From Pelagovum pacificum (GTDB taxonomy: Bacteria; Pseudomonadota; Alphaproteobacteria; Rhodobacterales; Rhodobacteraceae), in the NCBI RefSeq assembly GCF_016134045.1, contig NZ_CP065915.1:2732501-2796500 (forward strand): DNA of 64,000 bases, written 5' to 3'. The position numbers and the translations under genes are program-made. This document shows positions 1 to 64,000 of this stretch, piece by piece (position 1 is the stretch's first letter; every line of letters starts with the position of its first letter). The notes below the pieces were generated by a model. That model was given only the letters and a program-made list of their open reading frames with translations. It was not told the origin of the DNA and made no database searches.

Positions 1-910
1 AGCCCGTGATGGCGCCGTTCTGGGCATAGATACTTTCCTGCAGCGTCACGAACAGCGGATTTCCCGAGAAGGAGGTCAACGCCATGACCTGCGACAGAAA
101 TGTTTCCGAAAGCCCGGTCGGCGCGAAGGAATCGAAGGCCTCATCCATCGCCCACATGACATTCTCGAAGCCCGGCGCCATGCCGAAATCCAACCCAAGC
201 AACTGAAAACGCCGTACAGATAGCCGGTCGCCGTCGGGCAGCTGCGGTTCATGCGTGGCAATCAAGTCTGCAATCCGCCCTGCCCGCTCGACGGCGTCAG
301 GATAGCGGCGGCTGAACCGCTCGTTCTTGGCCAGGACACGCGGATAGGTTCGGCGATAGACATCGTCCGCCGTGGCCTCGATCCCGGCAAGTCCTCCGGT
401 GACGAAGCACTCCGTCAGCGCGTCCGGCGCGACAGACAGGTAATGCAGGGTCAGGAATCCACCGTAACTCTGTCCAAGCGTCGACCATCGCCGACCACCG
501 TAGATGTCTTTCCGGATCTGCTCACAGTCGCGTACGATCGAGTCGGTCGAGAAGCTGGCGAGGTAGTCCGCTCCCTCAGGGCCTGACATGGCGCCCATTC
601 GAGCACCCGTCACAGGACTGGAGCGCCCGGTGCCCCGCTGATCGAGAAGCAGCACGCGATAGTGTTTCATCGCCTCGTATAACCAGGGCGGGTCGCCAAT
701 ACCGGGCCGCGGAGCCTTGCCCCCTGGCCCCCCCTGCAGAAACAGCAGCAGCGGCAGATCTTCGGAGACCCGCTCCGGATCGCAGGCTTCGCGCAAGAAT
801 ACCTGAATCGTTTCGCCCTCGGGGTCCGACCAGTCGCGCGGCAGATCAATCTCGACTTCGGTCAGCGCGACGCCCGGGCCACGGCGGGTGGGACCACGAC
901 GGATGCTCAT
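1..910 (-). CDS. Prolyl aminopeptidase (S33 alpha/beta hydrolase), partial
   Basis: This frame is open from an ATG at 908-910 to the window edge, so the C-terminal part, with the expected catalytic Asp and His, is missing. The start is backed by a GGAGAGGAAA ribosome site. About 303 residues are visible. Seen: an oxyanion-hole stretch LQGGPGG (about 59-65), DQRGTGRS (about 90-97) and the nucleophile elbow GQSYGG with Ser at about 148. These match the larger, Aeromonas-type prolyl aminopeptidases, which remove N-terminal proline and, in characterised members, also hydroxyproline. There is no signal peptide, so it should be cytoplasmic. It is the last gene of the ABC transporter/GH127 operon, 31 bp after the ATPase gene, which suggests it processes the peptide part of an imported glycoconjugate (inference). 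Another S33 hydrolase specificity is possible. Confidence 0.8.
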   Translation of the reverse strand, partial: MSIRRGPTRRGPGVALTEVEIDLPRDWSDPEGETIQVFLREACDPERVSEDLPLLLFLQGGPGGKAPRPGIGDPPWLYEAMKHYRVLLLDQRGTGRSSPVTGARMGAMSGPEGADYLASFSTDSIVRDCEQIRKDIYGGRRWSTLGQSYGGFLTLHYLSVAPDALTECFVTGGLAGIEATADDVYRRTYPRVLAKNERFSRRYPDAVERAGRIADLIATHEPQLPDGDRLSVRRFQLLGLDFGMAPGFENVMWAMDEAFDSFAPTGLSETFLSQVMALTSFSGNPLFVTLQESIYAQNGAITG

Positions 911-941
911 GCTGCTTTTCCTCTCCAGATTGAGCCGGCCC

Positions 942-2036
942 TCATCCCAGCGCTCGAGTGCTCTTGGCGTCGAAAAGCATGGCGCGGTTCATATCCAGAT
1001 GAAGTGTCGCCTCGCTACCGCTGGCAGGAAACTGGTCGGCTCCGAGCCGCGCACAGAGCAGTGTCTCGCCCAAGCTACCATACGCGAGGGTCTCGATGCC
1101 GAGCGGCTCGACCTCGTCGAGCACGACCGAGAGCGGCACTGAGTGATCGCCGTTCGGAGAAAGCGAGATGGCTTCGGGCCGAATGCCCAGCACCACCTCG
1201 GCCGTCGGCGCAGCGGCAAGCCCCGCCTTAACCGCACCAGAAAGGGGCAGCGTCTGCCCCGTCTCCAGTTCAATTCCGACCCGGTCGCCTGAGCCACTGA
1301 GCCGCCCCGGCAACAGGTTCATCGGTGGCGAACCGATGAAGCCCGCGACAAACGTCGTTTGCGGGCGCTCGTAGAGATCGAGAGGCCGTCCCACCTGTTC
1401 GATATGCCCCCCATTCATCACGACGACACGGTCAGCCATGGTCATCGCCTCGGTCTGATCGTGAGTCACATATACTGTCGTCGTGGGCAGGATCCGCTGG
1501 AGGCGTTTGATTTCCGAGCGCATCTGGACGCGCAGCTTGGCATCGAGGTTCGACAGCGGCTCATCGAAAAGGAACACCTTGGGCTCGCGCACGATGGCAC
1601 GGCCCATGGCCACCCGCTGTCGCTGTCCCCCCGACAGCTGGCTGGGGCGGCGGTCTAGCAAGTTGGTGATGCGCAGGGTTTCAGCTGCTTGAGAGACTTT
1701 CTCAGAGACCTCGCCCTTCGGGGTCCCACGCTGCTGCAAACAGAATGCAAGATTTTCTCCCACGGACATATGCGGGTAAAGCGCGTAGTTCTGGAACACC
1801 ATGGCGATGTCGCGGCGGCCCGGAGCGACCCGATTGACCACCTTGTCGTCAATCCGGATGCGGCCGCCGGAGATATGCTCAAGCCCCGCCACCATCCGCA
1901 GCGTCGTGGACTTGCCACAGCCCGATGGCCCAACGAAAACAACGAACTCCTTGTCCTCGATCTCCAGGTTGATGCCATGCACGACCCGAGTCGAGCCGTA
2001 CATCTTGATCAGGTTCTCCAACTGAAGTGTCGCCAT
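942..2036 (-). CDS. ugpC: Sugar ABC transporter ATP-binding protein (UgpC/MsmK/MalK type)
   Basis: This is the ATPase that powers a CUT1-family carbohydrate importer from the cytoplasmic face. Its 364 residues are normal for the family. Walker A is GPSGCGKST near residue 37, the signature is [15 protein letters not shown] near 134, and Walker B with D-loop is [18 protein letters not shown]-terminal TOBE/OB-like regulatory domain of about 120 residues follows, as in MalK and UgpC. The gene starts 4 bp after the GH127 stop and is followed by the peptidase gene, so it is co-transcribed with both permeases and the binding protein. The sugar specificity is set by the binding protein and cannot be read from this subunit. 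The symbol reflects the family name only. Confidence 0.93.
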
Positions 2037-2040
2037 GGCT

Positions 2041-3981
2041 TCAGCGCTCCATCATCCAGACCAGCATGCCGCCGGCCTCGCGGTTGGCCCACAAGTGGTA
2101 GGGCACCGCCGTGAAAGTCGCAGGCACCTCACGTGGGGGCGTGCGGGAATAGAGCTGGCCGTCCCAGCCTCCGCTGTCGATTGACCGGGCCGGTCCATGT
2201 AGCACCGTGGCGCCGCCCAGAAGATCAGACCGGAAGTCGGCTTCGATTGCGTCTTCGGAGGAAAGCACGAGCCGCTGAGGGGCGATGCCGTTGTCGACCT
2301 CTTCCACGCAGTAGACGACGGGACCTCGCTTCAGCGCGACCCGGCCGGCATTCTCCGTCGCATCGGGATGGGCGTAGAGACGTTCGACCGGCATCGGAAG
2401 TTGCAGTTTAACGGTGTCGCCCGGCGACCAGGTGCGGGCGATGCGCGCGTAGCCGTTCGTCGTCACAGGGCCGAGCGCGACCTCTTCCCCGTTGACCGTC
2501 ACGCTCGGGGTGCGGCACCAGCCGGGAATGCGCAGACAAAGGCCAAACTCGACAGGCTCTTCGGGATCGACTTGAAGCGTGATCTCCGCGTCCCACGGAT
2601 AGTTGGTCGTCTGGCGCAACTGCACGTCGCGCGCGCCGACAGTAACCGTTGCCGCATTCTCCGAATACAGATGCACCGCGATTTCGGTCTCGGTCGTGCT
2701 GTAGTGGTAGGAGCCGATCGAGGCGATGAAGCGCGCGATGTTCGTGGGGCAGCACGGGCAATAGTGCCATTTCCAGCGGCGGTGCTGGCCGTGGCTCTCC
2801 AACGGGTTCTCGTAGAAGTAATGTTCGCCGTCGCGGGCGATACCCGACAGCGCGCCATTGTAGGCAACCAACTCGAGGATGTCGGTATAGCGCGCATCCA
2901 GCCGCGTCTGGGCCATGCGATAGGTCCAGAAACCCAGCGCGACAGAGGCACAGGTCTCTGCATAGGCCGTCTCGTTCGGGAGATCGAATTCCCGGGTGAA
3001 GCCCTCGTTGTCCTTCGAAGAACCGATGCCACCTGTCACATACAGCAACTTGGACGTCAGGTGATCGAAGAGCTTTTCGAGTGCGTCGCGGAGGCTGTCG
3101 TCGGCAGTCTCGTGCGCAAGGTCGGTCATCGCGGCAAAGAGATAGGTGGCACGAACGGCGTGGCCTTCGACCTCTTCCTGTTCTCGTACCGGCTTGTGGG
3201 CCTGGCTGTAGGCGTAAGTCTCAAAGATATAGTCGTCTGGTTCCTCGCCCCGCGCCCGCGCCTCTGCGTCGTAATATGAGGGTGTTTGCCCGCGCTCATC
3301 GACGAAGTAGGAGGCCTGCTTGAGGTACTTCTCTTCCCCCGTCAGCCGATAGAGCTTGATCAGGGCGATCTCGATCTCTTCGTGGGCGTCATAGCCGCGC
3401 AGCTTGCCTTCCTCGGTGCCGAAGGTGTCGATGATATGCTCGACGCAGCGGATCATCACCTCCAGGAAACGGCGCTTGCCAGTGGCCTCGAAGTAGGCGA
3501 TCGCGCCTTCCAGCAAGTGCCCCATCGAGTACATCTCGTGCAGGTCGCGCAGGTTCGTCCAACGGTTCTCGGGCTCGCGCCGGATGAACCACGAATTCAG
3601 ATAGCCGTCGGGCAGTTGCCCCTCTTCGAGACGAGCGACGATACCGTCGATCTTTTCTTCGATGTCCGGGTCGCGGCGGTACTTCAGCATGTAGGACGCC
3701 GCTTCGATCCACTTGCCGAAATCGCTGTCGAAGAAGTGCTGCATCGACAGGCCGGACGGCTGGATCGGCCGGGCCAGCGGACCGGGCGGCGACTTGAAGT
3801 CCAGCACTTCGAGGAATTTCTCTTCGTCCAGCCGCTTGTACTGCGTGGGCACGGTCACGTCGCGTACCGTGTCGTGCCAGCTCTTCCAGAAGCCACTCTC
3901 AAAGCTGACCTTGGCGTGGTCGACCGGCACGTGACGGGAGTCGGCCCGCTGGGGCCTGACATGATTATTCATCTGGTTCAC
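2041..3981 (-). CDS. GH127 beta-L-arabinofuranosidase (DUF1680)
   Basis: A 646-residue glycoside hydrolase of family GH127, whose prototype HypBA1 cleaves beta-L-arabinofuranosyl bonds in hydroxyproline-linked arabino-oligosaccharides. The catalytic set of HypBA1 (Glu322, Glu338, Cys340, Cys415, nucleophile Cys417, Cys418) maps onto Glu326, Glu342, Cys344, Cys408, Cys410 and Cys411 here: [12 protein letters not shown] and HYCPCCPTN carry them with the same spacing inside each cluster. A catalytic (alpha/alpha)6 barrel (about 20-430) is followed by beta-rich domains. No signal peptide is seen, so it acts on imported oligosaccharides. The gene abuts the upstream permease gene (1 bp from its stop) and lies 4 bp before the ATPase gene. 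Other GH127 activities are known, such as on an RG-II branched acid sugar, so the substrate is inferred. Confidence 0.92.
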
Positions 3982-4866
3982 CTATTTGACGGCGCCGGCG
4001 ACAAGGCCGCGCACATAGTAGCGTTGAAGGGCGAGGAAGAGCAGGATGCAGGGCACCATGGTCAGCGTGATGCCGGCCTGCAGTGCGCCCCAATCGATCA
4101 GACCTCGGATGCCCGTTGTGACGTTTACCAGCATGACTGGCAGTGAGAATTTCTCTTCCTGGCTAAGGAAGATCAGCGCTGCGAGAAACTCGTTCCAAGA
4201 ATTGAGGAACGCGAACATCGCAACGGTTGCCACGCCCGGCAGCGCCAGCGGCAGTGTGATCCGCCGCATCAGCGACCACTGGCTGGCACCGTCGATTCTG
4301 GCGCTTTCGATCAGGGCCTTCGGCACCGCGTCGAAGGCGTTGCGCATCATGAAGATCGAGAAGGGCAACTGAAAAGTTACGTAGACCAGCACCAGACCGT
4401 TGAGCGTGTTGGCCAGCCTCAGCTTCACGAGGATCAGGAAGAGCGGCGTCAGGATCGACTGGAACGGGATCATCATCGTCGCCAGGATCGCGATGAAGAG
4501 GACATTCTGCCCCGGGAAGCGGAACTTGGAGAAGCCATAGCCCGCCGGCACCGAAATCAGCAGCGTCACGACCACCGTCCCGACCGCAAGGTAGAGCGAG
4601 TTGCCAACGAAGCTGAGCACCCCGTCCCCCACCGTATCGAGGTTCCGGTAGTTCTGGAGGGAGAAGTTCTCCGGGATCAGCCGGGCGGGGTTGGACAGCG
4701 TCTCGGCCGGAAGCTTGAAGGAGTTCGAGATCGACCAGACGATCGGCATCAGGAAGATGGCCGCGATGAAGAAGCCGGCTATGATGTAGATAGCCCGCCA
4801 CAGGTAGTCCGTCGCCGGCACCGGGTTCAACTCGCCTGCATCGTCGTTGAGGGTTGCGTCAGTCAT
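3982..4866 (-). CDS. Sugar ABC transporter permease (MalG type)
   Basis: Inner-membrane subunit of the CUT1 sugar importer, 294 residues with about six hydrophobic segments; the first is near residues 25-47 after a polar cytoplasmic N-terminus. The EAA loop that docks on the ATPase is IESARIDGASQWSLMRRITLPL followed by ALPG, in the MalG position about 90 residues from the C-terminus. The start codon lies 4 bp after the stop of the MalF-type partner, and its own stop is directly followed by the GH127 reading frame, so the genes are tightly coupled. It forms the transport channel together with the product of 4871-5794. Confidence 0.93.
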   Translation of the reverse strand: MTDATLNDDAGELNPVPATDYLWRAIYIIAGFFIAAIFLMPIVWSISNSFKLPAETLSNPARLIPENFSLQNYRNLDTVGDGVLSFVGNSLYLAVGTVVVTLLISVPAGYGFSKFRFPGQNVLFIAILATMMIPFQSILTPLFLILVKLRLANTLNGLVLVYVTFQLPFSIFMMRNAFDAVPKALIESARIDGASQWSLMRRITLPLALPGVATVAMFAFLNSWNEFLAALIFLSQEEKFSLPVMLVNVTTGIRGLIDWGALQAGITLTMVPCILLFLALQRYYVRGLVAGAVK

Positions 4867-4870
4867 GGCG

Positions 4871-5794
4871 TCATTCCTGCGTGTTGCGGAAGTTGAGGAT
4901 CGCCATCTGCGTCGCGCTGATCGCCACCAGGATTATCAGCAACACCATCGACATCGCAGACCCGTAGCCGAGCCTGTAGGACGAGAAGCTCTCCAGATAG
5001 ATCGAGAATACCGCCGTCACCGTCGAGTTGCGCGGCCCACCCTGAGTGATCACGAAGAACTGGTCGAAGGCCAGCATCGACCAGGTCACATTCAACACCA
5101 GGGCAAGGATGATTGCGTTGCGCATCAGCGGCAGTGTCACCCGGAAAAACCGGGAGATCGGCCCTGCCCCGTCGATCTTCGCCGCCTCGATCACGTCGTC
5201 GGAAACGGATTGCAGGCCGGTCAGCAGTATCACCATGGTGAACCCCGCCTGCTTCCAGACGACCATCAGGATCACGACCAGCAGCGCCGGCCAGAAGCTC
5301 TCGGTCGGCCGAGGTGCGGAGTCCACGATGCCCGCGCGAAGCAGCAACTCGGCGAAGACGCCGTTGTCGGGGTTGAGTAGCCACGTCCAGAGCGTTGCCG
5401 CTGCGCCGAAGCCAATGACGACGGGCATGAAGTAGATCGTCCGGAATAGCCCGGCGATGCGGAGTGGCTTGTCGACCAGAAGGGCCAGCGGGAAGGCGAC
5501 GAGAAACAGCGCCGAAGTCACCAGTACAGTATAGAGCACGGTGAAGCGGATCGAGCGCCAGAAACGGCCGTCACCGAACAGCTCGACAAAGTTCTCGCCC
5601 CCGATGAAGCGGGGCGTTCCAAGCAGCGGCCAGCTGTGAAGGCTCATCCAGACGGTCATGCCAAGCGGCAGCAGGAACAGCAGGCTAATGAAGAGCAGGC
5701 TGGGCGTAATGAGCGTCAGACCGAGCCACTGGTATGGCTCGCGGCTGATCGGCTCATCCTCGGCGGAGGGCCGGTGCTCTGGCAGGTCCGTCAT
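4871..5794 (-). CDS. Sugar ABC transporter permease (MalF type)
   Basis: The second inner-membrane channel subunit of the CUT1 importer, 307 residues. The N-terminus is a polar tail of about 25 residues, then a strong hydrophobic segment (about 27-50) and at least five more. The EAA loop VIEAAKIDGAGPISRFFRVT continues into LPLMRN, the ATPase contact. It is the MalF-like partner of the following MalG-like gene, 4 bp away. A gap of 107 bp separates it from the binding-protein gene upstream, which allows stronger expression of the binding protein than of the channel, a common arrangement in such operons. Confidence 0.92.
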   Translation of the reverse strand: MTDLPEHRPSAEDEPISREPYQWLGLTLITPSLLFISLLFLLPLGMTVWMSLHSWPLLGTPRFIGGENFVELFGDGRFWRSIRFTVLYTVLVTSALFLVAFPLALLVDKPLRIAGLFRTIYFMPVVIGFGAAATLWTWLLNPDNGVFAELLLRAGIVDSAPRPTESFWPALLVVILMVVWKQAGFTMVILLTGLQSVSDDVIEAAKIDGAGPISRFFRVTLPLMRNAIILALVLNVTWSMLAFDQFFVITQGGPRNSTVTAVFSIYLESFSSYRLGYGSAMSMVLLIILVAISATQMAILNFRNTQE

Positions 5795-5901
5795 GTCTCG
5801 TTTCCTCGGGTACCGTTCGCACTCGGCACTCTGACAGTGGGCAGTCGCTGGAGAGACGCAGGCAACCGGGGCCGCCTGCGTCGGTCGTCATCAGCGTCGG
5901 G

Positions 5902-7140
5902 TCAGGGGTTGGTCCGCTCGAGGATCTGCTCGAACCGGCCTTCAGCCATCTCGATCGCGCCGTCGACGTCACCATCAAAGATCGCGGTCTCGAGCAGTTC
6001 GAGCCACGGCCCGGTCAGCGAGATGAAGAGCGCATCGTTGGCGTAGGTGTAGGGCGTGAAGCCCGATTGCAGCATGTCGTAGGCAATCAGGTTGCGCTCA
6101 TCGAAATCGGCGTAGGCCTCTTCTGCGAGGTCGGTCCGCGATGGCATTCCGGCCAGTTCGGTGATCGTCACCTGCTGTTCCGGCTGCATGTAATATTCGA
6201 TGAAATCTTCGACCAGCGCGCGCTTCTCGTCCGAGATTCCCTCGATCATGACGACATCGTCACCACCTGCGAAGGTCGCGGTGCCCCCGGTCGGTCCGGG
6301 GATCGGCGCAATACCGAAATTCACGTCCGGATAGTTCGCCGTCATCAGGTTCACGATGTAAGAGCCCGACATCAGGATGCCGACCTGGCCCGAGGCGAAC
6401 GCCTCGACAGCGGAGTTGCCGTTTCCGGACCGGGTCGTGGGGTGAATGGCACCCGCCTCCCACATGTCGTTGTAGAGCTGAAGCGTGGCGCGCATGGACG
6501 GGGTATCGACTGTCTGGCTGCGGCCGTCCTCGCTCAGGATGTCGTCGCCACCCGCCCAGATGTGAGGCAGGAAGTCGTAAGCCATCCAGGAGCCGGAATT
6601 GCCGACGAACATGAAGCCGTAGGTTTCGTCGTCCAGTTCGCTGATCGAGACCGCCGCCTCTGCGAGGCTTTCCAGCGATTCCAAGGCCGACGGATCGACG
6701 CCGGCAGCGTCCAGCAGGTCGGTGTTGTACACGATGACCGATGCGTCCGGGGTCAGCGGTACGCCGTATTTCTTGCCTTCATAGGTCGCCAGCCGCACGT
6801 GGGAGGGGGACAGCGCGTCGGAATACGGGAGGCTGTCGATGAAGTCGGTCATATCCTCCAGCATGCCCGCGGCGGCGAAGGTGGGCATGTAGATCAGGTC
6901 CATTGCAACGGCGGACGGCGCCGCGCCGCCGGCAAGGGCTGCACCAAGCTTCGGGACCATTTGCTCAGCCACGACCGGAACGATCGAGATCTGATCTTCA
7001 TGGGACGCGTTGTAGCTCTCGGCCATCGCCTCGAGGATCGGCGCGGTCGAGGTCCTCACCCAGATGTCGACTTCTTCTGCGAATGCGGGCGTCGCCGCAG
7101 TAACGCCGGCAAGAACTGTTAAAGCTTTGTATTTGAACAT
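5902..7140 (-). CDS. Extracellular sugar-binding protein of ABC transporter
   Basis: The 412-residue periplasmic receptor of the importer and first gene of the operon. The N-terminus has a Sec signal peptide, with a hydrophobic core VLAGVTAATPA and a likely cut after AFA, before EEVDIW. The mature part looks like family 1 solute-binding proteins (MalE/UgpB-like): IWVRTSTAPILEAMAESYN at the start, GVPLTPDASVIVYNTDLLDAAG in the first lobe, and ASGQVGILMSGSY in the hinge/second lobe. A GGAGAG ribosome site stands before the ATG. The downstream GH127 enzyme suggests a beta-L-arabinose-containing oligosaccharide or glycopeptide as ligand; this is inference. No regulator gene is adjacent. Confidence 0.92.
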   Translation of the reverse strand: MFKYKALTVLAGVTAATPAFAEEVDIWVRTSTAPILEAMAESYNASHEDQISIVPVVAEQMVPKLGAALAGGAAPSAVAMDLIYMPTFAAAGMLEDMTDFIDSLPYSDALSPSHVRLATYEGKKYGVPLTPDASVIVYNTDLLDAAGVDPSALESLESLAEAAVSISELDDETYGFMFVGNSGSWMAYDFLPHIWAGGDDILSEDGRSQTVDTPSMRATLQLYNDMWEAGAIHPTTRSGNGNSAVEAFASGQVGILMSGSYIVNLMTANYPDVNFGIAPIPGPTGGTATFAGGDDVVMIEGISDEKRALVEDFIEYYMQPEQQVTITELAGMPSRTDLAEEAYADFDERNLIAYDMLQSGFTPYTYANDALFISLTGPWLELLETAIFDGDVDGAIEMAEGRFEQILERTNP

Positions 7141-7898
7141 TTTGTTTCTCTCCTGTTGGCCTCCCCTCTACTCGCGCGGGAGTCCTCGCACCGAGAACGC
7201 TAGTTTTGCGAATATTGGATGTCTACTGTCTGTCCACAAATAAAATACAAAATAGATACGGTTGCCTAAAGTTTGCCCAAGACGCTTGCTGCGCTTGCAA
7301 GATGAGTTGTAAAGCCGCTCAGATGACTTGGCCGCATGAGCGCATCCGCGGCGAAATGCCGGAAGTGACCTACAAGGGCCGGTTCGCCGACGCGGCCTCC
7401 TTCACCCCGTTCGGCATCCCTGCGATCTGCTAAGGCCGGGCGGTCCAACTTCGAAGGCGGTGCGCGCCACGATCCGCGCTCGGGCGAGACGGTCAGCACC
7501 AAGGACCCGCACGAGGTGGCGAAGGCGTTCATTCAGCTTGCGGCGGACGCGTGCAGCATGGATCGCATGTTCGCTTGTCGCGATCCCGCTGATGCTGGTT
7601 TCTTTAGGATTGATCGTTTTCTAACGCGGCCCGCGCACACGTGGGGGATGAAACCCTCATACCTCACTGTCGGACCGCTCGTCGGCTCCAATCCCAACAC
7701 ATTTGGGGACGAGCTGCCTTCGTGGGTCTTCTGGGGGTGATAAATGAGGCGTTTTCGCACGCGCCCGGATTCGTCGACCCGCTCGATGCACTTAGGCCCT
7801 TTCACCGAGACCGTCGCACCCCTTGGCAAACCTTACGAAAGGCGTCGTCGTGCGTGAAACCGAAGCACACGCCTGAACCAAAAATAATCTGGTAAAGA
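7141..7898. other. 758-bp region without an intact gene
   Basis: The 120 bp next to the binding-protein start are AT-rich and should hold the operon promoter on the minus strand; I cannot assign -35 and -10 boxes with confidence. The rest shows patches of GC-rich, codon-like sequence on the plus strand in shifting frames (see the pseudogene entry) and ends at the 3' end of tRNA-Phe. No complete gene, insertion sequence or attachment-site duplicate was recognised. Confidence 0.5.
7324..7895 (+). pseudogene. Possible remnant(s) of decayed coding sequence, unidentified
   Basis: Several short plus-strand stretches have coding-like codon use but no common frame: about 7324-7433 ends in a stop after FTPFGIPAIC; 7435-7560 in another frame reads SNFEGGARHDPRSGETVSTK onward; 7648-7740 starts MKPSYLTVGPLVGSNPNTFG and stops; 7738-7895 continues in the first frame. 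I do not recognise the parent protein or proteins. The pieces may come from different genes. Their place against the 3' end of a tRNA gene is typical of leftover island DNA, but this is inference from position only. Confidence 0.25.
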
Positions 7899-7973
7899 TG
7901 GTGCCCGGGGGCGGAATCGAACCACCGACACGAGGATTTTCAATCCACTGCTCTACCCCTGAGCTACCCGGGC
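7899..7973 (-). tRNA. tRNA-Phe (anticodon GAA)
   Basis: A 75-nt cloverleaf read on the minus strand with encoded CCA. The acceptor stem pairs GCCCGGG with CCCGGGC and the discriminator is A; D-arm GCTC/GAGC; anticodon loop TTGAAAA giving GAA; T-arm GGTGG/CCGCC around TTCGATT. The anticodon stem GTGGA/TCCTC contains one T-T mismatch (positions 28 and 42), while all other stems pair fully. The sequence otherwise looks like the usual tRNA-Phe of this bacterial group, so I take the gene as functional. Confidence 0.95.
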
Positions 7974-8132
7974 ACGCCACGCCAGCGGCGCGTCGTGGCT
8001 GATTATGATAGAGCCCGAATGCCGTCAACCCGATTTGAGCATCGCCGTGTTGTGATCGTGCGCTGACGTACCGGAACAGGAACCCTGGGCCGCCCCCACC
8101 GTTGGCGGATCGAACAATGAAGGAGACATCCA

Positions 8133-8693
8133 ATGCCCGGTATCACCGACGCAAAGATCCTGATCCTCGCCACCAACGGCTTCGAGCGCAGCGAGCTCGT
8201 CACGCCGCGTGACAGCCTCCGCGACGCGGGTGCCACCGTCCACGTCGCCTCCCCCGGCGGCGAAGCCATCAAGAGCTGGGACGAAAAAGACTGGAGCGAC
8301 ACGCATCCCGTCGACGCCGACCTCGAAAACGTCAAGGTCGACGACTACGACGCAGTCGTTCTGCCCGGCGGGCAGATCAACCCCGACATCCTCCGTACCA
8401 ACGCGACGGCGGTCAAGCTGGTGAAAGACTTCACCACGTCAGGCAAGGTAGTGGCCGCGATCTGTCACGGTCCGTGGATGCTGGTGGAAGCCGACGTCGT
8501 GCGCGATCGCGAAGTGACGTCCTACCCGTCGATTCGGACTGATCTCAAGAACGCCGGCGCCAATGTCGTGGACAAGGAAGTTGCCTGCGACAAGGGTATC
8601 GTGACCAGCCGCAACCCCGGCGATCTGACGGCTTTCGTCAACAAGATCATAGAGGAAGTGGAAGAAGGGCTTCACCGGCGTAACGCCGCCTGA
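8133..8693 (+). CDS. DJ-1/PfpI family protein (type 1 glutamine amidotransferase-like)
   Basis: A 186-residue cytoplasmic protein of the DJ-1/PfpI superfamily. The nucleophile elbow AICHGPWMLVEA places the reactive Cys at about residue 111, followed by His as in PfpI-type members; an acidic residue in NGFERSEL (about 18-21) would assist. DAVVLPGGQINPD is the typical beta-strand/turn before the elbow. Family members act as stress-related peptidases, glyoxalases or deglycases; which applies here cannot be read. A GGAG site precedes the ATG. The gene stands alone between tRNA-Phe and the acyltransferase gene. Confidence 0.9.
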   Translation: MPGITDAKILILATNGFERSELVTPRDSLRDAGATVHVASPGGEAIKSWDEKDWSDTHPVDADLENVKVDDYDAVVLPGGQINPDILRTNATAVKLVKDFTTSGKVVAAICHGPWMLVEADVVRDREVTSYPSIRTDLKNAGANVVDKEVACDKGIVTSRNPGDLTAFVNKIIEEVEEGLHRRNAA

Positions 8694-8820
8694 GACGTCA
8701 TGTGACGTCCACAGCCTTGCTTTTGCGGAACCATCATGCCACCTGCTTGGTTGATGTCTGATGACTGCGCCCGCGCGGCGCGGTCATCGGACCGTTACAA
8801 GAACGTGGTGTCTGGTGACC

Positions 8821-9681
8821 ATGAAAGAGCGAATTGACCCGCTGATCGCCGAGCGCGCGCCCTGGCTGTTTAGCGACAGACCCGGTGTGCGGGTCGCGCG
8901 TCAACTTCTGAACCGTGCCCTGTCCTACGACAAGACGATCTCGATCGCCCATCGCTATCGCGACATGTCGAGTGTCGAACTTATGTACGATCTCGGACAG
9001 ATGCTCGCGCAGGATTTCGAGGGTCACGGCCTCACCAACATTCCTCGTCACGGACCGGCGCTGATCGTCGCGAACCATCCCACGGGCATCGCCGACGGGA
9101 TCATGATGCAGCATATGCTGAAAAAAGTCCGCGACGACGCCTACTTCTATGCCAACCGCGACATCCTTCGCGTGCTCCCGCAGATGGAGAATTTCATCGC
9201 GCCCGTCGAGTGGCGGCAGGAGAAGCGCAGCCACGGCAAGACCCGTGAGACGATGGCCTTCACCCGCCAGGCGGTAAGCGAAGGCCGGCTCGGTGTGATC
9301 TTCCCGTCCGGCCGGCTGGCCAAGCGGCGCGGATTGCGCCTGCACGAGCGGCCCTGGATGGCCTCGGCGGCGATGCTGGCGCGCAAGTTCGAGCTGCCGG
9401 TGATTCCGGTCCATATCCGGGCACGCAACTCGATCCTGTTCTACATGTTCGACCTGCTGCACCCGACGCTGCGGGACATCACTCTGTTCCACGAGACGCT
9501 GAACAAGGCGCGGCAGCCCTACCGGATCACGGTGGGCGAGCCGATTTCGCCCAAGGCGCTGCCGGCGAATTCCGAAGACGGGATCGAGATGCTGCGCAAG
9601 GCGACGCTGGCGCTTGGCGGGGAAGACGCGCCGACGGTCAGCCTCGTGCGGGCGACGCGCCGGCCTCTCGTCCGGTTCTAG
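8821..9681 (+). CDS. PlsC-like lysophospholipid acyltransferase
   Basis: A glycerolipid acyltransferase of the PlsC superfamily. The acyltransfer motif NHPTGIADG (N-H-x4-D, His at about 86) and the later block GVIFPSGRLAKRRG correspond to motifs I and III; a role in membrane lipid or lipid A-like acylation at the inner membrane is expected. I start at 8821 (MKERIDPL, 286 residues) because the extra 20 residues from an upstream ATG at 8761 look non-conserved and basic; neither start has a strong ribosome site, so the longer form remains possible. The gene ends 70 bp before a strong terminator. Confidence 0.82.
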   Translation: MKERIDPLIAERAPWLFSDRPGVRVARQLLNRALSYDKTISIAHRYRDMSSVELMYDLGQMLAQDFEGHGLTNIPRHGPALIVANHPTGIADGIMMQHMLKKVRDDAYFYANRDILRVLPQMENFIAPVEWRQEKRSHGKTRETMAFTRQAVSEGRLGVIFPSGRLAKRRGLRLHERPWMASAAMLARKFELPVIPVHIRARNSILFYMFDLLHPTLRDITLFHETLNKARQPYRITVGEPISPKALPANSEDGIEMLRKATLALGGEDAPTVSLVRATRRPLVRF

Positions 9682-9687
9682 GCACCC

Positions 9688-9822
9688 GTCCGGTAGCGGA
9701 CAGCCGTCCTAAAACGGACCGGCGTCCCGGTCCGGACAGACTGAACGACAAACGCCCGTTTCCGGTCATATCTCCGGAAACGGGCGTTCTTGTTTCATGG
9801 GACCCTGTCCGGCACCGGACAG
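9688..9822. repeat. Cluster of four inverted repeats built on GTCCGG
   Basis: Four hairpins follow each other between the convergent acyltransferase and transglycosylase genes: GTCCG/CGGAC (9688-9701), GGACCGG/CCGGTCC (9716-9733), the 15-bp terminator stem (9751-9788), and CTGTCCGG/CCGGACAG (9805-9822). Three of them share the core TCCGG(A), and the hexamer GGACAG recurs next to them. They may be a REP-like palindromic unit in decay or stacked terminators. Confidence 0.5.
9751..9795. terminator. Strong bidirectional intrinsic terminator
   Basis: A perfect 15-bp stem (9751-9765 with 9774-9788) around an 8-nt loop, followed by CTTGTTT on the plus side and TGTCGTT on the minus side. It lies between two convergent genes and can end both transcripts. 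Confidence 0.8.
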
Positions 9823-9831
9823 ATGTCCGCC

Positions 9832-10689
9832 TCACTCGTAGTAGGCGGGAGCGCTCATGGTCGAGAAGGTCGGAACACTGACCTGCTCGGGCCGCATCTC
9901 GGGACGCAGGCTGACCATCACGGCAGCGTTGGAGGTGCAGTAATCCTGCTCCCGCGTCCAGGCCGTCATCTCGTCGATGACCCAGCCGTGGGTCATGGGG
10001 CCCCAGTCGGCGGCAACGCCACGGCGACCGCCGGCGATCGCGTTATCGCGCTCCACGGTGTAGGCCATGATGCGCACTGCGCAGGACAGGTTGTCGACCG
10101 GGTCTTTCAGGGCCTCGCCGGTGCTGGCGTAGCAATCGTAGTGACGTGCGGTCGTCGGGTAGATCTGGAGGAGGCCGAACCACTGGCCACCACCGCCGAC
10201 GACGTGGGGCACGTAGCGGCTTTCGTAGTAGGCGAGCGCGGACATCATGCCGACCCAGAAGGCACGACGCTCCTCGTCGGACTTGTTGGCGTAGCCGGGG
10301 CACCAGGCTTCGATGTCGCTCGGGATGATGTCCTCGAGCCCGTCGCCGTGGGCCTCGATCGCGGCCATCGCGGTACGGGTCCAGAGTTCGCCTTCCTCCG
10401 TCTCGTCCCACTTCGCGGCGGGCTGGTAGGTGGAGCGGACAGGCGGCAGGACCGGCGGCTCACCGAAGGTGACGGATACGCCGTTATATACGATCTGGCG
10501 CGGCTCTTCCTCGGCGCGCTCGGTCGCGGGACGCGACAGCGGGCGGACACCGGCGGGATAGGACGCGCCGATGACCTCGCTCAGCGGGTCGGCGGCCAGT
10601 GTCTCTGTGACGGACGAATCGATGTCGGCCATGGCCTGGAGCGGAAGGCTCGCGGCGATGATCCCGGCTAGCAGGGAACGCATTTCCAT
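9832..10689 (-). CDS. Lytic transglycosylase SLT-fold protein, secreted
   Basis: A 285-residue exported protein: signal peptide of about 22 residues ending AMA, then a linker (about 23-100) and a transglycosylase SLT-like domain. Seen: SALAYYESRY with the presumed catalytic Glu followed by Ser, as in SLT family 1, then GGGGQWFGLLQIYPTTARHY, which fits the G-L-x-Q-I motif, and LSCAVRIMAY. It should cleave peptidoglycan glycan strands in the periplasm. It is a tandem paralogue of the next gene upstream (10764-11354), sharing the W-C-P-G-Y, GGGG-W-G-L, P-T-T-A-R and N-L-S-C-A-V-R-I blocks. Confidence 0.83.
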   Translation of the reverse strand: MEMRSLLAGIIAASLPLQAMADIDSSVTETLAADPLSEVIGASYPAGVRPLSRPATERAEEEPRQIVYNGVSVTFGEPPVLPPVRSTYQPAAKWDETEEGELWTRTAMAAIEAHGDGLEDIIPSDIEAWCPGYANKSDEERRAFWVGMMSALAYYESRYVPHVVGGGGQWFGLLQIYPTTARHYDCYASTGEALKDPVDNLSCAVRIMAYTVERDNAIAGGRRGVAADWGPMTHGWVIDEMTAWTREQDYCTSNAAVMVSLRPEMRPEQVSVPTFSTMSAPAYYE

Positions 10690-10763
10690 GTCTCTCCTTT
10701 TCGATGCCGGCGCCCCGCCCCGCCGGCAATCCTTGTCTTCATCGGGCGCTCAGGCCCGGATAA

Positions 10764-11354
10764 TCATTGAATTTCAGAACCTTGCGACGGTGCGCAATAG
10801 GCTTGCTGGCTCACCCAGTCGCGCATCTCGGCACGCTTGCTGGACGAGTGGAACGGGCCCCAGTCCCGCATGCCGCGGCTGACGGTGCCGTAGCGGGCGA
10901 CCTGGCGGGTCGCGATGCGCACCGCGCAGGACAGGTTGGCCGCGCCATCGCGCAACGCCGACCCGCTGGTCGCCTGGCAGCCGTAGCCGCGCGCCGTGGT
11001 TGGGTCGATCTGCACGAGGCCGTACCAGCGGCCGCCACCACCGACAGCGTCGGGGTTCCACGTGCTCTCATGCTCGGCGAGGGCCGACAGCAGGCCTGTC
11101 CAGAACGCCGCCCGCTCATCGCGGGAGGCCGTGGCGTATCCCGGGCACCAGCCCTCGATGTCGCCGGGCATCATGTCCGCCAGCGACGTTTCGTGACGAT
11201 CCATCGCCGCGAAGGATGCGGCGGTCCACGTGGCCGCTTCGGGCCGGTGGTCCCAACGCATGGCGGGAACGTAGGGTTCGGGTTCGGGAGTTGGTTGCAC
11301 GGTGGCACAGGCGGTCAGCGCGGAAAGCGCGAGAGCAAGCAGCGGCAAACGCAT
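10764..11354 (-). CDS. Lytic transglycosylase SLT-fold lipoprotein (paralogue)
   Basis: A 196-residue lipoprotein: MRLPLLALALSALTAC gives a signal peptide with lipobox LTAC and Cys at 16. I chose the ATG at 11354 because the alternative 4 codons upstream would add acidic residues before the signal peptide; the frame remains open much further upstream, but over a plus-strand gene. The SLT-like domain has SALAEHESTWNPDAVGGGG with the presumed catalytic Glu, then RWYGLVQIDPTTARGYG, and a C-terminal WVSQQAYC. It would act on peptidoglycan while anchored in a membrane. The adjacent gene 9832-10689 encodes a soluble version, so the pair arose by tandem duplication. Confidence 0.82.
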   Translation of the reverse strand: MRLPLLALALSALTACATVQPTPEPEPYVPAMRWDHRPEAATWTAASFAAMDRHETSLADMMPGDIEGWCPGYATASRDERAAFWTGLLSALAEHESTWNPDAVGGGGRWYGLVQIDPTTARGYGCQATSGSALRDGAANLSCAVRIATRQVARYGTVSRGMRDWGPFHSSSKRAEMRDWVSQQAYCAPSQGSEIQ

Positions 11355-11552
11355 GAATTCGTCCATAGGCAGCACCGGGGCCCCTCGCCCGGCACAGAGC
11401 GTTTGCCCTCTCGGGCTCCATGAATCGAGTCGAACGAGTCCAGATCGGCGAATCTTTGCCGCCGTCAAGATGGGAACGCCAAGATACGGACCGATTGATG
11501 CCAGATTTTGTGTCCATGCATCACCTGAACGCAACGAAGTCGTGACACGCTC

Positions 11553-12866
11553 ATGCGCCAGGACAAAACGACCCCGAATCCCGGCCATATCCTCAAGACG
11601 GGGACGGCCCTCCTGCGTTCGGCGGGCCGTCATTCCGCGCGGATCGCCGGGGATGCGCTCGACAAGTCGGGGCTCGTCGATCGGCTGAAGGCGACACCGA
11701 TCTGGACGATGAACAGCAACCGCGTGAGACGGCGGCGGCTGGAGCGGTTGGAACTCACCTTCATCGACCTGCCCGCGACACGCCGCGAAGTGGCCGAGAT
11801 CGAGACGGAGGCGGCCGCCCTCGCCCGATCCGCCGCGTGGAGCGACCTTGCCGACATGCTGCAGGACTTCGAGGATATCCGCAGCGACGCACCCGGCCTG
11901 CTGCGCCTGTACGACAGCTGCGCGACCGCTGCGCGAATGGCGCTGGCCGACGATATCGCACCGCCCGACGACCTGACGCTCGCGCCGGTCGCCGGTATCG
12001 CGGACCCGACCCTGGACGAGCTCGAGGGCGCGCATGTCCGCGACCGATCAAACCACATCCTCGCGGCGCTGGCCGCCCGCGCCCATATCGACGCCGCCTG
12101 GTATCACCGGTCCGGCTCCGCAGACGCCGAGATCCCCGACGAGCGGTGGGAGGCGATGCGCCTGCACTACGACCGTGCGGCGCAGATTTTGGCCGAATTC
12201 GACCCACACACCCACAATTCGCCGCTCCTGGCCGAGGCTTTCTATTTCCTGGCGCTCGATGCCGAAGACCCGGCGTCGGCGCTGCATCGGGCGTTCGAGA
12301 CCTGGACCGACCTCGATCCGGCGAACGTCACACCGTACCTGACGCACGGCTTCCACCTGCTGCCCCGCTGGGGCGGCAGTTACGAACATCTGCACGGCGA
12401 AGCGGCCTGCAGCGCGCGAAACACGAAGGAACTGCTTGGCGGGGGCGCCTACACGGCGTTCCACGTGATCGCCCTGCTGCGCGACGACGAGGCGATTGCC
12501 GGGCTCGACGTCGACCGTTTCGTCGACGGGCTGCACGACCTGCTCGACTACGACCTGAACGATCCGGACACGGCCAACAACTTCGCCGGGATGCTCTACG
12601 CGGTGTCAAAGCCGCGGCTGCCGGGGCCGGAGACGCCAGCCGACTCGCCCGCGCCCCGGCGCCGCGAAGAGATGCGCGAGGCATTGCGAGAGTTCATCGA
12701 CCTCCGACTCGGGGGCCTCCGCGCCGATGCCTGGGGGGAGCCCGGCGATGCCGAAGCCGCGCTGGCCGATCTGTTCGCAGAACAGCTCGACGCCGGGAAC
12801 CGGCTGATCCTCGACAAGCACGGCCTCCGGTTCGAGCCGTTGAAGCCGCCGCCCGAACAGGCCTGA
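11553..12866 (+). CDS. Hypothetical protein, alpha-helical, unknown function
   Basis: A 437-residue protein I do not recognise. It is soluble, rich in Ala, Leu, Asp and Arg and appears all-helical, with stretches such as AEAFYFLALDAEDPASALHRAF that look like tetratricopeptide-type helix pairs but without a clear repeat. No signal peptide, membrane segment or catalytic motif stands out. Codon use matches the neighbouring core genes, so it is likely a real lineage gene. It reads toward gatB, 75 bp away, and could share its transcript. Confidence 0.7.
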   Translation: MRQDKTTPNPGHILKTGTALLRSAGRHSARIAGDALDKSGLVDRLKATPIWTMNSNRVRRRRLERLELTFIDLPATRREVAEIETEAAALARSAAWSDLADMLQDFEDIRSDAPGLLRLYDSCATAARMALADDIAPPDDLTLAPVAGIADPTLDELEGAHVRDRSNHILAALAARAHIDAAWYHRSGSADAEIPDERWEAMRLHYDRAAQILAEFDPHTHNSPLLAEAFYFLALDAEDPASALHRAFETWTDLDPANVTPYLTHGFHLLPRWGGSYEHLHGEAACSARNTKELLGGGAYTAFHVIALLRDDEAIAGLDVDRFVDGLHDLLDYDLNDPDTANNFAGMLYAVSKPRLPGPETPADSPAPRRREEMREALREFIDLRLGGLRADAWGEPGDAEAALADLFAEQLDAGNRLILDKHGLRFEPLKPPPEQA

Positions 12867-12941
12867 CGCGCCACTCCGCTTGCCCCGCGCGCGCCCTCGG
12901 CCTAGAACGCGCGCTGAAGCTTTCGCGAACGGAGTCCGACG

Positions 12942-14450
12942 ATGCTCGACCTCACCTATGAACCCCCGAAGCCCAAGGTGATCCAGGGCGCCACCGGCGA
13001 CTGGGAGCTGGTCATCGGACTGGAGGTTCATGCGCAGGTCGCCTCGAAGGCCAAGCTGTTCTCCGGCGCCTCGACCCGGTTCGGGGCAGAGCCGAACTCC
13101 AACGTCGCCTTCGTGGATGCCGGGATGCCCGGTATGCTGCCGGTCATCAACGAGGGCTGCGTCGCCCTGGCGGTGAAGACCGGTCTCGGCCTCAAGGCGC
13201 AGATCAACCTGATGAGCGCCTTCGACCGCAAGAACTACTTCTACCCGGACCTGCCGCAGGGCTACCAGATCAGCCAGCTCTACCACCCGATCGTGGGCGA
13301 GGGCGAAGTGCTGGTGGACATGGAGCCCGGAGTCGCCCGGCTGGTGCGGATCGAGCGCATCCACCTCGAGCAGGACGCCGGCAAGTCGATCCACGACATG
13401 GACCCGAACATGTCCTTCGTGGATCTCAACCGCACCGGTGTGGCGCTGATGGAGATCGTCTCCCGCCCCGACATCCGTGGGCCCGAGGAAGCCGCTGCCT
13501 ACGTCGGCAAGCTGCGCCAGATCCTGCGCTACCTCGGCACCTGCGACGGCAACATGCAGAACGGCAACCTGCGGGCGGACGTCAACGTCTCCGTCTGCCG
13601 GCCGGGCGATTACGAGAAATACCAGGAGAGCCAGGATTTCTCGCACCTCGGCACGCGCTGCGAGATCAAGAACATGAACTCCATGCGCTTCATCCAGGCC
13701 GCCATCGACTTCGAGGCGCGCCGCCAGATCGCCATCCTCGAGGACGGCGGCAAGGTGGAGCAGGAAACCCGCCTCTACGATCCCGACAAGAACGAGACGC
13801 GCTCGATGCGGTCCAAGGAAGAGGCGCACGACTATCGCTACTTCCCATGCCCCGACCTTCTGCCGCTCGAGATCGAGCAGGGATGGGTGGACGAGATCGG
13901 CGCCGACATGCCCGAGCTTCCCGACGAGAAGCGCGCGCGGTTCGTCACGCAGTACGGCATGACCGAATATGACGCCTCCGTGCTGACCGCCGAGATCGAC
14001 CTCGCCAACTATTTCGAGGCAAGCGTCGGCGGCGGCGATGGCAAGAAGGCCGCGAACTGGGTCATCAACGAGGTCCTGGGCCGCGCCAACAAGGCCGAGG
14101 TCGCGCCCGCCGAGCTGGTGAAGCCGGAAGCGAACGCCGAGATCCTCGCGCTCGTCGCGTCCGACGCGATCTCCACCAAGATCGCCAAGGACGTTCTGGA
14201 AAAGCATATCGAGACCGGCAAGAGCCCGAACCAGATCGTCGAGGAAGAGGGTCTGAAACAAGTCACCGACACCGGCGCGATCGAGGCCGCGGTGGACGAG
14301 GTCATCGCCAACAACCCCGACCAGGTCGAGAAGGCGAAAGCCAATCCGAAGCTGGCCGGCTGGTTCGTCGGTCAGGTGATGAAGGCCACTGGCGGCAAGG
14401 CGAATCCGAAGGCCGTCAATGAACTAGTGAGCGCGAAACTCGGCCTCTGA
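12942..14450 (+). CDS. gatB: Asp-tRNA(Asn)/Glu-tRNA(Gln) amidotransferase subunit B
   Basis: Subunit B of GatCAB, which turns Glu-tRNA(Gln) and Asp-tRNA(Asn) into the amidated forms. At 502 residues it has the usual length. The N-terminal catalytic domain starts [22 protein letters not shown] and contains DFNR-like [19 protein letters not shown] and the block [18 protein letters not shown]; the C-terminal YqeY-like tail (about 400-502) carries [25 protein letters not shown], which binds tRNA. gatA and gatC are not in the window. It starts 75 bp after the preceding gene; the ribosome site is weak (GAACGGAG). Confidence 0.97.
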
Positions 14451-14462
14451 AGGCCGGGTGAC

Positions 14463-14487
14463 GGCCGGAAACAATCGGTTTCCGGCC
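14463..14487 (+). terminator. Hairpin after gatB, possible terminator
   Basis: A perfect 10-bp stem GGCCGGAAAC/GTTTCCGGCC around loop AATCG lies 12 bp after the gatB stop. It has no T-run, so termination would need Rho or the hairpin may act in mRNA stability. Confidence 0.5.
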
Positions 14488-14719
14488 CGCGATTCCATCC
14501 GATTTACCCAAGGAAAGCTCCGCCCAGCCCCTCTGCTGATAAATTCAGCAGATGCCGACCCCTTGTTTTCAAGGCTTTGCGCGCCGCAGGCTACTGGAAT
14601 CCGGGACATTTCCCGGCTCTTTGTGAGGATTGTGGCGGGAAGGTGTCCCAATTGTGGCGTCACGCTTCCGCGACTCGCCGGCGATTGATAATATTTCGTT
14701 GCCGACTGGGGGGTTGGGG

Positions 14720-15526
14720 ATGACACATTACGAATACAAGGTTGTGGCCGCGCCGAAGCGTGGCACTCGTGCCAAGGGGCTGAGGACAAGCGAGGCCCGC
14801 AACGCGAACGCTCTTGAACTGCTGATGAACGAATACGGGGCCGACGGCTGGGAATTCCAGCGCTCCGACACGCTGCCTTTCGATGAGCGCACCGGTCTCA
14901 CGTCGCGCGAGACGCAGTTTCAGACCTTCCTCGTTTTCCGCCGCCTCGCGGTAGCCGCCGAGGTCAGGGGCACCGGCACCGACGGCTACACGATGACCGC
15001 ACCCGTGCAGGTCGCAGAGTCGTCCGGCACGATCACCAGCCTGCGCGACTATTGGAACGCCTCGGCGGAGATCGAGGAGATGACCAGCGAACCGGCCATC
15101 AGTACCGCGCTGGCGACGCGCGCCGCCATGCGTCGCCCGGCCCCTGCCCGGCTGGTCGAGTCTGAGACATCACCGGCCACAGAGCCCGCGGCACCGCAAC
15201 CGACGCTGATCGCCTCCGAAGCGGAGCCCACGCTCGCTCTCGCGCCCGATCCGACGCCGGAGCCGCTGCCGGTCACCGCGCCGGTGCAGGCCCGGCCGCT
15301 GCTGGACGATCCCGCGACCGCGCTGGCCGAGGGCCGGACCTTCGACCGCCCGCCCTCGCGCATGTTGTTCCGGCTGGGCAAGCCGCAGGAGATGGTCGTC
15401 CGGCGCCCTGACCCAACCGAAGCGCCCGTGGAGTCGACGCCTGTGGTGCCCGCGCGCCCGACCGGCGAGGCGCTCGCGCGTGCCTTCCGCGAAGGGGCGG
15501 CCATGGGACGTCACGCTGCCGAGTAA
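14720..15526 (+). CDS. DUF4177 domain protein with Pro/Ala-rich tail
   Basis: A 268-residue protein. Residues 1-80 (HYEYKVVAAPKRG, then LLMNEYGADGWEFQRSDTLP) resemble the small DUF4177 domain, whose function is unknown. The rest, about 120-268, is low-complexity, rich in Pro, Ala, Glu and Arg, and probably disordered. I set the start at the ATG at 14720, preceded by a G-rich ribosome site, rather than the in-frame ATG at 14630, whose added residues are not protein-like. It is monocistronic and lies downstream of gatB. Confidence 0.72.
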   Translation: MTHYEYKVVAAPKRGTRAKGLRTSEARNANALELLMNEYGADGWEFQRSDTLPFDERTGLTSRETQFQTFLVFRRLAVAAEVRGTGTDGYTMTAPVQVAESSGTITSLRDYWNASAEIEEMTSEPAISTALATRAAMRRPAPARLVESETSPATEPAAPQPTLIASEAEPTLALAPDPTPEPLPVTAPVQARPLLDDPATALAEGRTFDRPPSRMLFRLGKPQEMVVRRPDPTEAPVESTPVVPARPTGEALARAFREGAAMGRHAAE

Positions 15527-15606
15527 GGGCGCGAAACCATTGCAAACGGCGGGGTGGCGGCTAAGTATGTCCTACTCGAAACCTGACGTCTGCAAGTCCC
15601 GCCCGC

Positions 15607-16020
15607 ATGATCCGCTACGCCCTGAAATGCTCGGATGACCACCGCTTCGAAAGCTGGTTCCAGTCTGCCAGCGCCTTCGACCGGTTGAAGGACGCGGGGC
15701 ATGTCTCCTGCGCCGTCTGCGGCTCGGCCGAGGTGCAGAAGGACCTGATGGCCCCCTCCGTCAGCGAAGGCGGTGAGAAGCCGCTCTCGCGCCCCGCTTC
15801 TCTTGCTGAACAGGCAATGGCGGACCTGCGCCGCAAGGTCGAGGAAAGCTCGAGCTACGTCGGCAAGGACTTCGTGACAGAAGCCCGCGCCATGCACGAC
15901 GGCGAGAAACCGCACCGGTCTATCCACGGTGAAGCGAACCTCGCCGAGGCGAAGAAGCTGCTGGAGGATGGGGTCCCCGTCATGCCGCTTCCCTTCCGGC
16001 CGAAGCGCCAGTCGAACTGA
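15607..16020 (+). CDS. DUF1178 family protein
   Basis: A 137-residue small protein of DUF1178, common in alphaproteobacteria and of unknown function. The N-terminus MIRYALKCSDDHRFESWFQS and a Cys pair in VSCAVCGSAEVQKDLMAPSV are typical and suggest a zinc-binding ribbon (with Cys8 as a possible third ligand). The stop codon overlaps the start of the following SDR gene by one base, so the two are translationally coupled. Confidence 0.88.
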   Translation: MIRYALKCSDDHRFESWFQSASAFDRLKDAGHVSCAVCGSAEVQKDLMAPSVSEGGEKPLSRPASLAEQAMADLRRKVEESSSYVGKDFVTEARAMHDGEKPHRSIHGEANLAEAKKLLEDGVPVMPLPFRPKRQSN

Positions 16021-16658
16021 TGCGCGTGCTGGTCACAGGCGCGAGCCGCGGGATCGGAGCCGCCCTCCTCTTGGCCTACCGCGAGCGAGGGGACACCGCG
16101 CTTGGCACGTCGCGCAGCGGCGACGGCCTGATCCGGCTCGATGTGACCGACCCGGCGGCCTTCGCTGGCTTGCCCGGCGAGGTCGGCGACAGTCTCGACC
16201 TGCTGGTCTGCAACGCCGGGATCTTCCCGGACCGTCACGACGAGATCGACACCGGTTACGACGCGGCCAAGTGGGCCGACGTCTTCGCCACCAACGTCAC
16301 CGGTGCGTTCCTGACCGTTCAGACGCTGCTGCCGCAGCTGCGCGCCGCGAAGGGCAAGGTCGCCATCATCTCGAGCCAGATGGGCGCCTCCACCAAGGCC
16401 GGCGGTGACGCGCTGATCTACCGGGCATCCAAGGCGGCGTCGGCGAACCTCGCCCTGAACCTTTCCAAGTCCTTGAAACCCGACGGCATCGCCGTTGGCG
16501 CCTATCACCCCGGCTGGGTCAGCACCGACATGACCAGCCACAAGGGCGCGCTGCAACCGGAGGAGGCCGCGCAAGGCCTCGTCGCACGGTTCGACGCGCT
16601 CGATCTGGAAACGACCGGCTGTTTCATGACATGGGATGGCCAGCCACACCCGTTCTGA
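16020..16658 (+). CDS. SDR family oxidoreductase
   Basis: A 212-residue short-chain dehydrogenase/reductase. Nucleotide-binding motif VTGASRGIGAALLL near the start, NAG in LLVCNAGIFP, catalytic Ser in IISSQMG and YRASK as the Y-x3-K pair. It is shorter than classical members, as in the CsgA/sniffer-like group. The substrate is unknown. It overlaps the DUF1178 gene by one base and is followed after 13 bp by the PepF-type peptidase gene, so all three probably form one operon. Confidence 0.9.
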   Translation: MRVLVTGASRGIGAALLLAYRERGDTALGTSRSGDGLIRLDVTDPAAFAGLPGEVGDSLDLLVCNAGIFPDRHDEIDTGYDAAKWADVFATNVTGAFLTVQTLLPQLRAAKGKVAIISSQMGASTKAGGDALIYRASKAASANLALNLSKSLKPDGIAVGAYHPGWVSTDMTSHKGALQPEEAAQGLVARFDALDLETTGCFMTWDGQPHPF

Positions 16659-16671
16659 AGGAGCGACGACA

Positions 16672-18483
16672 ATGAAAAGCCCCCTGTTCGACGTTGACAG
16701 CTCCGGTGCCCGCAACCTCGGCGATCTGCCCGAGTGGGACCTGACAGACCTCTACGAGAGCCCCGACTCCGCCGACTTCAAGCGCGACATGGACTGGCTG
16801 GAGGCCGCCTGCGCCGATTTCGCCCGCGACTACGAAGGCAAGCTCGAGACGCTCGATGCCGCCGACATGCTCGAGGCCGTCCGCCGGTACGAGAAGATCG
16901 ACGTCGTCGGCGGGCGCATCATGTCCTACGCGGGCCTGCGGTACTACCAGGTCACCACCGACTCCGACCGGGGCAAGTTCCTGACGGACGCGCAGGACCG
17001 GATGACCTCCTACACCACGCCGCTGGTCTTCTGGGGGCTGGAGTTCAACCGCCTCTCCGACGACCACGTCGAGGGCCTGCTGAACGAGAGCGACGAACTC
17101 GCCCGCTACAAGCCGATCTTCGACCGGATGCGCGCGATGCGGCCCTACCAGCTGTCCGACGAGCTCGAGAAATTCCTGCACGACCAGTCCACCGTCGGTG
17201 GTACCGCGTGGAACAAGTTGTTCGATGAGACGATCGCCGGGCTGACCTTCACGGTCGACGGTGAAGAAAACGGCATCGAGGGGACGCTCAACTACCTGAC
17301 CGAGCAGGACCGCGCCAAGCGCGAGGCGGCGTTCCATGCGCTTACCGACGTCTTCGGCCAGAACATTCGTACCTTCGCGCGCGTCCACAACACGCTCGCC
17401 AAGGAGAAGGAGATCGAGGACCGCTGGCGCGGGATGCCGACACCGCAGACCGGCCGGCACCTCGCCAACCATGTCGAGCCGGAAGTCGTGCAGGCCCTGC
17501 GCGACGCCGTGGTCGACGCCTACCCCCGCCTGTCGCACCGCTACTACGGGCTGAAGGCGAAGTGGCTTGGTCTCGACAGGATGCAGGTCTGGGATCGCAA
17601 CGCGCCGCTGCCGATGGAAAGCGACCGCATCGTCGACTGGGACGAGGCGAAGGGCATCGTGATGGACGCCTACGGATCGTTCGATCCGCGCATGGCCGAC
17701 ATCGCGCAGCCGTTCTTCGAAAAGGGCTGGATCGACGCGCCGGTGAAGCCCGGCAAGTCGCCCGGCGCCTTCGCCCACCCGACGGTGACGGACGCGCACC
17801 CCTACGTGCTGCTGAACTACCTCGGCAAGCCGCGGGACGTGATGACGCTGGCGCACGAGCTCGGCCACGGCGTGCACCAGGTCCTCGCCGCCGGACAGGG
17901 GGAGCTGCTGTCCTCCACACCGCTGACCCTGGCCGAGACGGCGTCGGTGTTCGGCGAGATGCTGACCTTCCGCAAGTTGCTCGCCGGTGCCCCGGACGAG
18001 GCGGAGAAGAAGGTCCTGCTGGCCGGCAAGGTCGAGGACATGATCAACACGGTGGTCCGCCAGATCGCCTTCTACGATTTCGAGTGCAAGTTGCATGACG
18101 CCCGTCGCGGCGGAGAGCTGACGCCCGACGACATCAACGCGCTCTGGATGTCGGTGCAGGCCGAAAGCCTCGGCCCCGTCTTCGACTTCGCACCGGGTTA
18201 TGAGACCTTCTGGGCCTACATCCCGCACTTCGTCCACTCGCCCTTCTACGTCTACGCCTATGCCTTCGGCGACGGCCTCGTGAACGCGCTCTACGCCGTC
18301 TACGAAGAGAGCGGCGAGAGCTTCAACGACAAGTACTTCGCGATGCTCAAGGCGGGCGGGTCGATGCACCACAAGGAGCTTCTGGCGCCGTTCGGCCTGG
18401 ACGCGTCTGACCCGGCCTTCTGGAACAAGGGCCTTTCGATGATCGAAGGGTTCATCGACGAGCTCGAGGCGATGGAATCGTGA
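16672..18483 (+). CDS. pepF: M3 family oligoendopeptidase (PepF-type)
   Basis: A 603-residue cytoplasmic zinc metallopeptidase that degrades oligopeptides. The zinc-binding motif HELGH is at residues 395-399 (within TLAHELGHGVHQVL) and the third ligand lies in the TLAETASVFGE block about 25 residues later. The C-terminal HxxHxPFYVYAYAFGD-like block (HFVHSPFYVYAYAFGDGL) is typical of PepF/clade 3 M3 enzymes. The start at 16672 follows GGAG by 8 bp; an upstream in-frame ATG at 16636 overlaps the SDR gene. The GTG start of the GNAT gene overlaps the stop. Confidence 0.93.
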   Translation: MKSPLFDVDSSGARNLGDLPEWDLTDLYESPDSADFKRDMDWLEAACADFARDYEGKLETLDAADMLEAVRRYEKIDVVGGRIMSYAGLRYYQVTTDSDRGKFLTDAQDRMTSYTTPLVFWGLEFNRLSDDHVEGLLNESDELARYKPIFDRMRAMRPYQLSDELEKFLHDQSTVGGTAWNKLFDETIAGLTFTVDGEENGIEGTLNYLTEQDRAKREAAFHALTDVFGQNIRTFARVHNTLAKEKEIEDRWRGMPTPQTGRHLANHVEPEVVQALRDAVVDAYPRLSHRYYGLKAKWLGLDRMQVWDRNAPLPMESDRIVDWDEAKGIVMDAYGSFDPRMADIAQPFFEKGWIDAPVKPGKSPGAFAHPTVTDAHPYVLLNYLGKPRDVMTLAHELGHGVHQVLAAGQGELLSSTPLTLAETASVFGEMLTFRKLLAGAPDEAEKKVLLAGKVEDMINTVVRQIAFYDFECKLHDARRGGELTPDDINALWMSVQAESLGPVFDFAPGYETFWAYIPHFVHSPFYVYAYAFGDGLVNALYAVYEESGESFNDKYFAMLKAGGSMHHKELLAPFGLDASDPAFWNKGLSMIEGFIDELEAMES

Positions 18484-18956
18484 GCGGCGTGAGCCTCCGG
18501 CCGCTGCCGCGGACGGAGGTCGCCTCCGTCCATCACCTCGAACTGCCCGAGGTGCAGATGCCCTTTGCCGGACGGATGACCGACATCACGGTCGGCGATC
18601 CCGAGGACGTCGATTATCACGCGGTCGAGGCGGAGGATGCCGTCATCGGCTTCTTCAAGATCGACACGGCCTACCGCGAGCGGCTTGGCTTTGGAGGCCC
18701 CGAAGATCTCGGCTTCCGCTTTTTCCTGATCGACCACCGCTATCAGGGGCGTGGTTACGCCAAGGCGGTGATGGCCGCCCTGCCCGACTACCTGCGTCAG
18801 CATTACCCGGGCCGGTCCGTCGTGTGGCTGACGGTGAACTTGAAGAACCACCGGGCCTACCAAATCTACCTCTCCGCCGGGTGGGAGGACACGGGCGACC
18901 AGTACGAAGGCGGCCCATCGGGCCCGCAGCACGTCATGCGGCTGTCGCTCGACTGA
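18480..18956 (+). CDS. GNAT family N-acetyltransferase
   Basis: A 158-residue acetyltransferase. The acetyl-CoA-binding motif A is FFLIDHRYQGRGYAKAVMAA (R-G-x-G-Y-A type), followed by VWLTVNLKNHRAYQIYLSAG in motif B. The start is a GTG that overlaps the stop codon of the peptidase gene, which indicates coupled translation. Substrate unknown; members modify amino groups of proteins, polyamines or small molecules. Confidence 0.88.
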   Translation: MSGVSLRPLPRTEVASVHHLELPEVQMPFAGRMTDITVGDPEDVDYHAVEAEDAVIGFFKIDTAYRERLGFGGPEDLGFRFFLIDHRYQGRGYAKAVMAALPDYLRQHYPGRSVVWLTVNLKNHRAYQIYLSAGWEDTGDQYEGGPSGPQHVMRLSLD

Positions 18957-18978
18957 CCGGGATCGGTCGGGAGCAGTC

Positions 18979-19281
18979 TCAGTCGAGGTCGGTCCAGGGC
19001 CAGGGCTTCACGTCGCTGGCGGCTGTCTGGTAGCGGGCAGCCTTGGCGATCCAGATGCCGAGGTCGGTGCCGAAATCGGCAAGCCGCTCGTTCGGCTCGT
19101 CCTTGTTGAAGATCATGATGACGAACTGGATGACTGTCGCGACGCTGAGAACCGTGTTCGCGATCGAGATCATCACGGCGATCAGCACAACATGCACCAG
19201 CCGCATCAGGAGATGTTCCTTCCCGGCGGGCTCTTCCTGCTCGCCGTGGATCCGGCCCATCACCTTGTCCTCGTCGTTCAT
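18979..19281 (-). CDS. DUF4389 membrane protein
   Basis: A 100-residue protein of DUF4389, unknown function. A polar N-terminus of about 25 residues is followed by one long hydrophobic segment (about 27-58, LVHVVLIAVMISIANTVLSV and on) and a polar C-terminus ending WPWTDLD, near the P-F-P/W motif typical of this family. It converges with the GNAT gene, 22 bp away, and has no partner genes on its strand nearby. Confidence 0.8.
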   Translation of the reverse strand: MNDEDKVMGRIHGEQEEPAGKEHLLMRLVHVVLIAVMISIANTVLSVATVIQFVIMIFNKDEPNERLADFGTDLGIWIAKAARYQTAASDVKPWPWTDLD

Positions 19282-19359
19282 GGCCCCTCTCCTGCCTGAC
19301 CTGCGCCGGTTCCTTGTCGACCATTCGGGGTGTCCGGCGCAAGGTGCAGGCGGCGGGGC

Positions 19360-20070
19360 TCAGGCGAGAAGCGACTTCATGACCGCCTCGTTGCTTTCGT
19401 TCACCTCGCTCTCGGAGCGGGCGATGGCCGGAGTCGCGCGCGACCACTGACCGGTCTCGACGCAATCGAGCATCAGCGCGGCGACATCCTCGTGCCGGGC
19501 CCGGATCAGGCCCTCGGCGATCTCGTCCTCGGTGACGACGGAATCGTCGGTGCGGGGGCCTTCCATCAGCCAGCCGGGGCGCACGGCAGTCCAGTCGAGC
19601 CGGCTTTGGGCGAGGTCCGCCTCCATCTGCTCCATCTGGTCGAGCACGTTGGTCAGCGCCGGCGCGGTGCCGAGCCGGAACAGCAGCGGCCCCCGTTCGG
19701 AATTGGCGACGAAGGTCGCCGACATGACGACGATGCGCTCGATCCCCTCCGCCTTCATCGCGTCGGCGATCCGCGCCGTCCCCTTTGTGTAGAGCGGCGG
19801 TGGATCAGCAAGCGTGCCGATGTCGTTGCCGACGCCAAGCGCCGAGATCACGGCTTTCGAGCCGCGTAGCGCCGGGGCGAGATCGCCGCCCAGCACGTCG
19901 GCCTCGATCTGCGTCGCGGCATCGGGCGCGTAAGGGTCGCCGCCCACGTCGGAGGCGACGACCTTGTAGCCACGCTCCAGCGCCTGCTGCACGAGGGCGC
20001 GACCGGTGCGGCCGGAAGCGCCGAAGATGGTGATCTGGGCGGGCGGGGTGATGGGGGATGCGGTGCTCAT
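19360..20070 (-). CDS. NAD(P)H-binding protein, NmrA/atypical SDR type
   Basis: A 236-residue Rossmann-fold protein. The nucleotide-binding loop is ITIFGASGRTGRALVQQALE (G-x-x-G-x-x-G), then RGYKVVASDVGG, and ALRGSKAVISALGVG. It lacks the Y-x3-K pair of classical SDRs, as in the NAD(P)H-binding (SDR_a) group related to NmrA and biliverdin reductase B, which act as small-molecule reductases or redox sensors. It follows the Gfo/Idh/MocA gene on the same strand after 37 bp, so co-transcription is likely. Confidence 0.86.
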   Translation of the reverse strand: MSTASPITPPAQITIFGASGRTGRALVQQALERGYKVVASDVGGDPYAPDAATQIEADVLGGDLAPALRGSKAVISALGVGNDIGTLADPPPLYTKGTARIADAMKAEGIERIVVMSATFVANSERGPLLFRLGTAPALTNVLDQMEQMEADLAQSRLDWTAVRPGWLMEGPRTDDSVVTEDEIAEGLIRARHEDVAALMLDCVETGQWSRATPAIARSESEVNESNEAVMKSLLA

Positions 20071-20107
20071 GTCAGCTGAACGCCGACCGGCACCCGCAGG
20101 GTCCCGA

Positions 20108-21079
20108 TCAGTCCGCCGCCGCGATCACCATGTCGATCATCTGCTGCGTTCCGCGCGAGAATTCCAACGGACAGGGATAGTCCGCCTCGCCCCGCACTGC
20201 GCGGCCGAAGTTCTCGACCTGGATGATATACTGGTTCACGCCGGGAAAGCGTTCGGTCGTGCGGCTGCCGGTGTCCGTCTCGAGATGCAGCTCCGCCTGA
20301 TCGAAACCGCCGGCGTTGAACGGACAGGACAGCGTGATGACGCCCTTTTCGCCGTGAAAGGTGATCTGCTGGCGCGGAAAGGCCCGCATCGAGACCATCC
20401 CGGAATAGCCGAACCCCGGAAAGCGCACCTGCGTCTGCACGAAAACATCGACGTCGTTCTCGCGCCGGATGGTCGAGGCCTCGACCGCCTCCGGCTCCTG
20501 GCCGGAGACGAACCGCACCGACCCGAAAGCATAGACCCCGATGTCGCCCAGAGCGCCGCCGCCCGTCTCCGGCCGGTTGCGGATGTTGTCGGTGTCCGAC
20601 CGGTTGTCGAAGGTGAAGGCACAGTCGACATGTACGAGATCGCCGATCGTGCCGTCCGCAACGAGCTGCCGGGCGCGGATGAACTGCGGGTGATGGACGA
20701 TCATGTAGGCTTCGGCGGCTACCAGCCCCGTCTCGTCCCGCTTCGCGATCACCGGGGCGAAGTCGTCCGCCGCCATGGCAAGCGGCTTCTCGACAAGCAC
20801 GTGCTTGCCTGCGTCGAGCGCCTTCAGCGCCCATTCGACGTGCAGGTGGTTCGGCAGCGGGATGTAGACGACATCGACGTCCGGGTCGGCGAGCAGCGCC
20901 TCGTAGCTGTCATGCACCTTCAGCGTCGGCGCGAAGGCCTTGAACCCCTCGGCCTTCTCCGGGCTCGACGTGGCGAGCGCATAGAGCTCCGCCCCCTCGG
21001 CCGCATGAATGGCGCGGGCCATCTGGCCCTTGGCGAAGTTCGACGCACCCAGAACGCCCCAACGGATATGCTTGGTCAT
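20108..21079 (-). CDS. Gfo/Idh/MocA family oxidoreductase
   Basis: A 323-residue NAD(P)-dependent sugar/inositol-type dehydrogenase. Rossmann motif GVLGASNFAKGQMA near the start; the family signature EKPLAM with the conserved Lys lies at about 95-100; the C-terminal alpha/beta domain carries FTFDNRSDTDNIRNRPETGG and GALGDIGVYAFG, where Asp and Tyr occupy usual catalytic positions. The start at 21079 follows a perfect AGGAGG site. It is divergent from the SDR gene at 21199, sharing a 119-bp promoter region. The substrate is unknown. Confidence 0.92.
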   Translation of the reverse strand: MTKHIRWGVLGASNFAKGQMARAIHAAEGAELYALATSSPEKAEGFKAFAPTLKVHDSYEALLADPDVDVVYIPLPNHLHVEWALKALDAGKHVLVEKPLAMAADDFAPVIAKRDETGLVAAEAYMIVHHPQFIRARQLVADGTIGDLVHVDCAFTFDNRSDTDNIRNRPETGGGALGDIGVYAFGSVRFVSGQEPEAVEASTIRRENDVDVFVQTQVRFPGFGYSGMVSMRAFPRQQITFHGEKGVITLSCPFNAGGFDQAELHLETDTGSRTTERFPGVNQYIIQVENFGRAVRGEADYPCPLEFSRGTQQMIDMVIAAAD

Positions 21080-21198
21080 CACCACCTCCTCTGATCGCGC
21101 GCAGCAAACGACAGCGGGACCCGGATTGAAAGCCCCCATCCGGAGTTGACCCTGCCGACGCGCCCCCTAGGGTTCGCAGGCAAGTGGAGGATCAACTT

Positions 21199-21936
21199 AT
21201 GGCACAACTCGACGGACAAATCGCCGTGGTCACGGGCGCGAGCGGCGGCATCGGCGCTGCCATCGCGAAGGCTCTCGCCGACGCAGGCGCGACGGTCTGG
21301 GGCGTGGCCCGCGACGAGGGCAAACTGAAAGAGGCGATCGGCGACACCTGCAAGGTGCGCAGCGTCGACCTGACCGATCAGGCGTCGGTCGAGAAGACCT
21401 TCACCGCGATCCGCGAGGAAGAAGGCCGGATCGACATCCTGTTCAACAATGCGGGTCGCTTCCACTCCCTCGCCGGTGTGCACGAATGTGACGTCGACGA
21501 CTGGTGGATGGACATGACGGTCAACGTGAAGGGCATCCTGATGTCCTGCCGCACCGTCCTGCCGATGATGATGGAGGCCGGCACCGGCACGATCATCAAC
21601 ATGAACGGCGGCCGCCCGATCGGCGGGACGGCCTATGCATCCAGCAAGGCGGCGGTCGTGCAGATGACCGAGCTGATGGCGAAGGAGCTCGAACATCTCG
21701 GCCGCTCCGACATCCGAGTCCTGCTGGCCAACCCGGGGCTCGTGATGACGGAGATGACCGAGTACCAGCGCGACACGCCCGGCGGTCAGTTCTGGATCCC
21801 CGGCGTGGGTGAGGCGCTCAAGGCGGGCAACACCCGCAAGCCGGAGGAGATCGCCGCGATGACCGTGCGCATGCTCGGCGAAGCGACGGTGTCCGACAAC
21901 GGACGCATGTTCGATCCGGACGGCTGGGTCGCCTGA
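21199..21936 (+). CDS. SDR family oxidoreductase
   Basis: A 245-residue classical short-chain dehydrogenase. Cofactor motif VVTGASGGIGAAIAKALA, NNAG in ILFNNAGRFH, Ser replaced by the stretch NMNGGRPIGG before the Y-x3-K pair in AYASSK; the usual Ser of the triad is not obvious, which may matter for activity. The ATG at 21199 sits 8 bp after GGAGG and is preferred over an in-frame GTG at 21184. Its stop overlaps the start of the MpaB-type gene. Confidence 0.9.
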   Translation: MAQLDGQIAVVTGASGGIGAAIAKALADAGATVWGVARDEGKLKEAIGDTCKVRSVDLTDQASVEKTFTAIREEEGRIDILFNNAGRFHSLAGVHECDVDDWWMDMTVNVKGILMSCRTVLPMMMEAGTGTIINMNGGRPIGGTAYASSKAAVVQMTELMAKELEHLGRSDIRVLLANPGLVMTEMTEYQRDTPGGQFWIPGVGEALKAGNTRKPEEIAAMTVRMLGEATVSDNGRMFDPDGWVA

Positions 21937-22793
21937 TGCGCCGGTCGGCCTGGGCGCGGGAGATCGAAACTCTCGACCCCGAGGTCGACTTCGAGCGTAT
22001 CGGCTACCTCCTCGCCACCTGCGAGTTCGCGTGGGACACGGAAAAGGCGCTGCAATTCGCGCTGTTCCGGACCTACGCGGTGCCGTCCATTTCCGGACTG
22101 CTGTCGCGCACCGGCGAATTCTCCCGCCGACCGCTGAAGCGCTACGACGACACCGAGCTTCTGCTGGCCGAGGTTGCGGAGAACGGCCTCGGCTCCGACA
22201 GGGGCCGGGCCGCCGTCGACCGGATGAACGACATGCACGGCCGCTACCGTATCGCCAACGCGGACATGGTCTACGTCCTCAGCACCTTCGTGCTGGAGCC
22301 GGTGCGCTGGCTCCAGAGATACGGCAAACGTCCCCTGACGGAGCGCGAGAAGCGCGCCGGGCTGATCTACTACCGTGACCTTGGGGCGCGCATGGGCATC
22401 CGCGATATGCCGGAGAGCCTCGACGCGTTCGACACGTTCAACCGCGCCTACGAGGCGGAACACTTCCGCTATGCCGACAGCAACGCCGAGATCGGGTGCG
22501 CGACCCGGGACCTGCTGATGTCCTTCTACCTGCCCCGACGGCTGGCCCGTATCGGACACCCGTTCATTTACGCATTGATGGACGATCCATTGCGGGAGGC
22601 GATGGGTTTTCCCCGTCCGCCCCGCTGGATCGTAGGGCTGGTGAAGGGTGGGCTGCGCCTGCGCGCGCAGGCCCTGCGCGTGCTCCCCGCGCGGCGCAAG
22701 CCGCGGCTCGTGACGCGGAAACGGCGGGTCGGCTATCCCGGTGGCTACGACATCGCGTCGCTCGGCACCTTCAAGACCCCGGCGAGCCGGTAG
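21936..22793 (+). CDS. Oxygenase MpaB family protein (DUF2236)
   Basis: A 285-residue protein of the MpaB/latex-clearing oxygenase catalytic family (DUF2236), thought to bind haem. Seen: FALFRTYAVPSISGLLSRTG near residues 45-63, conserved in the family, RMNDMHGRYRIANADMVYVL with the presumed haem-ligand His, and RDLGARMGI. The C-terminus is strongly basic. The start codon overlaps the stop of the SDR gene by one base, so the pair is translationally coupled and may oxidise a common substrate (inference). It ends at a terminator. Confidence 0.82.
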   Translation: MRRSAWAREIETLDPEVDFERIGYLLATCEFAWDTEKALQFALFRTYAVPSISGLLSRTGEFSRRPLKRYDDTELLLAEVAENGLGSDRGRAAVDRMNDMHGRYRIANADMVYVLSTFVLEPVRWLQRYGKRPLTEREKRAGLIYYRDLGARMGIRDMPESLDAFDTFNRAYEAEHFRYADSNAEIGCATRDLLMSFYLPRRLARIGHPFIYALMDDPLREAMGFPRPPRWIVGLVKGGLRLRAQALRVLPARRKPRLVTRKRRVGYPGGYDIASLGTFKTPASR

Positions 22794-22795
22794 CC

Positions 22796-22839
22796 CGGAC
22801 AGCGAAAGGGCCCGCCGATTGGCAGGCCCTGTCCGTTTT
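22796..22839. terminator. Intrinsic terminator between MpaB-type gene and rpoH
   Basis: A stem GGGCC/GGCCC (22808-22812 with 22825-22829), extended inward by GCC/GGC around loop GATT and outward by CGGACAG/CTGTCCG, is followed by GTTTT on the plus strand. It sits between convergent genes and can serve both. Confidence 0.72.
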
Positions 22840-22871
22840 CCGATACGTGTCGTCTATCGGGCACGTGTCGC

Positions 22872-23768
22872 TCAGACGGCGGCGAGCATGCCCTTTTCCT
22901 TGGCGAGCTCCTGCATCCGTTTCTGCAGCTTCTCGAACGCGCGCACCTCGATCTGGCGGATCCGTTCGCGGCTGACGTCGTACTGGCCCGACAGCTCCTC
23001 GAGCGTCACGACCTCGTCCTGCAGACGGCGCTGCACGAGGATGTCCTTCTCGCGGTCGTTCAGAACATCCATCGCCTCGGCCAGAAGTTCACGACGGGCG
23101 GTCAGCTCATCCTGCTCTTCGTAGTCGGAGGCGGTGTTGGCACTGTCGTCTTCGAGCCAGTCCTGCCACTGCGTCGCGCTGTCGCCTTCGCTGCCGATCA
23201 TGGCGTTCAGGGAGGCATCGCCACCGGACAGGCGGCGGTTCATCGAGACCACCTCGTCCTCGGTCACGCCGAGGTCGGTCGCGATGCGCTGCACGTTCTC
23301 GGGCCGCAGGTCGCCATCTTCCAGCGCGCCGATGCGGGCCTTGGCCTTGCGCAGGTTGAAGAAAAGTTTCTTCTGCGCCGACGTCGTGCCAAGCTTTACG
23401 AGCGACCATGACCGCAGGATGTATTCCTGGATCGAGGCGCGGATCCACCACATGGCATAGGTGGCGAGGCGGAAGCCCTTCTCGGGATCAAAGCGTTTCA
23501 CGGCCTGCATGAGGCCGACGTTCGCTTCCGAGATGACCTCGGCCTGGGGGAGGCCGTAGCCGCGATAGCCCATCGCGATCTTCGCCGCGAGGCGCAGGTG
23601 GCTCGTCACCATCTTGTGGGCCGCCTCGGTGTCCTCATGGTCCACCCAGCGCTTGGCCAGCATGTATTCCTCTTCCGGTTCCAGCATCGGGAACTTCCGG
23701 ATTTCCTGAAGGTAACGGTTCAGGCCCTGTTCCGGCGAGGGAGCCGGAAGATTTGCATATGTCGACAT
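22872..23768 (-). CDS. rpoH: RNA polymerase sigma-32 factor RpoH
   Basis: Alternative sigma factor for the heat-shock regulon, 298 residues. Region 2 contains HLRLAAKIAMGYRGYGL and the -10 recognition helix ATYAMWWIRASIQEYIL; the RpoH box is KKLFFNLRKAK near residue 135; region 4 has LEELSGQYDVSRERIRQIEV with the -35 helix. I start at the ATG at 23768, preceded by AAGGGGACAG; the longer in-frame start at 23873 covers the promoter region. Rhodobacterales often carry two rpoH genes; this one, beside rluD, fits the RpoH-I type. It was probably once directly downstream of rluD. Confidence 0.96.
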   Translation of the reverse strand: MSTYANLPAPSPEQGLNRYLQEIRKFPMLEPEEEYMLAKRWVDHEDTEAAHKMVTSHLRLAAKIAMGYRGYGLPQAEVISEANVGLMQAVKRFDPEKGFRLATYAMWWIRASIQEYILRSWSLVKLGTTSAQKKLFFNLRKAKARIGALEDGDLRPENVQRIATDLGVTEDEVVSMNRRLSGGDASLNAMIGSEGDSATQWQDWLEDDSANTASDYEEQDELTARRELLAEAMDVLNDREKDILVQRRLQDEVVTLEELSGQYDVSRERIRQIEVRAFEKLQKRMQELAKEKGMLAAV

Positions 23769-23802
23769 GTCTGTCCCCTTCCCCATGTATATGGGCTTAA
23801 CA

Positions 23803-23834
23803 TGAATGTGGTCGCGGGAACGGCCGGATTCAAG
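23803..23834 (-). promoter_or_regulatory. Possible sigma-32-type promoter of rpoH
   Basis: On the minus strand CTTGAA (23834-23829) and CCACATTCA (23811-23803), 17 bp apart, resemble a heat-shock promoter and lie about 35 bp before the rpoH start, which would give autoregulation. The -10 match is imperfect. A GAGTC (GANTC methylation site) overlaps its upstream edge. Confidence 0.4.
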
Positions 23835-23940
23835 ACTCAGTAGTTCAGTTTTCCTAACGAAAGATGAACGCACCTAGCGCAAGGATAAAGAGGCGTTTCA
23901 GTGCATTCACGCACAAGTGCCCCTATCTTACGGGCTTAAC

Positions 23941-23985
23941 CTCGCAGAGTTGTGCAGAGTTCCTGCATGTCCTGCGGCATTTCGG
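23941..23985. repeat. 45-bp direct repeat, left copy (old rluD 3' end)
   Basis: Identical over 45 positions to 25072-25116. Continuing leftward on the minus strand it gives a Gly codon and TAA, so it preserves the presumed ancestral rluD stop. It ends one base from the sulfotransferase stop codon. Confidence 0.95.
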
Positions 23986-23986
23986 T

Positions 23987-24889
23987 TCACCAGCTGTAGC
24001 CGAGCCGTTCCACGGCGTTTGGAAACGCCTCCTTGAACGCGGCGGTCAACTCATCGTCGTAGGTCTTGCGCCATACCTCTGTTCGCCCCGATGTGACGTG
24101 AGCTTTCGAGACATGCGCATCCGGATTGAAGAGCGACCGCTTATAAGCTGCGGTAAGTGCAAGCGGCATCCACGCCGGACGAACTCCTAGGTGCCTGAAG
24201 ATGCGGTCGAACGGGCTTAGCGTCCGATCCGCCATCAGGTCTTCCAGTTTGACGAACAGTGTATTGGCGTGCGCCGGAGAATCCACGCACGCCAACATCT
24301 TGGAGGTGACCCGGCCACCAGAATGTTTGAACTCCCAAATAAGCCGTGTCCGATCATCCGGCAGAGAGTTGATCTTCTCTTGGTAAGTCATGCCGTCGAG
24401 ATCGTCGTAGATCGACTCTTTCCGGTGCAACCAGGCCTCACTCGATTTCTTGTGGTACTTCATCGCCGAGATGATGACGTCCCGCGGATCGCGCAGGATC
24501 ACGACGGTCGGATGCTTCGCCGGGTCGAGGCCGAGACTTTCGAAGTCGCTATGGTTGTGGCGACAGATGTGCCACTGCTCCGCGGGCTCACTTGCGCCAT
24601 CTCGCCACATCCCGAGACCTGCCGCCGACGAAAAGTCGCTGAGTACGGTCGACATCAGGACCGTGCCGACCTTGTGAAAGGTCCCCACCAGACACTTTTC
24701 CGAAAGCGCGGCTTCGCCGGATGTTCGGCCGATCTCCGCAAGCGCTGCAAGCTCCCGCCGGTTGGCAGTCCGCCGCGAAAGGTCATTGATCCGACTGAAT
24801 TTGGCACCCCGGACCTTCGTCAGAACGCGAGAGAGCCTGCTATTGAAGTCTGGTGAATCCGCCCGAGCCGACAAAGGAACTCCCAACAT
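23987..24889 (-). CDS. Sulfotransferase domain protein
   Basis: A 300-residue PAPS-dependent sulfotransferase. The 5'-phosphosulfate loop is GTFHKVGTVLMSTVL (about 69-83; K-x-G-T core) and the 3'-phosphate region ILRDPRDVIISAMKYH follows at about 130. The C-terminus ends AFKEAFPNAVERLGYSW, typical of the family. Such enzymes sulfate carbohydrates, lipids or small molecules; one possible target is surface polysaccharide, given the capsule genes nearby (inference). It is the cargo of the inserted cassette and reads toward rpoH. No clear ribosome site precedes the ATG, and the frame stays open upstream, so the start is uncertain. Codon use is less GC-rich than in neighbours. Confidence 0.85.
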   Translation of the reverse strand: MLGVPLSARADSPDFNSRLSRVLTKVRGAKFSRINDLSRRTANRRELAALAEIGRTSGEAALSEKCLVGTFHKVGTVLMSTVLSDFSSAAGLGMWRDGASEPAEQWHICRHNHSDFESLGLDPAKHPTVVILRDPRDVIISAMKYHKKSSEAWLHRKESIYDDLDGMTYQEKINSLPDDRTRLIWEFKHSGGRVTSKMLACVDSPAHANTLFVKLEDLMADRTLSPFDRIFRHLGVRPAWMPLALTAAYKRSLFNPDAHVSKAHVTSGRTEVWRKTYDDELTAAFKEAFPNAVERLGYSW

Positions 24890-25052
24890 GAAGAGGACAC
24901 TGAAAACTTTAGATCGAAATCCGGACCACCATACATCCTTTAACAGCCTAAGGAAGAGAGCTGACCACGATAGTGCAGACTTTGTCGCCGACGAGCAGGA
25001 TGAACGGCGGTACGCCCAAACACTAAGCGCCGACGGGACAAAAGTTCGCTAG
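24888..25052 (+). CDS. Small ORF within the cassette, unknown
   Basis: A 54-residue frame starting MKRTLKTLDRNPDHHTSFNS, highly charged, with AAGGAA 8 bp before its ATG. Its start codon overlaps that of the sulfotransferase on the other strand by two bases (shared CATG). It ends just past the altered rluD stop, overlapping rluD by four bases. I see no known domain. It may be chance, but the ribosome site is better than that of the sulfotransferase. Confidence 0.3.
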   Translation: MKRTLKTLDRNPDHHTSFNSLRKRADHDSADFVADEQDERRYAQTLSADGTKVR

Positions 25053-26092
25053 TCTCCCAGCGGCACGGTGGCTCGCAGAGTTGTGCAGAGTTCCTGCATG
25101 TCCTGCGGCATTTCGGCTGCGAAACGCATGTGTTCGCCCGTCACCGGGTGCTGGAAGCCCAGGGTCGCGGCGTGGAGCGCCTGTCGGGGGAAGGTGCCGA
25201 CAGCCATCATCGCGGCCTCGCTCAGGGCGCCCTTGGGCAGTTTGCGTTTACCTCCGTAAACGGGATCACCGATGAGGCCGTGGCCGGCGTGGGCCATGTG
25301 GACACGGATCTGGTGGGTGCGCCCGGTCTCCAGCCAGCATTCGAGCAGGGACAGCACGGGCGGCGTGCCGAACGACTCGATCGCGCGGACGCGGGTCACG
25401 GCGTGGCGGCCGTTGTGCCAGAAGACCGCCTGCCGCTGCCGGTCGGTCTTGTGCCGCGCGAGGCGGGTCTGGATCTTCAACACGTTGCCCGGCTCGAAAC
25501 TGGTGCCGCGGATGCCGCGCAGGCGCGGGTCGCCGGCATCGGGCGTGCCGAAGCAGAGCGCGTGGTAATGGCGTTCGACGTCGTGCGCCTCGAACTGGGC
25601 GGCGAGGCCGTGGTGCGCGCGGTCGGTCTTGGCCGCGACGAGCAGGCCGGAGGTGTCCTTGTCGATCCGGTGCACGATGCCCGGCCGCCGCGCGCCGCCG
25701 ACGCCGGACAGGCTGTCGCCGCAATGGTGCAGCAGCGCGTTGACCAGCGTGCCGTCGGGGGAGCCCGGCGCGGGGTGGACAACCATGCCGGCGGGCTTGT
25801 TCACCACGATCAGTTCGGCATCCTCGTAGACGACGTCGAGCGCGATCGGCTCCGCCCCCATGTCGGTGTCCTCGGGAATGTCGAGCGCGATCTCGACCGC
25901 GTCGCCCTCACCAAGGCGGGCCCGGACATCCGTCACCACCACACCGTTGATCCGCACCGCACCGTCGGGCACGAGGCGGGCGAGGCGGGAGCGGGACAGC
26001 GCCGCCTCCTCTGGCACATCCCGGGCCAGCGCCTTATCAAGGCGCGGCGGCGGATCTGCGGTGATCCGGAACGTGACAACGGAGGGCGGCAT
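25049..26092 (-). CDS. rluD: RluA-family 23S rRNA pseudouridine synthase, altered C-terminus
   Basis: Converts uridines of 23S rRNA helix 69 to pseudouridine. The 347 residues include an S4-like RNA-binding domain (LSRSRLARLVPDGAVRINGV) and the catalytic block RPGIVHRIDKDTSGLLVAAK, where H-R-I/L-D-x-D-T-S-G carries the catalytic Asp; the late signature is GRTHQIRVHMAHAGHGLIGD. I start at the ATG at 26092, with GGGAG upstream; the longer frame to 26212 overlaps the divergent DUF6476 gene. The last nine residues ATVPLGD region derive from the inserted cassette, replacing Gly-stop. The change is beyond the catalytic fold and probably harmless. Confidence 0.93.
   Translation of the reverse strand: MPPSVVTFRITADPPPRLDKALARDVPEEAALSRSRLARLVPDGAVRINGVVVTDVRARLGEGDAVEIALDIPEDTDMGAEPIALDVVYEDAELIVVNKPAGMVVHPAPGSPDGTLVNALLHHCGDSLSGVGGARRPGIVHRIDKDTSGLLVAAKTDRAHHGLAAQFEAHDVERHYHALCFGTPDAGDPRLRGIRGTSFEPGNVLKIQTRLARHKTDRQRQAVFWHNGRHAVTRVRAIESFGTPPVLSLLECWLETGRTHQIRVHMAHAGHGLIGDPVYGGKRKLPKGALSEAAMMAVGTFPRQALHAATLGFQHPVTGEHMRFAAEMPQDMQELCTTLRATVPLGD
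25072..25116. repeat. 45-bp direct repeat, right copy (inside rluD)
   Basis: Identical to 23941-23985. Encodes RluD residues from EMPQDMQELC to TTLR; after it the reading frame runs 20 bp into cassette DNA before TAG. Confidence 0.95.
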
Positions 26093-26387
26093 GTCGGAAA
26101 CTCCCGAGGACTCTGGCTGGCCGCCTGAACTGAAATGGCTCAAGCGGCTGGTTTCTGGACTGACGATCGTCATGATCTGCGGGTTTCTAGTGCTCATCGG
26201 GGCCCTTGTCATCCGTCTGAACGCCGATCCCCTGCCCTTGCCGGACCGGATCGAGCTTCCAAGCGATGTTGACCCCTACGCGTTCACTCAAGGTGTAGAT
26301 TGGTTCGCCGTCGTGACCAGTGACGATCACATCCTCGTTTACGACCGCGCGACCGGCGCTTTGCGCCAGACGATCGAGATCGAGTAA
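26091..26387 (+). CDS. DUF6476 family membrane protein
   Basis: A 98-residue protein of a Rhodobacterales-type family (DUF6476), function unknown. An acidic cytoplasmic N-terminus (MSETPEDSGWPPELKWLKRL) precedes one membrane segment (about 20-43), then a periplasmic domain ending YDRATGALRQTIEIE. The ATG follows GGAGGG by 4 bp. Its start codon shares two bases with the rluD start on the opposite strand. A divergent position beside rluD is usual for this family in its lineage. Confidence 0.82.
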   Translation: MSETPEDSGWPPELKWLKRLVSGLTIVMICGFLVLIGALVIRLNADPLPLPDRIELPSDVDPYAFTQGVDWFAVVTSDDHILVYDRATGALRQTIEIE

Positions 26388-26396
26388 CATTTCCCG

Positions 26397-28427
26397 CTAC
26401 TTGCGCCGCCAGAGCCACGCGTGACCGGCAAGGGCCCCCTGCGTCTTGGCGAGCAGGCGGTTGGCGGGACCGGGCTTCGGGATCGTCCCGGTCGCGAGCC
26501 GGTCCACCGCGACTTCCGGGGGACAGGGCCGACGGGTGACCGGGTCGACGTAGCGCGGGTAGTCGATCAGCACCGCGTGGGCGAGCGTGACGAGGTCAGG
26601 CCGCGCGGTCCGGCGCGGCACCGGGCAGCGGTCGTCGGTGAGGCCCCAGCCGCTGTAGAACGGCTGTCCGAAACAGGTCACCTGTTTCCCACGCAGCAGC
26701 GCCTCGAACCCCATGGTCGAGGTCATGGTCCAGACCGCGTCGACGGCTGCGAGAGCGGCCATTGCGTCCGTCCGGTTCAGCACGGCGTCGGCGAAGCTCT
26801 CGGCATCCTCGACCGCACCGTCGCGCAGGCCGGCTTCCACGTCGGGGTGCGGCTTGTAGAGGATCACGGCGGCGGGGTTCTCCGCCCGCGTCGCTTCCAG
26901 CAAGGCGCGGTTCGTCATGATCTCCCGCGTGCCGAGGCGGATCGAGGCGTCGTCCTCCACCTGTCCGGGAACGAGGATGCGCTTGCCGGCGGGAAGTCCC
27001 GACGGCAGCGCAGCGCCGCCTAGGTTGTATTTCGACAGACCATCGGCGGTAAGGCGGCGGATGAGCCGCTCCGCCCGGTGACGCGCGGTATCGGACAGGG
27101 CACCACTATCCTCCACCAGTCGTTCGAGCCGGCTCTCGCGTGTCGGGTCGTAGTAGATGCCGAGGTCGTCGAGCACGAGCGACAGTGGCGGGATCAGGTC
27201 GGCGCCGAGGCCGCGGGACCGGAGGAAGCCGTCCTCGACGCGAACGGCGCCGGCTTCTTCCAAGGCAGCGTCGGTGCGGCCGGCCCAGACCATCAGGCGA
27301 CTGTCGTCCGACATCGCCTTCGCGATCGCTCGGGCCGGGTTGGCGACGAAGCGGATGCCGGACGTCTGTCCGAAGAAGTCCTGCAGCGGCTTGCGCTTCC
27401 AGAGCCGCATACCGGTCGCGACCCAGCCGCGATGGTCGTCGCGCCACGCCCGCGCCTCGGCGGAGAGGATCGCGATCACGTCCTCGATCTCGCACAATCG
27501 GTCGCGGAACGGATCGTACCAGCGAGGGTAGAGCATCATCGCGGCGGCGAAGAGTTGCGCGCGGGTCAGGCGGCGTTGCCGCCGGTCGAGCGGGTTTCGG
27601 TCGTCGGTGAGGCCCCAGCCGATGTAGAACGGCTGTCCGAAAACGGACGGGCGATGGCCGGCAAGGATCGCTTCGAAGCCGAGCTGGCTGGACAGGACAT
27701 AGACCGCGACGGCCCCCTCCAGCAGCGGCCAGGGAGAGACCGGATCGGTCAGGAGCGTCTCACCCGGGGACAGGTCCTCCGGCCCGAGATGGCCGGGGCG
27801 ATGGCCGCCGGTCGTCTCGGGGTGAGATTTCACGACGATGCGGGCGCCGGGGTTCTCCTCCCGCGCGAGGAAGAGCATCTCGAGGAAGTTGTTCCGCCCG
27901 GCATGGGAGGCCCGCACGCTGGCGTCGTCCTTCGTCTGGTCGATGACGAGGACATAGCCGGGCTCTGGCACCGGGGTGTCGGGGTCGAAGGCATTGTACT
28001 TGGACAGGTGCAGGCGCCTGAGGTCCGCCATCGCGCCCCGCGCCCGGTCGAGCAGCGCGGTGTCGTCGAGCGGCGCCTCGGCGCACAGCCGTTCGAGGTC
28101 GGAGATCGTGGAGGGGTCGAAATGCACTCCGGACCGGTCGAGGTGGAGGCCGAGGCCCGGCCCCCCGCCCGCGCGGCCGGGCAGTACGGAGCGCAGGAAG
28201 GCGTCCTCCACCCGCAGGATCGGGGCATTCCGGCGGGCGGCCACGGCCTCTCCGCGCGGGGCGGTCGGGGACAGGCCCCAGACGCCGACCATGTCGCCTT
28301 CGCCCGGTGCGCCGAGCCGGATGTCGTATCCCGAAAGCTGGAGGATGCGGCGGACCCTGCCCTGTGTCAGGAACCCGCCGTTATAGACGTAGAGCCGCGT
28401 CGGCACGCTGTCCGACGCGGCCTCCAC
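26397..28427 (-). CDS. kpsC: Capsular polysaccharide Kdo transferase KpsC
   Basis: A 676-residue cytoplasmic enzyme that, with KpsS, builds the beta-linked Kdo chain on phosphatidylglycerol to which export-ready capsule is attached. It contains two related halves, as known for KpsC with its two beta-Kdo transferase domains: each has an LSKYN block (near 145 and 465), a KSHPE or KPHPD block, and a QPFY-GWGLTDDR block (about 265 and 590). Length matches the family. It starts 4 bp after the OPX gene, so the two are co-transcribed. The export ABC genes kpsMT/kpsE are not in the window. Confidence 0.93.
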   Translation of the reverse strand: MEAASDSVPTRLYVYNGGFLTQGRVRRILQLSGYDIRLGAPGEGDMVGVWGLSPTAPRGEAVAARRNAPILRVEDAFLRSVLPGRAGGGPGLGLHLDRSGVHFDPSTISDLERLCAEAPLDDTALLDRARGAMADLRRLHLSKYNAFDPDTPVPEPGYVLVIDQTKDDASVRASHAGRNNFLEMLFLAREENPGARIVVKSHPETTGGHRPGHLGPEDLSPGETLLTDPVSPWPLLEGAVAVYVLSSQLGFEAILAGHRPSVFGQPFYIGWGLTDDRNPLDRRQRRLTRAQLFAAAMMLYPRWYDPFRDRLCEIEDVIAILSAEARAWRDDHRGWVATGMRLWKRKPLQDFFGQTSGIRFVANPARAIAKAMSDDSRLMVWAGRTDAALEEAGAVRVEDGFLRSRGLGADLIPPLSLVLDDLGIYYDPTRESRLERLVEDSGALSDTARHRAERLIRRLTADGLSKYNLGGAALPSGLPAGKRILVPGQVEDDASIRLGTREIMTNRALLEATRAENPAAVILYKPHPDVEAGLRDGAVEDAESFADAVLNRTDAMAALAAVDAVWTMTSTMGFEALLRGKQVTCFGQPFYSGWGLTDDRCPVPRRTARPDLVTLAHAVLIDYPRYVDPVTRRPCPPEVAVDRLATGTIPKPGPANRLLAKTQGALAGHAWLWRRK

Positions 28428-28431
28428 GATT

Positions 28432-29568
28432 TCACTCGCCGGCGACGGTGCTCGCCGCGTTGGCGACGGTGCCGACGTTGCCGAGCGAGCCGGTCACGGC
28501 CGCGATCACCTTGTTGAACTGTACGAAGGGCGCCTCGGTCACGTAGACCGTGTCCTGATCGCGGATCGCGAAGTCGCGGGCGAAGAACAGGCCGTTGGGC
28601 CGGGTGAGGTCGAGCACGTAGACCACGCGCTGCGTGCCGGTGACGTCCTGACCGATCAGCTGCTCGGTGATTTCCTCGGGTTCGTTGCGGAACACGAAGA
28701 CGCCGGTGGGGTCCGCCTGCGACGGGTTCAGGCCGCCGACCTGTGCGATGGCCTCGATCGCGCTGATCTTCTGGCTGGCGAAGGGCACGCGGCTTTGCGC
28801 GCCGGTCGCACCGAGCGCGGTGAAGGAGCGGGTGTCGGCCTCCACGATGACCCGGTCGCCGTTGCGCAGCGCGATGTCGGCGCCGGGGCTGTCGTAGAGA
28901 TCCTGGAACCAGACTGAGCCGGTGTGGGCCCCGCGCGTGACGGTGACGCGGGCGATCTCGGGCTCGACGGCGACGCCGCCGGCCTGCGCGAGCATCTGGC
29001 TCAGCGTGCGGGTGGGCCGCTCGATCGGGTAGACGCCCTGCGCGCCGACGGAGCCGACTACGGACACGGTCGAGCCGTCCCCGGCAAGGCGGCGGACCTG
29101 CACCTGCGGGTCGGGGGTCTGGTCGCCGAGCCGCTCGGTGATGATCTGGCGGATGCGCTCGGGCGTGTTGCCGGCGGCGAGGATGCGGCCCGCGTAGGGG
29201 ACGAAGATGTATCCCGCACCATCGACCTGCACCTCGTCGAGGATCGTTGCGTTCTGGCCGGTCGGCACGAGAAGACCGTCGGAAACGTTCTCCCACACCG
29301 TCAGGCCGAGCACGTCGCCCGGGTTGATCGTGTCGGAGCCGACGACGCCGGCGTTAAGGAAGCCCGATCCGAAGCCGAGCGCCGGAGCGACGCTGGCGAT
29401 GTAGTTCACCCGGTCATCGACGACGAGGATGAAGGAGTCCCCCTCGCGCATGACGGAGCCGTCGAAGATCTCGCCCCGTGTGGGGCCGGAACGGGGGAGA
29501 CCGCACGAGGCCACGAGGGCCAGTGCGGCAAGGAGGGTCGCGCCTTTCGCAAGGCGCAGGCTGTCCAT
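28432..29568 (-). CDS. Polysaccharide export outer-membrane lipoprotein (OPX, Wza/KpsD family)
   Basis: Forms the periplasmic/outer-membrane conduit for capsular polysaccharide. 378 residues; lipoprotein signal with lipobox LVAS followed by Cys (about residue 22). Poly_export domain: INPGDVLGLTVWENVSDGLL then VDGAGYIFVPYAGRILAAG; SLBB-type repeats follow (ARRLAGDGSTVSVVGSVGAQG and the GLNPSQADPTGVFVFRNEPE region). ATG at 29568 chosen; a GTG six bases upstream is an alternative. It is first in an operon with kpsC. The other capsule genes needed (kpsE, kpsMT) lie elsewhere. Confidence 0.92.
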   Translation of the reverse strand: MDSLRLAKGATLLAALALVASCGLPRSGPTRGEIFDGSVMREGDSFILVVDDRVNYIASVAPALGFGSGFLNAGVVGSDTINPGDVLGLTVWENVSDGLLVPTGQNATILDEVQVDGAGYIFVPYAGRILAAGNTPERIRQIITERLGDQTPDPQVQVRRLAGDGSTVSVVGSVGAQGVYPIERPTRTLSQMLAQAGGVAVEPEIARVTVTRGAHTGSVWFQDLYDSPGADIALRNGDRVIVEADTRSFTALGATGAQSRVPFASQKISAIEAIAQVGGLNPSQADPTGVFVFRNEPEEITEQLIGQDVTGTQRVVYVLDLTRPNGLFFARDFAIRDQDTVYVTEAPFVQFNKVIAAVTGSLGNVGTVANAASTVAGE

Positions 29569-29778
29569 GATCACTGCTCGGTCCTCCGGACCTGATTATT
29601 GTCTGCCTCGGTCTTTTTTTTTGCACCGTAGCGCCTTTGGATTCAGTTGCCTAGAGCCCGGTATCGACATCGAATCACCCCTGTTGCGCTTGCGCCGCTG
29701 ACCGCGAGGTGTTGGGTCGCGCGCGGCCCGCAGCCGCTAGATGATCCGCGCGGCTTCCCGGCCGGGCCGGTCGCCGCT

Positions 29779-30369
29779 ATGACGGGCAAGGTCCGATTGC
29801 TCCGGGAGGCCGCCCTGCCCCGCCCCAAGTCCGTCAGTGACGACAGCGTGCTCGACGCCGCAAATGCCCTTCTGGCGGACGGCGGTTTGTCGAGCTTCAC
29901 GCTCGCCGATGTCGCGCGGCAGGTCGGCCTGTCCCGCGCCGCGCTGATCCAGCGCTTCGGCGACCGGGACCGGTTGGTCCTGCGCATGGCGGAGCGGGAA
30001 GTCGCAGCGACGCGCGCCTATATCGGCAGCCTGCCGGTCGAGCCGGGGCGCGACGGGCTCTGGCGGTTCCTTGAAACCATCGTGACGAGCATGGGTGACG
30101 GCGACGGCTTCTCTCTGCGGGTGGCAATCGCGGCGCTGGAGGCGCGGGACCCCGCCCTGCGCGCGCTGGCGGACGAACGCTACAGGATCGTGCAGGACGC
30201 CATTGCCGCGCGCCTGACCGGCCCGGACGCGGCGCAGACGGCGATTCTGCTTCATGCGGTGATCGCCGGCGCGACGATGCAGTGGGTCGCCAACCGCGCG
30301 GGACGGCTGGATCGCTACACGATCGATCGTTTGCGCCCGGTGTTCGATTGTCTGGTGGCCGAGGATTGA
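29779..30369 (+). CDS. TetR/AcrR family transcriptional regulator
   Basis: A 196-residue repressor. The N-terminal helix-turn-helix is VLDAANALLADGGLSSFTLA, continuing DVARQVGLSRAALIQRFGDRDRLVLR; the rest is the ligand-binding helical domain ending FDCLVAED. The ATG at 29779 is chosen because the preceding in-frame residues are not HTH-like. It precedes an alpha/beta hydrolase gene by 54 bp, with a palindromic operator in between, so it probably controls that gene. The ligand is unknown. Confidence 0.9.
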   Translation: MTGKVRLLREAALPRPKSVSDDSVLDAANALLADGGLSSFTLADVARQVGLSRAALIQRFGDRDRLVLRMAEREVAATRAYIGSLPVEPGRDGLWRFLETIVTSMGDGDGFSLRVAIAALEARDPALRALADERYRIVQDAIAARLTGPDAAQTAILLHAVIAGATMQWVANRAGRLDRYTIDRLRPVFDCLVAED

Positions 30370-30384
30370 CGGCTCGCCTTCCCG

Positions 30385-30410
30385 TTTATAACTTACCCGT
30401 AGGTTATAAA
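30385..30410. promoter_or_regulatory. Palindromic operator, likely TetR-family binding site
   Basis: A 26-bp inverted repeat with arms TTTATAAC (30385-30392) and GTTATAAA (30403-30410) and an inner TAC/GTA pair; only the central pair and one inner pair mismatch. It ends 13 bp before the hydrolase ATG. TTGACG (30366-30371) and TATAAC (30387-30392), 15 bp apart, could be the promoter, placing the -10 inside the operator. Confidence 0.75.
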
Positions 30411-30423
30411 TGGACGGAATGTC

Positions 30424-31272
30424 ATGCCCGCCACTTTTCGCTGGATCGAGACCACGGGCGCCCGCCTCGCCGCAGAGAGCTTCGGCGATCCCGATGATCC
30501 GGCGGTTCTGCTGGTCATGGGCGCCACCGCGTCCCTGCTGACCTGGCCCGAGGCGCTGTGCGAGGAGCTCGCCGCGGCGGGGCATTTCGTGATCCGATAC
30601 GATCACCGCGACACGGGGCTGTCGACGCTCTGCCCCGCCGGCGCGCCCGACTACCGGGTCGACGACCTCGCGACAGACATCGTCGACGTGCTGGACGGGT
30701 TCGGGGTCGCACGGGCCACTCTGGTGGGCATGTCTCTGGGCGGATACCTGTCGCAGATCGTGGCGCTCGACGCGCCGGAGCGCGTGGCGTCGCTCGTGCT
30801 GATCGCCAGCGAACCGCTTGGCTGGGAGGGGGACCCGCTTCCGTCGATGAGCGCGGCGTTCCTCGACCAGTTCGCCGGTCTGCAGACACTGGACTGGTCC
30901 GATCGCACTCAAGTGGCCACCGTCCTGCTCGGCATCGAACGGTCGAGCGCGGGGACACTCTTCGACGAGGCCGCGGCGCGTGCCCGTATCGAGGCCGTGC
31001 TCGCGCGCTCGCCCGACATCGCGGCGGCCTTCAATCATGCGGTGATGCAGCAGACCCGCGACTGGACGGGCGGCGCGGCTCGCCTGACCTGCCCGACGCT
31101 GTTGCTGCACGGCACCCTCGATCCGGTTCTGCCGGTCGCCAATGGCGAAGCGCTCTCCGAGACCATCCCCGGTTCGCGGCTCGTCCTGTTCGACGGGGTC
31201 GGCCACGAATTGCCCGACCGCATCCTGCCCCGGATCGTCGAGGAGATCGGTCGGCACGTGGAGACCGCCTGA
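30424..31272 (+). CDS. Alpha/beta hydrolase
   Basis: A 282-residue alpha/beta hydrolase. The oxyanion region is LLVMGATASLLTWPEALC, then RYDHRDTGLS, the nucleophile elbow GMSLGG with Ser at about 104, an acid in HGTLDPVLPV and the catalytic His in FDGVGHELPD. This pattern fits esterase/lactonase/epoxide-hydrolase-like members; it resembles the aclacinomycin methylesterase-type group. It is downstream of the TetR-type regulator and its presumed operator, so likely induced by the substrate or a related compound. Confidence 0.9.
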   Translation: MPATFRWIETTGARLAAESFGDPDDPAVLLVMGATASLLTWPEALCEELAAAGHFVIRYDHRDTGLSTLCPAGAPDYRVDDLATDIVDVLDGFGVARATLVGMSLGGYLSQIVALDAPERVASLVLIASEPLGWEGDPLPSMSAAFLDQFAGLQTLDWSDRTQVATVLLGIERSSAGTLFDEAAARARIEAVLARSPDIAAAFNHAVMQQTRDWTGGAARLTCPTLLLHGTLDPVLPVANGEALSETIPGSRLVLFDGVGHELPDRILPRIVEEIGRHVETA

Positions 31273-31308
31273 GGCTTCTTCGGGCGCCGAATATTCCGGT
31301 GTGGTCCG

Positions 31309-31325
31309 GGGAGGTAGCGCCTCCC
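31309..31325. terminator. Weak hairpin between convergent hydrolase and kpsS
   Basis: GGGAGG/CCTCCC around a 5-nt loop, midway in the 59-bp gap. No T-run on either side, so support is limited. Confidence 0.35.
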
Positions 31326-31331
31326 TAACGG

Positions 31332-32618
31332 TCAGGTCACGATGCGAAGCGGCTGGCGCGGGGCGGCCTTGCCCGACTTCAGCGCGTCATAGGGATCCTC
31401 GTCGTCGAGCATCATGTCGACGACCTGCCGCATCAGCTGTCGCCGGCCACGGGCCGAATAGAAGCCACCAGGGATCTGCGAGGTCTCCAGCAGGAAGCGG
31501 CGGTAGTCCTTGTAGGCACGGTTGTCGGGTCGCGCGGGCTGGGCGAAGAACTCGCCGAGCGGCTGGGTCGAGACGAACTCCGGCTTGTTGTAGACCGCCG
31601 CGCCGAACACCTTGAGCGGGATGCCCCGCCAGAGGACCTGCTGACCTGCGGTCGAGTTCACCGTGACGGCAGTGCGGGCGTGGTCGAGCAGCCGGGCGAG
31701 CTTGCCGCCGCGCACGTAATGGATACGGCCCTCGAGCCCGTATTCCTTGGCCATCGCCCGCAGGATTCGCCGAAGCGGCACGCGGCCGTTCTCCAGCGGG
31801 TGGGCCTTGATGACGAGGTGATGATGCCGGGGCGCGCCCTTGGCGAAGCCTTCGACCACGACGCGGACGAACTCCTCCATCCGGGTGAAGGGCGAGTGCA
31901 TCTGGAAGCTCGCGTCATGCTCGAGTTGCATCAGCACGAGATGATAGGGAAAGCCGCCGTACTTGATCCGCTGCGTCGCCAGCATCCGGTCGAGCGCGAT
32001 GAAGGGCATCAGCACGAGCCGGCGCGTGTAGAGGAAGCCCTCCGTCGTGACCGGCAGCTCCCGGTGGCGGCGGAAGTTGCGATAGTCGCGGTTCCGGAAG
32101 ACGATGAACCAATGATAGAGCGCCCCGTAGAAGACATGGTGGCGCATGTCACCCCAGTGTGCGGGCGGCTCGGGCACGTCGAGATCGCTCATCTCCAGTG
32201 CACGCTTCATCTCGGGAATCGACACGTCCATCAGGCGGGAATGGCCGTTGGAGCCGCCGCGCTCATAGGTGACCCAGTAGGGCCGCATGTAGCCCTCTTC
32301 GAAGACGTGCACGGTGAGGCCGAGGTCGTGCGCGGCCTCCACCGCCTGCGCATGGACAGGTCGGGTGTCGCCGTAGAGCACGATATCGGTGATGTCCTTC
32401 TCCGCGACGATGGCGCGGAAGGCCTCGGGCCAGTCCTCGGGCGTGCCACGGTAGGGGATGTAGCTTTTCGGAGAGAACCAGAAGGCCCGGTCGCCGGCGT
32501 TGAACCCGACGCGCCACGTCTCTGCCCCCGCGCGGCCGAGCATCTTGCCAAGCCGGTGAAAAAAGGGCCCGTGCGGCCCTTGCAGGAACAGGAATCTGCG
32601 ATGTTCGGGCATCGACAT
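31332..32618 (-). CDS. kpsS: Capsular polysaccharide Kdo transferase KpsS
   Basis: Adds the first beta-Kdo to phosphatidylglycerol in capsule assembly; KpsC extends it. 428 residues. N-terminal FLFLQGPHGPFFHRLGKML is the hallmark of KpsS; FEEGYMRPYWVTYERGGSNG and the block TVNSTAGQQVLWRGIPLKVFG are also typical. No signal peptide; peripheral at the inner membrane. It is separated from OPX and kpsC by the TetR/hydrolase pair and has its own transcript on the minus strand, divergent from ribE. Confidence 0.93.
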   Translation of the reverse strand: MSMPEHRRFLFLQGPHGPFFHRLGKMLGRAGAETWRVGFNAGDRAFWFSPKSYIPYRGTPEDWPEAFRAIVAEKDITDIVLYGDTRPVHAQAVEAAHDLGLTVHVFEEGYMRPYWVTYERGGSNGHSRLMDVSIPEMKRALEMSDLDVPEPPAHWGDMRHHVFYGALYHWFIVFRNRDYRNFRRHRELPVTTEGFLYTRRLVLMPFIALDRMLATQRIKYGGFPYHLVLMQLEHDASFQMHSPFTRMEEFVRVVVEGFAKGAPRHHHLVIKAHPLENGRVPLRRILRAMAKEYGLEGRIHYVRGGKLARLLDHARTAVTVNSTAGQQVLWRGIPLKVFGAAVYNKPEFVSTQPLGEFFAQPARPDNRAYKDYRRFLLETSQIPGGFYSARGRRQLMRQVVDMMLDDEDPYDALKSGKAAPRQPLRIVT

Positions 32619-32753
32619 GGGTTAGCCGTTCTCCTTCGCGCTGCATAGGGCTACAGCGGCATGGCGGCAGAAATTGGGATTGAACACGGCAACTTGCGTG
32701 CCCACTTGCCGCATTCGGCGCGGCGGGCTAGCCAGAGGAAACAGGAGGCGCTC

Positions 32754-33356
32754 ATGTTCACGGGTATCGTCACGGACGTCGGAGCAGTTCTGCAGGTCGA
32801 GCAGCGCGGCGATCTGCGCGCGCGGATCGGCACGACCTACCTTGTCGAGGATATCGACATCGGCGCTTCGATCGCCTGCGACGGGGTCTGCCTGACCGTC
32901 GTCGCGCGGGGCACCGAGCCGCGCAACTGGTTCGACGTCGATATCTCCGCCGAGACGGTCGACAAGACGAGCATCGGCCGCAACCGCTGGTCCGTCGGCA
33001 AGCGGCTGAACCTCGAACGCGCGCTGAAGGTCGGCGACGAGCTGGGCGGGCACATCGTGTCGGGCCATGTCGACGGGGTGGCCGAAGTCCTGTCGATCAC
33101 CGACGAGGGCGACAGCGCACGGATCCTGTTCGAAGCGCCCGAGGCTCTGGCCCGTTTCATCGCGCCGAAGGGCTCGATCGCGCTGAACGGCACGTCGCTG
33201 ACGGTAAACGAAGTCGACGGCCGCCGCTTCGGCGTGAACCTGATCCCGCACACCCGCGAGGTCACGACATGGGGCGAGGTCGTCGCGGGCGATGTGGTCA
33301 ACCTCGAGATCGACACGCTGGCCCGCTACGTCGCCCGCCTGCAGGACTGGCCGTGA
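32754..33356 (+). CDS. ribE: Riboflavin synthase, alpha subunit
   Basis: Condenses two 6,7-dimethyl-8-ribityllumazine molecules to riboflavin plus a pyrimidine. 200 residues in two lumazine-binding repeats: the N-terminal one begins MFTGIVTDVGAV and holds ACDGVCLTV; the second has GHIVSGHVDGVAEV and SIALNGTSLTVNEV. The ATG at 32754 follows AGGAGG by 6 bp. The next gene starts inside its stop codon. No FMN riboswitch is visible upstream. It heads a riboflavin block with ribB, ribH and nusB, interrupted by the hemerythrin gene on the other strand. Confidence 0.96.
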   Translation: MFTGIVTDVGAVLQVEQRGDLRARIGTTYLVEDIDIGASIACDGVCLTVVARGTEPRNWFDVDISAETVDKTSIGRNRWSVGKRLNLERALKVGDELGGHIVSGHVDGVAEVLSITDEGDSARILFEAPEALARFIAPKGSIALNGTSLTVNEVDGRRFGVNLIPHTREVTTWGEVVAGDVVNLEIDTLARYVARLQDWP

Positions 33357-33910
33357 CCGCCGGGCTCGGCCACAACAACGGCCCCTCGATGGAGCCGGGC
33401 GTCGCATGGCGCCGTCATGCCTGGAAGAAGGCGCGGGCCGACCTGCTGCCGACCCTGCCGATCGAGGTGCTGCGCCTGCGGGTCGCGCGGGCCAAGGCGC
33501 TCGGCCTGCCCTACCGGACCTACGCCTCGGTGCGGGCCTCCACCGGGCGCGATGTGATCGGGTTCCTGTTCTCGACCAATGCGCTCGGCCTGTTGAAGCA
33601 GGACCGCGAGATGCCTGCGGATCGCGCCACGCGGCTCGACCAGCTGTCGAAGGTCGACCGGACGGCACTGGTGCAGGCGGGCCTCGATGCCGATCTCGTC
33701 GCGGCGCTTCCGGGGCTCGACGCGGCCCATCCCGCGCCGCTTTTTACCGAGAGCTGGTCAGGCACCCGGGCCATCCTGCTGGACGCGCTGCGCGCCCGCG
33801 CGGTGCCGGCGGACGGTGTGCTGATCGTGGGCGAGACGGCGATCGAGCGGAGCTGGGCGGAGACCGCCCGAACCGCAGGATTCCTGACGGGAGAAAGCTA
33901 CTTCGGCTGA
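33353..33910 (+). CDS. Hypothetical protein coupled to ribE
   Basis: A 185-residue protein with a GTG start that overlaps the ribE stop by two bases, which decides the start over longer frames. It begins VTAGLGHNNGPSMEPGVAWR; the GHNNGP motif recurs in several small alphaproteobacterial proteins of phage or cytoplasmic type. No catalytic motif is recognised; the C-terminal part, TRAILLDALRARAVPADGVL, is helical. Function unknown; its translation is coupled to riboflavin synthase. Confidence 0.72.
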   Translation: MTAGLGHNNGPSMEPGVAWRRHAWKKARADLLPTLPIEVLRLRVARAKALGLPYRTYASVRASTGRDVIGFLFSTNALGLLKQDREMPADRATRLDQLSKVDRTALVQAGLDADLVAALPGLDAAHPAPLFTESWSGTRAILLDALRARAVPADGVLIVGETAIERSWAETARTAGFLTGESYFG

Positions 33911-33916
33911 ACCGCC

Positions 33917-34507
33917 TCAGATGGCGTCGCCGAAATAGTGGCCCAGCGCTTCCTGAAGCTCCGTCTCCTCGTAGCCGAAGTGCGAGCGCACCACACGGCC
34001 AAGCGCCTCGAAACTCTCGCGCGCCCGCTTCAGCGCTTCGGCGGACGGATCGCGGCGCAGCGTCTCGGCGTCGGCGGCGAGCAGGTCGATCAGCTCGTGC
34101 ACGACCAGATGCTCTGCCTTCAGCTTCGCGACGACGGCGCTCAGGCCCGCGTTGCCGACGGAGTCGAGGCCCGGAAACATCTGCGCCTCCTCGATGTCGT
34201 GGTGGAAAGTCAGCATCTGGCATTCGCGACCGCAGAGCGTGCCGACGGCCTGCATGTTGCGCACCATTTCCATCGCCGGGACGGCATCGGCCAGTTGATC
34301 CGCCGCGCCGGGAACGCCTGCGGCAACCTGGTCGAGGATCTGGGCGAGGCGATGCATCTCCATCAGGTGACCCCGGTGGATCGCGGCAAGGTGCAGACCG
34401 CGGCGCCGGTCGTGGTCCGTGGCGCCCGGCACGGGGGGCGCCTTCGGGCGGCCGGCCTCGTCGAGGTCGGCGAGGTCCGGAATGCGGCGGGCGGTCGTCT
34501 CGGTCAC
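33917..34507 (-). CDS. Hemerythrin domain-containing protein
   Basis: A 196-residue protein with a four-helix HHE/hemerythrin-like domain that would hold a di-iron centre. Candidate iron ligands: HRGHLMEMHRL, FHHDIEEAQMFPGL (H-H-x-x-E-E), HLVVHELIDLL and HFGYEETELQEAL (H-x-x-x-E-E). The family includes oxygen/NO sensors and iron-repair or nitrosative-stress proteins. The start is a GTG at 34507 with AAGGAG 8 bp before it. It converges with the ribE transcript, with 6 bp between stops. Its promoter lies in the 34508-35006 gap. Confidence 0.88.
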   Translation of the reverse strand: MTETTARRIPDLADLDEAGRPKAPPVPGATDHDRRRGLHLAAIHRGHLMEMHRLAQILDQVAAGVPGAADQLADAVPAMEMVRNMQAVGTLCGRECQMLTFHHDIEEAQMFPGLDSVGNAGLSAVVAKLKAEHLVVHELIDLLAADAETLRRDPSAEALKRARESFEALGRVVRSHFGYEETELQEALGHYFGDAI

Positions 34508-34586
34508 GTGGCGGGCTCCTTTCGGTCTGGTTTCCGGAGGTAACTGCCCGGGCGTCGAGCGACAAGGCGGCACTGACCGGGGACCA

Positions 34587-34631
34587 GGTTACCAAGTGGT
34601 GACCATTGGTGACGTGAAGAGTGTGACGTGA
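34587..34631. promoter_or_regulatory. Phased GGTKACC repeats, possible operator
   Basis: GGTTACCA at 34587, GGTGACCA at 34598 and GGTGACG at 34608 are spaced 11 and 10 bp, one helical turn, and overlap a 9-bp direct repeat GTGACGTGA (two copies, 14 bp apart). The cluster lies 80-125 bp upstream of the hemerythrin start and may be its regulatory site. Confidence 0.4.
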
Positions 34632-34784
34632 TCGTCTTGCACTGCGGCCATGATGAATGCGGGAAGCTGTGTCCACCTTATGGCTGGTGTCGCTTGCCCC
34701 GCCTGTCGACATCGCCGGGGCCTAGCCCGACTGACGGCCCGACGATCCCGTTCGCAGCAAACACGCCTGCACTGCTGCTGACCC

Positions 34785-34805
34785 CGAATTTTCGCCGAGA
34801 ATTCG
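34785..34805. repeat. AT-rich palindromic repeat, copy 1
   Basis: A 21-bp near-palindrome with arms CGAATTTTC and GAGAATTCG; it differs at one base from the copy at 45129-45149. It lies alone in the ribB upstream region. Confidence 0.6.
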
Positions 34806-35006
34806 CAAGTAGGATGGGTTTCGATGGCGTTAAATTCGGACGGTCGAAGTGCTGTCCGGACCGTGACCGCGGCAACGGGCCGCTGACGCCGCGGCGGGGT
34901 TCGACCTCACCGCGCACAGCTCCTGCGCCCGGCCCTCGGGATGGCTACCCTTCCCTTCCCGCGCGCCATGACTTATCTGCGCCCCGGAAACTGACGGCGA
35001 GCGCGC

Positions 35007-36131
35007 ATGACTTACGATTCTTCAGGCCCCGTTGAGCGTGACTGGTCCGATGCGATCTCCTCGATCGAGGAAATCATCGAGGACGCGCGCAACGGCCGGA
35101 TGTTCATCCTCGTCGACCACGAGGACCGCGAGAACGAGGGCGACCTCGTCATCCCGGCCCAGATGGCGACGCCGGACGCGATCAATTTCATGGCGACCCA
35201 CGGCCGCGGGCTTATCTGCCTGTCGATGCCGGGCGAGCGGATCGACCAGCTCGGCCTCTCGCTGATGTCGACGAACAACTCCTCGCGCCACGAGACTGCC
35301 TTCACCATCTCGATCGAGGCCCGCGAGGGCGTGACCACCGGTATCTCCGCGCACGACCGCGCGCGCACCATCGCGGTCGCCATCGACCCGACCAAGGGCG
35401 CCGCCGAGATCGCGACGCCGGGCCACGTCTTCCCGCTGCGCGCCCGCGACGGCGGCGTGCTGGTCCGCGCCGGCCATACCGAGGCCGCGGTCGACATCTC
35501 GCGGCTTGCCGGGCTGAACGCCGCCGGCGTGATCTGCGAGATCATGAAGGAGGACGGGTCAATGGCCCGTCTGCCCGACCTCGTGTCCTTCGCGCAGCTG
35601 CACGGGTTGAAGATCGGCACGATCTCCGACCTGATCGCCTACCGCCGCCGCAATGACAACCTTGTCCGCCTGCGCACCGAGCGCACGGTCGAGAGCGAGT
35701 TCGGCGGCGACTGGAAGATGCGGATCTTCACCGACACCGCCCACGGCGACGAGCACATCGTTCTGAGCCAGGGCGATCTCGAAACGGATGAGCCTGTGCT
35801 CGTGCGGATGCATGCGCTCGACCCGCTGCAGGACGTGCTGGGCCTCGGGCCGGCCGGCACCTCGACCGAGTTCGGGCGCGCGATGGAAGTCGTCGCCCGC
35901 GAGGGCCGGGGCGCGGTCGTGCTGATCCGCGACACCTCGATGAAACTGCGCCTGCAGGACGATCCGTCGCCGCAGACGCTCCGCCAGTATGGTCTCGGTG
36001 CGCAGATCCTGTCGTCGCTCGGCCTGTCCAAGATCACCCTGCTGACGGATTCCCCCCTTCCCCGGGTCGTCGGGCTCGACGCCTACGGGCTCGAGATCGT
36101 CGGCACCCGCCGCATCACGGAGACCGCCTGA
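35007..36131 (+). CDS. ribB: 3,4-dihydroxy-2-butanone-4-phosphate synthase with degenerate RibA domain
   Basis: Makes the four-carbon unit of riboflavin from ribulose 5-phosphate. 374 residues. The RibB domain (about 15-220) has DHEDRENEGDLVIPAQ with the metal-binding acidic residues, HGRGLICLSM and RAGHTEAAVD. The C-terminal half has the fold of GTP cyclohydrolase II but lacks its zinc ligands: the usual C-x2-GD-x8-CxC region reads MHALDPLQDVLGLGPAG, and the R-Q-E-G-R active-site stretch reads RDTSMKLR. So it should be a bifunctional-looking protein with RibB activity only. ribH follows, overlapping its stop. Confidence 0.92.
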   Translation: MTYDSSGPVERDWSDAISSIEEIIEDARNGRMFILVDHEDRENEGDLVIPAQMATPDAINFMATHGRGLICLSMPGERIDQLGLSLMSTNNSSRHETAFTISIEAREGVTTGISAHDRARTIAVAIDPTKGAAEIATPGHVFPLRARDGGVLVRAGHTEAAVDISRLAGLNAAGVICEIMKEDGSMARLPDLVSFAQLHGLKIGTISDLIAYRRRNDNLVRLRTERTVESEFGGDWKMRIFTDTAHGDEHIVLSQGDLETDEPVLVRMHALDPLQDVLGLGPAGTSTEFGRAMEVVAREGRGAVVLIRDTSMKLRLQDDPSPQTLRQYGLGAQILSSLGLSKITLLTDSPLPRVVGLDAYGLEIVGTRRITETA

Positions 36132-36661
36132 TGGCCGGAGCCAGCCACAAGTTACTCGATCGCCCGACCTTCGATGCGCCGGTGAAGATCCTGTTCGTCG
36201 TCGCCCCCTACTATGAAGACATCGCCGACCAGCTGGTCGCGGGCGCCAAGGCCGAGATCGAGGCCGCCGGCGCGACGTGGGAGCTGATCGAGGTGCCCGG
36301 TGCACTCGAAGTGCCGACCGCCATCGGCATCGCTGGACGAATGTCCGACTTCGACGGGTACGTCGCGCTCGGCTGCGTGATCCGGGGCGAGACGACGCAT
36401 TACGAGACGGTCTGCAACGACAGCTCGCGCGGGATCACGATGCTCGGCCTCGCGGGTCACTGCATCGGCAACGGCATCCTGACGGTCGAAACGTACGAGC
36501 AGGCCGCCGTCCGGGCCGAGGCCGCCGGCCAGAACAAGGGTGGCGGGGCCGCCGCCGCCGCGCTCCACCTCGTCGCGCTCGCCCGTCGCTGGGGCAAGCC
36601 CTCGCGCGGGGTCGGTTTCAGCCGGGATGGCCTGATGGCCGGCGGTGAGGACCAGGCATGA
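36131..36661 (+). CDS. ribH: 6,7-dimethyl-8-ribityllumazine synthase
   Basis: Joins the RibB product with the pyrimidine to form lumazine, the substrate of RibE. 176 residues. Substrate-binding blocks: VAPYYEDIADQLVAGA, VPGALEVPTAIG and CVIRGETTHYETVCND with the catalytic His (about 96) and IGNGILTVET. Length is slightly above the usual 155-160 because of a C-terminal tail (RRWGKPSRGVGFSRDGLM). Start overlaps the ribB stop; the nusB start overlaps its stop by four bases (ATGA), so the three are translated in series. Confidence 0.95.
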   Translation: MAGASHKLLDRPTFDAPVKILFVVAPYYEDIADQLVAGAKAEIEAAGATWELIEVPGALEVPTAIGIAGRMSDFDGYVALGCVIRGETTHYETVCNDSSRGITMLGLAGHCIGNGILTVETYEQAAVRAEAAGQNKGGGAAAAALHLVALARRWGKPSRGVGFSRDGLMAGGEDQA

Positions 36662-37137
36662 GCGATATGCCTCAGATATCCGGCAACCAGCGGCGCAAGA
36701 TGCGCTCCGCAGCGCGGTTCTACGCGGTGCAGGCGTTGTTCCAGATGGAAGCCGCGCAGACCTCCGTCGACAAGGTCATGCACGAGTTCGAGGATCACCG
36801 CTTCGGCGAAGTCTTCGAAGAAGGCGAGATGCAGGAGGGCGACTCCGACACGTTCCGCAAGCTCTGCGAGGGCGCCGTCGACAACCAGGCGAAGATCGAC
36901 CAGATGACCGACCGCGCGCTCGTGGCGAAATGGCCCATCGCCCGGATCGACCCGACCCTGCGCGCCCTGTTCCGCGTCGCCGGGGCCGAGCTGATCGGCC
37001 CGGACACGCCGCCGCGCGTCGTCATCGTCGAGTTCGTGGACATCGCCCGCGCCTTCTTCCCCGAAGGCAAGGAGCCGTCCTTCGTGAACGCCGTCCTCGA
37101 CCACATGGCGCGGGAAGCGAAGCCGGAGGCCTTCTAG
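36658..37137 (+). CDS. nusB: Transcription antitermination protein NusB
   Basis: An RNA-binding all-helical protein that with NusE (S10) binds boxA of rRNA transcripts. 159 residues; starts MSDMPQISGNQRRKMRSAAR with the Arg-rich first helix, then FYAVQALFQMEA, and ends with VIVEFVDIARAFFPEGKEPS and FVNAVLDHMA, both conserved. The ATG overlaps the ribH stop. The link ribH-nusB is widespread in proteobacteria. Confidence 0.95.
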   Translation: MSDMPQISGNQRRKMRSAARFYAVQALFQMEAAQTSVDKVMHEFEDHRFGEVFEEGEMQEGDSDTFRKLCEGAVDNQAKIDQMTDRALVAKWPIARIDPTLRALFRVAGAELIGPDTPPRVVIVEFVDIARAFFPEGKEPSFVNAVLDHMAREAKPEAF

Positions 37138-37210
37138 GCCCGGCACTGGACGCTCCCGCTCACCGCCCCTATCCTTTGAGGCAACACCCCGGAGAATGGG
37201 AAACCTGCCG

Positions 37211-37546
37211 ATGATCGCCCGGTCCCGACTTTGCCGTCTCTACCTGCGCAGCGTGGCCATCGGCTTTGCCGCGGCCGCGGTCTTCGTGGCGTTGCTGCTC
37301 GGCTTCGACGTTGGCCGGCTTGGCCAGCTCGTCGCGCGCGACCCTGCGGGGATGCTGGCGGTGCTCATGCTGTGGATTTTCAACGGGATCGTCTTCAGCG
37401 GCGTGCAGTTCGGAATCGCCGTGATGGCCGTGGCCGAGCGTCCGGACGGCTCCGGCGGGCCGGGACACCGGGCGTTCAGCGCAACCCCGGTTCCCGTCAC
37501 CGTAGAGGCACGGACCCGCAGCCCCCGTCCTGTCGTTGAGCGTTAA
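37211..37546 (+). CDS. Hypothetical small membrane protein
   Basis: A 111-residue protein with two hydrophobic segments (about 12-34 and 47-75) joined by a short polar loop, and a basic Pro-rich tail. It resembles nothing I can name. The ATG at 37211, 8 bp after GGGAA, is preferred over the ATG at 37196, where the GGAGA sits too close. It lies 73 bp after nusB and 16 bp before the HdeD-type gene, so both membrane proteins may be co-expressed. Confidence 0.65.
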   Translation: MIARSRLCRLYLRSVAIGFAAAAVFVALLLGFDVGRLGQLVARDPAGMLAVLMLWIFNGIVFSGVQFGIAVMAVAERPDGSGGPGHRAFSATPVPVTVEARTRSPRPVVER

Positions 37547-37562
37547 AAACGGAGTTCCAGAC

Positions 37563-38111
37563 ATGCCCGATCAGACCCCCTATTCCGACGACCTGATGGC
37601 GCATGTGCGCGAGCACAAGGGCCGGTTTCGCTGGCTCGGCATCGCGCTGATCGTTGCCGGGGCGCTCGCGGTCATCTTTCCGCTCGTCGCGTCGATCACG
37701 GCCAAGATCATGGTCGGGTGGTTCCTGCTGATCGTCGGGGCCGTCACGCTTTGGCACGCGTTCCAGTCGCGCAGCTGGCGCGAAGCGATCCTGTCGGGCC
37801 TCGTCGGCGTGCTGCAGATCGCGGCGGGCGTCTACCTCGCCTTCTTCCCGCTCACCGGGCTGATCGGGCTGACGTTGCTCCTCGGCGTGCTCTTCGCGTT
37901 TCAGGGCGGGATCGAGATCGCGATGGCCATGCGGGCGCGGCCGACGCAGGGCTGGGTCTGGATGCTGGTGTCGGGCATCGCCTCGGCGCTCCTGGCGATC
38001 TTCCTGATCGCCGGGCTTCCGGGGACGGCGCTGTGGGCGATCGGGCTGCTGCTCGGCGTCAACTTCCTGACGTCGGGGTTTGCCTTCCTCGCCCTGTCGC
38101 GGATCGCCTGA
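37563..38111 (+). CDS. HdeD/DUF308 family membrane protein
   Basis: A 182-residue inner-membrane protein with six hydrophobic segments in three hairpin pairs, as in HdeD, the acid-resistance membrane protein of enteric bacteria. Typical blocks: WLGIALIVAGALAVIFPLVA, GWFLLIVGAVTLWHAFQSR and AGVYLAFFPLTGLIGLTLLL. Function in this lineage is unknown. It follows a small membrane-protein gene and ends before a 309-bp gap. Confidence 0.86.
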   Translation: MPDQTPYSDDLMAHVREHKGRFRWLGIALIVAGALAVIFPLVASITAKIMVGWFLLIVGAVTLWHAFQSRSWREAILSGLVGVLQIAAGVYLAFFPLTGLIGLTLLLGVLFAFQGGIEIAMAMRARPTQGWVWMLVSGIASALLAIFLIAGLPGTALWAIGLLLGVNFLTSGFAFLALSRIA

Positions 38112-38420
38112 GGGTCAAAGGTGGCGGGAACCGCTGCAGCCGTGGGGGTAAGAATTCCCGAGGACCTGTATATACAGGTGGGCGCCAGATAACCGGACCA
38201 GGGCCCGGACAGAGCCAGCTCCCTCGGAGTTGCTTAAGGCCACTGGAATTATCCCGTTCACGTACAGAGCAGAAGCCCGCCGAGGCCAGAGCTAGTTCCC
38301 ACCCCGGCTTCCCGCAAGGGTGACGTGGCAAAATTGTAGAACCGGAGCCGCTTGCAGGCGGACAATGCTCCGCCCCTCGCGGGTCTTTACGGATGTTTCC
38401 CTTTTGTTCATACTCTCACC
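38112..38420. other. 309-bp gap before mmcB, with a 16-bp palindrome
   Basis: No gene or known RNA was recognised. The clearest structure is a perfect palindrome ACCTGTATATACAGGT at 38164-38179. I see no alphaproteobacterial SOS box (GTTC-N7-GTTC) near mmcB. Confidence 0.5.
38164..38179. promoter_or_regulatory. Perfect 16-bp palindrome, possible operator
   Basis: ACCTGTATATACAGGT is fully self-complementary, starting 53 bp after the HdeD-type stop and 241 bp before the mmcB start. Its outer bases recall lux boxes and its core recalls enteric LexA boxes, but the spacing fits neither. Confidence 0.45.
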
Positions 38421-38882
38421 ATGCCTGACGATTTCGACCCCACGATCTTCAAACCCGGCCAGCTCCTCGCCCGAGGGGTGTGCCGGCACCTGCTGACGCA
38501 TGATTTCGTCTCGGTGGAGGAACTGACGCCGGAGCGTGGCCTCCGGGTCGATGTGATGGCGCTCGGCCGCAAGCAGGAGGTCTGGGTGGTCGAGTGCAAA
38601 TCGTCCCGCGCCGACTTCCAGTCAGATCACAAATGGCAGAACTACCTGCCCTACTGCGACCGGTTCTTCTGGGCCGTCGACGAGGATTTCCCGGTCGAGC
38701 TGCTGCCCGAGGAAACCGGCCTCATCATCGCGGATGCCTACGACGCGGAGATCGTGCGGATGTCGCCGGAAACGAAGCTCGCCGCGCCCCGGCGAAAGGT
38801 GATGGTCGCGAAGTTCGCCCGGCACGCGGCGCTACGCGCGCACGCCGCCCGGGACCCCGGGATCACTTCTTTTTCTTTGTGA
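38421..38882 (+). CDS. mmcB: MmcB family DNA repair protein
   Basis: A 153-residue nuclease-fold protein of the MmcB family (DUF1052), linked in Caulobacter to the SOS-induced mutagenic repair set with imuA, imuB and dnaE2. The PD-(D/E)xK-like core is visible: RVDVMALGRKQEVWVVECKS (D...E-x-K) at about 42-61, then SDHKWQNYLPYCDRFFWAVD. I start at MPDDFDPT (38421). Its 3' end overlaps the convergent DUF6324 gene by 20 bp. Confidence 0.9.
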   Translation: MPDDFDPTIFKPGQLLARGVCRHLLTHDFVSVEELTPERGLRVDVMALGRKQEVWVVECKSSRADFQSDHKWQNYLPYCDRFFWAVDEDFPVELLPEETGLIIADAYDAEIVRMSPETKLAAPRRKVMVAKFARHAALRAHAARDPGITSFSL

Positions 38883-39060
38883 GCTGGCGCGCGGACTTGG
38901 CGGCGGCCATGATCTCTTCGGCGATGTCCTCGGCCTCTTCGGGGTCGAAGTCCATCGGGATCTCGGCCCCGCCGCCTTCCACGTAGATGCGTACCATGCC
39001 CTTGTCGGTCGGACCGATCTGCAGGTTGGCCTCGATGTCGCGTTCGGTGTCGATACCCAT
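38863..39060 (-). CDS. DUF6324 family small protein
   Basis: A 65-residue acidic protein with a Lys-rich end (LTKKKK), of a family seen beside mmcB in Rhodobacterales. It reads MGIDTERDIEANLQIGPTDK, then MVRIYVEGGGAEIPMDFDPEEAEDIAEEI; the second half should form an acidic helix. AAGGAC precedes the ATG at 39060. Function unknown. The overlap of its 3' end with mmcB on the other strand is 20 bp. Confidence 0.82.
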   Translation of the reverse strand: MGIDTERDIEANLQIGPTDKGMVRIYVEGGGAEIPMDFDPEEAEDIAEEIMAAAKSARQLTKKKK

Positions 39061-39138
39061 GTTCGCCGTCCTTTGCCTATCGGGGGCATATCGCGCCGCC
39101 GAGCTTGATTGACAAGGGGTGCGGGTCAAGGATGGGCC

Positions 39139-39621
39139 ATGTCAGAGATCATCCTGCGCCCCTATACCCCAGACGATGCCGCGTGGCTGGTGGAGCGGCA
39201 CGCCGACCTCTACGCCCGTGACGAGGGGTTCGACGGCACCTTCGGCCCGCTCGTCGCCGGACTCCTCGCCGACTTCTCCGCCCATGCCGACCCGGAGCGC
39301 GAGGCCGGCTGGATCGCGATGCAGGACGGCGCGCCGATCGGCTCCATCTTCTGCGTCTCGGGCTCCCCCGGCTCGGCCAAGCTGCGGCTGTTCCTGATCG
39401 TGCCGGAGGCACGGGGACAGGGGCTCGGCCACATGCTGCTCGACCAGTGTATGTCCTTCGCCGGAGATGCGGGCTACCGGCGGATGGAGCTCTGGACTCA
39501 CGAGAGCCACCGGGCCGCCTGCGCGCTCTACGCCAAGTTCGGCTGGCGGCTCGTCGACAGCCATCCTGTTACCTCCTTCGGGGTCGATCTGATCGAGCAA
39601 AGCTGGGAAATCGACCTTTGA
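39139..39621 (+). CDS. GNAT family N-acetyltransferase
   Basis: A 160-residue acetyltransferase. Acetyl-CoA motif: LFLIVPEARGQGLGHMLLDQ (V-P-E-x-R-G-Q-G-L-G), followed by ELWTHESHRAACALYAKFGW. It resembles the acetyltransferase domain found fused to MarR regulators (W-T-x-x-x-L-x-x-A-x-x-x-Y-x-x-x-G-F/W). The ATG at 39139 is preferred to the one at 39109 because the added residues are not conserved in kind. Substrate unknown. It precedes tRNA-His by 44 bp. Confidence 0.88.
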   Translation: MSEIILRPYTPDDAAWLVERHADLYARDEGFDGTFGPLVAGLLADFSAHADPEREAGWIAMQDGAPIGSIFCVSGSPGSAKLRLFLIVPEARGQGLGHMLLDQCMSFAGDAGYRRMELWTHESHRAACALYAKFGWRLVDSHPVTSFGVDLIEQSWEIDL

Positions 39622-39665
39622 AGGCCTTGCATTCACGGCACGTGGCCGCTAATTCCCCCGCCAGT

Positions 39666-39742
39666 GCCGCCTTAGCTCAGTAGGTTAGAGCGCTTGATTG
39701 TGGATCAAGAGGTCTCCCGTTCGAACCGGGAAGGCGGTACCA
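39666..39742 (+). tRNA. tRNA-His (anticodon GTG), G-1-less alphaproteobacterial type
   Basis: A 77-nt cloverleaf with encoded CCA: D-arm GCTC/GAGC, anticodon stem CTTGA/TCAAG with loop TTGTGGA, T-arm TCCCG/CGGGA. The acceptor stem GCCGCCT/AGGCGGT makes position 1-72 a G-U pair. The base before G1 is T, so no G-1 is encoded, and the discriminator is A73, not C73. This is the known deviation of a large alphaproteobacterial clade, where HisRS no longer needs G-1. Confidence 0.96.
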
Positions 39743-39829
39743 CCTTTCCCCAGACCAGCAGACGATCCGCGCTTGCCCCCGGCGGCGGCGCGCTAGGTTG
39801 CTGCACGACATGACATGAGGGAGGACGGC

Positions 39830-40666
39830 ATGACACATCCGGCAATCGAAGCGGGCAAGGTCGCGATCATCACCGGCGGGGCGAGTGGCATCGGGCTGGC
39901 CGCGGCAAAGCGGCTTGGCGGCGCCGGCATGAAGATCGTGCTGGTCGACCTCGCCGGCGAACGGCTGGAGCAGGCCGTGGCCGAATTGCGCAACGACGGC
40001 ATAGAAGCCGTCGCGGTCGGCGGCGACGTCAGCGAACGTGCGACGCACGAGGCGGCGAAGGCCGCGGCAGACGGGCTGGGCGCGACGTCGATCCTGATGT
40101 CGAACGCAGGAATCGGCGGAGAGGGCCAGATCCTCGGCTCCGAGGCCGCGTGGCAGCGGACGCTCGGCACGAATATCTGGGGCTCGGTCCATGCGGTGCA
40201 GGTGAACCTGCCCGACATGATCGCCTCGGTCGGGCCGGCGGCGGTGATCTGCACCGGCTCCAAGCAGGGCATCACCCTGCCGCCGGGCGACACGGCCTAC
40301 AACGTGAGCAAGGCGGCGCTGCGGGCCTTCACCGAATCCCTGTCGCATGACCTCGTGACGGACACGGGCGGGCGCGTGACGGCGCATCTGCTGATTCCGG
40401 GCTGGACCTTCACCGGTCTCACCGCCGCCGATCCAGGCGCGGAGAAGCCGGCCGGAGCCTGGACGGCCGACCAGGTGGCGGACTACATGATCGAGGGGAT
40501 GGATCGAGGCGATTTCTACCTTCTTTGCCCCGACAACGACGTCGACCGGCCGACGGACGAAAAGCGGATGCTCTGGCACGCCGGAGACATCGTCGAGAAT
40601 CGCCCTGCCCTGTCGCGCTGGCACCCAGACCATGCCGCGGCGTTCGACGCCTTCATGAAAGGCTAG
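39830..40666 (+). CDS. SDR family oxidoreductase
   Basis: A 278-residue classical SDR. Cofactor motif ITGGASGIGLAAAKRL, SNAGIGG, Ser in CTGSKQGIT, and the catalytic Y-x3-K in AYNVSK. LVDLAGERLEQ ends in Asp after strand 2, so NAD is the more likely cofactor. AGGGAGG precedes the ATG at 39830. Substrate unknown. Its 3' end overlaps the convergent GNAT gene by four bases. Confidence 0.92.
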   Translation: MTHPAIEAGKVAIITGGASGIGLAAAKRLGGAGMKIVLVDLAGERLEQAVAELRNDGIEAVAVGGDVSERATHEAAKAAADGLGATSILMSNAGIGGEGQILGSEAAWQRTLGTNIWGSVHAVQVNLPDMIASVGPAAVICTGSKQGITLPPGDTAYNVSKAALRAFTESLSHDLVTDTGGRVTAHLLIPGWTFTGLTAADPGAEKPAGAWTADQVADYMIEGMDRGDFYLLCPDNDVDRPTDEKRMLWHAGDIVENRPALSRWHPDHAAAFDAFMKG

Positions 40667-41154
40667 AGGTCGCGGGCCATTCGGATGATCGGAAAGTCGA
40701 TGCCGGGGGCGAGCTGGATGGTCGCCTCCGCCTCCTCGCCGAATCCCAACGCGCGGTAGAATGGCACCGCCGTCCGGGTCGCCTCGCAGTTCATCCGGTG
40801 GTGGCCGGCGGCGCGGGCGGTGGCGAAGATCGTGCCGAATATCGCGCGACCGATGCCCTGCCGGGCGAGCCGGTGGTCGGCGACCACGTGGCGGACGCGC
40901 GACACCTGGCCGGACCGGGCGGACCAGCCGCCAGCGCCGACGATGCTGCCCTGACGCTCTGCGATGAAATAAGTCGGACTCGACAGCAGCGAGGGCTGGG
41001 CGCGGGCCATCACGGGAATCGCTGTGACCAGCACCGACGGCGGATAATCCTCCTTCAGCAGCGCCGGATAGGTGCGCCCGAAGAGTGCGTCGAGCTCCGC
41101 AAGGTCGGCGGGGCTGGCGCGTCGGACGCGGATGTCATGGCGCGTTTCGGTCAT
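40663..41154 (-). CDS. GNAT family N-acetyltransferase
   Basis: A 163-residue acetyltransferase. Motif A: VRHVVADHRLARQGIGRAIF (R-x-G-I-G), then AAGHHRMNCEATRTAVPFYR ending in GFGEE. Entire in length for the family. Substrate unknown. It converges with the SDR gene (4-bp overlap) and lies downstream of rpmG on the same strand, beyond a strong terminator, so it needs its own promoter in the 41155-41250 stretch. Confidence 0.9.
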   Translation of the reverse strand: MTETRHDIRVRRASPADLAELDALFGRTYPALLKEDYPPSVLVTAIPVMARAQPSLLSSPTYFIAERQGSIVGAGGWSARSGQVSRVRHVVADHRLARQGIGRAIFGTIFATARAAGHHRMNCEATRTAVPFYRALGFGEEAEATIQLAPGIDFPIIRMARDL

Positions 41155-41249
41155 GTCGGAAATCTACGCCTAGGACATCGACGCGGATAGTCGCGACAGC
41201 GCAGACGGCTGGCGGGCGGTTTGCACCGATGGCAGGAGCGGTCCGGCAA

Positions 41250-41284
41250 CAAAAGAAAGGGGCCATGCCTCGCGGCACAGCCCC
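41250..41284 (-). terminator. Intrinsic terminator of rpmG
   Basis: On the minus strand an 11-bp stem (41284-41274 with 41269-41259) closed by a GCGA tetraloop is followed by TTTCTTTT. It lies 25 bp after the rpmG stop. Confidence 0.88.
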
Positions 41285-41309
41285 ATTGTCCCTCGTCGGG
41301 AAGGCGATC

Positions 41310-41477
41310 TTACTTGATCTTGCCTTCCTTGTATTCGACGTGCTTGCGCGCAACGGGGTCGTATTTCTTGACCGCCATCTTTTCAGTCATGGTGCGCGCG
41401 TTCTTCTTGGTGACGTAGAAGTGCCCGGTCCCCGCGGTGGAGTTCAGGCGGATCTTGATGGTGGTAGGCTTCGCCAT
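41310..41477 (-). CDS. rpmG: 50S ribosomal protein L33
   Basis: A 55-residue ribosomal protein of the large subunit: [20 protein letters not shown], then [20 protein letters not shown] and [15 protein letters not shown], a complete L33. It lacks the four zinc-binding Cys, as usual in proteobacterial C-minus L33. AGGAG precedes the ATG at 41477. Longer frames upstream run into rnpB. It is monocistronic with its own terminator. Confidence 0.97.
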
Positions 41478-41680
41478 GGGTCGCTCCTGATCGCGGGCGC
41501 AAGCCGCCCACGTGAAATCCGTTGAAGCCCGCCTTCTACTCGTCCCGGCGTTCCTGTCAACCGGATTCCCGGTCTGTTGAGGTGGGAAAAGCTGGCTATT
41601 CAATTTTGAAGGGCGTTCGGACGCCGTTTCGCGCCTCAAGAAGTGCGCGGACGGCCTCATAAGATGTCTTGGGCCGTGAT

Positions 41681-42051
41681 CGCGCGGATGGCCTGTAAGC
41701 CGGATTCTGTCCGGGACCGAAGTCCCTGGATGACCATTCCTCTGGACGCGCCGTTGCCGACACGCCTCCAGCTGCCAACCCGGACCTCTCGGGACCAGGT
41801 GTCCCTGCCGCAAGCGGCGCGAGGTCCCTATTCGGCATTGCTCCCGGTGGGGCTTGCCATGCGGGCCCGGTTACCCGGCCCCCGGTGGGCTCTTACCCCA
41901 CCGTTTCACCCTTACCCTGCAAGCAGGGCGGTCTGTTCTCTGTGGCGCTGTCCCTGGGGTTGCCCCCGCCGGGCGTTACCCGGCACCGTTCCTGGTGGAG
42001 TCCGGACTTTCCTCGAGGCCGAGGCCCCGCGGTCATCCGGCCATCCGCGCG
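41681..42051 (-). ncRNA. rnpB: RNase P RNA (bacterial type A)
   Basis: The catalytic RNA that trims tRNA 5' ends. On the minus strand the 5' half has GAGGAAAGTCCGGACTCC, the conserved P4/CR-I element, and the 3' half has GACAGAATCCGGCTTACAGG, the CR-V/P4' element. The ends form a P1 helix of 13 bp (42051-42039 with 41693-41681), which sets the limits. Further conserved parts: GGGTAAGGGTGAAACGGTGG (P8-P10 region). Length about 370 nt fits. A weak hairpin at 41612-41625 follows its 3' end. Confidence 0.96.
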
Positions 42052-42090
42052 CGCCGAGCGATAGGGCCCGGCGCGGCGGCGGTCAATGGC

Positions 42091-42696
42091 TCAGGCAGCG
42101 GCGCTCTGCGACTCGGCCCGGCCTTCCTTCAGGACGTTCGCCCACCAGACGAGGTCGTCGAACATCGCGGCGGCGGACGGGGCAAGCACCTCGTGCACGT
42201 CCGACATCGGGCCGTCGGCGCCGAGCGGGTGGACCTTCATCAGCTCGCCGCCACCGAGGTGGACGGCCGGGCGGATCGGCGCCATCTGGAGTTCGACACC
42301 GATGCCGCGCAGGTGCTCGACCGCGCGGGCCGCGCCGACGCCACCGTAGCCCATCGCCGAGAAGGGCTTGCGAACCCACTGCGTGTAGGCCTGATCGAGC
42401 GCGTTCTTCAGCGCGCCGGTGATGGAGTGGTTGTACTCGGCCACCATGAAGACGAAGCCGTCGAAGGTGGCGATCTTTTCCTGCCACTTCAGCGCCTCGG
42501 GGCTTTCGCTCGGCATCCATAGATCGGACGCAGGCTCATCGAAGAGCGGAAGGTCGAAATCGCGCAGGTCGACAAGTTCGACCTCGATATCCGTGCGGGC
42601 CTGCGCCTGCTCGAGAAGCCAGGCGGCGGGTTTGTCCGCGAAGCGCGTGGCCCGGGTGGAGCCGATCACGATCGCGATGCGGGGTTTGCTGGTCAT
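42091..42696 (-). CDS. NADPH-dependent FMN reductase family protein
   Basis: A 201-residue flavodoxin-like reductase. FMN phosphate loop IVIGSTRATRFADKPAAWL; MVAEYNHSITGALKNALDQA is the typical P-E-Y-N-x-S-x-P-x-x-L-K-N-x-x-D-like block; SAMGYGGVGAARAVEHLR contacts the flavin. Such enzymes reduce quinones, azo dyes, chromate or flavins. It is divergent from an HxlR regulator with 110 bp between, the usual arrangement for a thiol- or electrophile-responsive pair. Confidence 0.92.
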   Translation of the reverse strand: MTSKPRIAIVIGSTRATRFADKPAAWLLEQAQARTDIEVELVDLRDFDLPLFDEPASDLWMPSESPEALKWQEKIATFDGFVFMVAEYNHSITGALKNALDQAYTQWVRKPFSAMGYGGVGAARAVEHLRGIGVELQMAPIRPAVHLGGGELMKVHPLGADGPMSDVHEVLAPSAAAMFDDLVWWANVLKEGRAESQSAAA

Positions 42697-42806
42697 AGGT
42701 TTCTCCGGTAAACTGGTGTCTGTTCGATACCTGCTTCAGAGTGGAGACCGGCGCGACCGACTCCAAGAGGGCACGTTCGGCACATCAGGTAACCGGAAAG
42801 TAACCC
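42697..42806. promoter_or_regulatory. Divergent promoter region, reductase/HxlR
   Basis: A 110-bp gap with a direct repeat GTAACC (two copies 11 bp apart, just before the HxlR start) and a similar CCGGTAAAC near the reductase start. These are candidate binding sites for the HxlR regulator; no exact palindrome was found. Confidence 0.35.
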
Positions 42807-43193
42807 ATGGACGATAATAAGGAATTTCGCGACATCCGTGCGGTTGAGCACAGCAATTGCGCGGTCATCTCGGACCTGCTTGCCCGCACTGCGGACAAGT
42901 GGACCATCCTTGTCATCCGGGAACTGGGGGACGGGCCGATCCGCTTCAACGAACTGCGTCGGCGAGTCGCGCCGATCAGTCAGAAGATGCTGTCGAGCAC
43001 GCTCAAAGGGCTGGAGCGGGACGGCTTCATCACCCGGACAGTGACCCCGTCGGTGCCGCCGGCCGTGACCTACGCGCTGACCGAGCTCGGCTGCGGCTTC
43101 CTGAGGCCGGTTCAGGCGATGGCGAACTGGACGATGGAGAATGCCGACACGATCACTGCCGCACGGGAGGCTTATGACGAGCGGCAGACATGA
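42807..43193 (+). CDS. HxlR family transcriptional regulator
   Basis: A 128-residue winged-helix regulator. The HxlR hallmark is seen: NCAVISDLLARTADKWTILV, then IRELGDGPIRFNELRRRVAP, ISQKMLSSTLKGLERDGFIT. Cys21 lies at the conserved N-terminal Cys position used for redox or electrophile sensing in YodB/HypR-type members. It probably represses the divergent FMN reductase gene and itself. The start follows AACCGGAAAGT, a modest ribosome site. Confidence 0.92.
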   Translation: MDDNKEFRDIRAVEHSNCAVISDLLARTADKWTILVIRELGDGPIRFNELRRRVAPISQKMLSSTLKGLERDGFITRTVTPSVPPAVTYALTELGCGFLRPVQAMANWTMENADTITAAREAYDERQT

Positions 43194-43235
43194 GGCCCCC
43201 TTGCCAAACGGGGCGATCCGGTAGATCTCTCTGCC

Positions 43236-45119
43236 ATGGCCGGTCCGACAGACAACCCCGCTGATCCGTTCAAGAAGGCGCTCTCCGAGGCGACCAAGGT
43301 GCTTGCCGACGATTCAGAGCTGGCGGTCACCTTCTCGGTCGACCCGCCGGGCGCCACCAACGATTCCGTGCGCCTGCCGCAGATCAGCCGGCGGATGACG
43401 CAGGAAGAGGTGCTGCTCGCCCGCGGTACGGCGGATGCCTACGCGCTGCGCCACCGCTACCACGACGCCGCGATTTCCAACCGCTACATGCCCGAAGGGC
43501 AAATGGCGCGCGATCTCTATGACGCGATGGAAAGCGCGCGGGTCGAGGCGGTCGGCGCCAGGCACATGCCCGGCACCGCGGGCAACATCGACGCCAAGAT
43601 CGCCAACGAGGCGCACCGCAAGGGCTACGGCCAGATCCGCGAGGCCGCCGAGGCGCCGCTCGCCGTCGCCGCCGGCTACATGGTGCGCAACCTTGCCACG
43701 GGGCGCGACCTGCCGCCCGCCGCCGCCAACGTCATGGAGCTGTGGCGTGGTTTCATCGAGGAGAATTGCGGCTCGCTCGACCGGGTCGGGGATGCGCTTG
43801 AGGATCAGCAGCAATTCGCCCGGCTGGCGCGGCAGCTGATCGCGGAGCTCGGCTATGCCGACCAGCTCGGCGACGATCCCGACCAGCCCGACGAGGACGA
43901 GGGTGACGACAGCGCCGAGGCCGACGACGATGCCGAGGAGCAGCCCGACGAATCCGGTGACGAGGACGACGGCGACGAGAACGAGGACATGGACGGCTCG
44001 CCCGAGTCGAGCCAGGAGGAACAGCAGGACGCCAGCCAGGCGCAGGTTAACCTCGACGAGCTCGCCGATGCCGAGTTCGCCGAAGAGACCGAAATGCCCG
44101 AGGGCGACGCGCCGCTCGAGCCCCCTGCCCCGCCACCGGTGTCGGAGGCCGACCCGAACTACGAGGTCTTCTCCACCAACGCCGACGAGGAGATCGGGGC
44201 CGAGGAGCTGGCAGAACCCGCCGAGCTGGAGCGCCTGCGCGCCTATCTCGACCAGCAGCTCGAGCCGCTGAAAGGCGCGGTCGGGCGACTGGCGAACAAG
44301 CTGCAGCGCCGCCTGCAGGCCCAGCAGAACCGAAGCTGGGAGTTCGACCGCGAGGAAGGCATCCTCGATGCCGGCCGGCTGGCCCGCGTGGTCGCCAACC
44401 CGACCACACCGCTGTCCTTCAAGGTCGAGAAGGACATGGAATTCCGCGACACGATCGTGACGCTGCTGCTCGACAATTCCGGCTCGATGCGGGGGCGGCC
44501 GATCTCCATCGCCGCCATCTGCGCCGACGTTCTCGCCCGCACGCTGGAGCGCTGCGACGTGAAGGTAGAAATTCTCGGCTTTACGACGCGGGCCTGGAAG
44601 GGCGGCAAGGCGCGGGAGGACTGGCTCGCCGCCGGTCGCCCGGCGAACCCGGGCCGTCTGAACGACCTGCGCCACATCATTTATAAGTCCGCCGACGCGC
44701 CCTGGCGGCGCACGCGCGAGAACCTCGGGCTGATGATGAAGGAAGGCCTGCTGAAGGAGAACATCGACGGCGAGGCGCTCGAGTGGGCGCACCGGCGAAT
44801 GGCTGGCCGTCCCGAGCAGCGCCGCATCCTGATGGTGATTTCCGACGGTGCGCCGGTCGACGACAGCACGTTGAGCGTAAACCCGGCGAACTACCTCGAG
44901 AAGCACCTGCGCGACGTCATCGCGATGGTCGAACGGCGCAAGCTGGTCGAGCTGATCGCGATCGGCATCGGCCACGACGTGACCCGCTATTACCAGCGGG
45001 CGGTGACGATCACGGACGTCGAGCAGCTGGCCGGTGCGATGACCGAACAGCTCGCGTCGCTGTTCGACAAGGACCCACGCAAGCGGGCCCGTGTGCTTGG
45101 CATGAAGAACGTCGCCTGA
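43236..45119 (+). CDS. cobT: Cobaltochelatase subunit CobT
   Basis: Part of the ATP-dependent CobNST complex, which inserts cobalt in aerobic cobalamin synthesis; CobT and CobS form the AAA-type chaperone. 627 residues. N-terminal CobT domain (about 1-205), then a very acidic linker (about 209-272), and a C-terminal von Willebrand A domain with MIDAS motif D-N-S-G-S at 413-417 ([16 protein letters not shown]) and [20 protein letters not shown]. cobS and cobN are not in the window; in relatives cobS is often adjacent upstream, here replaced by the HxlR gene. The ribosome site is weak. Confidence 0.95.
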
Positions 45120-45128
45120 GGCGCCCCC

Positions 45129-45149
45129 CGAATTTTCGCCGAAAATTCG
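45129..45149. repeat. AT-rich palindromic repeat, copy 2
   Basis: A 21-bp palindrome with arms CGAATTTTC and GAAAATTCG around GCC, 9 bp after the cobT stop. One base differs from the copy at 34785-34805. Confidence 0.65.
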
Positions 45150-45151
45150 AT

Positions 45152-45175
45152 ATCGGATATTCCTGAATATCCGAT
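45152..45175. repeat. Perfect 24-bp palindrome after cobT
   Basis: Arms ATCGGATATTC and GAATATCCGAT around CT, only two bases after the preceding palindrome. AT-richer than the surrounding DNA. The pair may form a double terminator for cobT or a binding site. Confidence 0.65.
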
Positions 45176-45234
45176 GAACGATTGACGAAAGTGGTGAATG
45201 GTCCCGGGCGACGGGGCGGCAGAGGAGTGACGGT

Positions 45235-47034
45235 ATGTTCCAGACTTTCGAAGTGACGAGTTCTCCCGAGCAGGGCCCGCCCCGCCTTTCCGCGCTGCGC
45301 GAGGTGATGAAGACCGCCGGCGTCGACGCCTTCATCGTTCCCCGCGCCGATGCGCACCAGGGCGAGAATGTCGCCCCTTGCGATGAGCGGCTGGCGTGGC
45401 TCACCGGCTTCACCGGCTCCGCCGGGTTCGCCGCGGTCCTGTCGGACAAGGCGGGCCTGTTCGTCGATGGCCGCTACAGATTGCAGGTCCGCGCGCAGGC
45501 GGATCCGGTCTTCACGCCGGTCGACTGGCCCGAGATGTCGCTGTCGGGCTGGCTGACCGACCACCTCTCTCGTGGTGCCGTCGTCGGCTTCGACCCCTGG
45601 CTGCACACGGTGGACGAGGTGAAGACGCTGCGGAAGGCGCTCGATGCCGCGCAGATCGAGCTACGCGCCGTCGACAACCTCGTCGACCGGGTGTGGGAGG
45701 ACCGCCCTGCTCCGCCGGACCAGCCCATCGTGGCCCATGACGAGTCCGTCGCGGGTGAGACCGCCGCCTCCAAACGCGCCCGGCTGGCCGAGGGACTTCG
45801 CGAGGATGGCCACCGGGCCGCCCTGCTGACCCTGCCGGATTCGATCGCGTGGCTGCTGAACATCCGCGGCAAGGACATCGACCGGACTCCGGTGCCGCTG
45901 ACCTTCGCCATCCTGCGCGATGACGGTTCGGTCGAGCTGTTCTGTGGACCGGGACAGGCGGACGGCGTGACGGATCACCTCGGCCCCGACGTCGCGGTCC
46001 TGCCACGCGAGGGGTTGCAGGCCGCGCTTGCCGAGCTCGACGGTCCGGTCCTGCTCGACCCGCGCAGCGCGCCGCAGCTTCTGGCCGACGCGCTCGAAAG
46101 CTCGGGCGTCAAGATCGCCGAGGGCGACGATCCCTGCCGCTTCCCGAAAGCGCGCAAGAACGCGGCCGAGATCGAGGGCATGCGCGCCGCCCACCTGCGG
46201 GACGGCGCGGCGATGGTCCGGTTCCTCGCCTGGATCGACGAAGAGGCGCCGAAGGGCGGGCTGACAGAGATCGCCGTGGTCTCCGCGCTCGAGGGATTTC
46301 GGCGCGACACCAACGCGCTGCGCGACGTCAGCTTCGAGACGATCGCCGGTGCCGGGCCGAACGGCGCCATCGTCCATTACCGCGTGAACGAGCAGACCGA
46401 CCGCGCCGTGAAGCCGGGTGAGCTGCTGCTCGTCGACAGCGGCGGGCAGTACGAGGACGGCACGACGGACATCACCCGCACCGTGATCGTCGGGCAGCCG
46501 ACCGAGGAGCACCGCACCTGCTTCACTCGCGTGCTGCAGGGGATGATCGCCGTCTCGCGTGTACGTTTCCCGAAAGGTGTCGGCGGGCAGCACCTCGACG
46601 CGCTCGCGCGCTACCCGCTCTGGACCGCGGGGATGGATTACGACCACGGGACCGGGCATGGCGTGGGGGCCTACCTTGGCGTTCACGAGGGGCCGCAGGG
46701 CATTTCCCGCCGCTCCTCGGTGGCGCTGGAACCGGGGATGATCGTCTCCAACGAACCCGGCTACTACCGCGAGGGAGCCTTCGGCATCCGGATCGAGAAC
46801 CTGCTCGTCGTGCGCGAGGCGGCTGCGATGCCCGGCGGGGACGACCGGGCGATGCACGACTTCGAGACGCTGACCTTCGTGCCCATCGACCGCAGGCTGA
46901 TCGATGTGGCCATGTTGTCTGCCGCCGAGAGGGACTGGATCAACGGCTATCATGCCGATACGCTCGAGCATCTGACGCCCCGGCTCGACGGCGCGGCGCT
47001 CGACTGGCTTCGGGCGGCCTGCGCGCCGCTGTAA
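45235..47034 (+). CDS. pepP: Xaa-Pro aminopeptidase (M24B, aminopeptidase P)
   Basis: Removes N-terminal residues preceding proline. 599 residues, the long form with two creatinase-like N-terminal domains (about 1-310) and a pita-bread catalytic domain. Metal ligands: Asp in LLVDSGGQYEDGTTDITRTV (two Asp), His in DHGTGHGVGAYLGVHEGPQ, Glu in IVSNEPGYYREGAFGIRIEN (two Glu). Cytoplasmic. It starts 116 bp after cobT. It could work with the prolyl aminopeptidase at 1-910 on Pro-rich peptides, but they are far apart. Confidence 0.95.
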   Translation: MFQTFEVTSSPEQGPPRLSALREVMKTAGVDAFIVPRADAHQGENVAPCDERLAWLTGFTGSAGFAAVLSDKAGLFVDGRYRLQVRAQADPVFTPVDWPEMSLSGWLTDHLSRGAVVGFDPWLHTVDEVKTLRKALDAAQIELRAVDNLVDRVWEDRPAPPDQPIVAHDESVAGETAASKRARLAEGLREDGHRAALLTLPDSIAWLLNIRGKDIDRTPVPLTFAILRDDGSVELFCGPGQADGVTDHLGPDVAVLPREGLQAALAELDGPVLLDPRSAPQLLADALESSGVKIAEGDDPCRFPKARKNAAEIEGMRAAHLRDGAAMVRFLAWIDEEAPKGGLTEIAVVSALEGFRRDTNALRDVSFETIAGAGPNGAIVHYRVNEQTDRAVKPGELLLVDSGGQYEDGTTDITRTVIVGQPTEEHRTCFTRVLQGMIAVSRVRFPKGVGGQHLDALARYPLWTAGMDYDHGTGHGVGAYLGVHEGPQGISRRSSVALEPGMIVSNEPGYYREGAFGIRIENLLVVREAAAMPGGDDRAMHDFETLTFVPIDRRLIDVAMLSAAERDWINGYHADTLEHLTPRLDGAALDWLRAACAPL

Positions 47035-47130
47035 CGTGGCGCCCGGCCTGTCGTGACACTGTCATGTCACGTCGCACATCCTGTTTTCCGGGGCCGCCGT
47101 GGCCCCGCCTTCTTTCATGACGGAGCTCAC

Positions 47131-47472
47131 ATGGCCGACCATATCAAGATCACTCCTGCCGAAGGCACGTGGGTCGTGCGCGCCGGCGGTGCCGTGCTCG
47201 GCGAAAGCGAACGCGCCCTCGAACTGGCCGAGGGCGACTACGCCCCTGTCATCTACTTCCCCCGCGACGACATCGCGATGGCGTTCCTCGACAAGACGGA
47301 CTCGACCTCGACCTGCCCTTGGAAGGGCGACGCGACCTACTATTCGATCGTGGTGAAGAGCGGCACGATCGCAGACGCCGCATGGTCCTACGAGTCGCCG
47401 ATCGACGAGGTGGGCGAGATCGCAGGCTATATCGCCTTCTATCCGGACAAGGCGGCGGTCGAGCAGGTCTGA
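47131..47472 (+). CDS. DUF427 domain-containing protein
   Basis: A 113-residue protein of DUF427, a small beta-rich fold. Typical blocks: GTWVVRAGGAVLGESERALE, PVIYFPRDDIAMAFLDKTDS and TSTCPWKGDATYYSIVVKSG (C-P-W-K-G), then AWSYESP and IAGYIAFYPDK. Family function is unknown. The ATG at 47131 is chosen as the first Met before the domain; a longer frame covers only intergenic sequence. It converges with the next gene, 7 bp apart. Confidence 0.9.
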   Translation: MADHIKITPAEGTWVVRAGGAVLGESERALELAEGDYAPVIYFPRDDIAMAFLDKTDSTSTCPWKGDATYYSIVVKSGTIADAAWSYESPIDEVGEIAGYIAFYPDKAAVEQV

Positions 47473-47479
47473 GCCCGCC

Positions 47480-48562
47480 TCACGGGGCGAGGAAGCCGAG
47501 ATCCTGCAGGATGACGAGCTGCTGAAGCATGCTGAAGCCGAAGGCGGCGTCAAAGCCCCTCCGTTCGGCATCGACGCTCGGTCCCTCCAGCGACAGGGCG
47601 AGCACCGCCGGGGCATCGCCCACGACCGCGACGCCGAGCGCCGACCTGGCAAAGTCCGCATAACTCAGCTCGGGCCGTGTTTCGGTCATTGTCTCCCATC
47701 CGGCGGGCAATCGGTCGGCCACGTCGGCGGCTACTGCGGCGTCCTCGAACGGGATCAGCATCAGCGCCCTGTCGATGCGGCCGTCGGTGGCTTCGGCCAG
47801 CAGGAACGGCGTGTCCCCTTCGATGGCGCCGGGCACGGTGATCCCTTGCGCGTACAGTTCCGCCCTGACGAGCGTGCCGGCCGGGAGGGCTGGATCTTCG
47901 AGCGCATCCAGCGTGGCCGCCGCGCGGGGATCGCTGGCGAGTGTCGGCGTGTCCGGGGACAGCAGCAGATCCATGGCGTCCCACCCGCGCGCATGCAGCA
48001 GGCGGTCCCCGGTCACCGCGACCCGTGAGGACATGCCGAGACCGAAATCGAAGGGATGTCCAGGATTACGCTCGGTGATGGAGATCTGGAAGTCGTCGAA
48101 CCGCCAGTAGACCGGCTGGCCGTCCCGCATCTCTTCATCGTAGCCATAGCTCAGCAACGCCGGGCCGACCGCGTCCGACACGCCGGGGTCGAGGTCGATC
48201 AGGCTGAGCGTCATCGGCGCGTTGGCGACGTGCGAGATTGCGACAATATCCTCGAACGCGAAGCCGCTCGTCGGACTCCATTGGTCCGCGCCGGCGATCA
48301 GGAAGTCCCAATATGGCAACGGCAACATGCGCGCGGCCGGCCACCAGGTGTCGCCGAGGGGCGCCAGCAGGTTTTCACGCCGGGCGAGGACAGCAAGCGT
48401 CGCCCCGTCCCGGTTCCCGTATTCCGTCAAGGCGCCGGGGGCGAGGGCAAGCGCCGCCGGGATACTGTCGAAATGCGCACGAAGCGATCCGGTGTCGATG
48501 TCGGCAACAGCGGGCGACGCGGACAGGGCCAGCGCAAGCGCGCTGGCGAGGCTAGTATTCAT
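47480..48562 (-). CDS. Hypothetical exported protein
   Basis: A 360-residue protein with a signal peptide (MNTSLASALALALSASPAVA, likely cut after AVA). The mature part is acidic with many Asp, Ala and Leu, and no domain I recognise; WPAARMLPLPYWDFLIAGAD and VYWRFDDFQISITERNPGHP are distinctive stretches. It lies 76 bp downstream of the ClC gene on the same strand (start to start region 48563-48638), so co-transcription is possible. Probably a periplasmic protein of unknown role. Confidence 0.72.
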   Translation of the reverse strand: MNTSLASALALALSASPAVADIDTGSLRAHFDSIPAALALAPGALTEYGNRDGATLAVLARRENLLAPLGDTWWPAARMLPLPYWDFLIAGADQWSPTSGFAFEDIVAISHVANAPMTLSLIDLDPGVSDAVGPALLSYGYDEEMRDGQPVYWRFDDFQISITERNPGHPFDFGLGMSSRVAVTGDRLLHARGWDAMDLLLSPDTPTLASDPRAAATLDALEDPALPAGTLVRAELYAQGITVPGAIEGDTPFLLAEATDGRIDRALMLIPFEDAAVAADVADRLPAGWETMTETRPELSYADFARSALGVAVVGDAPAVLALSLEGPSVDAERRGFDAAFGFSMLQQLVILQDLGFLAP

Positions 48563-48638
48563 TCATCAAATCTCCGGACTCAAATGTCAGCCCGGATCAG
48601 AGCAAAGCTTCCGAGTCGGCACAAGCATCGCGCGGCTT

Positions 48639-50327
48639 TCAGGAATGCTCCTCTGCCGCTTTCGCGGCGAGCGCGCGGTTGAAGGCGCGGAGTGCGTCGA
48701 CCTGGAACAGCGCGCCCCAGAGCTCGGGCGGCTCGTCGGCGGCCTTGATGTGCACAACCGGGATGAACAGAGGATTGCCCTGCTCGAACAGCGGCATCGC
48801 CTGTTCCAGCGTGGAGGTGTCGGTGAGGTAAGTCCCGTCCTCTATCATCTCGCGGCAGGCCTCCTCCGGCGCGGCGCGGGGGGCGTCCTTGGCCCGCATC
48901 ACGCTGGAGACGCGGAAGGTCGACAACAGATAGGATTGCGGTCCGGCCGCCACCCGGACGCCCCGGCGCTCCAGCTGGGTGAGGAAGAAGGACCGCGACA
49001 CCAGCCGACTCGCCACCGCCGTCGAGATGGAGACGGAGACCATCACGGCGAGCCCGGTCTGCCAGTCGCCGGTCAGCTCGAACACGATCAGCGTGGTCGA
49101 GATCGGCGCGCCCAGAACGGCGGCCGCGACGGCGCCCATGCCGGCCAGCGCATAGAGCGTCCGCTCGCCCGAGACATCCGGGAAGATCCCGGTCGACACC
49201 AGCCCGAAGGCCAGCCCGGTCAGTGCCCCGACCATGAGGGAGGGAGAGAAGACCCCACCGCCCATGCGCCCACCCATGGTGATCGCCACGGCGATGACCT
49301 TCACGATCACGAAGAGCACGGCCTCGAGGAAGACGAGCTCTCCGGTCAGGGCGAGCGACGTCGTCTCGTAGCCGACGCCGATGATGTGGGGAAAGCGCGT
49401 CGCGATGATGCCGAGCAGCAGCCCGGCAAGCGCGGGCCGCGCCCAGTTCGGAAAGCCCGTGCGGATCTGGACCGCGGTGCCAATGTCCTCGGCGATGAAG
49501 ATCGCGCGCATCAGGATCACCGCCACGATCCCGCAGAGCAGGCCGAGGAGCAGGAACGCCGGGAGCTCCACGTAGAAGCCGAGGACGGTCTGGTCCGGCA
49601 ACGTGAATTCCGTCACGCCGCCATAGGCCAGCCGGTTGATGACGGTGCCGGCGGCGCTTGCGATCACGATCGGCGCGAAGGCGTGGACCGCGAAGTGGCG
49701 CAGCACCACTTCCAGCGCGAAGAGCGCGCCGGCGATCGGTGCGTTGAAGCTTGCGGACACGGCCCCGGCCACGGCGCAGCCGAGCAGGTCGCGCCCGGTG
49801 ATGCCATCGGCGCGGATTGCCTGGGCGATCCACGTCGAGATGACTGAGGCGAGGTGGACGACCGGCCCCTCCCGCCCGGTCGAGCCGCCGGTCGACAACG
49901 TGATGAAGGACGCCGCGGCAGAGGCGAGACCCGGCTTCACCTCCACCCGCCCGTCCTGCAGCGCGGAGCCCGCGATCACATCGGCGACCGAGCGGACGCG
50001 CCCGTCCCCGCCCCACCGCTGCAGGATCAGGCCGACGATACAGCCGCCGATCACGGGGATCACGACGATCCAGTACCAGTTCAGACCGGCGGCGAAGCTG
50101 TGCAGGTGCGTGATGTCGTCAGTGCCGTACAGGGTGGCCTGCAGCCATTCGATCCCGAAGCGGAAGAGCAGCGCGGCGAACCCCGCGCCGATCCCGACGA
50201 GCAGGCCGATGAACCAGAACTGCGCCCGGCTCGGCCCGCGTTCCCGCGTGACAGTCCAGGCGTCCACGCAGACCGTCCGGACGTCGCTGGCCGCCTGGCC
50301 GAGGATGGAGGGCCGTTTGTCCTTCAT
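48639..50327 (-). CDS. Voltage-gated chloride channel / ClC-type antiporter with CBS domains
   Basis: A 562-residue inner-membrane ClC protein with about a dozen membrane helices, followed by CBS domains in the last about 130 residues. Selectivity-filter motifs: STGGSTGREGPVVHLAS (G-R/K-E-G-P with the gating Glu) and GRMGGGVFSPSLMVGALTGL (G-x-F-x-P). The first filter motif GSGIP is not obvious and seems replaced in the DGRVEVKPGL region. The gating Glu suggests Cl-/H+ exchange. Divergent from the FAD oxidase gene. Confidence 0.92.
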   Translation of the reverse strand: MKDKRPSILGQAASDVRTVCVDAWTVTRERGPSRAQFWFIGLLVGIGAGFAALLFRFGIEWLQATLYGTDDITHLHSFAAGLNWYWIVVIPVIGGCIVGLILQRWGGDGRVRSVADVIAGSALQDGRVEVKPGLASAAASFITLSTGGSTGREGPVVHLASVISTWIAQAIRADGITGRDLLGCAVAGAVSASFNAPIAGALFALEVVLRHFAVHAFAPIVIASAAGTVINRLAYGGVTEFTLPDQTVLGFYVELPAFLLLGLLCGIVAVILMRAIFIAEDIGTAVQIRTGFPNWARPALAGLLLGIIATRFPHIIGVGYETTSLALTGELVFLEAVLFVIVKVIAVAITMGGRMGGGVFSPSLMVGALTGLAFGLVSTGIFPDVSGERTLYALAGMGAVAAAVLGAPISTTLIVFELTGDWQTGLAVMVSVSISTAVASRLVSRSFFLTQLERRGVRVAAGPQSYLLSTFRVSSVMRAKDAPRAAPEEACREMIEDGTYLTDTSTLEQAMPLFEQGNPLFIPVVHIKAADEPPELWGALFQVDALRAFNRALAAKAAEEHS

Positions 50328-50396
50328 TCGCGCGTCATTCGTCCGCTTTCCGTCACCCGCGCTCTGCGGTATCGAGTGGCCGACGAAGGAGACCCC

Positions 50397-51776
50397 ATGA
50401 CCATCGACATCCCCGCCGCGCTCGACGCTCTCTCTACTCTCCTAGGGGATCGCCTGAGCCGCTCCAAGGCCGATCTGGAGGCGCACGGCGCTTCCGAAAG
50501 CCATTACCCCCTCACCCCGCCCGATGCCGTGGCCTATCCACAGGACACCGCCGAGGTCGCGGGCATCCTGAAGATTTGCAACCAGCACGGTTGCCCCGTG
50601 ATCGGCTGGGGCGCGGGTACGTCGCTCGAAGGCGGAGCGCTCGCGACGACTGGCGGGGTGGCGGTCGATTTCTCACGCATGGCTTCGGTGCTGGAGGTCC
50701 GGGCAGAGGACATGGTCGCCCGCGTCCAGCCCGGCATCACCCGCGAGGCGCTGAACACGGAGCTGCGCGCAACGGGGCTGTTCTTTCCGGTCGACCCGGG
50801 GGCGAATGCCTCGATCGGGGGGATGGTCGCGACGCGGGCTTCGGGGACCACGGCTGTGCGCTACGGAACGATGCGCGACAACGTCGCCGCGCTGGAAGTC
50901 GTGACGGCATCGGGCGAGGTGATCCGCACGGGCTCCGCGGCGCCGAAATCCTCGTCGGGCTATGACCTGACCTCGCTGTTCGTTGGTTCGGAAGGGACGC
51001 TCGGCCTCATCACCGAGGTGACGCTGCGCCTGCAGGGCCAGCCGGAGGCCGTCTCCGCCGGGGTCTGCGCCTTCGGCGATATCGGCTCGGCAGTCGATGC
51101 GGTGACCGAAGTGATCCTTACCGGCATCCCAATGGCCCGGATCGAGTTCCTCGACGCCGCGACGGTGGCGGCGGTTAACGGATATTCGAAGGCCGACTTC
51201 CCGGAGACACCGCACCTGTTCGTCGAATTCCACGGCACGCCTGCCGCCGTCGCCGAGCAGGCCGAACGGTTCGGCGAGATCGTGACCGAGCACGGCTGTT
51301 CCGGCTTCGACTGGTCGACGAAGACCGAAGACCGGACGCGGCTTTGGGAGATGCGCCACCATGCCTACTGGGCGATCCTCGCCTCGCGCCCCGGCTCGCG
51401 GGCGATCGTTACGGATGTCTGCGTGCCGGTCTCGCGACTGGCCGAAGCCGTCGCCGCGACGCAGGCCGACATCGAGGCCGCCGGCCTTCAGGCCCCGATC
51501 CTCGGTCACGTGGGCGACGGCAACTACCACGCGATCCTCTTGCTCGACGGGTCCGAGGAAGAGCGGATCGCGGCCGAAAAGGTCTCCTCGGCCATGGTCG
51601 AGCGGGCGCTCGAGATGGGCGGCACGGCGACCGGCGAACATGGCGTCGGCATCGGCAAGCAGAAATACATGGCGACGGAGCACGGCCCCGCCTGGGACAT
51701 GATGTCGACGATCAAGCGGGCGCTCGATCCGAACGGCATCCTCAATCCCGGCAAGGTCGTACCGGCAACGGGATGA
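50397..51776 (+). CDS. FAD-linked oxidase, D-lactate/glycolate dehydrogenase type
   Basis: A 459-residue flavoenzyme of the vanillyl-alcohol-oxidase fold, resembling D-lactate dehydrogenase (cytochrome) and GlcD. The FAD-binding PP-loop region is VIGWGAGTSLEGGALATTGG; PGANASIGGMVATRASGTTA and LFVGSEGTLGLITEVTLRLQ follow; the C-terminal HVGDGNYHAILLL and TGEHGVGIGKQKY hold the His residues of the active site. GAAGGAG precedes the ATG at 50397. Electron acceptor and substrate are not determined. Its stop overlaps the start of the next gene (ATGA). Confidence 0.92.
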   Translation: MTIDIPAALDALSTLLGDRLSRSKADLEAHGASESHYPLTPPDAVAYPQDTAEVAGILKICNQHGCPVIGWGAGTSLEGGALATTGGVAVDFSRMASVLEVRAEDMVARVQPGITREALNTELRATGLFFPVDPGANASIGGMVATRASGTTAVRYGTMRDNVAALEVVTASGEVIRTGSAAPKSSSGYDLTSLFVGSEGTLGLITEVTLRLQGQPEAVSAGVCAFGDIGSAVDAVTEVILTGIPMARIEFLDAATVAAVNGYSKADFPETPHLFVEFHGTPAAVAEQAERFGEIVTEHGCSGFDWSTKTEDRTRLWEMRHHAYWAILASRPGSRAIVTDVCVPVSRLAEAVAATQADIEAAGLQAPILGHVGDGNYHAILLLDGSEEERIAAEKVSSAMVERALEMGGTATGEHGVGIGKQKYMATEHGPAWDMMSTIKRALDPNGILNPGKVVPATG

Positions 51777-52207
51777 GCCTGCCTGCCTCCCCCGGGGACT
51801 TGCCGGTCGCCTTTGCGACGGCATGGGCGGCGCGGGACGCGTCTGCACTTGCCGCGCTGTTCGCAGAGGATGCGGACTTCGTGAACGTGGTCGGCATCTG
51901 GTGGGAGGATCGCGCCGCGATCGAGAAGGCTCACGCCTACGGGCTGAGAACGATCTTCGCCGACAGTCGCTTGCAGGTCGGCCGCGTCAAAGTGCGAATG
52001 CTGGGCAAGGATCACGCGGTCGTACAGGCGCGGCTGATCCTCACCGGCCAGACCGCGCCGGACGGTGGACCTGCCGGGACGCGGCGCACGATCCTGGCGT
52101 TCGTCGCCAAACGGACCGCCGATGGCTGGCAGGCGGTTGCCGCGCAGAACACAGACATCGTGCCGGGGGCAGAGACGCACCTTGCACCAGCGGACTATCG
52201 AGGATGA
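51773..52207 (+). CDS. SgcJ/EcaC-type SnoaL-like protein
   Basis: A 144-residue NTF2-fold protein: FATAWAARDASALAALFAED, ADFVNVVGIWWEDRAAIEKA, and the end block ILAFVAKRTADGWQAVAAQN TDIV are typical of the SgcJ/EcaC group, whose members are of uncertain function (isomerase or ligand-binding). Translationally coupled to the FAD oxidase by a four-base overlap, so it may bind or process the oxidase product (inference). Confidence 0.86.
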   Translation: MSLPASPGDLPVAFATAWAARDASALAALFAEDADFVNVVGIWWEDRAAIEKAHAYGLRTIFADSRLQVGRVKVRMLGKDHAVVQARLILTGQTAPDGGPAGTRRTILAFVAKRTADGWQAVAAQNTDIVPGAETHLAPADYRG

Positions 52208-52243
52208 CCGTTTTAAGGTTTCGGCAACACCCCGCGGGTAGAC

Positions 52244-53890
52244 TTACCCTGCGATAAGGGCACGGGCGGCGTCGCGGGCCGCGTCGGTCAGCGTATCGCC
52301 AGACAACATGCGGGCGATCTCGTCCACCCGCTCGTCCCGGTCGAGCGGCACAACGGTTGAGGTCGTCTCGTCCTTGCCCTGCCGTTTCTCGACGCGCCAG
52401 TGGTGGCCGCCGAGCGCGGCAACTTGGGGAGAGTGGGTGACGACAAGGACCTGCCCACCCTCGGCCAGCTGGGCGAGGCGACGACCGACGGCGGCGGCGG
52501 TCGCGCCACCAACTCCGCGGTCGATCTCGTCGAAGATCATGGTCAGCCCGGCGCTGTCTCGCGTCAGGCAGACCTTGAGCGCGAGAAGGAAGCGTGACAG
52601 CTCACCGCCCGAGGCGATCTTGTTCAACGCGCCCGCCCGCGCGCCCGGGTTGGTCGCCACGAGGAACGTGACCGCGTCGCGTCCCTCCGGGCCCGGGTCG
52701 GCATCGGCAAGGTCGACCCGGAAGACGGCACGCTCCATCTTGAGCGGCGTCAGCTCGCCAGTCATGGCCTTCTCGAGCTTCACGCCGGCCTTGCGGCGCG
52801 TCTCCGACAACTTGCCGGCGGCAGCATCGTAGGCCTCAGCCGCCTTGCGTTCGTCGACTTCCAGCTGCGCGAGGTCGGAGTCGGAGGCGTCGAGCCGCTC
52901 CAGCCGCGCGCGAAGGCCTTCCGCGAAGGTGCCGAGCTCATCCGGCAGAACGTCATGTTTCCGCGCAAGGCCGCGCAGCGCGAAGAGCCGCTCTTCGACC
53001 GCTTCCAGCGCGTGAGGGTCGAAATCGAGCGCTTCGAGACAATCCGCGACCCCCTGCTCGGCCTCGCCGAGCGCGTCCATCGCGCGGGCCAGCGCCTCGA
53101 GCGGCGCATCGAGGCGACCCTCGGCCCCCTCGGCAGCCCCGTCGAGCCAGCGCGCCGCGTCCGAGATCATCCCCTCAGCGCCATCGCCGGTCAGCGCCTG
53201 ATGCGCGCGGGCGATGTCGGTGCGAATGCGTTCGGCCGACTGCATCAGGCGGCGGCGGGAGTCGAGCTCCTCCTCCTCGCCCGGCTTCGGGTCCAGCAGA
53301 TCGAGCTCACCGACGGCGTGGCGCAGGAACTCTTCCTCGTCCTTGAGCGCGCCCAGCGAGTCCTTCGCCTCCGCCAGCGCGGTGCGGGCCTTGCGCCATC
53401 CGGTCCAGGCCTGCCGTACGGAGGCGAGGTCGCTGCCGGCAAACTCATCGAGCAGCGCGCGGTGGCCACGCGGGTTCAGCAGGCCCCGGTCGTCGTGCTG
53501 GCCGTGCAGCTCGACCAGCCGGTCGGACAGGTTGCGCAGCAGCTCGCCCGTGGCGCGGGTGCCGTTGACCCATGCGGTCTTGCGGCCATCCTTGCTGTTG
53601 ACGCGGCGCAGGATCAGCTCACCATCGTCGGTGTCGATCCCGGCCTCGTCGAGCACCGGCACGCAGGGGTGTCCGGCAGGCAGGTCGAAGACCGCCGTCA
53701 CTTCACCCTGGTCGGCCCCGGCGCGGACCAGTTCCGCCCTGCCCCGCCAACCCAGCACGAAGCCGAGCGCGTCGAGCAGGATCGACTTGCCGGCCCCGGT
53801 CTCACCCGTCAACACGTTGAGGCCGGACTGGAACTCGAGCTCCAGCCGGTCGATGATCAGCATGTCCTTGATGTCGAGGGTGCGCAGCAT
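52244..53890 (-). CDS. recN: DNA repair protein RecN
   Basis: SMC-like ATPase of double-strand break repair. 548 residues. Walker A GETGAGKS at 29-36 (after FQSGLNVL), a coiled-coil centre (about 150-370), the signature ASGGELSRFLLALKV and Walker B in TMIFDEIDRGVGGATAAAVG, ending with the H-loop VTHSPQVAALGGHHWRVEK. Normal length. It is downstream of bamD (39 bp) and ends the division/cell-envelope gene block, a conserved order in alphaproteobacteria. Confidence 0.97.
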   Translation of the reverse strand: MLRTLDIKDMLIIDRLELEFQSGLNVLTGETGAGKSILLDALGFVLGWRGRAELVRAGADQGEVTAVFDLPAGHPCVPVLDEAGIDTDDGELILRRVNSKDGRKTAWVNGTRATGELLRNLSDRLVELHGQHDDRGLLNPRGHRALLDEFAGSDLASVRQAWTGWRKARTALAEAKDSLGALKDEEEFLRHAVGELDLLDPKPGEEEELDSRRRLMQSAERIRTDIARAHQALTGDGAEGMISDAARWLDGAAEGAEGRLDAPLEALARAMDALGEAEQGVADCLEALDFDPHALEAVEERLFALRGLARKHDVLPDELGTFAEGLRARLERLDASDSDLAQLEVDERKAAEAYDAAAGKLSETRRKAGVKLEKAMTGELTPLKMERAVFRVDLADADPGPEGRDAVTFLVATNPGARAGALNKIASGGELSRFLLALKVCLTRDSAGLTMIFDEIDRGVGGATAAAVGRRLAQLAEGGQVLVVTHSPQVAALGGHHWRVEKRQGKDETTSTVVPLDRDERVDEIARMLSGDTLTDAARDAARALIAG

Positions 53891-53929
53891 GTTCTGTGAT
53901 GTAGAGCGGAGTGTCTGCCCCGCCTTACC

Positions 53930-54784
53930 TCAAAGCCATTCGCCCCGCACCATCTGTCGGTAGATGGAGGCCAGCCAATTGTCGCCGGTCGCCCGCATCT
54001 CCAGCCCCTCACCCGTCAGCAGCGCGTAGCTTTCCTGATACCAGACGGTCGACTGGTAGTTGTGACCGAGGATAGCGCCGGCCGTCTGCGCCTCGTCCGT
54101 AAGGCCGAGCGACAGGTAGGCCTCCACCAGACGATGCAGCGCCTCGGGCGTGTGGCTGGTGGTCTGGAAGTCCTCGACCACGACCCGGAAGCGGTTCGTG
54201 GCGGCGGCGAAGTGGTTGCGCTTCAGGTAGTAGCGCCCGACCTCCATCTCCTTCGCGGCGAGGTGGTCGAAGGCGAGGTCGAATTTCAGGATCGCGGATC
54301 GCGCGTATTCGCTGTCGGGATAGACCTCGATCACGGTGCGCAGCGATTGCAGCGCCTGGAAGGTCAGGCCCTGATCGCGGCCGATCTCGTCGATCTGGTC
54401 GTAGTAGGACAGCGCCAGCAGATAGCTGGCATAGGCGGCATCTTCGTCCGCCGGGAAGAAGTCGATGAATCGCTGCGCGGCAGCGCGCGCGTTCGGGTAG
54501 TCGCGGTCCTGGTGATAGGCCGCGGCCTGCATGATGAGCGCCCGCTTCGCATATTGCGAATAGGGATAGAGCCGCTCGATCTCACCGAAGTAATAGGCCG
54601 CGTCGTCGGCCCGGTTGCGGTTCAGTTCGAACTCGCCCCGCTGAAAGATTTCCTGCGCGCTGTACCCATCCAGAGGTCCCGGATTGCGGGCGTTGAAGCC
54701 CCCGCATGCGGTCACCCCGGTGATGGCCGCCAGCAGGACCATCGTCCGGATCCGGCGCGATGCCACTTGAATTCGGCCTGCCAT
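53930..54784 (-). CDS. bamD: Outer-membrane assembly lipoprotein BamD
   Basis: Essential lipoprotein of the BAM complex, which folds outer-membrane proteins. 284 residues. Signal peptide with lipobox VTAC, Cys at 27. TPR repeats: AQEIFQRGEFELNRNRADDA, AAYYFGEIERLYPYSQYAKR, ALIMQAAAYHQDRDYPNARA and more, about five in all, as in the family. Located between lpxC and recN, the usual place in this lineage. The C-terminal about 50 residues (TGEGLEMRATGDNWLASIYR) extend the last repeat. Confidence 0.95.
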   Translation of the reverse strand: MAGRIQVASRRIRTMVLLAAITGVTACGGFNARNPGPLDGYSAQEIFQRGEFELNRNRADDAAYYFGEIERLYPYSQYAKRALIMQAAAYHQDRDYPNARAAAQRFIDFFPADEDAAYASYLLALSYYDQIDEIGRDQGLTFQALQSLRTVIEVYPDSEYARSAILKFDLAFDHLAAKEMEVGRYYLKRNHFAAATNRFRVVVEDFQTTSHTPEALHRLVEAYLSLGLTDEAQTAGAILGHNYQSTVWYQESYALLTGEGLEMRATGDNWLASIYRQMVRGEWL

Positions 54785-54900
54785 CCCCCGTCCTCGTCCT
54801 GCTCTTCTCTAGGTCCCTGCCTGTTGGCAGCTGCAGGGTATCAGTTCCCTAGCACAGAAGAAAACGGGGCAAAACGGACTTTTGACCGGAATGGTCACGG

Positions 54901-55815
54901 TCACGCGACAGCGTGCAGATCGGCGCGATCGAGGCCGGAGCCCGGCAGCCGTGCCGCCATGGAGCTGTCGCAAGCCACGTGGGCATAGTTCGTCGGATCC
55001 GCAAACAGCTTGCGCAGAAGCGCGTTGGTCACCGAGTGACCCGCCCGGATGCCCGTATAACGGCCAAGCAGCGGCGCCCCGGCGAGTGCGAGGTCGCCGA
55101 GCGCGTCGAGCATCTTGTGCCGCACCGGCTCGTCCCGGTGGCGCAGGCCGCCGGGGGACAGGACGAGGTCGCCTTCGAAGACGACGGCATTCTCCATGGT
55201 GCCGCCGAGCGCGAGGCCATTGGCGCGCATCGCCTCGACATCACGATTGCGGCAGAAGGTCCGGCTGTCGCACAGCTCACGGACGAAGGCGCCGTTGGCC
55301 ATGTTCAGCACTTTGTGCTGGTGGCCGATCGCGCCGTCGGTGAACTCGATCTCGAACTCGATCTGCAGGGACGTCGCAGGCGAAAGGCGCGCGTAGGCGT
55401 CGCCGACGCGGACCTCGACCGGACGAAGTACCTTGATCGCCGATTGCGCTGCGCCCTGCGTCGTGATCCCGGCATCGAGGATGCCTTTCACGAACGGCGC
55501 GGCGGATCCGTCGACGATCGGCGCTTCGGGTCCGTCGAGCGCGATGCGGGCGTTGGTGATTCCACATCCGGCGAGCGCTGCCATCACGTGTTCGACCGTG
55601 GAGACGTCAGCGCCCTCTTCCGACACGATGCGGGTCATCAGCGGGGATTGCTGGACAAGGTCCCAACGCGCCGGGATTCGGGCCGCGCCGAGATCGCCGC
55701 GTACGAAGACGATGCCGTGATTGACCGGCGCCGGGAACAGGCCCATGCGAACAGGCCGGCCCGTGTGCAGGCCGGTGCCTTTGAACCAGACAGGTTGTTC
55801 GAGCGTGCGTTGCAA
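54901..55815 (-). CDS. lpxC: UDP-3-O-acyl-N-acetylglucosamine deacetylase
   Basis: Zinc enzyme for the committed step of lipid A synthesis. 304 residues. Zinc ligands: His in STVEHVMAALAGCGI, and His/Asp in RHKMLDALGDLALAG; general-acid His in RAGHSVTNALL; the FVRELCDSRTFC region lies before. GRPVRMGLFPAPVNHGIVF near the start is typical. It lies downstream of ftsZ, beyond a terminator and a 319-bp gap, and upstream of bamD. Confidence 0.96.
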   Translation of the reverse strand: MQRTLEQPVWFKGTGLHTGRPVRMGLFPAPVNHGIVFVRGDLGAARIPARWDLVQQSPLMTRIVSEEGADVSTVEHVMAALAGCGITNARIALDGPEAPIVDGSAAPFVKGILDAGITTQGAAQSAIKVLRPVEVRVGDAYARLSPATSLQIEFEIEFTDGAIGHQHKVLNMANGAFVRELCDSRTFCRNRDVEAMRANGLALGGTMENAVVFEGDLVLSPGGLRHRDEPVRHKMLDALGDLALAGAPLLGRYTGIRAGHSVTNALLRKLFADPTNYAHVACDSSMAARLPGSGLDRADLHAVA

Positions 55816-56134
55816 GGGTCAGTTTCCGTTCAGGCGTTCGTTTTCGGACGGGTCAGTGTTTCGTTAACACCCGACGTAGTGGTGGGGTGCCAATCCCTCA
55901 ACTCACTCTTTGCAACCGTCTGAAACATCGCTGCCGCAGTGCGGCAATCGGGACTCACCGGCCGGCTATGTCGCCTGCAAGCGCCTGCTTTTCATGCATT
56001 TTCCGGATCGACCGGGCGGCCTTCCGGATTCGCAACGCGGGCATGAAAATGGGGCCGGCTCTGGGGGAAGCCGGCCCCTTTCGACCCCTGGAGGTCGTCC
56101 GCCCGCCCCGCGCCTGAAACGGGGCGGCGGTAGG
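55816..56134. other. 319-bp gap between ftsZ and lpxC
   Basis: Holds the ftsZ terminator (56051-56078) and the lpxC promoter region on the minus strand. A GCCGCA/TGCGGC hairpin and one GACTC (GANTC) site lie around 55930-55955. No gene is supported. Confidence 0.6.
56051..56078 (-). terminator. Intrinsic terminator of ftsZ
   Basis: A perfect 10-bp stem GGGGCCGGCT/AGCCGGCCCC around an 8-nt loop. On the minus strand it is followed by ATTTTC. It lies 57 bp after the ftsZ stop and separates ftsZ from lpxC. Confidence 0.82.
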
Positions 56135-57733
56135 TCAGTTCGCCTGGCGGCGCAGGAAGGCCGGGATCTCGATCCGTTCCTGCTCGGGATCGGGCTCCGG
56201 CTCGGAGTGATCCTGATGCAGGGTGCGAACCTGCGGCTGCGGGCGCTGGTTCGGCTGCTCGGCGGCGTGGCCGGTCATCCGGTTGATCAGCGAATTGATC
56301 CCGAAGCGGGGGCGATCTTCGTCCTCGTCACGCTCGCGGCGTTCGCCAGCGACATGACCGCTGCTCCGCTCGGCCGGAGCCTTGGCAACGGCGGCGCGCA
56401 GGCGATCGACGGCCTCGGACGACGGCTGACCGGCGGACGGTGCGCGCGGTGCGATGAAGTTGTCGCTGTCGGCATCGAGCGACGGCTCGGGCCGGGGCCG
56501 GTAGGCCGGGGGCGGCAGTTCGTCGTCGGCGTAATCGTCCTCGAAGATGTCTTCGGCCTGCTCGGAGGCGGTTTCCTCGTCATCGAAGAGGCTCGGCTCG
56601 GGCTGCTGGCGCGGGGCTGGTTCGGCCGGGCGCGGGGTCGGGGCGGCAGCGGCCGGGGCCTGACGCGGAACCGGTGCGGGCTCGGGCGCGGCTTTGGGCT
56701 CGGGCGCGTTGCGCGGCGTCACCGACGACATCGCACGGCGCGGCACCGGCGTTTCGTTGGCACGCTCGACCGCGTCGATGCCGGTGGCGACGACGGAGAC
56801 GCGCATCTTGCCTTCCATGTCGGTGTCCAGCGTGGAGCCGACGATGATGTTGGCTTCCGGGTCCACCTTCTCGCGGATCTGGTTGGCCGCCTCGTCGAGC
56901 TCGAACAGGGTGAGGTCGTAGCCACCCGTGATGTTGATGAGCACGCCCTTGGCGCCGTTCAGGCTGATCTCGTCGAGCAGCGGGTTCGCTATGGCCTTCT
57001 CGGCGGCCTGGATGGCGCGATGTTCGCCTTCGGCCTCGCCCGTGCCCATCATGGCCTTGCCCATTTCGTCCATCACGGCGCGGACGTCGGCGAAGTCGAG
57101 GTTGATGAGACCCGGACGAACCATGAGGTCGGTCACGCCCTTCACACCCTGGTAGAGCACATCGTCGGCGAGCGCGAAGGCTTCGGTGAAGGTCGTGTTT
57201 TCGTTGGCGAGGCGGAAGAGGTTCTGGTTCGGGATGATGATGAGCGTATCGACGACCTTCTGGAGGGCTTCGACGCCGTCCTCGGCCTGCTTCATCCGCT
57301 TGCCGCCTTCGAACTGGAACGGCTTGGTGACGACGCCGACGGTCAGCACGCCAAGCTCACGCGCGGCCTGCGCGATGATCGGGGCCGCACCGGTGCCGGT
57401 GCCGCCGCCCATGCCAGCGGTGATGAAGCACATGTGCGCCCCGGCGAGGTGATCGACGATCTGTTCGATGCTTTCCTCGGCGGCCGCAGCACCGACGGTG
57501 GCCCGGGCGCCTGCGCCGAGCCCTTCGGTCACTTTCACGCCCATCTGGATCTTGGCGGGCGCCATCGACTGCTGAAGAGCCTGGGCGTCGGTGTTCGCGA
57601 CGACGAACTCCACCCCGTCCAGCTGCTTCTCGATCATGTTGTTGACCGCGTTGCCGCCCGCGCCACCAACGCCGAAAACGGTGATGCGCGGCTTGAGCTC
57701 TTCGTGCCCCGGCATGGAGAGATTCAATGTCAT
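56135..57733 (-). CDS. ftsZ: Cell division protein FtsZ
   Basis: Tubulin-like GTPase that forms the Z-ring. 532 residues. Tubulin signature [10 protein letters not shown] at 109-118; [15 protein letters not shown] at the nucleotide site and [11 protein letters not shown] as the T7/catalytic loop (N-x-D-F-A-D). After the globular core (to about 330) comes a long Pro/Ala/Glu-rich linker of about 180 residues and a conserved end [13 protein letters not shown] that binds FtsA and membrane tethers. The long linker is typical for Rhodobacterales. It is downstream of ftsA with a 415-bp gap that should contain its own promoter. Confidence 0.97.
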
Positions 57734-58148
57734 GTCAGTCCGCCTGTTCTTTTGCCGACCCGTCCCGCCAGGCCGTTTTTACCTCTATTGCACAATCCTA
57801 ACGATCGTGACTCGGCTCGTCACGCCAAAACCGCAATAAATCCACAAAATATGCGCGAAACGACCTCGGAGCCGGCGACATCATGCCGGTTCTCCGATCT
57901 GTAGCGGGCTGAAGACTGCCGGCTACGATATATGGCGTCGTCAGGAATGCGCGCCGCAGCGCGCGCTGCGTCGGTCCCGGTCGGCGATTCTGGTCATGGC
58001 GACTGCTCGGTCTGCCGTATCTGGCCGCCTCTGCTGTGGGCGACTCTGTGGATATAGTCCTACCGCCGGGGATTCCGGGCGGCAAGGCATTTCGAAATGA
58101 TGGCCGCGGCGGAGCGGCGAACGGCCTGTGCAGGCCGTTCCCCTGCCC
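57734..58148. other. 415-bp gap between ftsA and ftsZ, ftsZ promoter region
   Basis: The part near ftsZ is AT-richer than elsewhere. It contains GTGAC/GTCAC arms (57807-57823) enclosing a GACTC site, i.e. GANTC, the CcrM methylation target known to control ftsZ in Caulobacter. A 22-bp palindrome GAACGGCCTG/CAGGCCGTTC (58119-58140) lies just after the ftsA stop and may end its transcript. A 95-codon frame here has no coding character. Confidence 0.5.
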
Positions 58149-59483
58149 TTACCAGTTGTCCTTGAACCACTTCACCGCGCGCTTGAAGCTGCGGGCCGGG
58201 TAGCGTTCGGCGGGGATCTCGAAATCCCACCATTCGTCCTGGGGATGGGCCGCGAAGAGCGACAGACCAACCGCCGACGCGAAGGCCGCGCCGGTCGCCG
58301 CCTGCGGCAGCCCCTGGACGCGCAGCGGACGGCCGAGCCGCACCTGCTGGCCGAGAATCTTGGAGGCCAGCCCGTCGAGGCCTGGGATCTGGCTCGCTCC
58401 GCCGGTCAGCACGATCTGCTGGCTCGGCAGATGCTCGAAGCCGGCGGCGTCGAGGCGGGCGCGTACTTCCTCGAGGATCTCCTCGACGCGGGGGCGCATG
58501 ATGCCGATCAGCTCCGCCCGGCTCACCTTGCGGCGGTCGAGTTCCCAGTCACCGGTGTCGCCGCCGATCTCGATCTGTTCGCGGTCGTCCATGCCGGTGG
58601 CGACGAGGCCGCCGTAGAAGGTCTTGATGCGTTCCGCGACCGACATCGAGACCTGTAGCCCCATCGAGATGTCGCTGGTCACGTGATCGCCGCCAAGACG
58701 CACGCTGTCGGCGTAGATCATGTGCTTGCGCATGAAGATCGAAATGCCGGTGGAGCCGCCGCCCATGTCGATGCAGGCCGCGCCCAGCTCCTGCTCATCC
58801 TCGACCAGAGACGAGACGCCGGAGACATAGGCCGAACTCGCCAGCCCCGCGATGTCGAGGTCGCAGCGGTTCACCGCGTGGATCAGGTGCTGCACGGCCA
58901 TGTCCTCGACCGTCAGCAGGTGCATGTCGCAGGTCAGCTTGTTGCCGATCTGGCCGCGCGGATCGGCGAGGCCGGAGCGATGGTCGAGCGCGAAGTTCAC
59001 CGGCTGGGCGTGGATCACGTGCCGGCCGTGGCCGTAGTCGGGCACGTCGCAGTTGGCGAGCACGCGACCGATGTCGGCCTCTTCCACCATCTGCCCCTGC
59101 AGATCGATGGACCCGTCGAGCCCGTAGGACCGGGGCCGCGCGCCGGACATGCAGGCAATCACGTGGTCGACCCGGACCTGCGCCATCTTCTGCGCGGCCT
59201 GCACAGCGGTGCGGATCGCGCGCTCCGTCTCGGCCATCGCGTCGATCTCGCCGAAGCGCACCCCGCGCGAGCGGGTGGTCGCGGCGCCGATCACGCGGAA
59301 GGAGCTTTGCCCGGCCATGGAGCCGACGCCGTCGCTCTCCTTGAACCGTTCCGGTCCGTCGAACCGCAGGATGAGGCAGGCGATCTTGCTCGTGCCGACG
59401 TCGAGGATCGCAATCACCCCGCGTTGCATCGCCGCCCTGCGCACATTGCGCATCGCCCGCTGGCTTTCGTAGAGCTCCTTCAT
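58149..59483 (-). CDS. ftsA: Cell division protein FtsA
   Basis: Actin-like ATPase that anchors FtsZ to the membrane. 444 residues. Phosphate-1 loop GVIAILDVGTSKIACLILRF; SHS2-type 1C domain region (about 110-190); phosphate-2 in AACIDMGGGSTGISIFMRKH; adenosine motif VLTGGASQIPGLDGLASKIL. The C-terminal amphipathic helix is AERYPARSFKRAVKWFKDNW, basic with Trp and Phe, for membrane binding. It follows ftsQ by 15 bp, one transcript. Confidence 0.96.
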   Translation of the reverse strand: MKELYESQRAMRNVRRAAMQRGVIAILDVGTSKIACLILRFDGPERFKESDGVGSMAGQSSFRVIGAATTRSRGVRFGEIDAMAETERAIRTAVQAAQKMAQVRVDHVIACMSGARPRSYGLDGSIDLQGQMVEEADIGRVLANCDVPDYGHGRHVIHAQPVNFALDHRSGLADPRGQIGNKLTCDMHLLTVEDMAVQHLIHAVNRCDLDIAGLASSAYVSGVSSLVEDEQELGAACIDMGGGSTGISIFMRKHMIYADSVRLGGDHVTSDISMGLQVSMSVAERIKTFYGGLVATGMDDREQIEIGGDTGDWELDRRKVSRAELIGIMRPRVEEILEEVRARLDAAGFEHLPSQQIVLTGGASQIPGLDGLASKILGQQVRLGRPLRVQGLPQAATGAAFASAVGLSLFAAHPQDEWWDFEIPAERYPARSFKRAVKWFKDNW

Positions 59484-59498
59484 CGTCGTCCCGTTCCC

Positions 59499-60404
59499 CT
59501 AGTCTCCGTCGGTCTCGCTCGTCCGTCTCAGGGCCGCCATCGCGGGCGGGTTGAGACGGAGCGTCGGACGTTCGGCATTGCGCATGTCGACGGCCGAGAT
59601 GTCCCGGCCAAAAAGATCTTTGGCCTCGTGCAGCGCAATCACGCGCTCGAGGGCCTGTACGGCGCCGTCCGATGGCAGCAGGACACGCTGGTCCCCTGCC
59701 AGAACGACGTCCCAGCGGCGCTCACCCATCCGGACGAGTCCGCGCATGTCCTCGCCAAGCGGGCGCGCGGCGGCATAAAGCGCGAGGGCCTCGTCGAGCG
59801 CGTCTCGCGCGCCGTCGCCCACGATGAGCGGCAGATCGGGCCGGTCGGCGCGCGCCTCCAGCGGTGCGATGAAGGCACCCGTGTCATCCACGAGCTTCAG
59901 CCCGTCCTGCGCACGCCACACCGCGACCGGTTCGCGCTGCACGACCTCGACTTCGAGGATGCCACCCGAGCGCACCTGCAGGCGGGCGCTCTCCACCGCG
60001 TTCACCGCCGAAACCGTCTCGCGCAGACCTTCGAGGTCGAGCTCAAACGAAGAGATCGGGAATTCGAGTTGCACGACCTCGCCGATCTGGCGGGCGAGGT
60101 CGGCATCCGCACCTTTCACGGCGAGTGAGCCAACCATGAATTCGGGGCGGTTGCGGAAGTCGTCGCGGACTTCGGCATACTTTTCCATCAGCAGTTCGCG
60201 GTTGGCGGGCTGCGAGACCCAGATCGCGGAGATTGCACTGACGAGGATGAGTGGCACGCCAGTCCGAAGGAAGCGCGTGAAGCCGGGCGACAGCATCAGG
60301 CGGTTGTACCGGTAGCGCCAGCGGCTCGGCGCCGGATCGCGGCGGGTGGTCTCGCGCCGGTTCGCGACGGAGGCGGCGGCGGCGCGACGTCTCACCGATC
60401 GCAT
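59499..60404 (-). CDS. ftsQ: Cell division protein FtsQ
   Basis: Bitopic divisome protein. 301 residues. A basic cytoplasmic tail (about 1-38, many Arg), one membrane segment (about 45-62, PLILVSAISAIWV), then a POTRA domain (EFMVGSLAVKGADADLARQI) and the FtsQ domain (VQREPVAVWRAQDGLKLVDD, GAFIAPLEA). The ATG at 60404 follows GGAGGACG; a longer frame from 60431 is less likely. Its start lies within the last 13 bp of ddl, so translation is coupled. Confidence 0.94.
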   Translation of the reverse strand: MRSVRRRAAAASVANRRETTRRDPAPSRWRYRYNRLMLSPGFTRFLRTGVPLILVSAISAIWVSQPANRELLMEKYAEVRDDFRNRPEFMVGSLAVKGADADLARQIGEVVQLEFPISSFELDLEGLRETVSAVNAVESARLQVRSGGILEVEVVQREPVAVWRAQDGLKLVDDTGAFIAPLEARADRPDLPLIVGDGARDALDEALALYAAARPLGEDMRGLVRMGERRWDVVLAGDQRVLLPSDGAVQALERVIALHEAKDLFGRDISAVDMRNAERPTLRLNPPAMAALRRTSETDGD

Positions 60405-61306
60405 GACGCGTCCTCCACCAGTCGGGCACAAAGGTCAGGGAAGGAGATACCGCGATGCGCCGCCTGTTCGGGCGCGAGCGACGTCGGCGTCATGCCCGGC
60501 TGCGTGTTGGTCTCCAACACGACAAGCCCGTCGAGCCCGCGGCTGTCGTCCCAGCGGAAGTCGGTCCGCGACAGGCCGCGGCAGCCAAGCACGCGATGCG
60601 CCCGCTCAGCGTAATCGGTGCAGGCCGCGTAGACGTCAGCCGGTACCTCGGCAGGCACGACGTGGCGCGAGCCGCCCTCGGAATACTTGGCGTGATAGTC
60701 GTACCAGCCTTCCGAATAGATGTCGGTGACGCAGAGCGCCTCGCCATCAAGCACGGAACAAGTCAGGTCGCGGCCGGGAACGTAGGTCTCGACCATGACC
60801 GTCTCCGGCATCTTCTCGTCCATCAGCGGCGGCCCGTTCGCGCCGTCCGTGACGAGGTAGACCCCCACGGAGGAGCCTTCGTTGTAGGGCTTCACCACGT
60901 AGGGCGGAGCCATCACGTGTGCGCGTCCGACCTCGGCCTTGCTGGCAAGCAGGCTTTCGACGACCGGCAGGCCCTCGTTGCGGAACGCGGCCTTGGCGCG
61001 CTCCTTGTCCATGGCCAGGGCGGAGGCGAGCACGCCGGAATGAGTGTAGGGAATGCGCAGCCATTCGAGCAGGCCCTGCACGCAGCCGTCCTCGCCCCAC
61101 CGGCCGTGGAGCGCATTGAACACCCTGTCGGGGGCTTCCGCCCTTAGGCGCTGGACGAGGTCGTCACCGGCGTCGATCTCGACCACGGAATAGCCTGCGT
61201 CGCGCAAGGCAGCCGCGCACTCCTTGCCGGTCGACAGAGAGACCTCGCGTTCGGCCGAAGGACCGCCCATCAGGACTGCAACCAGTGCGGACTCCCCGCC
61301 TGTCAT
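60392..61306 (-). CDS. ddl: D-alanine-D-alanine ligase
   Basis: ATP-grasp ligase that makes D-Ala-D-Ala for peptidoglycan. 304 residues. VAVLMGGPSAEREVSLSTGK at the start, FNALHGRWGEDGCVQGLLEW, PYVVKPYNEGSSVGVYLV as ATP-grasp loop, GRDLTCSVLDGEAL and the end block CRGLSRTDFRWDD plus LETNTQPGMTPTSLAPEQA (metal/substrate binding). Location between murB and ftsQ is standard for dcw clusters. Confidence 0.97.
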   Translation of the reverse strand: MTGGESALVAVLMGGPSAEREVSLSTGKECAAALRDAGYSVVEIDAGDDLVQRLRAEAPDRVFNALHGRWGEDGCVQGLLEWLRIPYTHSGVLASALAMDKERAKAAFRNEGLPVVESLLASKAEVGRAHVMAPPYVVKPYNEGSSVGVYLVTDGANGPPLMDEKMPETVMVETYVPGRDLTCSVLDGEALCVTDIYSEGWYDYHAKYSEGGSRHVVPAEVPADVYAACTDYAERAHRVLGCRGLSRTDFRWDDSRGLDGLVVLETNTQPGMTPTSLAPEQAAHRGISFPDLCARLVEDASCDR

Positions 61307-61410
61307 TCTGACACCGCCTCACGCGGGCCGTTCGCGCGACCCGTCAGTTTCTGCATTTCCGGAGTGCCTTGACCCGTTGCCTTCGGATCGCGGCGTACCT
61401 GCTCGTTTTG

Positions 61411-62334
61411 TTACGGGATCGGTTCGCCGACCCTCATGATTTCCCACTCTAGCGTGAGCCCGGAGGTTTCGTAAACCCTTTTTCGGACGGACTCGCCCAA
61501 CGATTCAAGGTCTTGCGCGGTCGCATCACCGGCGTTGGTCAGGAAGTTGGAATGTTTCAGGTTCATCACGGCGCCGCCCACCGTCGCGCCGCGCATTCCC
61601 GCATCGTCGATGAGCTTCCACGCCTTGAGGTCGTGCGTGTCGTCATCCCGTCCGGTCGAGGAAAAGCCCGCCGGATTGCGGAAAGTGGAGCCCGCGGTGC
61701 GGTCCTTCGTCGGCTGCGTCTCGTCCCGCCGGGCGACCTGGTCCGCCATCTTCCTGGTCAGCGCATCGGCGTCGCCCTCGGGCGCCTCGAACAGCGCGTC
61801 CACGATCACGGCACCGTCTGGCAGCGCGGAGGAACGATAGGCCAGCGACAGCGCCTCGGCCGGCAGGACCTTCACCTCGCCGGAACGGAGGACGACCGTC
61901 ACTTCGACCAGGTGGTCCTTGGTGTAGACGCCGTAGCAGCCCGCGTTCATCGTGACCGCGCCGCCGATCGTACCGGGGATCGTGCGCAGGAACGTCAGGT
62001 CGAGCCCCGCCGCTGCCGCGCGCTTCGCCACCTGCGCGTCGAGCGCGGCGGCCCCCGCCCGGACGCGGTTGCCCTCGATTTCGGTGCCATTGAAGCCACG
62101 GCCAAGCCGGATGACGACACCCCGCACACCGCCGTCGCGCACGATCAGGTTGGAACCGACACCCATCGGAAAATGCGGCACCTCGGGCGGAAGCGCGGCA
62201 AGAAAGTCGGACAGGTCGTCGAGATCGGCCGGCTGGAACAGCCAGTCCGCCGGCCCTCCGACCCGCATCCAGGTAAGGTCGGCGAGCGGGCGGCCTTGGG
62301 TCAGTCGGCCCCGGACTTCAGGAAGCTGTGTCAT
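61411..62334 (-). CDS. murB: UDP-N-acetylmuramate dehydrogenase
   Basis: FAD enzyme that reduces UDP-GlcNAc-enolpyruvate. 307 residues. [60 protein letters not shown] and TAGSTFRNP (catalytic Ser) are all type-I MurB motifs; [20 protein letters not shown] near the end. The ATG at 62334 lies inside the last 17 bp of the preceding small membrane gene, which supports it over the upstream in-frame start at 62385. Confidence 0.96.
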
Positions 62335-62620
62335 GGGGCGTTGTCTGCCCCGCTTTTCTCCGGCGGTAAAGGCCGGCGAGACCACCGACGAGGATGCCCA
62401 CCGCGACCGGGGCGATCATCACGAAGGCGATGATACCGTAGCCGATCGCGTCCCAGCCGCTGTCCTGCGCCCTGCCCTCGAACACGAACCAGGCCGCGAC
62501 GAGCGCCAGCATCACCATCGACAGGATCCACGGCAGGGTCCGCCCCTTGCGGGTCAGCACGAACCCCGGCCCGATCCCGATCGCGATGCCGATGAGAACG
62601 ATGATCGTGACCTGGCCCAA
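62318..62620 (-). CDS. Hypothetical small membrane protein in the dcw cluster
   Basis: A 100-residue protein with three hydrophobic segments (about 3-22, 29-47, 60-85) and a basic C-terminus [16 protein letters not shown]. No family recognised. It overlaps murB by 17 bp and follows a DUF2484 gene by 13 bp, so it is translated within the murC-murB transcript. Confidence 0.75.
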
Positions 62621-62633
62621 CGTGGCGATCCTC

Positions 62634-62900
62634 TCAGACGCGATTGCTCTCGCTGCGGGTCAGCTGACGCCGGACCCAGCGGGCGAGGAAATACATCGGC
62701 CAGCGCAGGATCGACATGCCCGCGGCGAGGCAGATCAGTCCGACCCACGGTCCGTTCTGCCAGGTCACGAAGCCGAGCAGCGGAATGCCGAGCACGATCA
62801 GGATGAAAGCACGCCGCCAGTGGCTGTCCTTCGACGGGATCATCGCCATGACGTGCGCGAGGATCACCCAGCTGCAGACAAGGATCAGGGACAGGCTCAT
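62634..62900 (-). CDS. DUF2484 family membrane protein, second copy
   Basis: An 88-residue protein with hydrophobic stretches (about 2-20, 31-50, 52-70) and a basic tail RWVRRQLTRSESNRV. DUF2484 is found between murC and murB in Rhodobacterales and is often misnamed as a MurC-related ligase; function unknown. Shares SILRWPMYFLARWVRR with the paralogue's SMFRRPLIYLIRKAAG. Its start overlaps the stop of the other copy by four bases. Confidence 0.84.
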   Translation of the reverse strand: MSLSLILVCSWVILAHVMAMIPSKDSHWRRAFILIVLGIPLLGFVTWQNGPWVGLICLAAGMSILRWPMYFLARWVRRQLTRSESNRV

Positions 62901-63154
62901 CGCGGGATCTCCTCAGTGGGCAGGCCCGCGGCCTTGCGGATCAGGTAAATAAGCGGACGGCGGAACATCGACAGGAAGGCGAAGACGGCGAACGCGCCGA
63001 GCCACCAGCCGTGGTCGATGGACAGCCAGACGATCAGGACCGGCGCGGCGGCCAGGAGCGGCAGGCCCGTCCAGCCCTGCCGGCGGATCGGCAGCATCGC
63101 GGTGAAGGTCGCGACCACGACCCAGACGATGCCGGCGATGAGGGATGCTGTCAT
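62897..63154 (-). CDS. DUF2484 family membrane protein, first copy
   Basis: An 85-residue paralogue of the neighbouring gene: MTASLIAGIVWVVVATFTAM, three hydrophobic stretches and a C-terminal FRRPLIYLIRKAAGLPTEEI. The tandem pair is translationally coupled (ATGA overlap). It lies 70 bp after the small gene at 63225-63464. Confidence 0.84.
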   Translation of the reverse strand: MTASLIAGIVWVVVATFTAMLPIRRQGWTGLPLLAAAPVLIVWLSIDHGWWLGAFAVFAFLSMFRRPLIYLIRKAAGLPTEEIPR

Positions 63155-63224
63155 GGCTGCTGCTCCGGTTCGGAATGACGGACCCGCGGCGGGATAGAAC
63201 CGGGATCTGGCACCATTATGGCAC

Positions 63225-63464
63225 TCATCCGACCAGTCCCATCATAAGCCGCCGCATCGGGCGCATCGCGACGAGCCCGCCGCCGAGCACAGCGAACCCG
63301 GTCGCCGCCTCGCCGGGATCTTCATTCCAGTGCAGCAGGAGCAGAAGGCCGGCCACGACCGCGAAGGCCCAGACGGCCCGGCGCAGGATACGGGATACGC
63401 TCGCCCCGATGACCAGAAGCGCGACCCAACCAACGATCCACTCCCAGCTCATCTCGGCGCTCAC
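63225..63464 (-). CDS. Hypothetical small membrane protein after murC
   Basis: A 79-residue protein with hydrophobic segments (about 8-22 and 29-44, plus a Gly-rich third) and a basic end [13 protein letters not shown]. Start overlaps the murC stop by four bases. No family recognised; its coupling to murC makes it a real gene rather than a chance frame. Confidence 0.72.
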
Positions 63465-64000
63465 TTCGCGAGCCGCTTGGGAAGGTTGTTCGCCCAGGCG
63501 CTAATCGTCCCGGCGCCGAGGCAGACCACGATGTCGCCGTCCCGCGCCTGCTCCCGTACCAGGCGTTCCAGATCGTCCTCGGAGGTGACGGCGCGGGCGT
63601 GCCGGTGGCCGGCGCGGATCAGGCCGGCGACGAGGTCGTCACGGCTCGCGCCCTCGATCGGGTCCTCGCCGGCGGAATAGACCTCGGCGATGGCGACGAC
63701 GTCGGCCTCGTTGAAGCAGTTGCAGAAATCTTCGAACAACGAATGCAGGCGCGAGTAGCGGTGCGGTTGGTGAACGGCGATTACCCGCCCTTCGGAGGCC
63801 TGGCGCGCGGCCTTCAGGACAGCGGCAATCTCGACCGGGTGGTGGCCGTAGTCGTCGATGATCGTGACGCCATCGACCTCGCCCACCCGCGTGAAGCGGC
63901 GGTTCACGCCACCGAAGGCGGCCAGCGCCTCGCGGATTTCATCAATTTTCATGCCGAGGTGGCGCGCGACGGCAACGGCCGACAGGGCGTTGCTGACGTT
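63461..64000 (-). CDS. murC: UDP-N-acetylmuramate-L-alanine ligase, partial (C-terminal part)
   Basis: The visible 179 codons of a frame that runs off the right edge; stop at 63461. It begins within [20 protein letters not shown], the end of the central domain, and continues through [20 protein letters not shown] and [19 protein letters not shown], both hallmark blocks of the MurC C-terminal domain, to [20 protein letters not shown]. The enzyme adds L-Ala to UDP-MurNAc in the cytoplasm. First gene seen of the division cluster read leftward. Confidence 0.95.

Follow-up and report, generated by a model that had tools for sequence, protein, structure and literature searches.

Few GH127 enzymes appear to have a known substrate, to judge from the papers considered here, and characterised members are described as active on arabinosylated hydroxyproline (Ara-Hyp; PMC6085000). 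In the catalytic site, a Cys is described as the nucleophile and a Glu as the acid/base, with zinc bound by three Cys and one Glu (PMC8106489). In Bifidobacterium longum, the GH127 of the HypBA1/HypBA2/HypAA system (BLLJ_0208-0213) acts inside the cell and neighbours a sugar ABC importer; a GH121 enzyme is described as cutting beta-Ara2 off outside the cell, after which free beta-Ara2 is imported (PMC7263609, PMC8106489). The beta-arabinobiose-binding protein of this importer (BLLJ_0208, structure 6LCE) is reported to bind beta-Ara2 exclusively, without Hyp (PMC8106489). In Xanthomonas euvesicatoria, the three glycosidases of xehypBA1/xehypBA2/xehypAA act in sequence from Ara4-Hyp to arabinose, with Ara-Hyp as the main substrate of the GH127 enzyme. 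Adjoining xehypAA is a prolyl-oligopeptidase gene described as a pseudogene, and the available portion of the paper mentions no transporter (PMC6085000).

Here we describe an operon from Pelagovum pacificum, located in a 64,000-nucleotide stretch of contig NZ_CP065915.1 that we call the window. Judging from gene content and gene neighbourhoods, we propose, with a probability of about 0.74, that this operon imports and breaks down Hyp-linked beta-L-arabinofuranosides, a model that takes in the catabolic genes and putative regulation discussed below.

An importer, a GH127 enzyme and a predicted prolyl aminopeptidase in one operon

The operon consists of six minus-strand genes with intergenic gaps of 107, 4, 0, 4 and 31 bp in operon order, just as the first-pass annotation had claimed in describing a one-strand, six-gene set with short gaps. 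The first encodes a CUT1 solute-binding protein (SBP; 5902..7140, 412 aa) with SBP_bac_8/SBP_bac_1 domains and, judged by eye, a signal peptide. It is followed by permease 1 (4871..5794, 307 aa) and permease 2 (3982..4866, 294 aa), each with a BPD_transp_1 domain; the top NCBIfam match of permease 1, UgpA, falls under its cut-off. The GH127 gene (2041..3981, 646 aa, GTG start) precedes an importer ATPase of the MalK/UgpC type (942..2036, 364 aa) with ABC_tran, OB_MalK and TOBE_2 domains, which scores 498.9 bits against the UgpC model NF008653 (cut-off 432). With an SBP, two permeases and an ATPase carrying OB/TOBE domains, the locus encodes a CUT1 sugar ABC importer. The last gene encodes a predicted S33 prolyl aminopeptidase (PAP) with an Abhydrolase_1 domain, whose first 303 residues lie at 2..910 and whose remainder lies past the window edge. 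A scan upstream of the operon for consensus promoters and terminators gave no match.

The GH127 protein is a predicted member of the beta-L-arabinofuranosidase family. Its catalytic, middle and C-terminal Pfam domains (PF07944, PF20736 and PF20737) score 340.3, 87.7 and 79.6 bits, each above cut-off, and residues E326, E342, C344, C408, C410 and C411 align with those of HypBA1 and are invariant across a nine-sequence alignment. The full Glu/Cys catalytic set noted earlier is thus present, and the claimed lack of a signal peptide, judged by eye, also holds; the same is true of the peptidase, and both enzymes are predicted to be cytosolic. The closest solved relative, 4qjy (E 6e-197), is named a beta-L-arabinofuranosidase. 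HypBA1 (3wkw, E 2e-110) comes third, behind 6ex6 (E 9e-117), a ranking that we counted against the Hyp reading. The 6ex6 entry is a 'Six-hairpin glycosidase', which we take to be a Bacteroides aceric-acid enzyme, and among NCBIfam models the window's GH127 matches only NF049879, that for aceric acid hydrolase. These two matches would suit an operon devoted to another beta-L-arabinofuranoside or to an aceric acid glycan (for instance, from pectin), with the peptidase as a passenger. We consider such an operon highly improbable. The NF049879 score of 401.9 bits is far beneath the cut-off of 950, for which reason we rated an aceric acid hydrolase identity low; 4qjy is a much closer relative than 6ex6; and the link to peptidase and Hyp genes is particular to one GH127 clade, where it recurs in different arrangements, as set out below.

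The window's piece of PAP is 71% identical to the full-length, 432-aa PAP of the nearest relative, locus L043. The first-pass annotation had called the peptidase Aeromonas-type. Scores against the NCBIfam prolyl-aminopeptidase models lie far beneath the cut-offs (TIGR01249, 41.9 versus 259.75 bits; NF045948, 32.8 versus 500). The top solved relative is Arabidopsis AT3g61540 (8jgn), matched by the window's piece with E 2.8e-52 and by the L043 protein with E 2.9e-94 across residues 17-417; we take AT3g61540 to be PAP2. Both PAP1 and PAP2 are described as cleaving N-terminal proline (PMC12516527). The serine of the GQSYGG motif is within the window, and a candidate Asp and His, conserved in aligned relatives, lie past its edge; the structure model of the L043 protein is poor (mean pLDDT 65.3). 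Members of this family in plasmid records are mostly named only 'alpha/beta (fold) hydrolase', and the gene linkage reported here points to a role for a poorly named family. In Arthrobacter, a member adjoins genes that carry the annotations proline racemase, DHDPS and aminopeptidase P, which favours the Hyp reading. The PAP gene of a Marinibacterium anthonyi plasmid lacks GH127 and Hyp-type neighbours to a distance of 8 kb, which is a case against a fixed PAP link.

GH127 neighbourhoods in other genomes

The first-pass annotation had proposed searching other genomes for the same gene set and had named a peptidase not conserved with GH127 across relatives as the refuting outcome. We compared 64 orthologous GH127 loci, the clade of the window's enzyme, with 27 control GH127 loci from other clades, taking 10 kb as the neighbourhood. 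PAP lies within this distance in 29 of the clade loci, in five arrangements, and in 0/27 controls, and the refuting outcome did not occur. When any proline-type peptidase, Hyp-type catabolic gene or Opp peptide transporter is counted, the association extends to 43/64 clade loci against 0/27 controls, the clade genomes being mostly rhizobia and not independent of one another. In the GH127 tree, all 46 linked rows, window included, fall inside a single 68-row clade with support of 100, and the remaining 30 rows are all without a linked gene. On these neighbourhoods, the peptidase and Hyp association of GH127 is clade-specific, not universal.

Within the clade, PAP is absent from the DNA stretch examined in 35 of the 64 loci; 15 of these genomes carry PAP elsewhere and 20 carry none (E<=1e-40). 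No linked gene of any kind occurs in the stretch examined at 21/64 loci, though 5 of these 21 stretches are shorter than 20 kb. Nearly all 64 loci come from Hyphomicrobiales (Rhizobium, Devosia, Martelella and others). As labelled, only L043 is rhodobacterial, and locus L096 comes from an unplaced alphaproteobacterial MAG. The gene association is therefore wider than the Rhodobacterales, the scope given to it earlier.

Solute binding and the form of the imported substrate

The top solved relative of the SBP is 6lce (E 2e-44; runner-up, E 8e-27); the structure model of the window's SBP is poor (mean pLDDT 60.9). SBPs from two control GH127 operons that lack a peptidase match 6LCE as strongly or more strongly (E 6e-53 and 3e-46), so the likeness counts only for beta-arabinosides in general, and we dropped it as support for a Hyp-linked substrate. 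Kinship with an exclusive beta-Ara2 binder is also what would be expected if the operon worked as in Bifidobacterium, importing only free beta-Ara2 that has been cut off outside and splitting it with GH127, while PAP served Hyp/Pro peptides imported separately. Peptidase and glycosidase would then draw on a common food source, perhaps under one regulator, yet act on different substrate molecules. Runs of Opp, PAP and aminopeptidase P genes on three plasmids (Shinella, Arthrobacter Rue61a and Sinorhizobium RAC02), with no GH127 in the stretch examined, fit such a division of labour. We nevertheless regard it as unlikely, given two arrangements: in each of the six clade loci that lack CUT1, GH127 is accompanied by an Opp transporter instead, and in both the window and L043 the PAP gene sits directly behind that of the transporter ATPase.

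Catabolic clusters and a shared putative operator

In L043, genes for a GntR regulator, a DHDPS family protein, a 4-Hyp epimerase (NF052296, 540.4 bits, cut-off 450) and a D-amino-acid dehydrogenase are followed, on one strand, by the window's six genes. Away from the operon, the P. pacificum genome carries two catabolic clusters, one for Hyp and one for L-arabinose. Compared with L043, its Hyp cluster matches at 55% for the D-amino-acid dehydrogenase, 63% for GntR and 80% for DHDPS, and its 4-Hyp epimerase (NF010578, 594.5 bits, cut-off 376) is of a different type (36%); an M24 peptidase gene is also present. The L-arabinose cluster encodes L-arabinonate dehydratase (935.7 versus 882) and ArfA (890.8 versus 625) alongside DHDPS and ALDH genes. 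Because the dehydrogenase, DHDPS and ALDH genes score beneath every NCBIfam cut-off shown, their steps were assigned by context, and their exact roles below are putative.

A 19-bp tandem pattern, the putative operator TGTGGACAGACAGTAGACA (7220..7238, minus strand), lies 79 bp upstream of the SBP start codon. The same pattern occurs upstream of the DHDPS gene of the P. pacificum Hyp cluster and upstream of the L043 SBP gene. At one mismatch or fewer, the pattern, derived post hoc from the operator sites themselves, has only two matches in the searchable 4.09-Mb genome, at the operon and the Hyp cluster, and its reversed control has none. In a hold-out comparison, the Hyp-cluster site differed at 4/20 positions, and 0/1340 other 300-bp stretches were equally good. 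The GntR/FCD regulator of the Hyp cluster probably controls the operon through the shared putative operator. Along with the PAP linkage, the Hyp genes of L043 and the genome's own Hyp and arabinose clusters, this site supports the Hyp-arabinoside reading with which the first-pass annotation began.

Gene linkage and the common motif suggest that the GH127 substrate is a Hyp-linked beta-L-arabinofuranoside. Under this model, the CUT1 transporter would take up beta-L-arabinofuranosides from plant or algal Hyp-rich glycoproteins, still attached to Hyp as Ara-Hyp, Ara2-Hyp and/or short arabinosylated Hyp peptides. Cytosolic GH127 would split L-arabinose from Hyp, and PAP would free N-terminal Pro/Hyp from the leftover peptide. 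L-Arabinose would then enter the oxidative L-arabonate pathway, and Hyp would pass from the epimerase through a D-Hyp dehydrogenase to a DHDPS-family deaminase, the two routes converging at alpha-ketoglutaric semialdehyde.

If so, rhizobia, Devosia and some marine Rhodobacterales would draw nutrition from the sugar as well as the imino acid of plant or algal Hyp-rich glycoproteins, joining the two at one intermediate. A more specific version, possible but on balance doubtful, is that root-nodule bacteria and their marine relatives import intact arabinosylated Hyp glycopeptides, which GH127 deglycosylates inside the cell and PAP and aminopeptidase P trim. In nodules, substrates of such a route could include CLE-type Hyp-arabinosylated signalling peptides in addition to extensin fragments, raising the question of whether arabinosylated plant peptides serve nodule bacteria as food.

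Comparison with described systems

Among the literature matches listed, in which subscription journals are thinly covered, we found none that describes, for Alphaproteobacteria, GH127 in combination with a prolyl aminopeptidase or with Hyp catabolism. Parts of the proposed route have precedents. In Latescibacteria (WS3), GH127 has been read in silico as removing arabinose from extensin Hyp, but there the arabinose is released and imported as a monomer, and the word prolyl is absent from the available text (PMC4454575). The Hyp branch resembles that of Sinorhizobium meliloti, where hypE, hypO, hypD and hypH are under the GntR-family regulator HypR with 4-Hyp as the inducer; unlike the loci described here, the HypR regulon includes no glycosidase or prolyl aminopeptidase among the genes named in the available portion of that paper (PMC5343134). 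The X. euvesicatoria system shares with the window a GH127 and a neighbouring proline-type peptidase gene, but differs in its series of three glycosidases and in the decay of that peptidase gene. The B. longum system likewise pairs a GH127 inside the cell with a sugar ABC importer, and its binding protein is the top solved match of the window's SBP. A domain search found no GH121 among the operon's six genes. The B. longum system differs in its extracellular GH121 step with import of free beta-Ara2, and in that the window's GH127 belongs to a clade linked with peptidases of the proline type and with Hyp-type genes.

The GH127 operon in its own genome

Hydroxyproline (Hyp) breakdown seems to be supplied by two import modules, one for glycosides (CUT1-GH127) and one for peptides (Opp, prolyl aminopeptidase (PAP) and aminopeptidase P). 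From predicted gene functions, the window's operon would be the glycoside module with PAP taken in. The first-pass annotation described six same-strand genes with short gaps, and all six were found on the minus strand in the order substrate-binding protein (SBP), permease, permease, GH127, ATPase, S33 peptidase (PAP), separated by 107, 4, 0, 4 and 31 bp. General gene names are backed by both Pfam and NCBIfam searches. The GH127 has the catalytic set claimed for it (alignments) and, as also claimed, lacks a signal peptide (judged by eye). PAP has 303 residues inside the window and continues beyond its edge; because rRNA genes lie downstream of the operon, little space is probably left past its end. 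Since PAP requires a peptide with N-terminal Pro or Hyp and sits in the operon, the imported molecule may be, at least partly, a glycopeptide.

The GC content is 60.6-62.7% across the window's first 8 kb versus 62.9-70.1% in later 2-kb steps. Flanked by rRNA genes and tRNA-Phe, and with GC below most of the window, the operon looks as an acquired segment might. By eye, positions 7240-7900, between the operon and tRNA-Phe, resemble degraded coding sequence, and adjacent minus-strand ORFs at 9832-10689 and ~10764-12035 have similar lytic-transglycosylase-like sequences with WCPGYA and GLLQI/GLVQI stretches in common, resembling a tandem duplication. Beyond the rRNA genes, large helicase-like and methylase-like ORFs beside an ImmA/IrrE-type peptidase-like ORF (own-genome locus L004, 3651-10904) are possibly a defense island, again by eye only.

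Two more GH127 genes in the genome are 52% and 48% identical to the window's, and PAP is present as a single copy, the sole other match being weak and partial (E 2.8e-7). The additional GH127 genes (L006, C1:2634054 region; L007, C1:3363607 region) fall outside the window's clade in the tree; one belongs to a separate SBP-permease-permease run that includes LacI, and the other lies directly behind a LacI gene. Their fetched stretches held no proline-peptidase or Hyp-type neighbors at the thresholds used. GH127 was matched at E<=1e-100 in 12 of 394 family genomes, this one included, and the matches of the other 11 have 46-53% identity to the window's GH127.

Proline peptidases near GH127 in related loci

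A genome-collection scan gave 542 confirmed relatives, and the best 80 were grouped by identity to the window's GH127 into clade A (64 orthologous loci at >=64%: L043-L102, L104, L106, L107, L114), three intermediates (L103, L105, L108) and 13 others. The 27 controls comprise these 13 and 14 loci (13 genomes) from family searches; L042, whose match is partial and more distant, was excluded. Neighborhoods cover the fetched DNA, at most 10 kb per side, with 7 of 64 clade A loci under 20 kb and 2 of 27 controls under 12 kb. Relatives' genes were called by a simple codon model and neighbors scored by homology, with each family represented by one or two reference sequences.

The second-best solved relative of the window's GH127 is 6ex6, which we take to be an aceric-acid enzyme. 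An operon for an aceric acid glycan or another beta-L-arabinofuranoside, with the peptidase as a passenger, would fit this resemblance, and we consider it very unlikely. Bearing on the preferred reading, import of Hyp-linked beta-L-arabinosides, is the gene-set search proposed in the first-pass annotation: PAP lies within 10 kb of GH127 in 29/64 clade A loci versus 0/27 controls. An M24 prolidase-like peptidase is near GH127 in 24 clade A loci and, in 9, so is a long M24 protein resembling aminopeptidase P; at least one of the three peptidases is present in 42. Also nearby are the DHDPS family at >=45% (14/64), an Opp SBP (10/64), the proline-racemase/Hyp-epimerase family (4/64) and D-amino-acid dehydrogenase (2/64); any peptidase, Hyp-type, DHDPS or Opp SBP column scored in 43/64. 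Each of these columns was 0/27 in controls, where Opp-like permeases and ATPase at 32-42% in L035 went uncounted under a rule requiring an SBP at 50%. In two of the three intermediates, both Kaistia, D-amino-acid dehydrogenase and proline-racemase-family genes adjoin GH127.

Permease 1 (>=60%) plus permease 2 occurs in 58/64 clade A loci, and the transporter order, where present, matches the window (SBP, permease, permease, GH127, ATPase). All six CUT1-less loci (L044, L045, L049, L088, L098, L099) have an Opp transporter and a long M24 peptidase. Two of these, the Cohaesibacter loci L044 and L045, are the sister pair to the window and L043, its nearest relative (support 99), so importer type varies inside one small group. 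In the 98-row GH127 tree, all 46 linked rows, the window among them, fall inside one 68-row clade (support 100), with unlinked rows making up 22 within it and all 30 outside; the linkage label needs 14 changes by a quick method.

PAP directly follows the ATPase on the same strand in the window and five loci (L043, L053, L071, L073, L090). It lies on the opposite strand at 13.0-13.6 kb in 12 clade A loci and at 14.9-16.7 kb in 7, far downstream in 1 and upstream in 4. Among the 35 clade A loci lacking a near PAP, the genome carries one elsewhere in 15 and had none at E<=1e-40 in 20; this search covered 50 genomes, and its 20 matches were those 15, L105 and four positive checks. Thus, of 44 clade A genomes known to carry PAP, 29 have GH127 within 10 kb; a single PAP would land that close in a 4-8 Mb genome with a chance that we put well under 1%, for genomes that are not independent. 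Reading frames appear broken or truncated for SBP/GH127 in L082 and for PAP in L084 and L095.

On plasmids, a by-eye count of the best 60 of 230 GH127 records against the best 60 of 83 PAP records found both genes on 43 of the 60, most of them Rhizobium leguminosarum-complex near-copies, at most ~12.2 kb apart in 43/43 and at most 5 kb in 41/43. Nine plasmid regions were opened. Rhizobium daejeonense is arranged like the window, its PAP bearing the annotation alpha/beta fold hydrolase; R. johnstonii 3841 pRL10 has a consecutive series of operon, DHDPS, GntR, PAP and Xaa-Pro peptidase; and Devosia neptuniae has a single cluster of CUT1, GH127, LacI, aminopeptidase P, Opp and PAP. Opp-PAP-aminopeptidase P runs with GH127 absent from the fetched stretch occur in Shinella, Arthrobacter Rue61a (DHDPS, ornithine cyclodeaminase and ALDH genes close by) and Sinorhizobium RAC02 (unannotated there, identified by tblastn). 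In Arthrobacter ERGS1:01, PAP stands within a run of proline-racemase, aminopeptidase P, DHDPS, ornithine cyclodeaminase, GntR and FAD-oxidoreductase genes. In M. anthonyi, neither GH127 nor Hyp-type genes lie within 8 kb of PAP, a case against a fixed link. The Nonomuraea region carries no annotation.

A putative operator shared with the Hyp cluster

A LacI-type gene (>=38%) is present in 54/64 clade A loci, and none was found at E 1e-15 in L043 or the window's first 10 kb. Comparison of intergenic DNA brought out a tandem motif. With at most one mismatch, TGTNNACANACANTNGACA, a pattern built from the very sites it matches, occurs twice in the searchable genome of 4.09 Mb, each site a putative operator: 7220-7238 (minus strand), ahead of the window's operon, and ahead of the DHDPS gene of the genome's own Hyp cluster. 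The reversed control pattern had zero matches in the same 4.09 Mb. The pattern also stands ahead of the SBP in L043, and is absent from L061, L070, L085 and L098. In a hold-out, the fairer test, the Hyp-cluster 20-mer, also picked after the sites had been seen, matches the window promoter at 4 mismatches. When own-genome DNA (the window plus seven other fetched regions) was cut into 300-bp pieces overlapping by half, 0/1340 of the remaining pieces reached 4 mismatches and three reached 5; among single-base shuffles, 0/2000 reached 4. The half-site TTGTCGACAA occurs at 0-1 mismatches ahead of 10/16 same-family GntR genes, 7 of the 10 being near-copies from R. leguminosarum-like genomes, versus 42/800 random stretches; the L043 GntR has 2 mismatches. 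The window's operon thus bears the Hyp cluster's motif, for which an operator role is putative.

Hyp and arabinose catabolic clusters

L043, from Marinibacterium profundimaris, has a GH127 77% identical to the window's and carries on one strand GntR, DHDPS family, 4-hydroxyproline epimerase, FAD-dependent D-amino-acid dehydrogenase, SBP, two permeases, GH127, ATPase and PAP. Its epimerase scores 540.4 bits against a cut-off of 450 (NF052296); the DHDPS and dehydrogenase proteins score under the NCBIfam cut-offs shown, so their roles are taken from context. Its PAP is followed, at 14829-17540, by a protein that combines a sulfatase domain and RTX calcium-binding repeats.

The genome's own Hyp cluster (C1:579001-585144) encodes 4-Hyp epimerase, D-amino-acid dehydrogenase, two GntR, DHDPS and an M24 peptidase. 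The epimerase (NF010578, 594.5 versus cut-off 376) is only 36% identical to that of L043 and 63% to that of Kaistia; identities to L043 are 55% for the dehydrogenase, 63% for one of the two GntR and 80% for DHDPS. The M24 peptidase is 28% identical to the M24 reference. An arabinose cluster (C1:412761-421127) encodes L-arabinonate dehydratase (935.7 versus cut-off 882), Gfo/Idh-type dehydrogenase, DHDPS, ALDH and ArfA (890.8 versus 625), with the DHDPS and ALDH genes under all cut-offs shown.

Genes here would correspond to the hypE, hypO, hypD and hypH products by the protein family to which each presumably belongs. In the published Hyp pathway, the GntR-family regulator HypR governs these four genes (PMC5343134). 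Alpha-ketoglutaric semialdehyde dehydrogenases are named for both arabinose and hydroxyproline catabolism in PMC4495286, which supports a convergence of the two routes.
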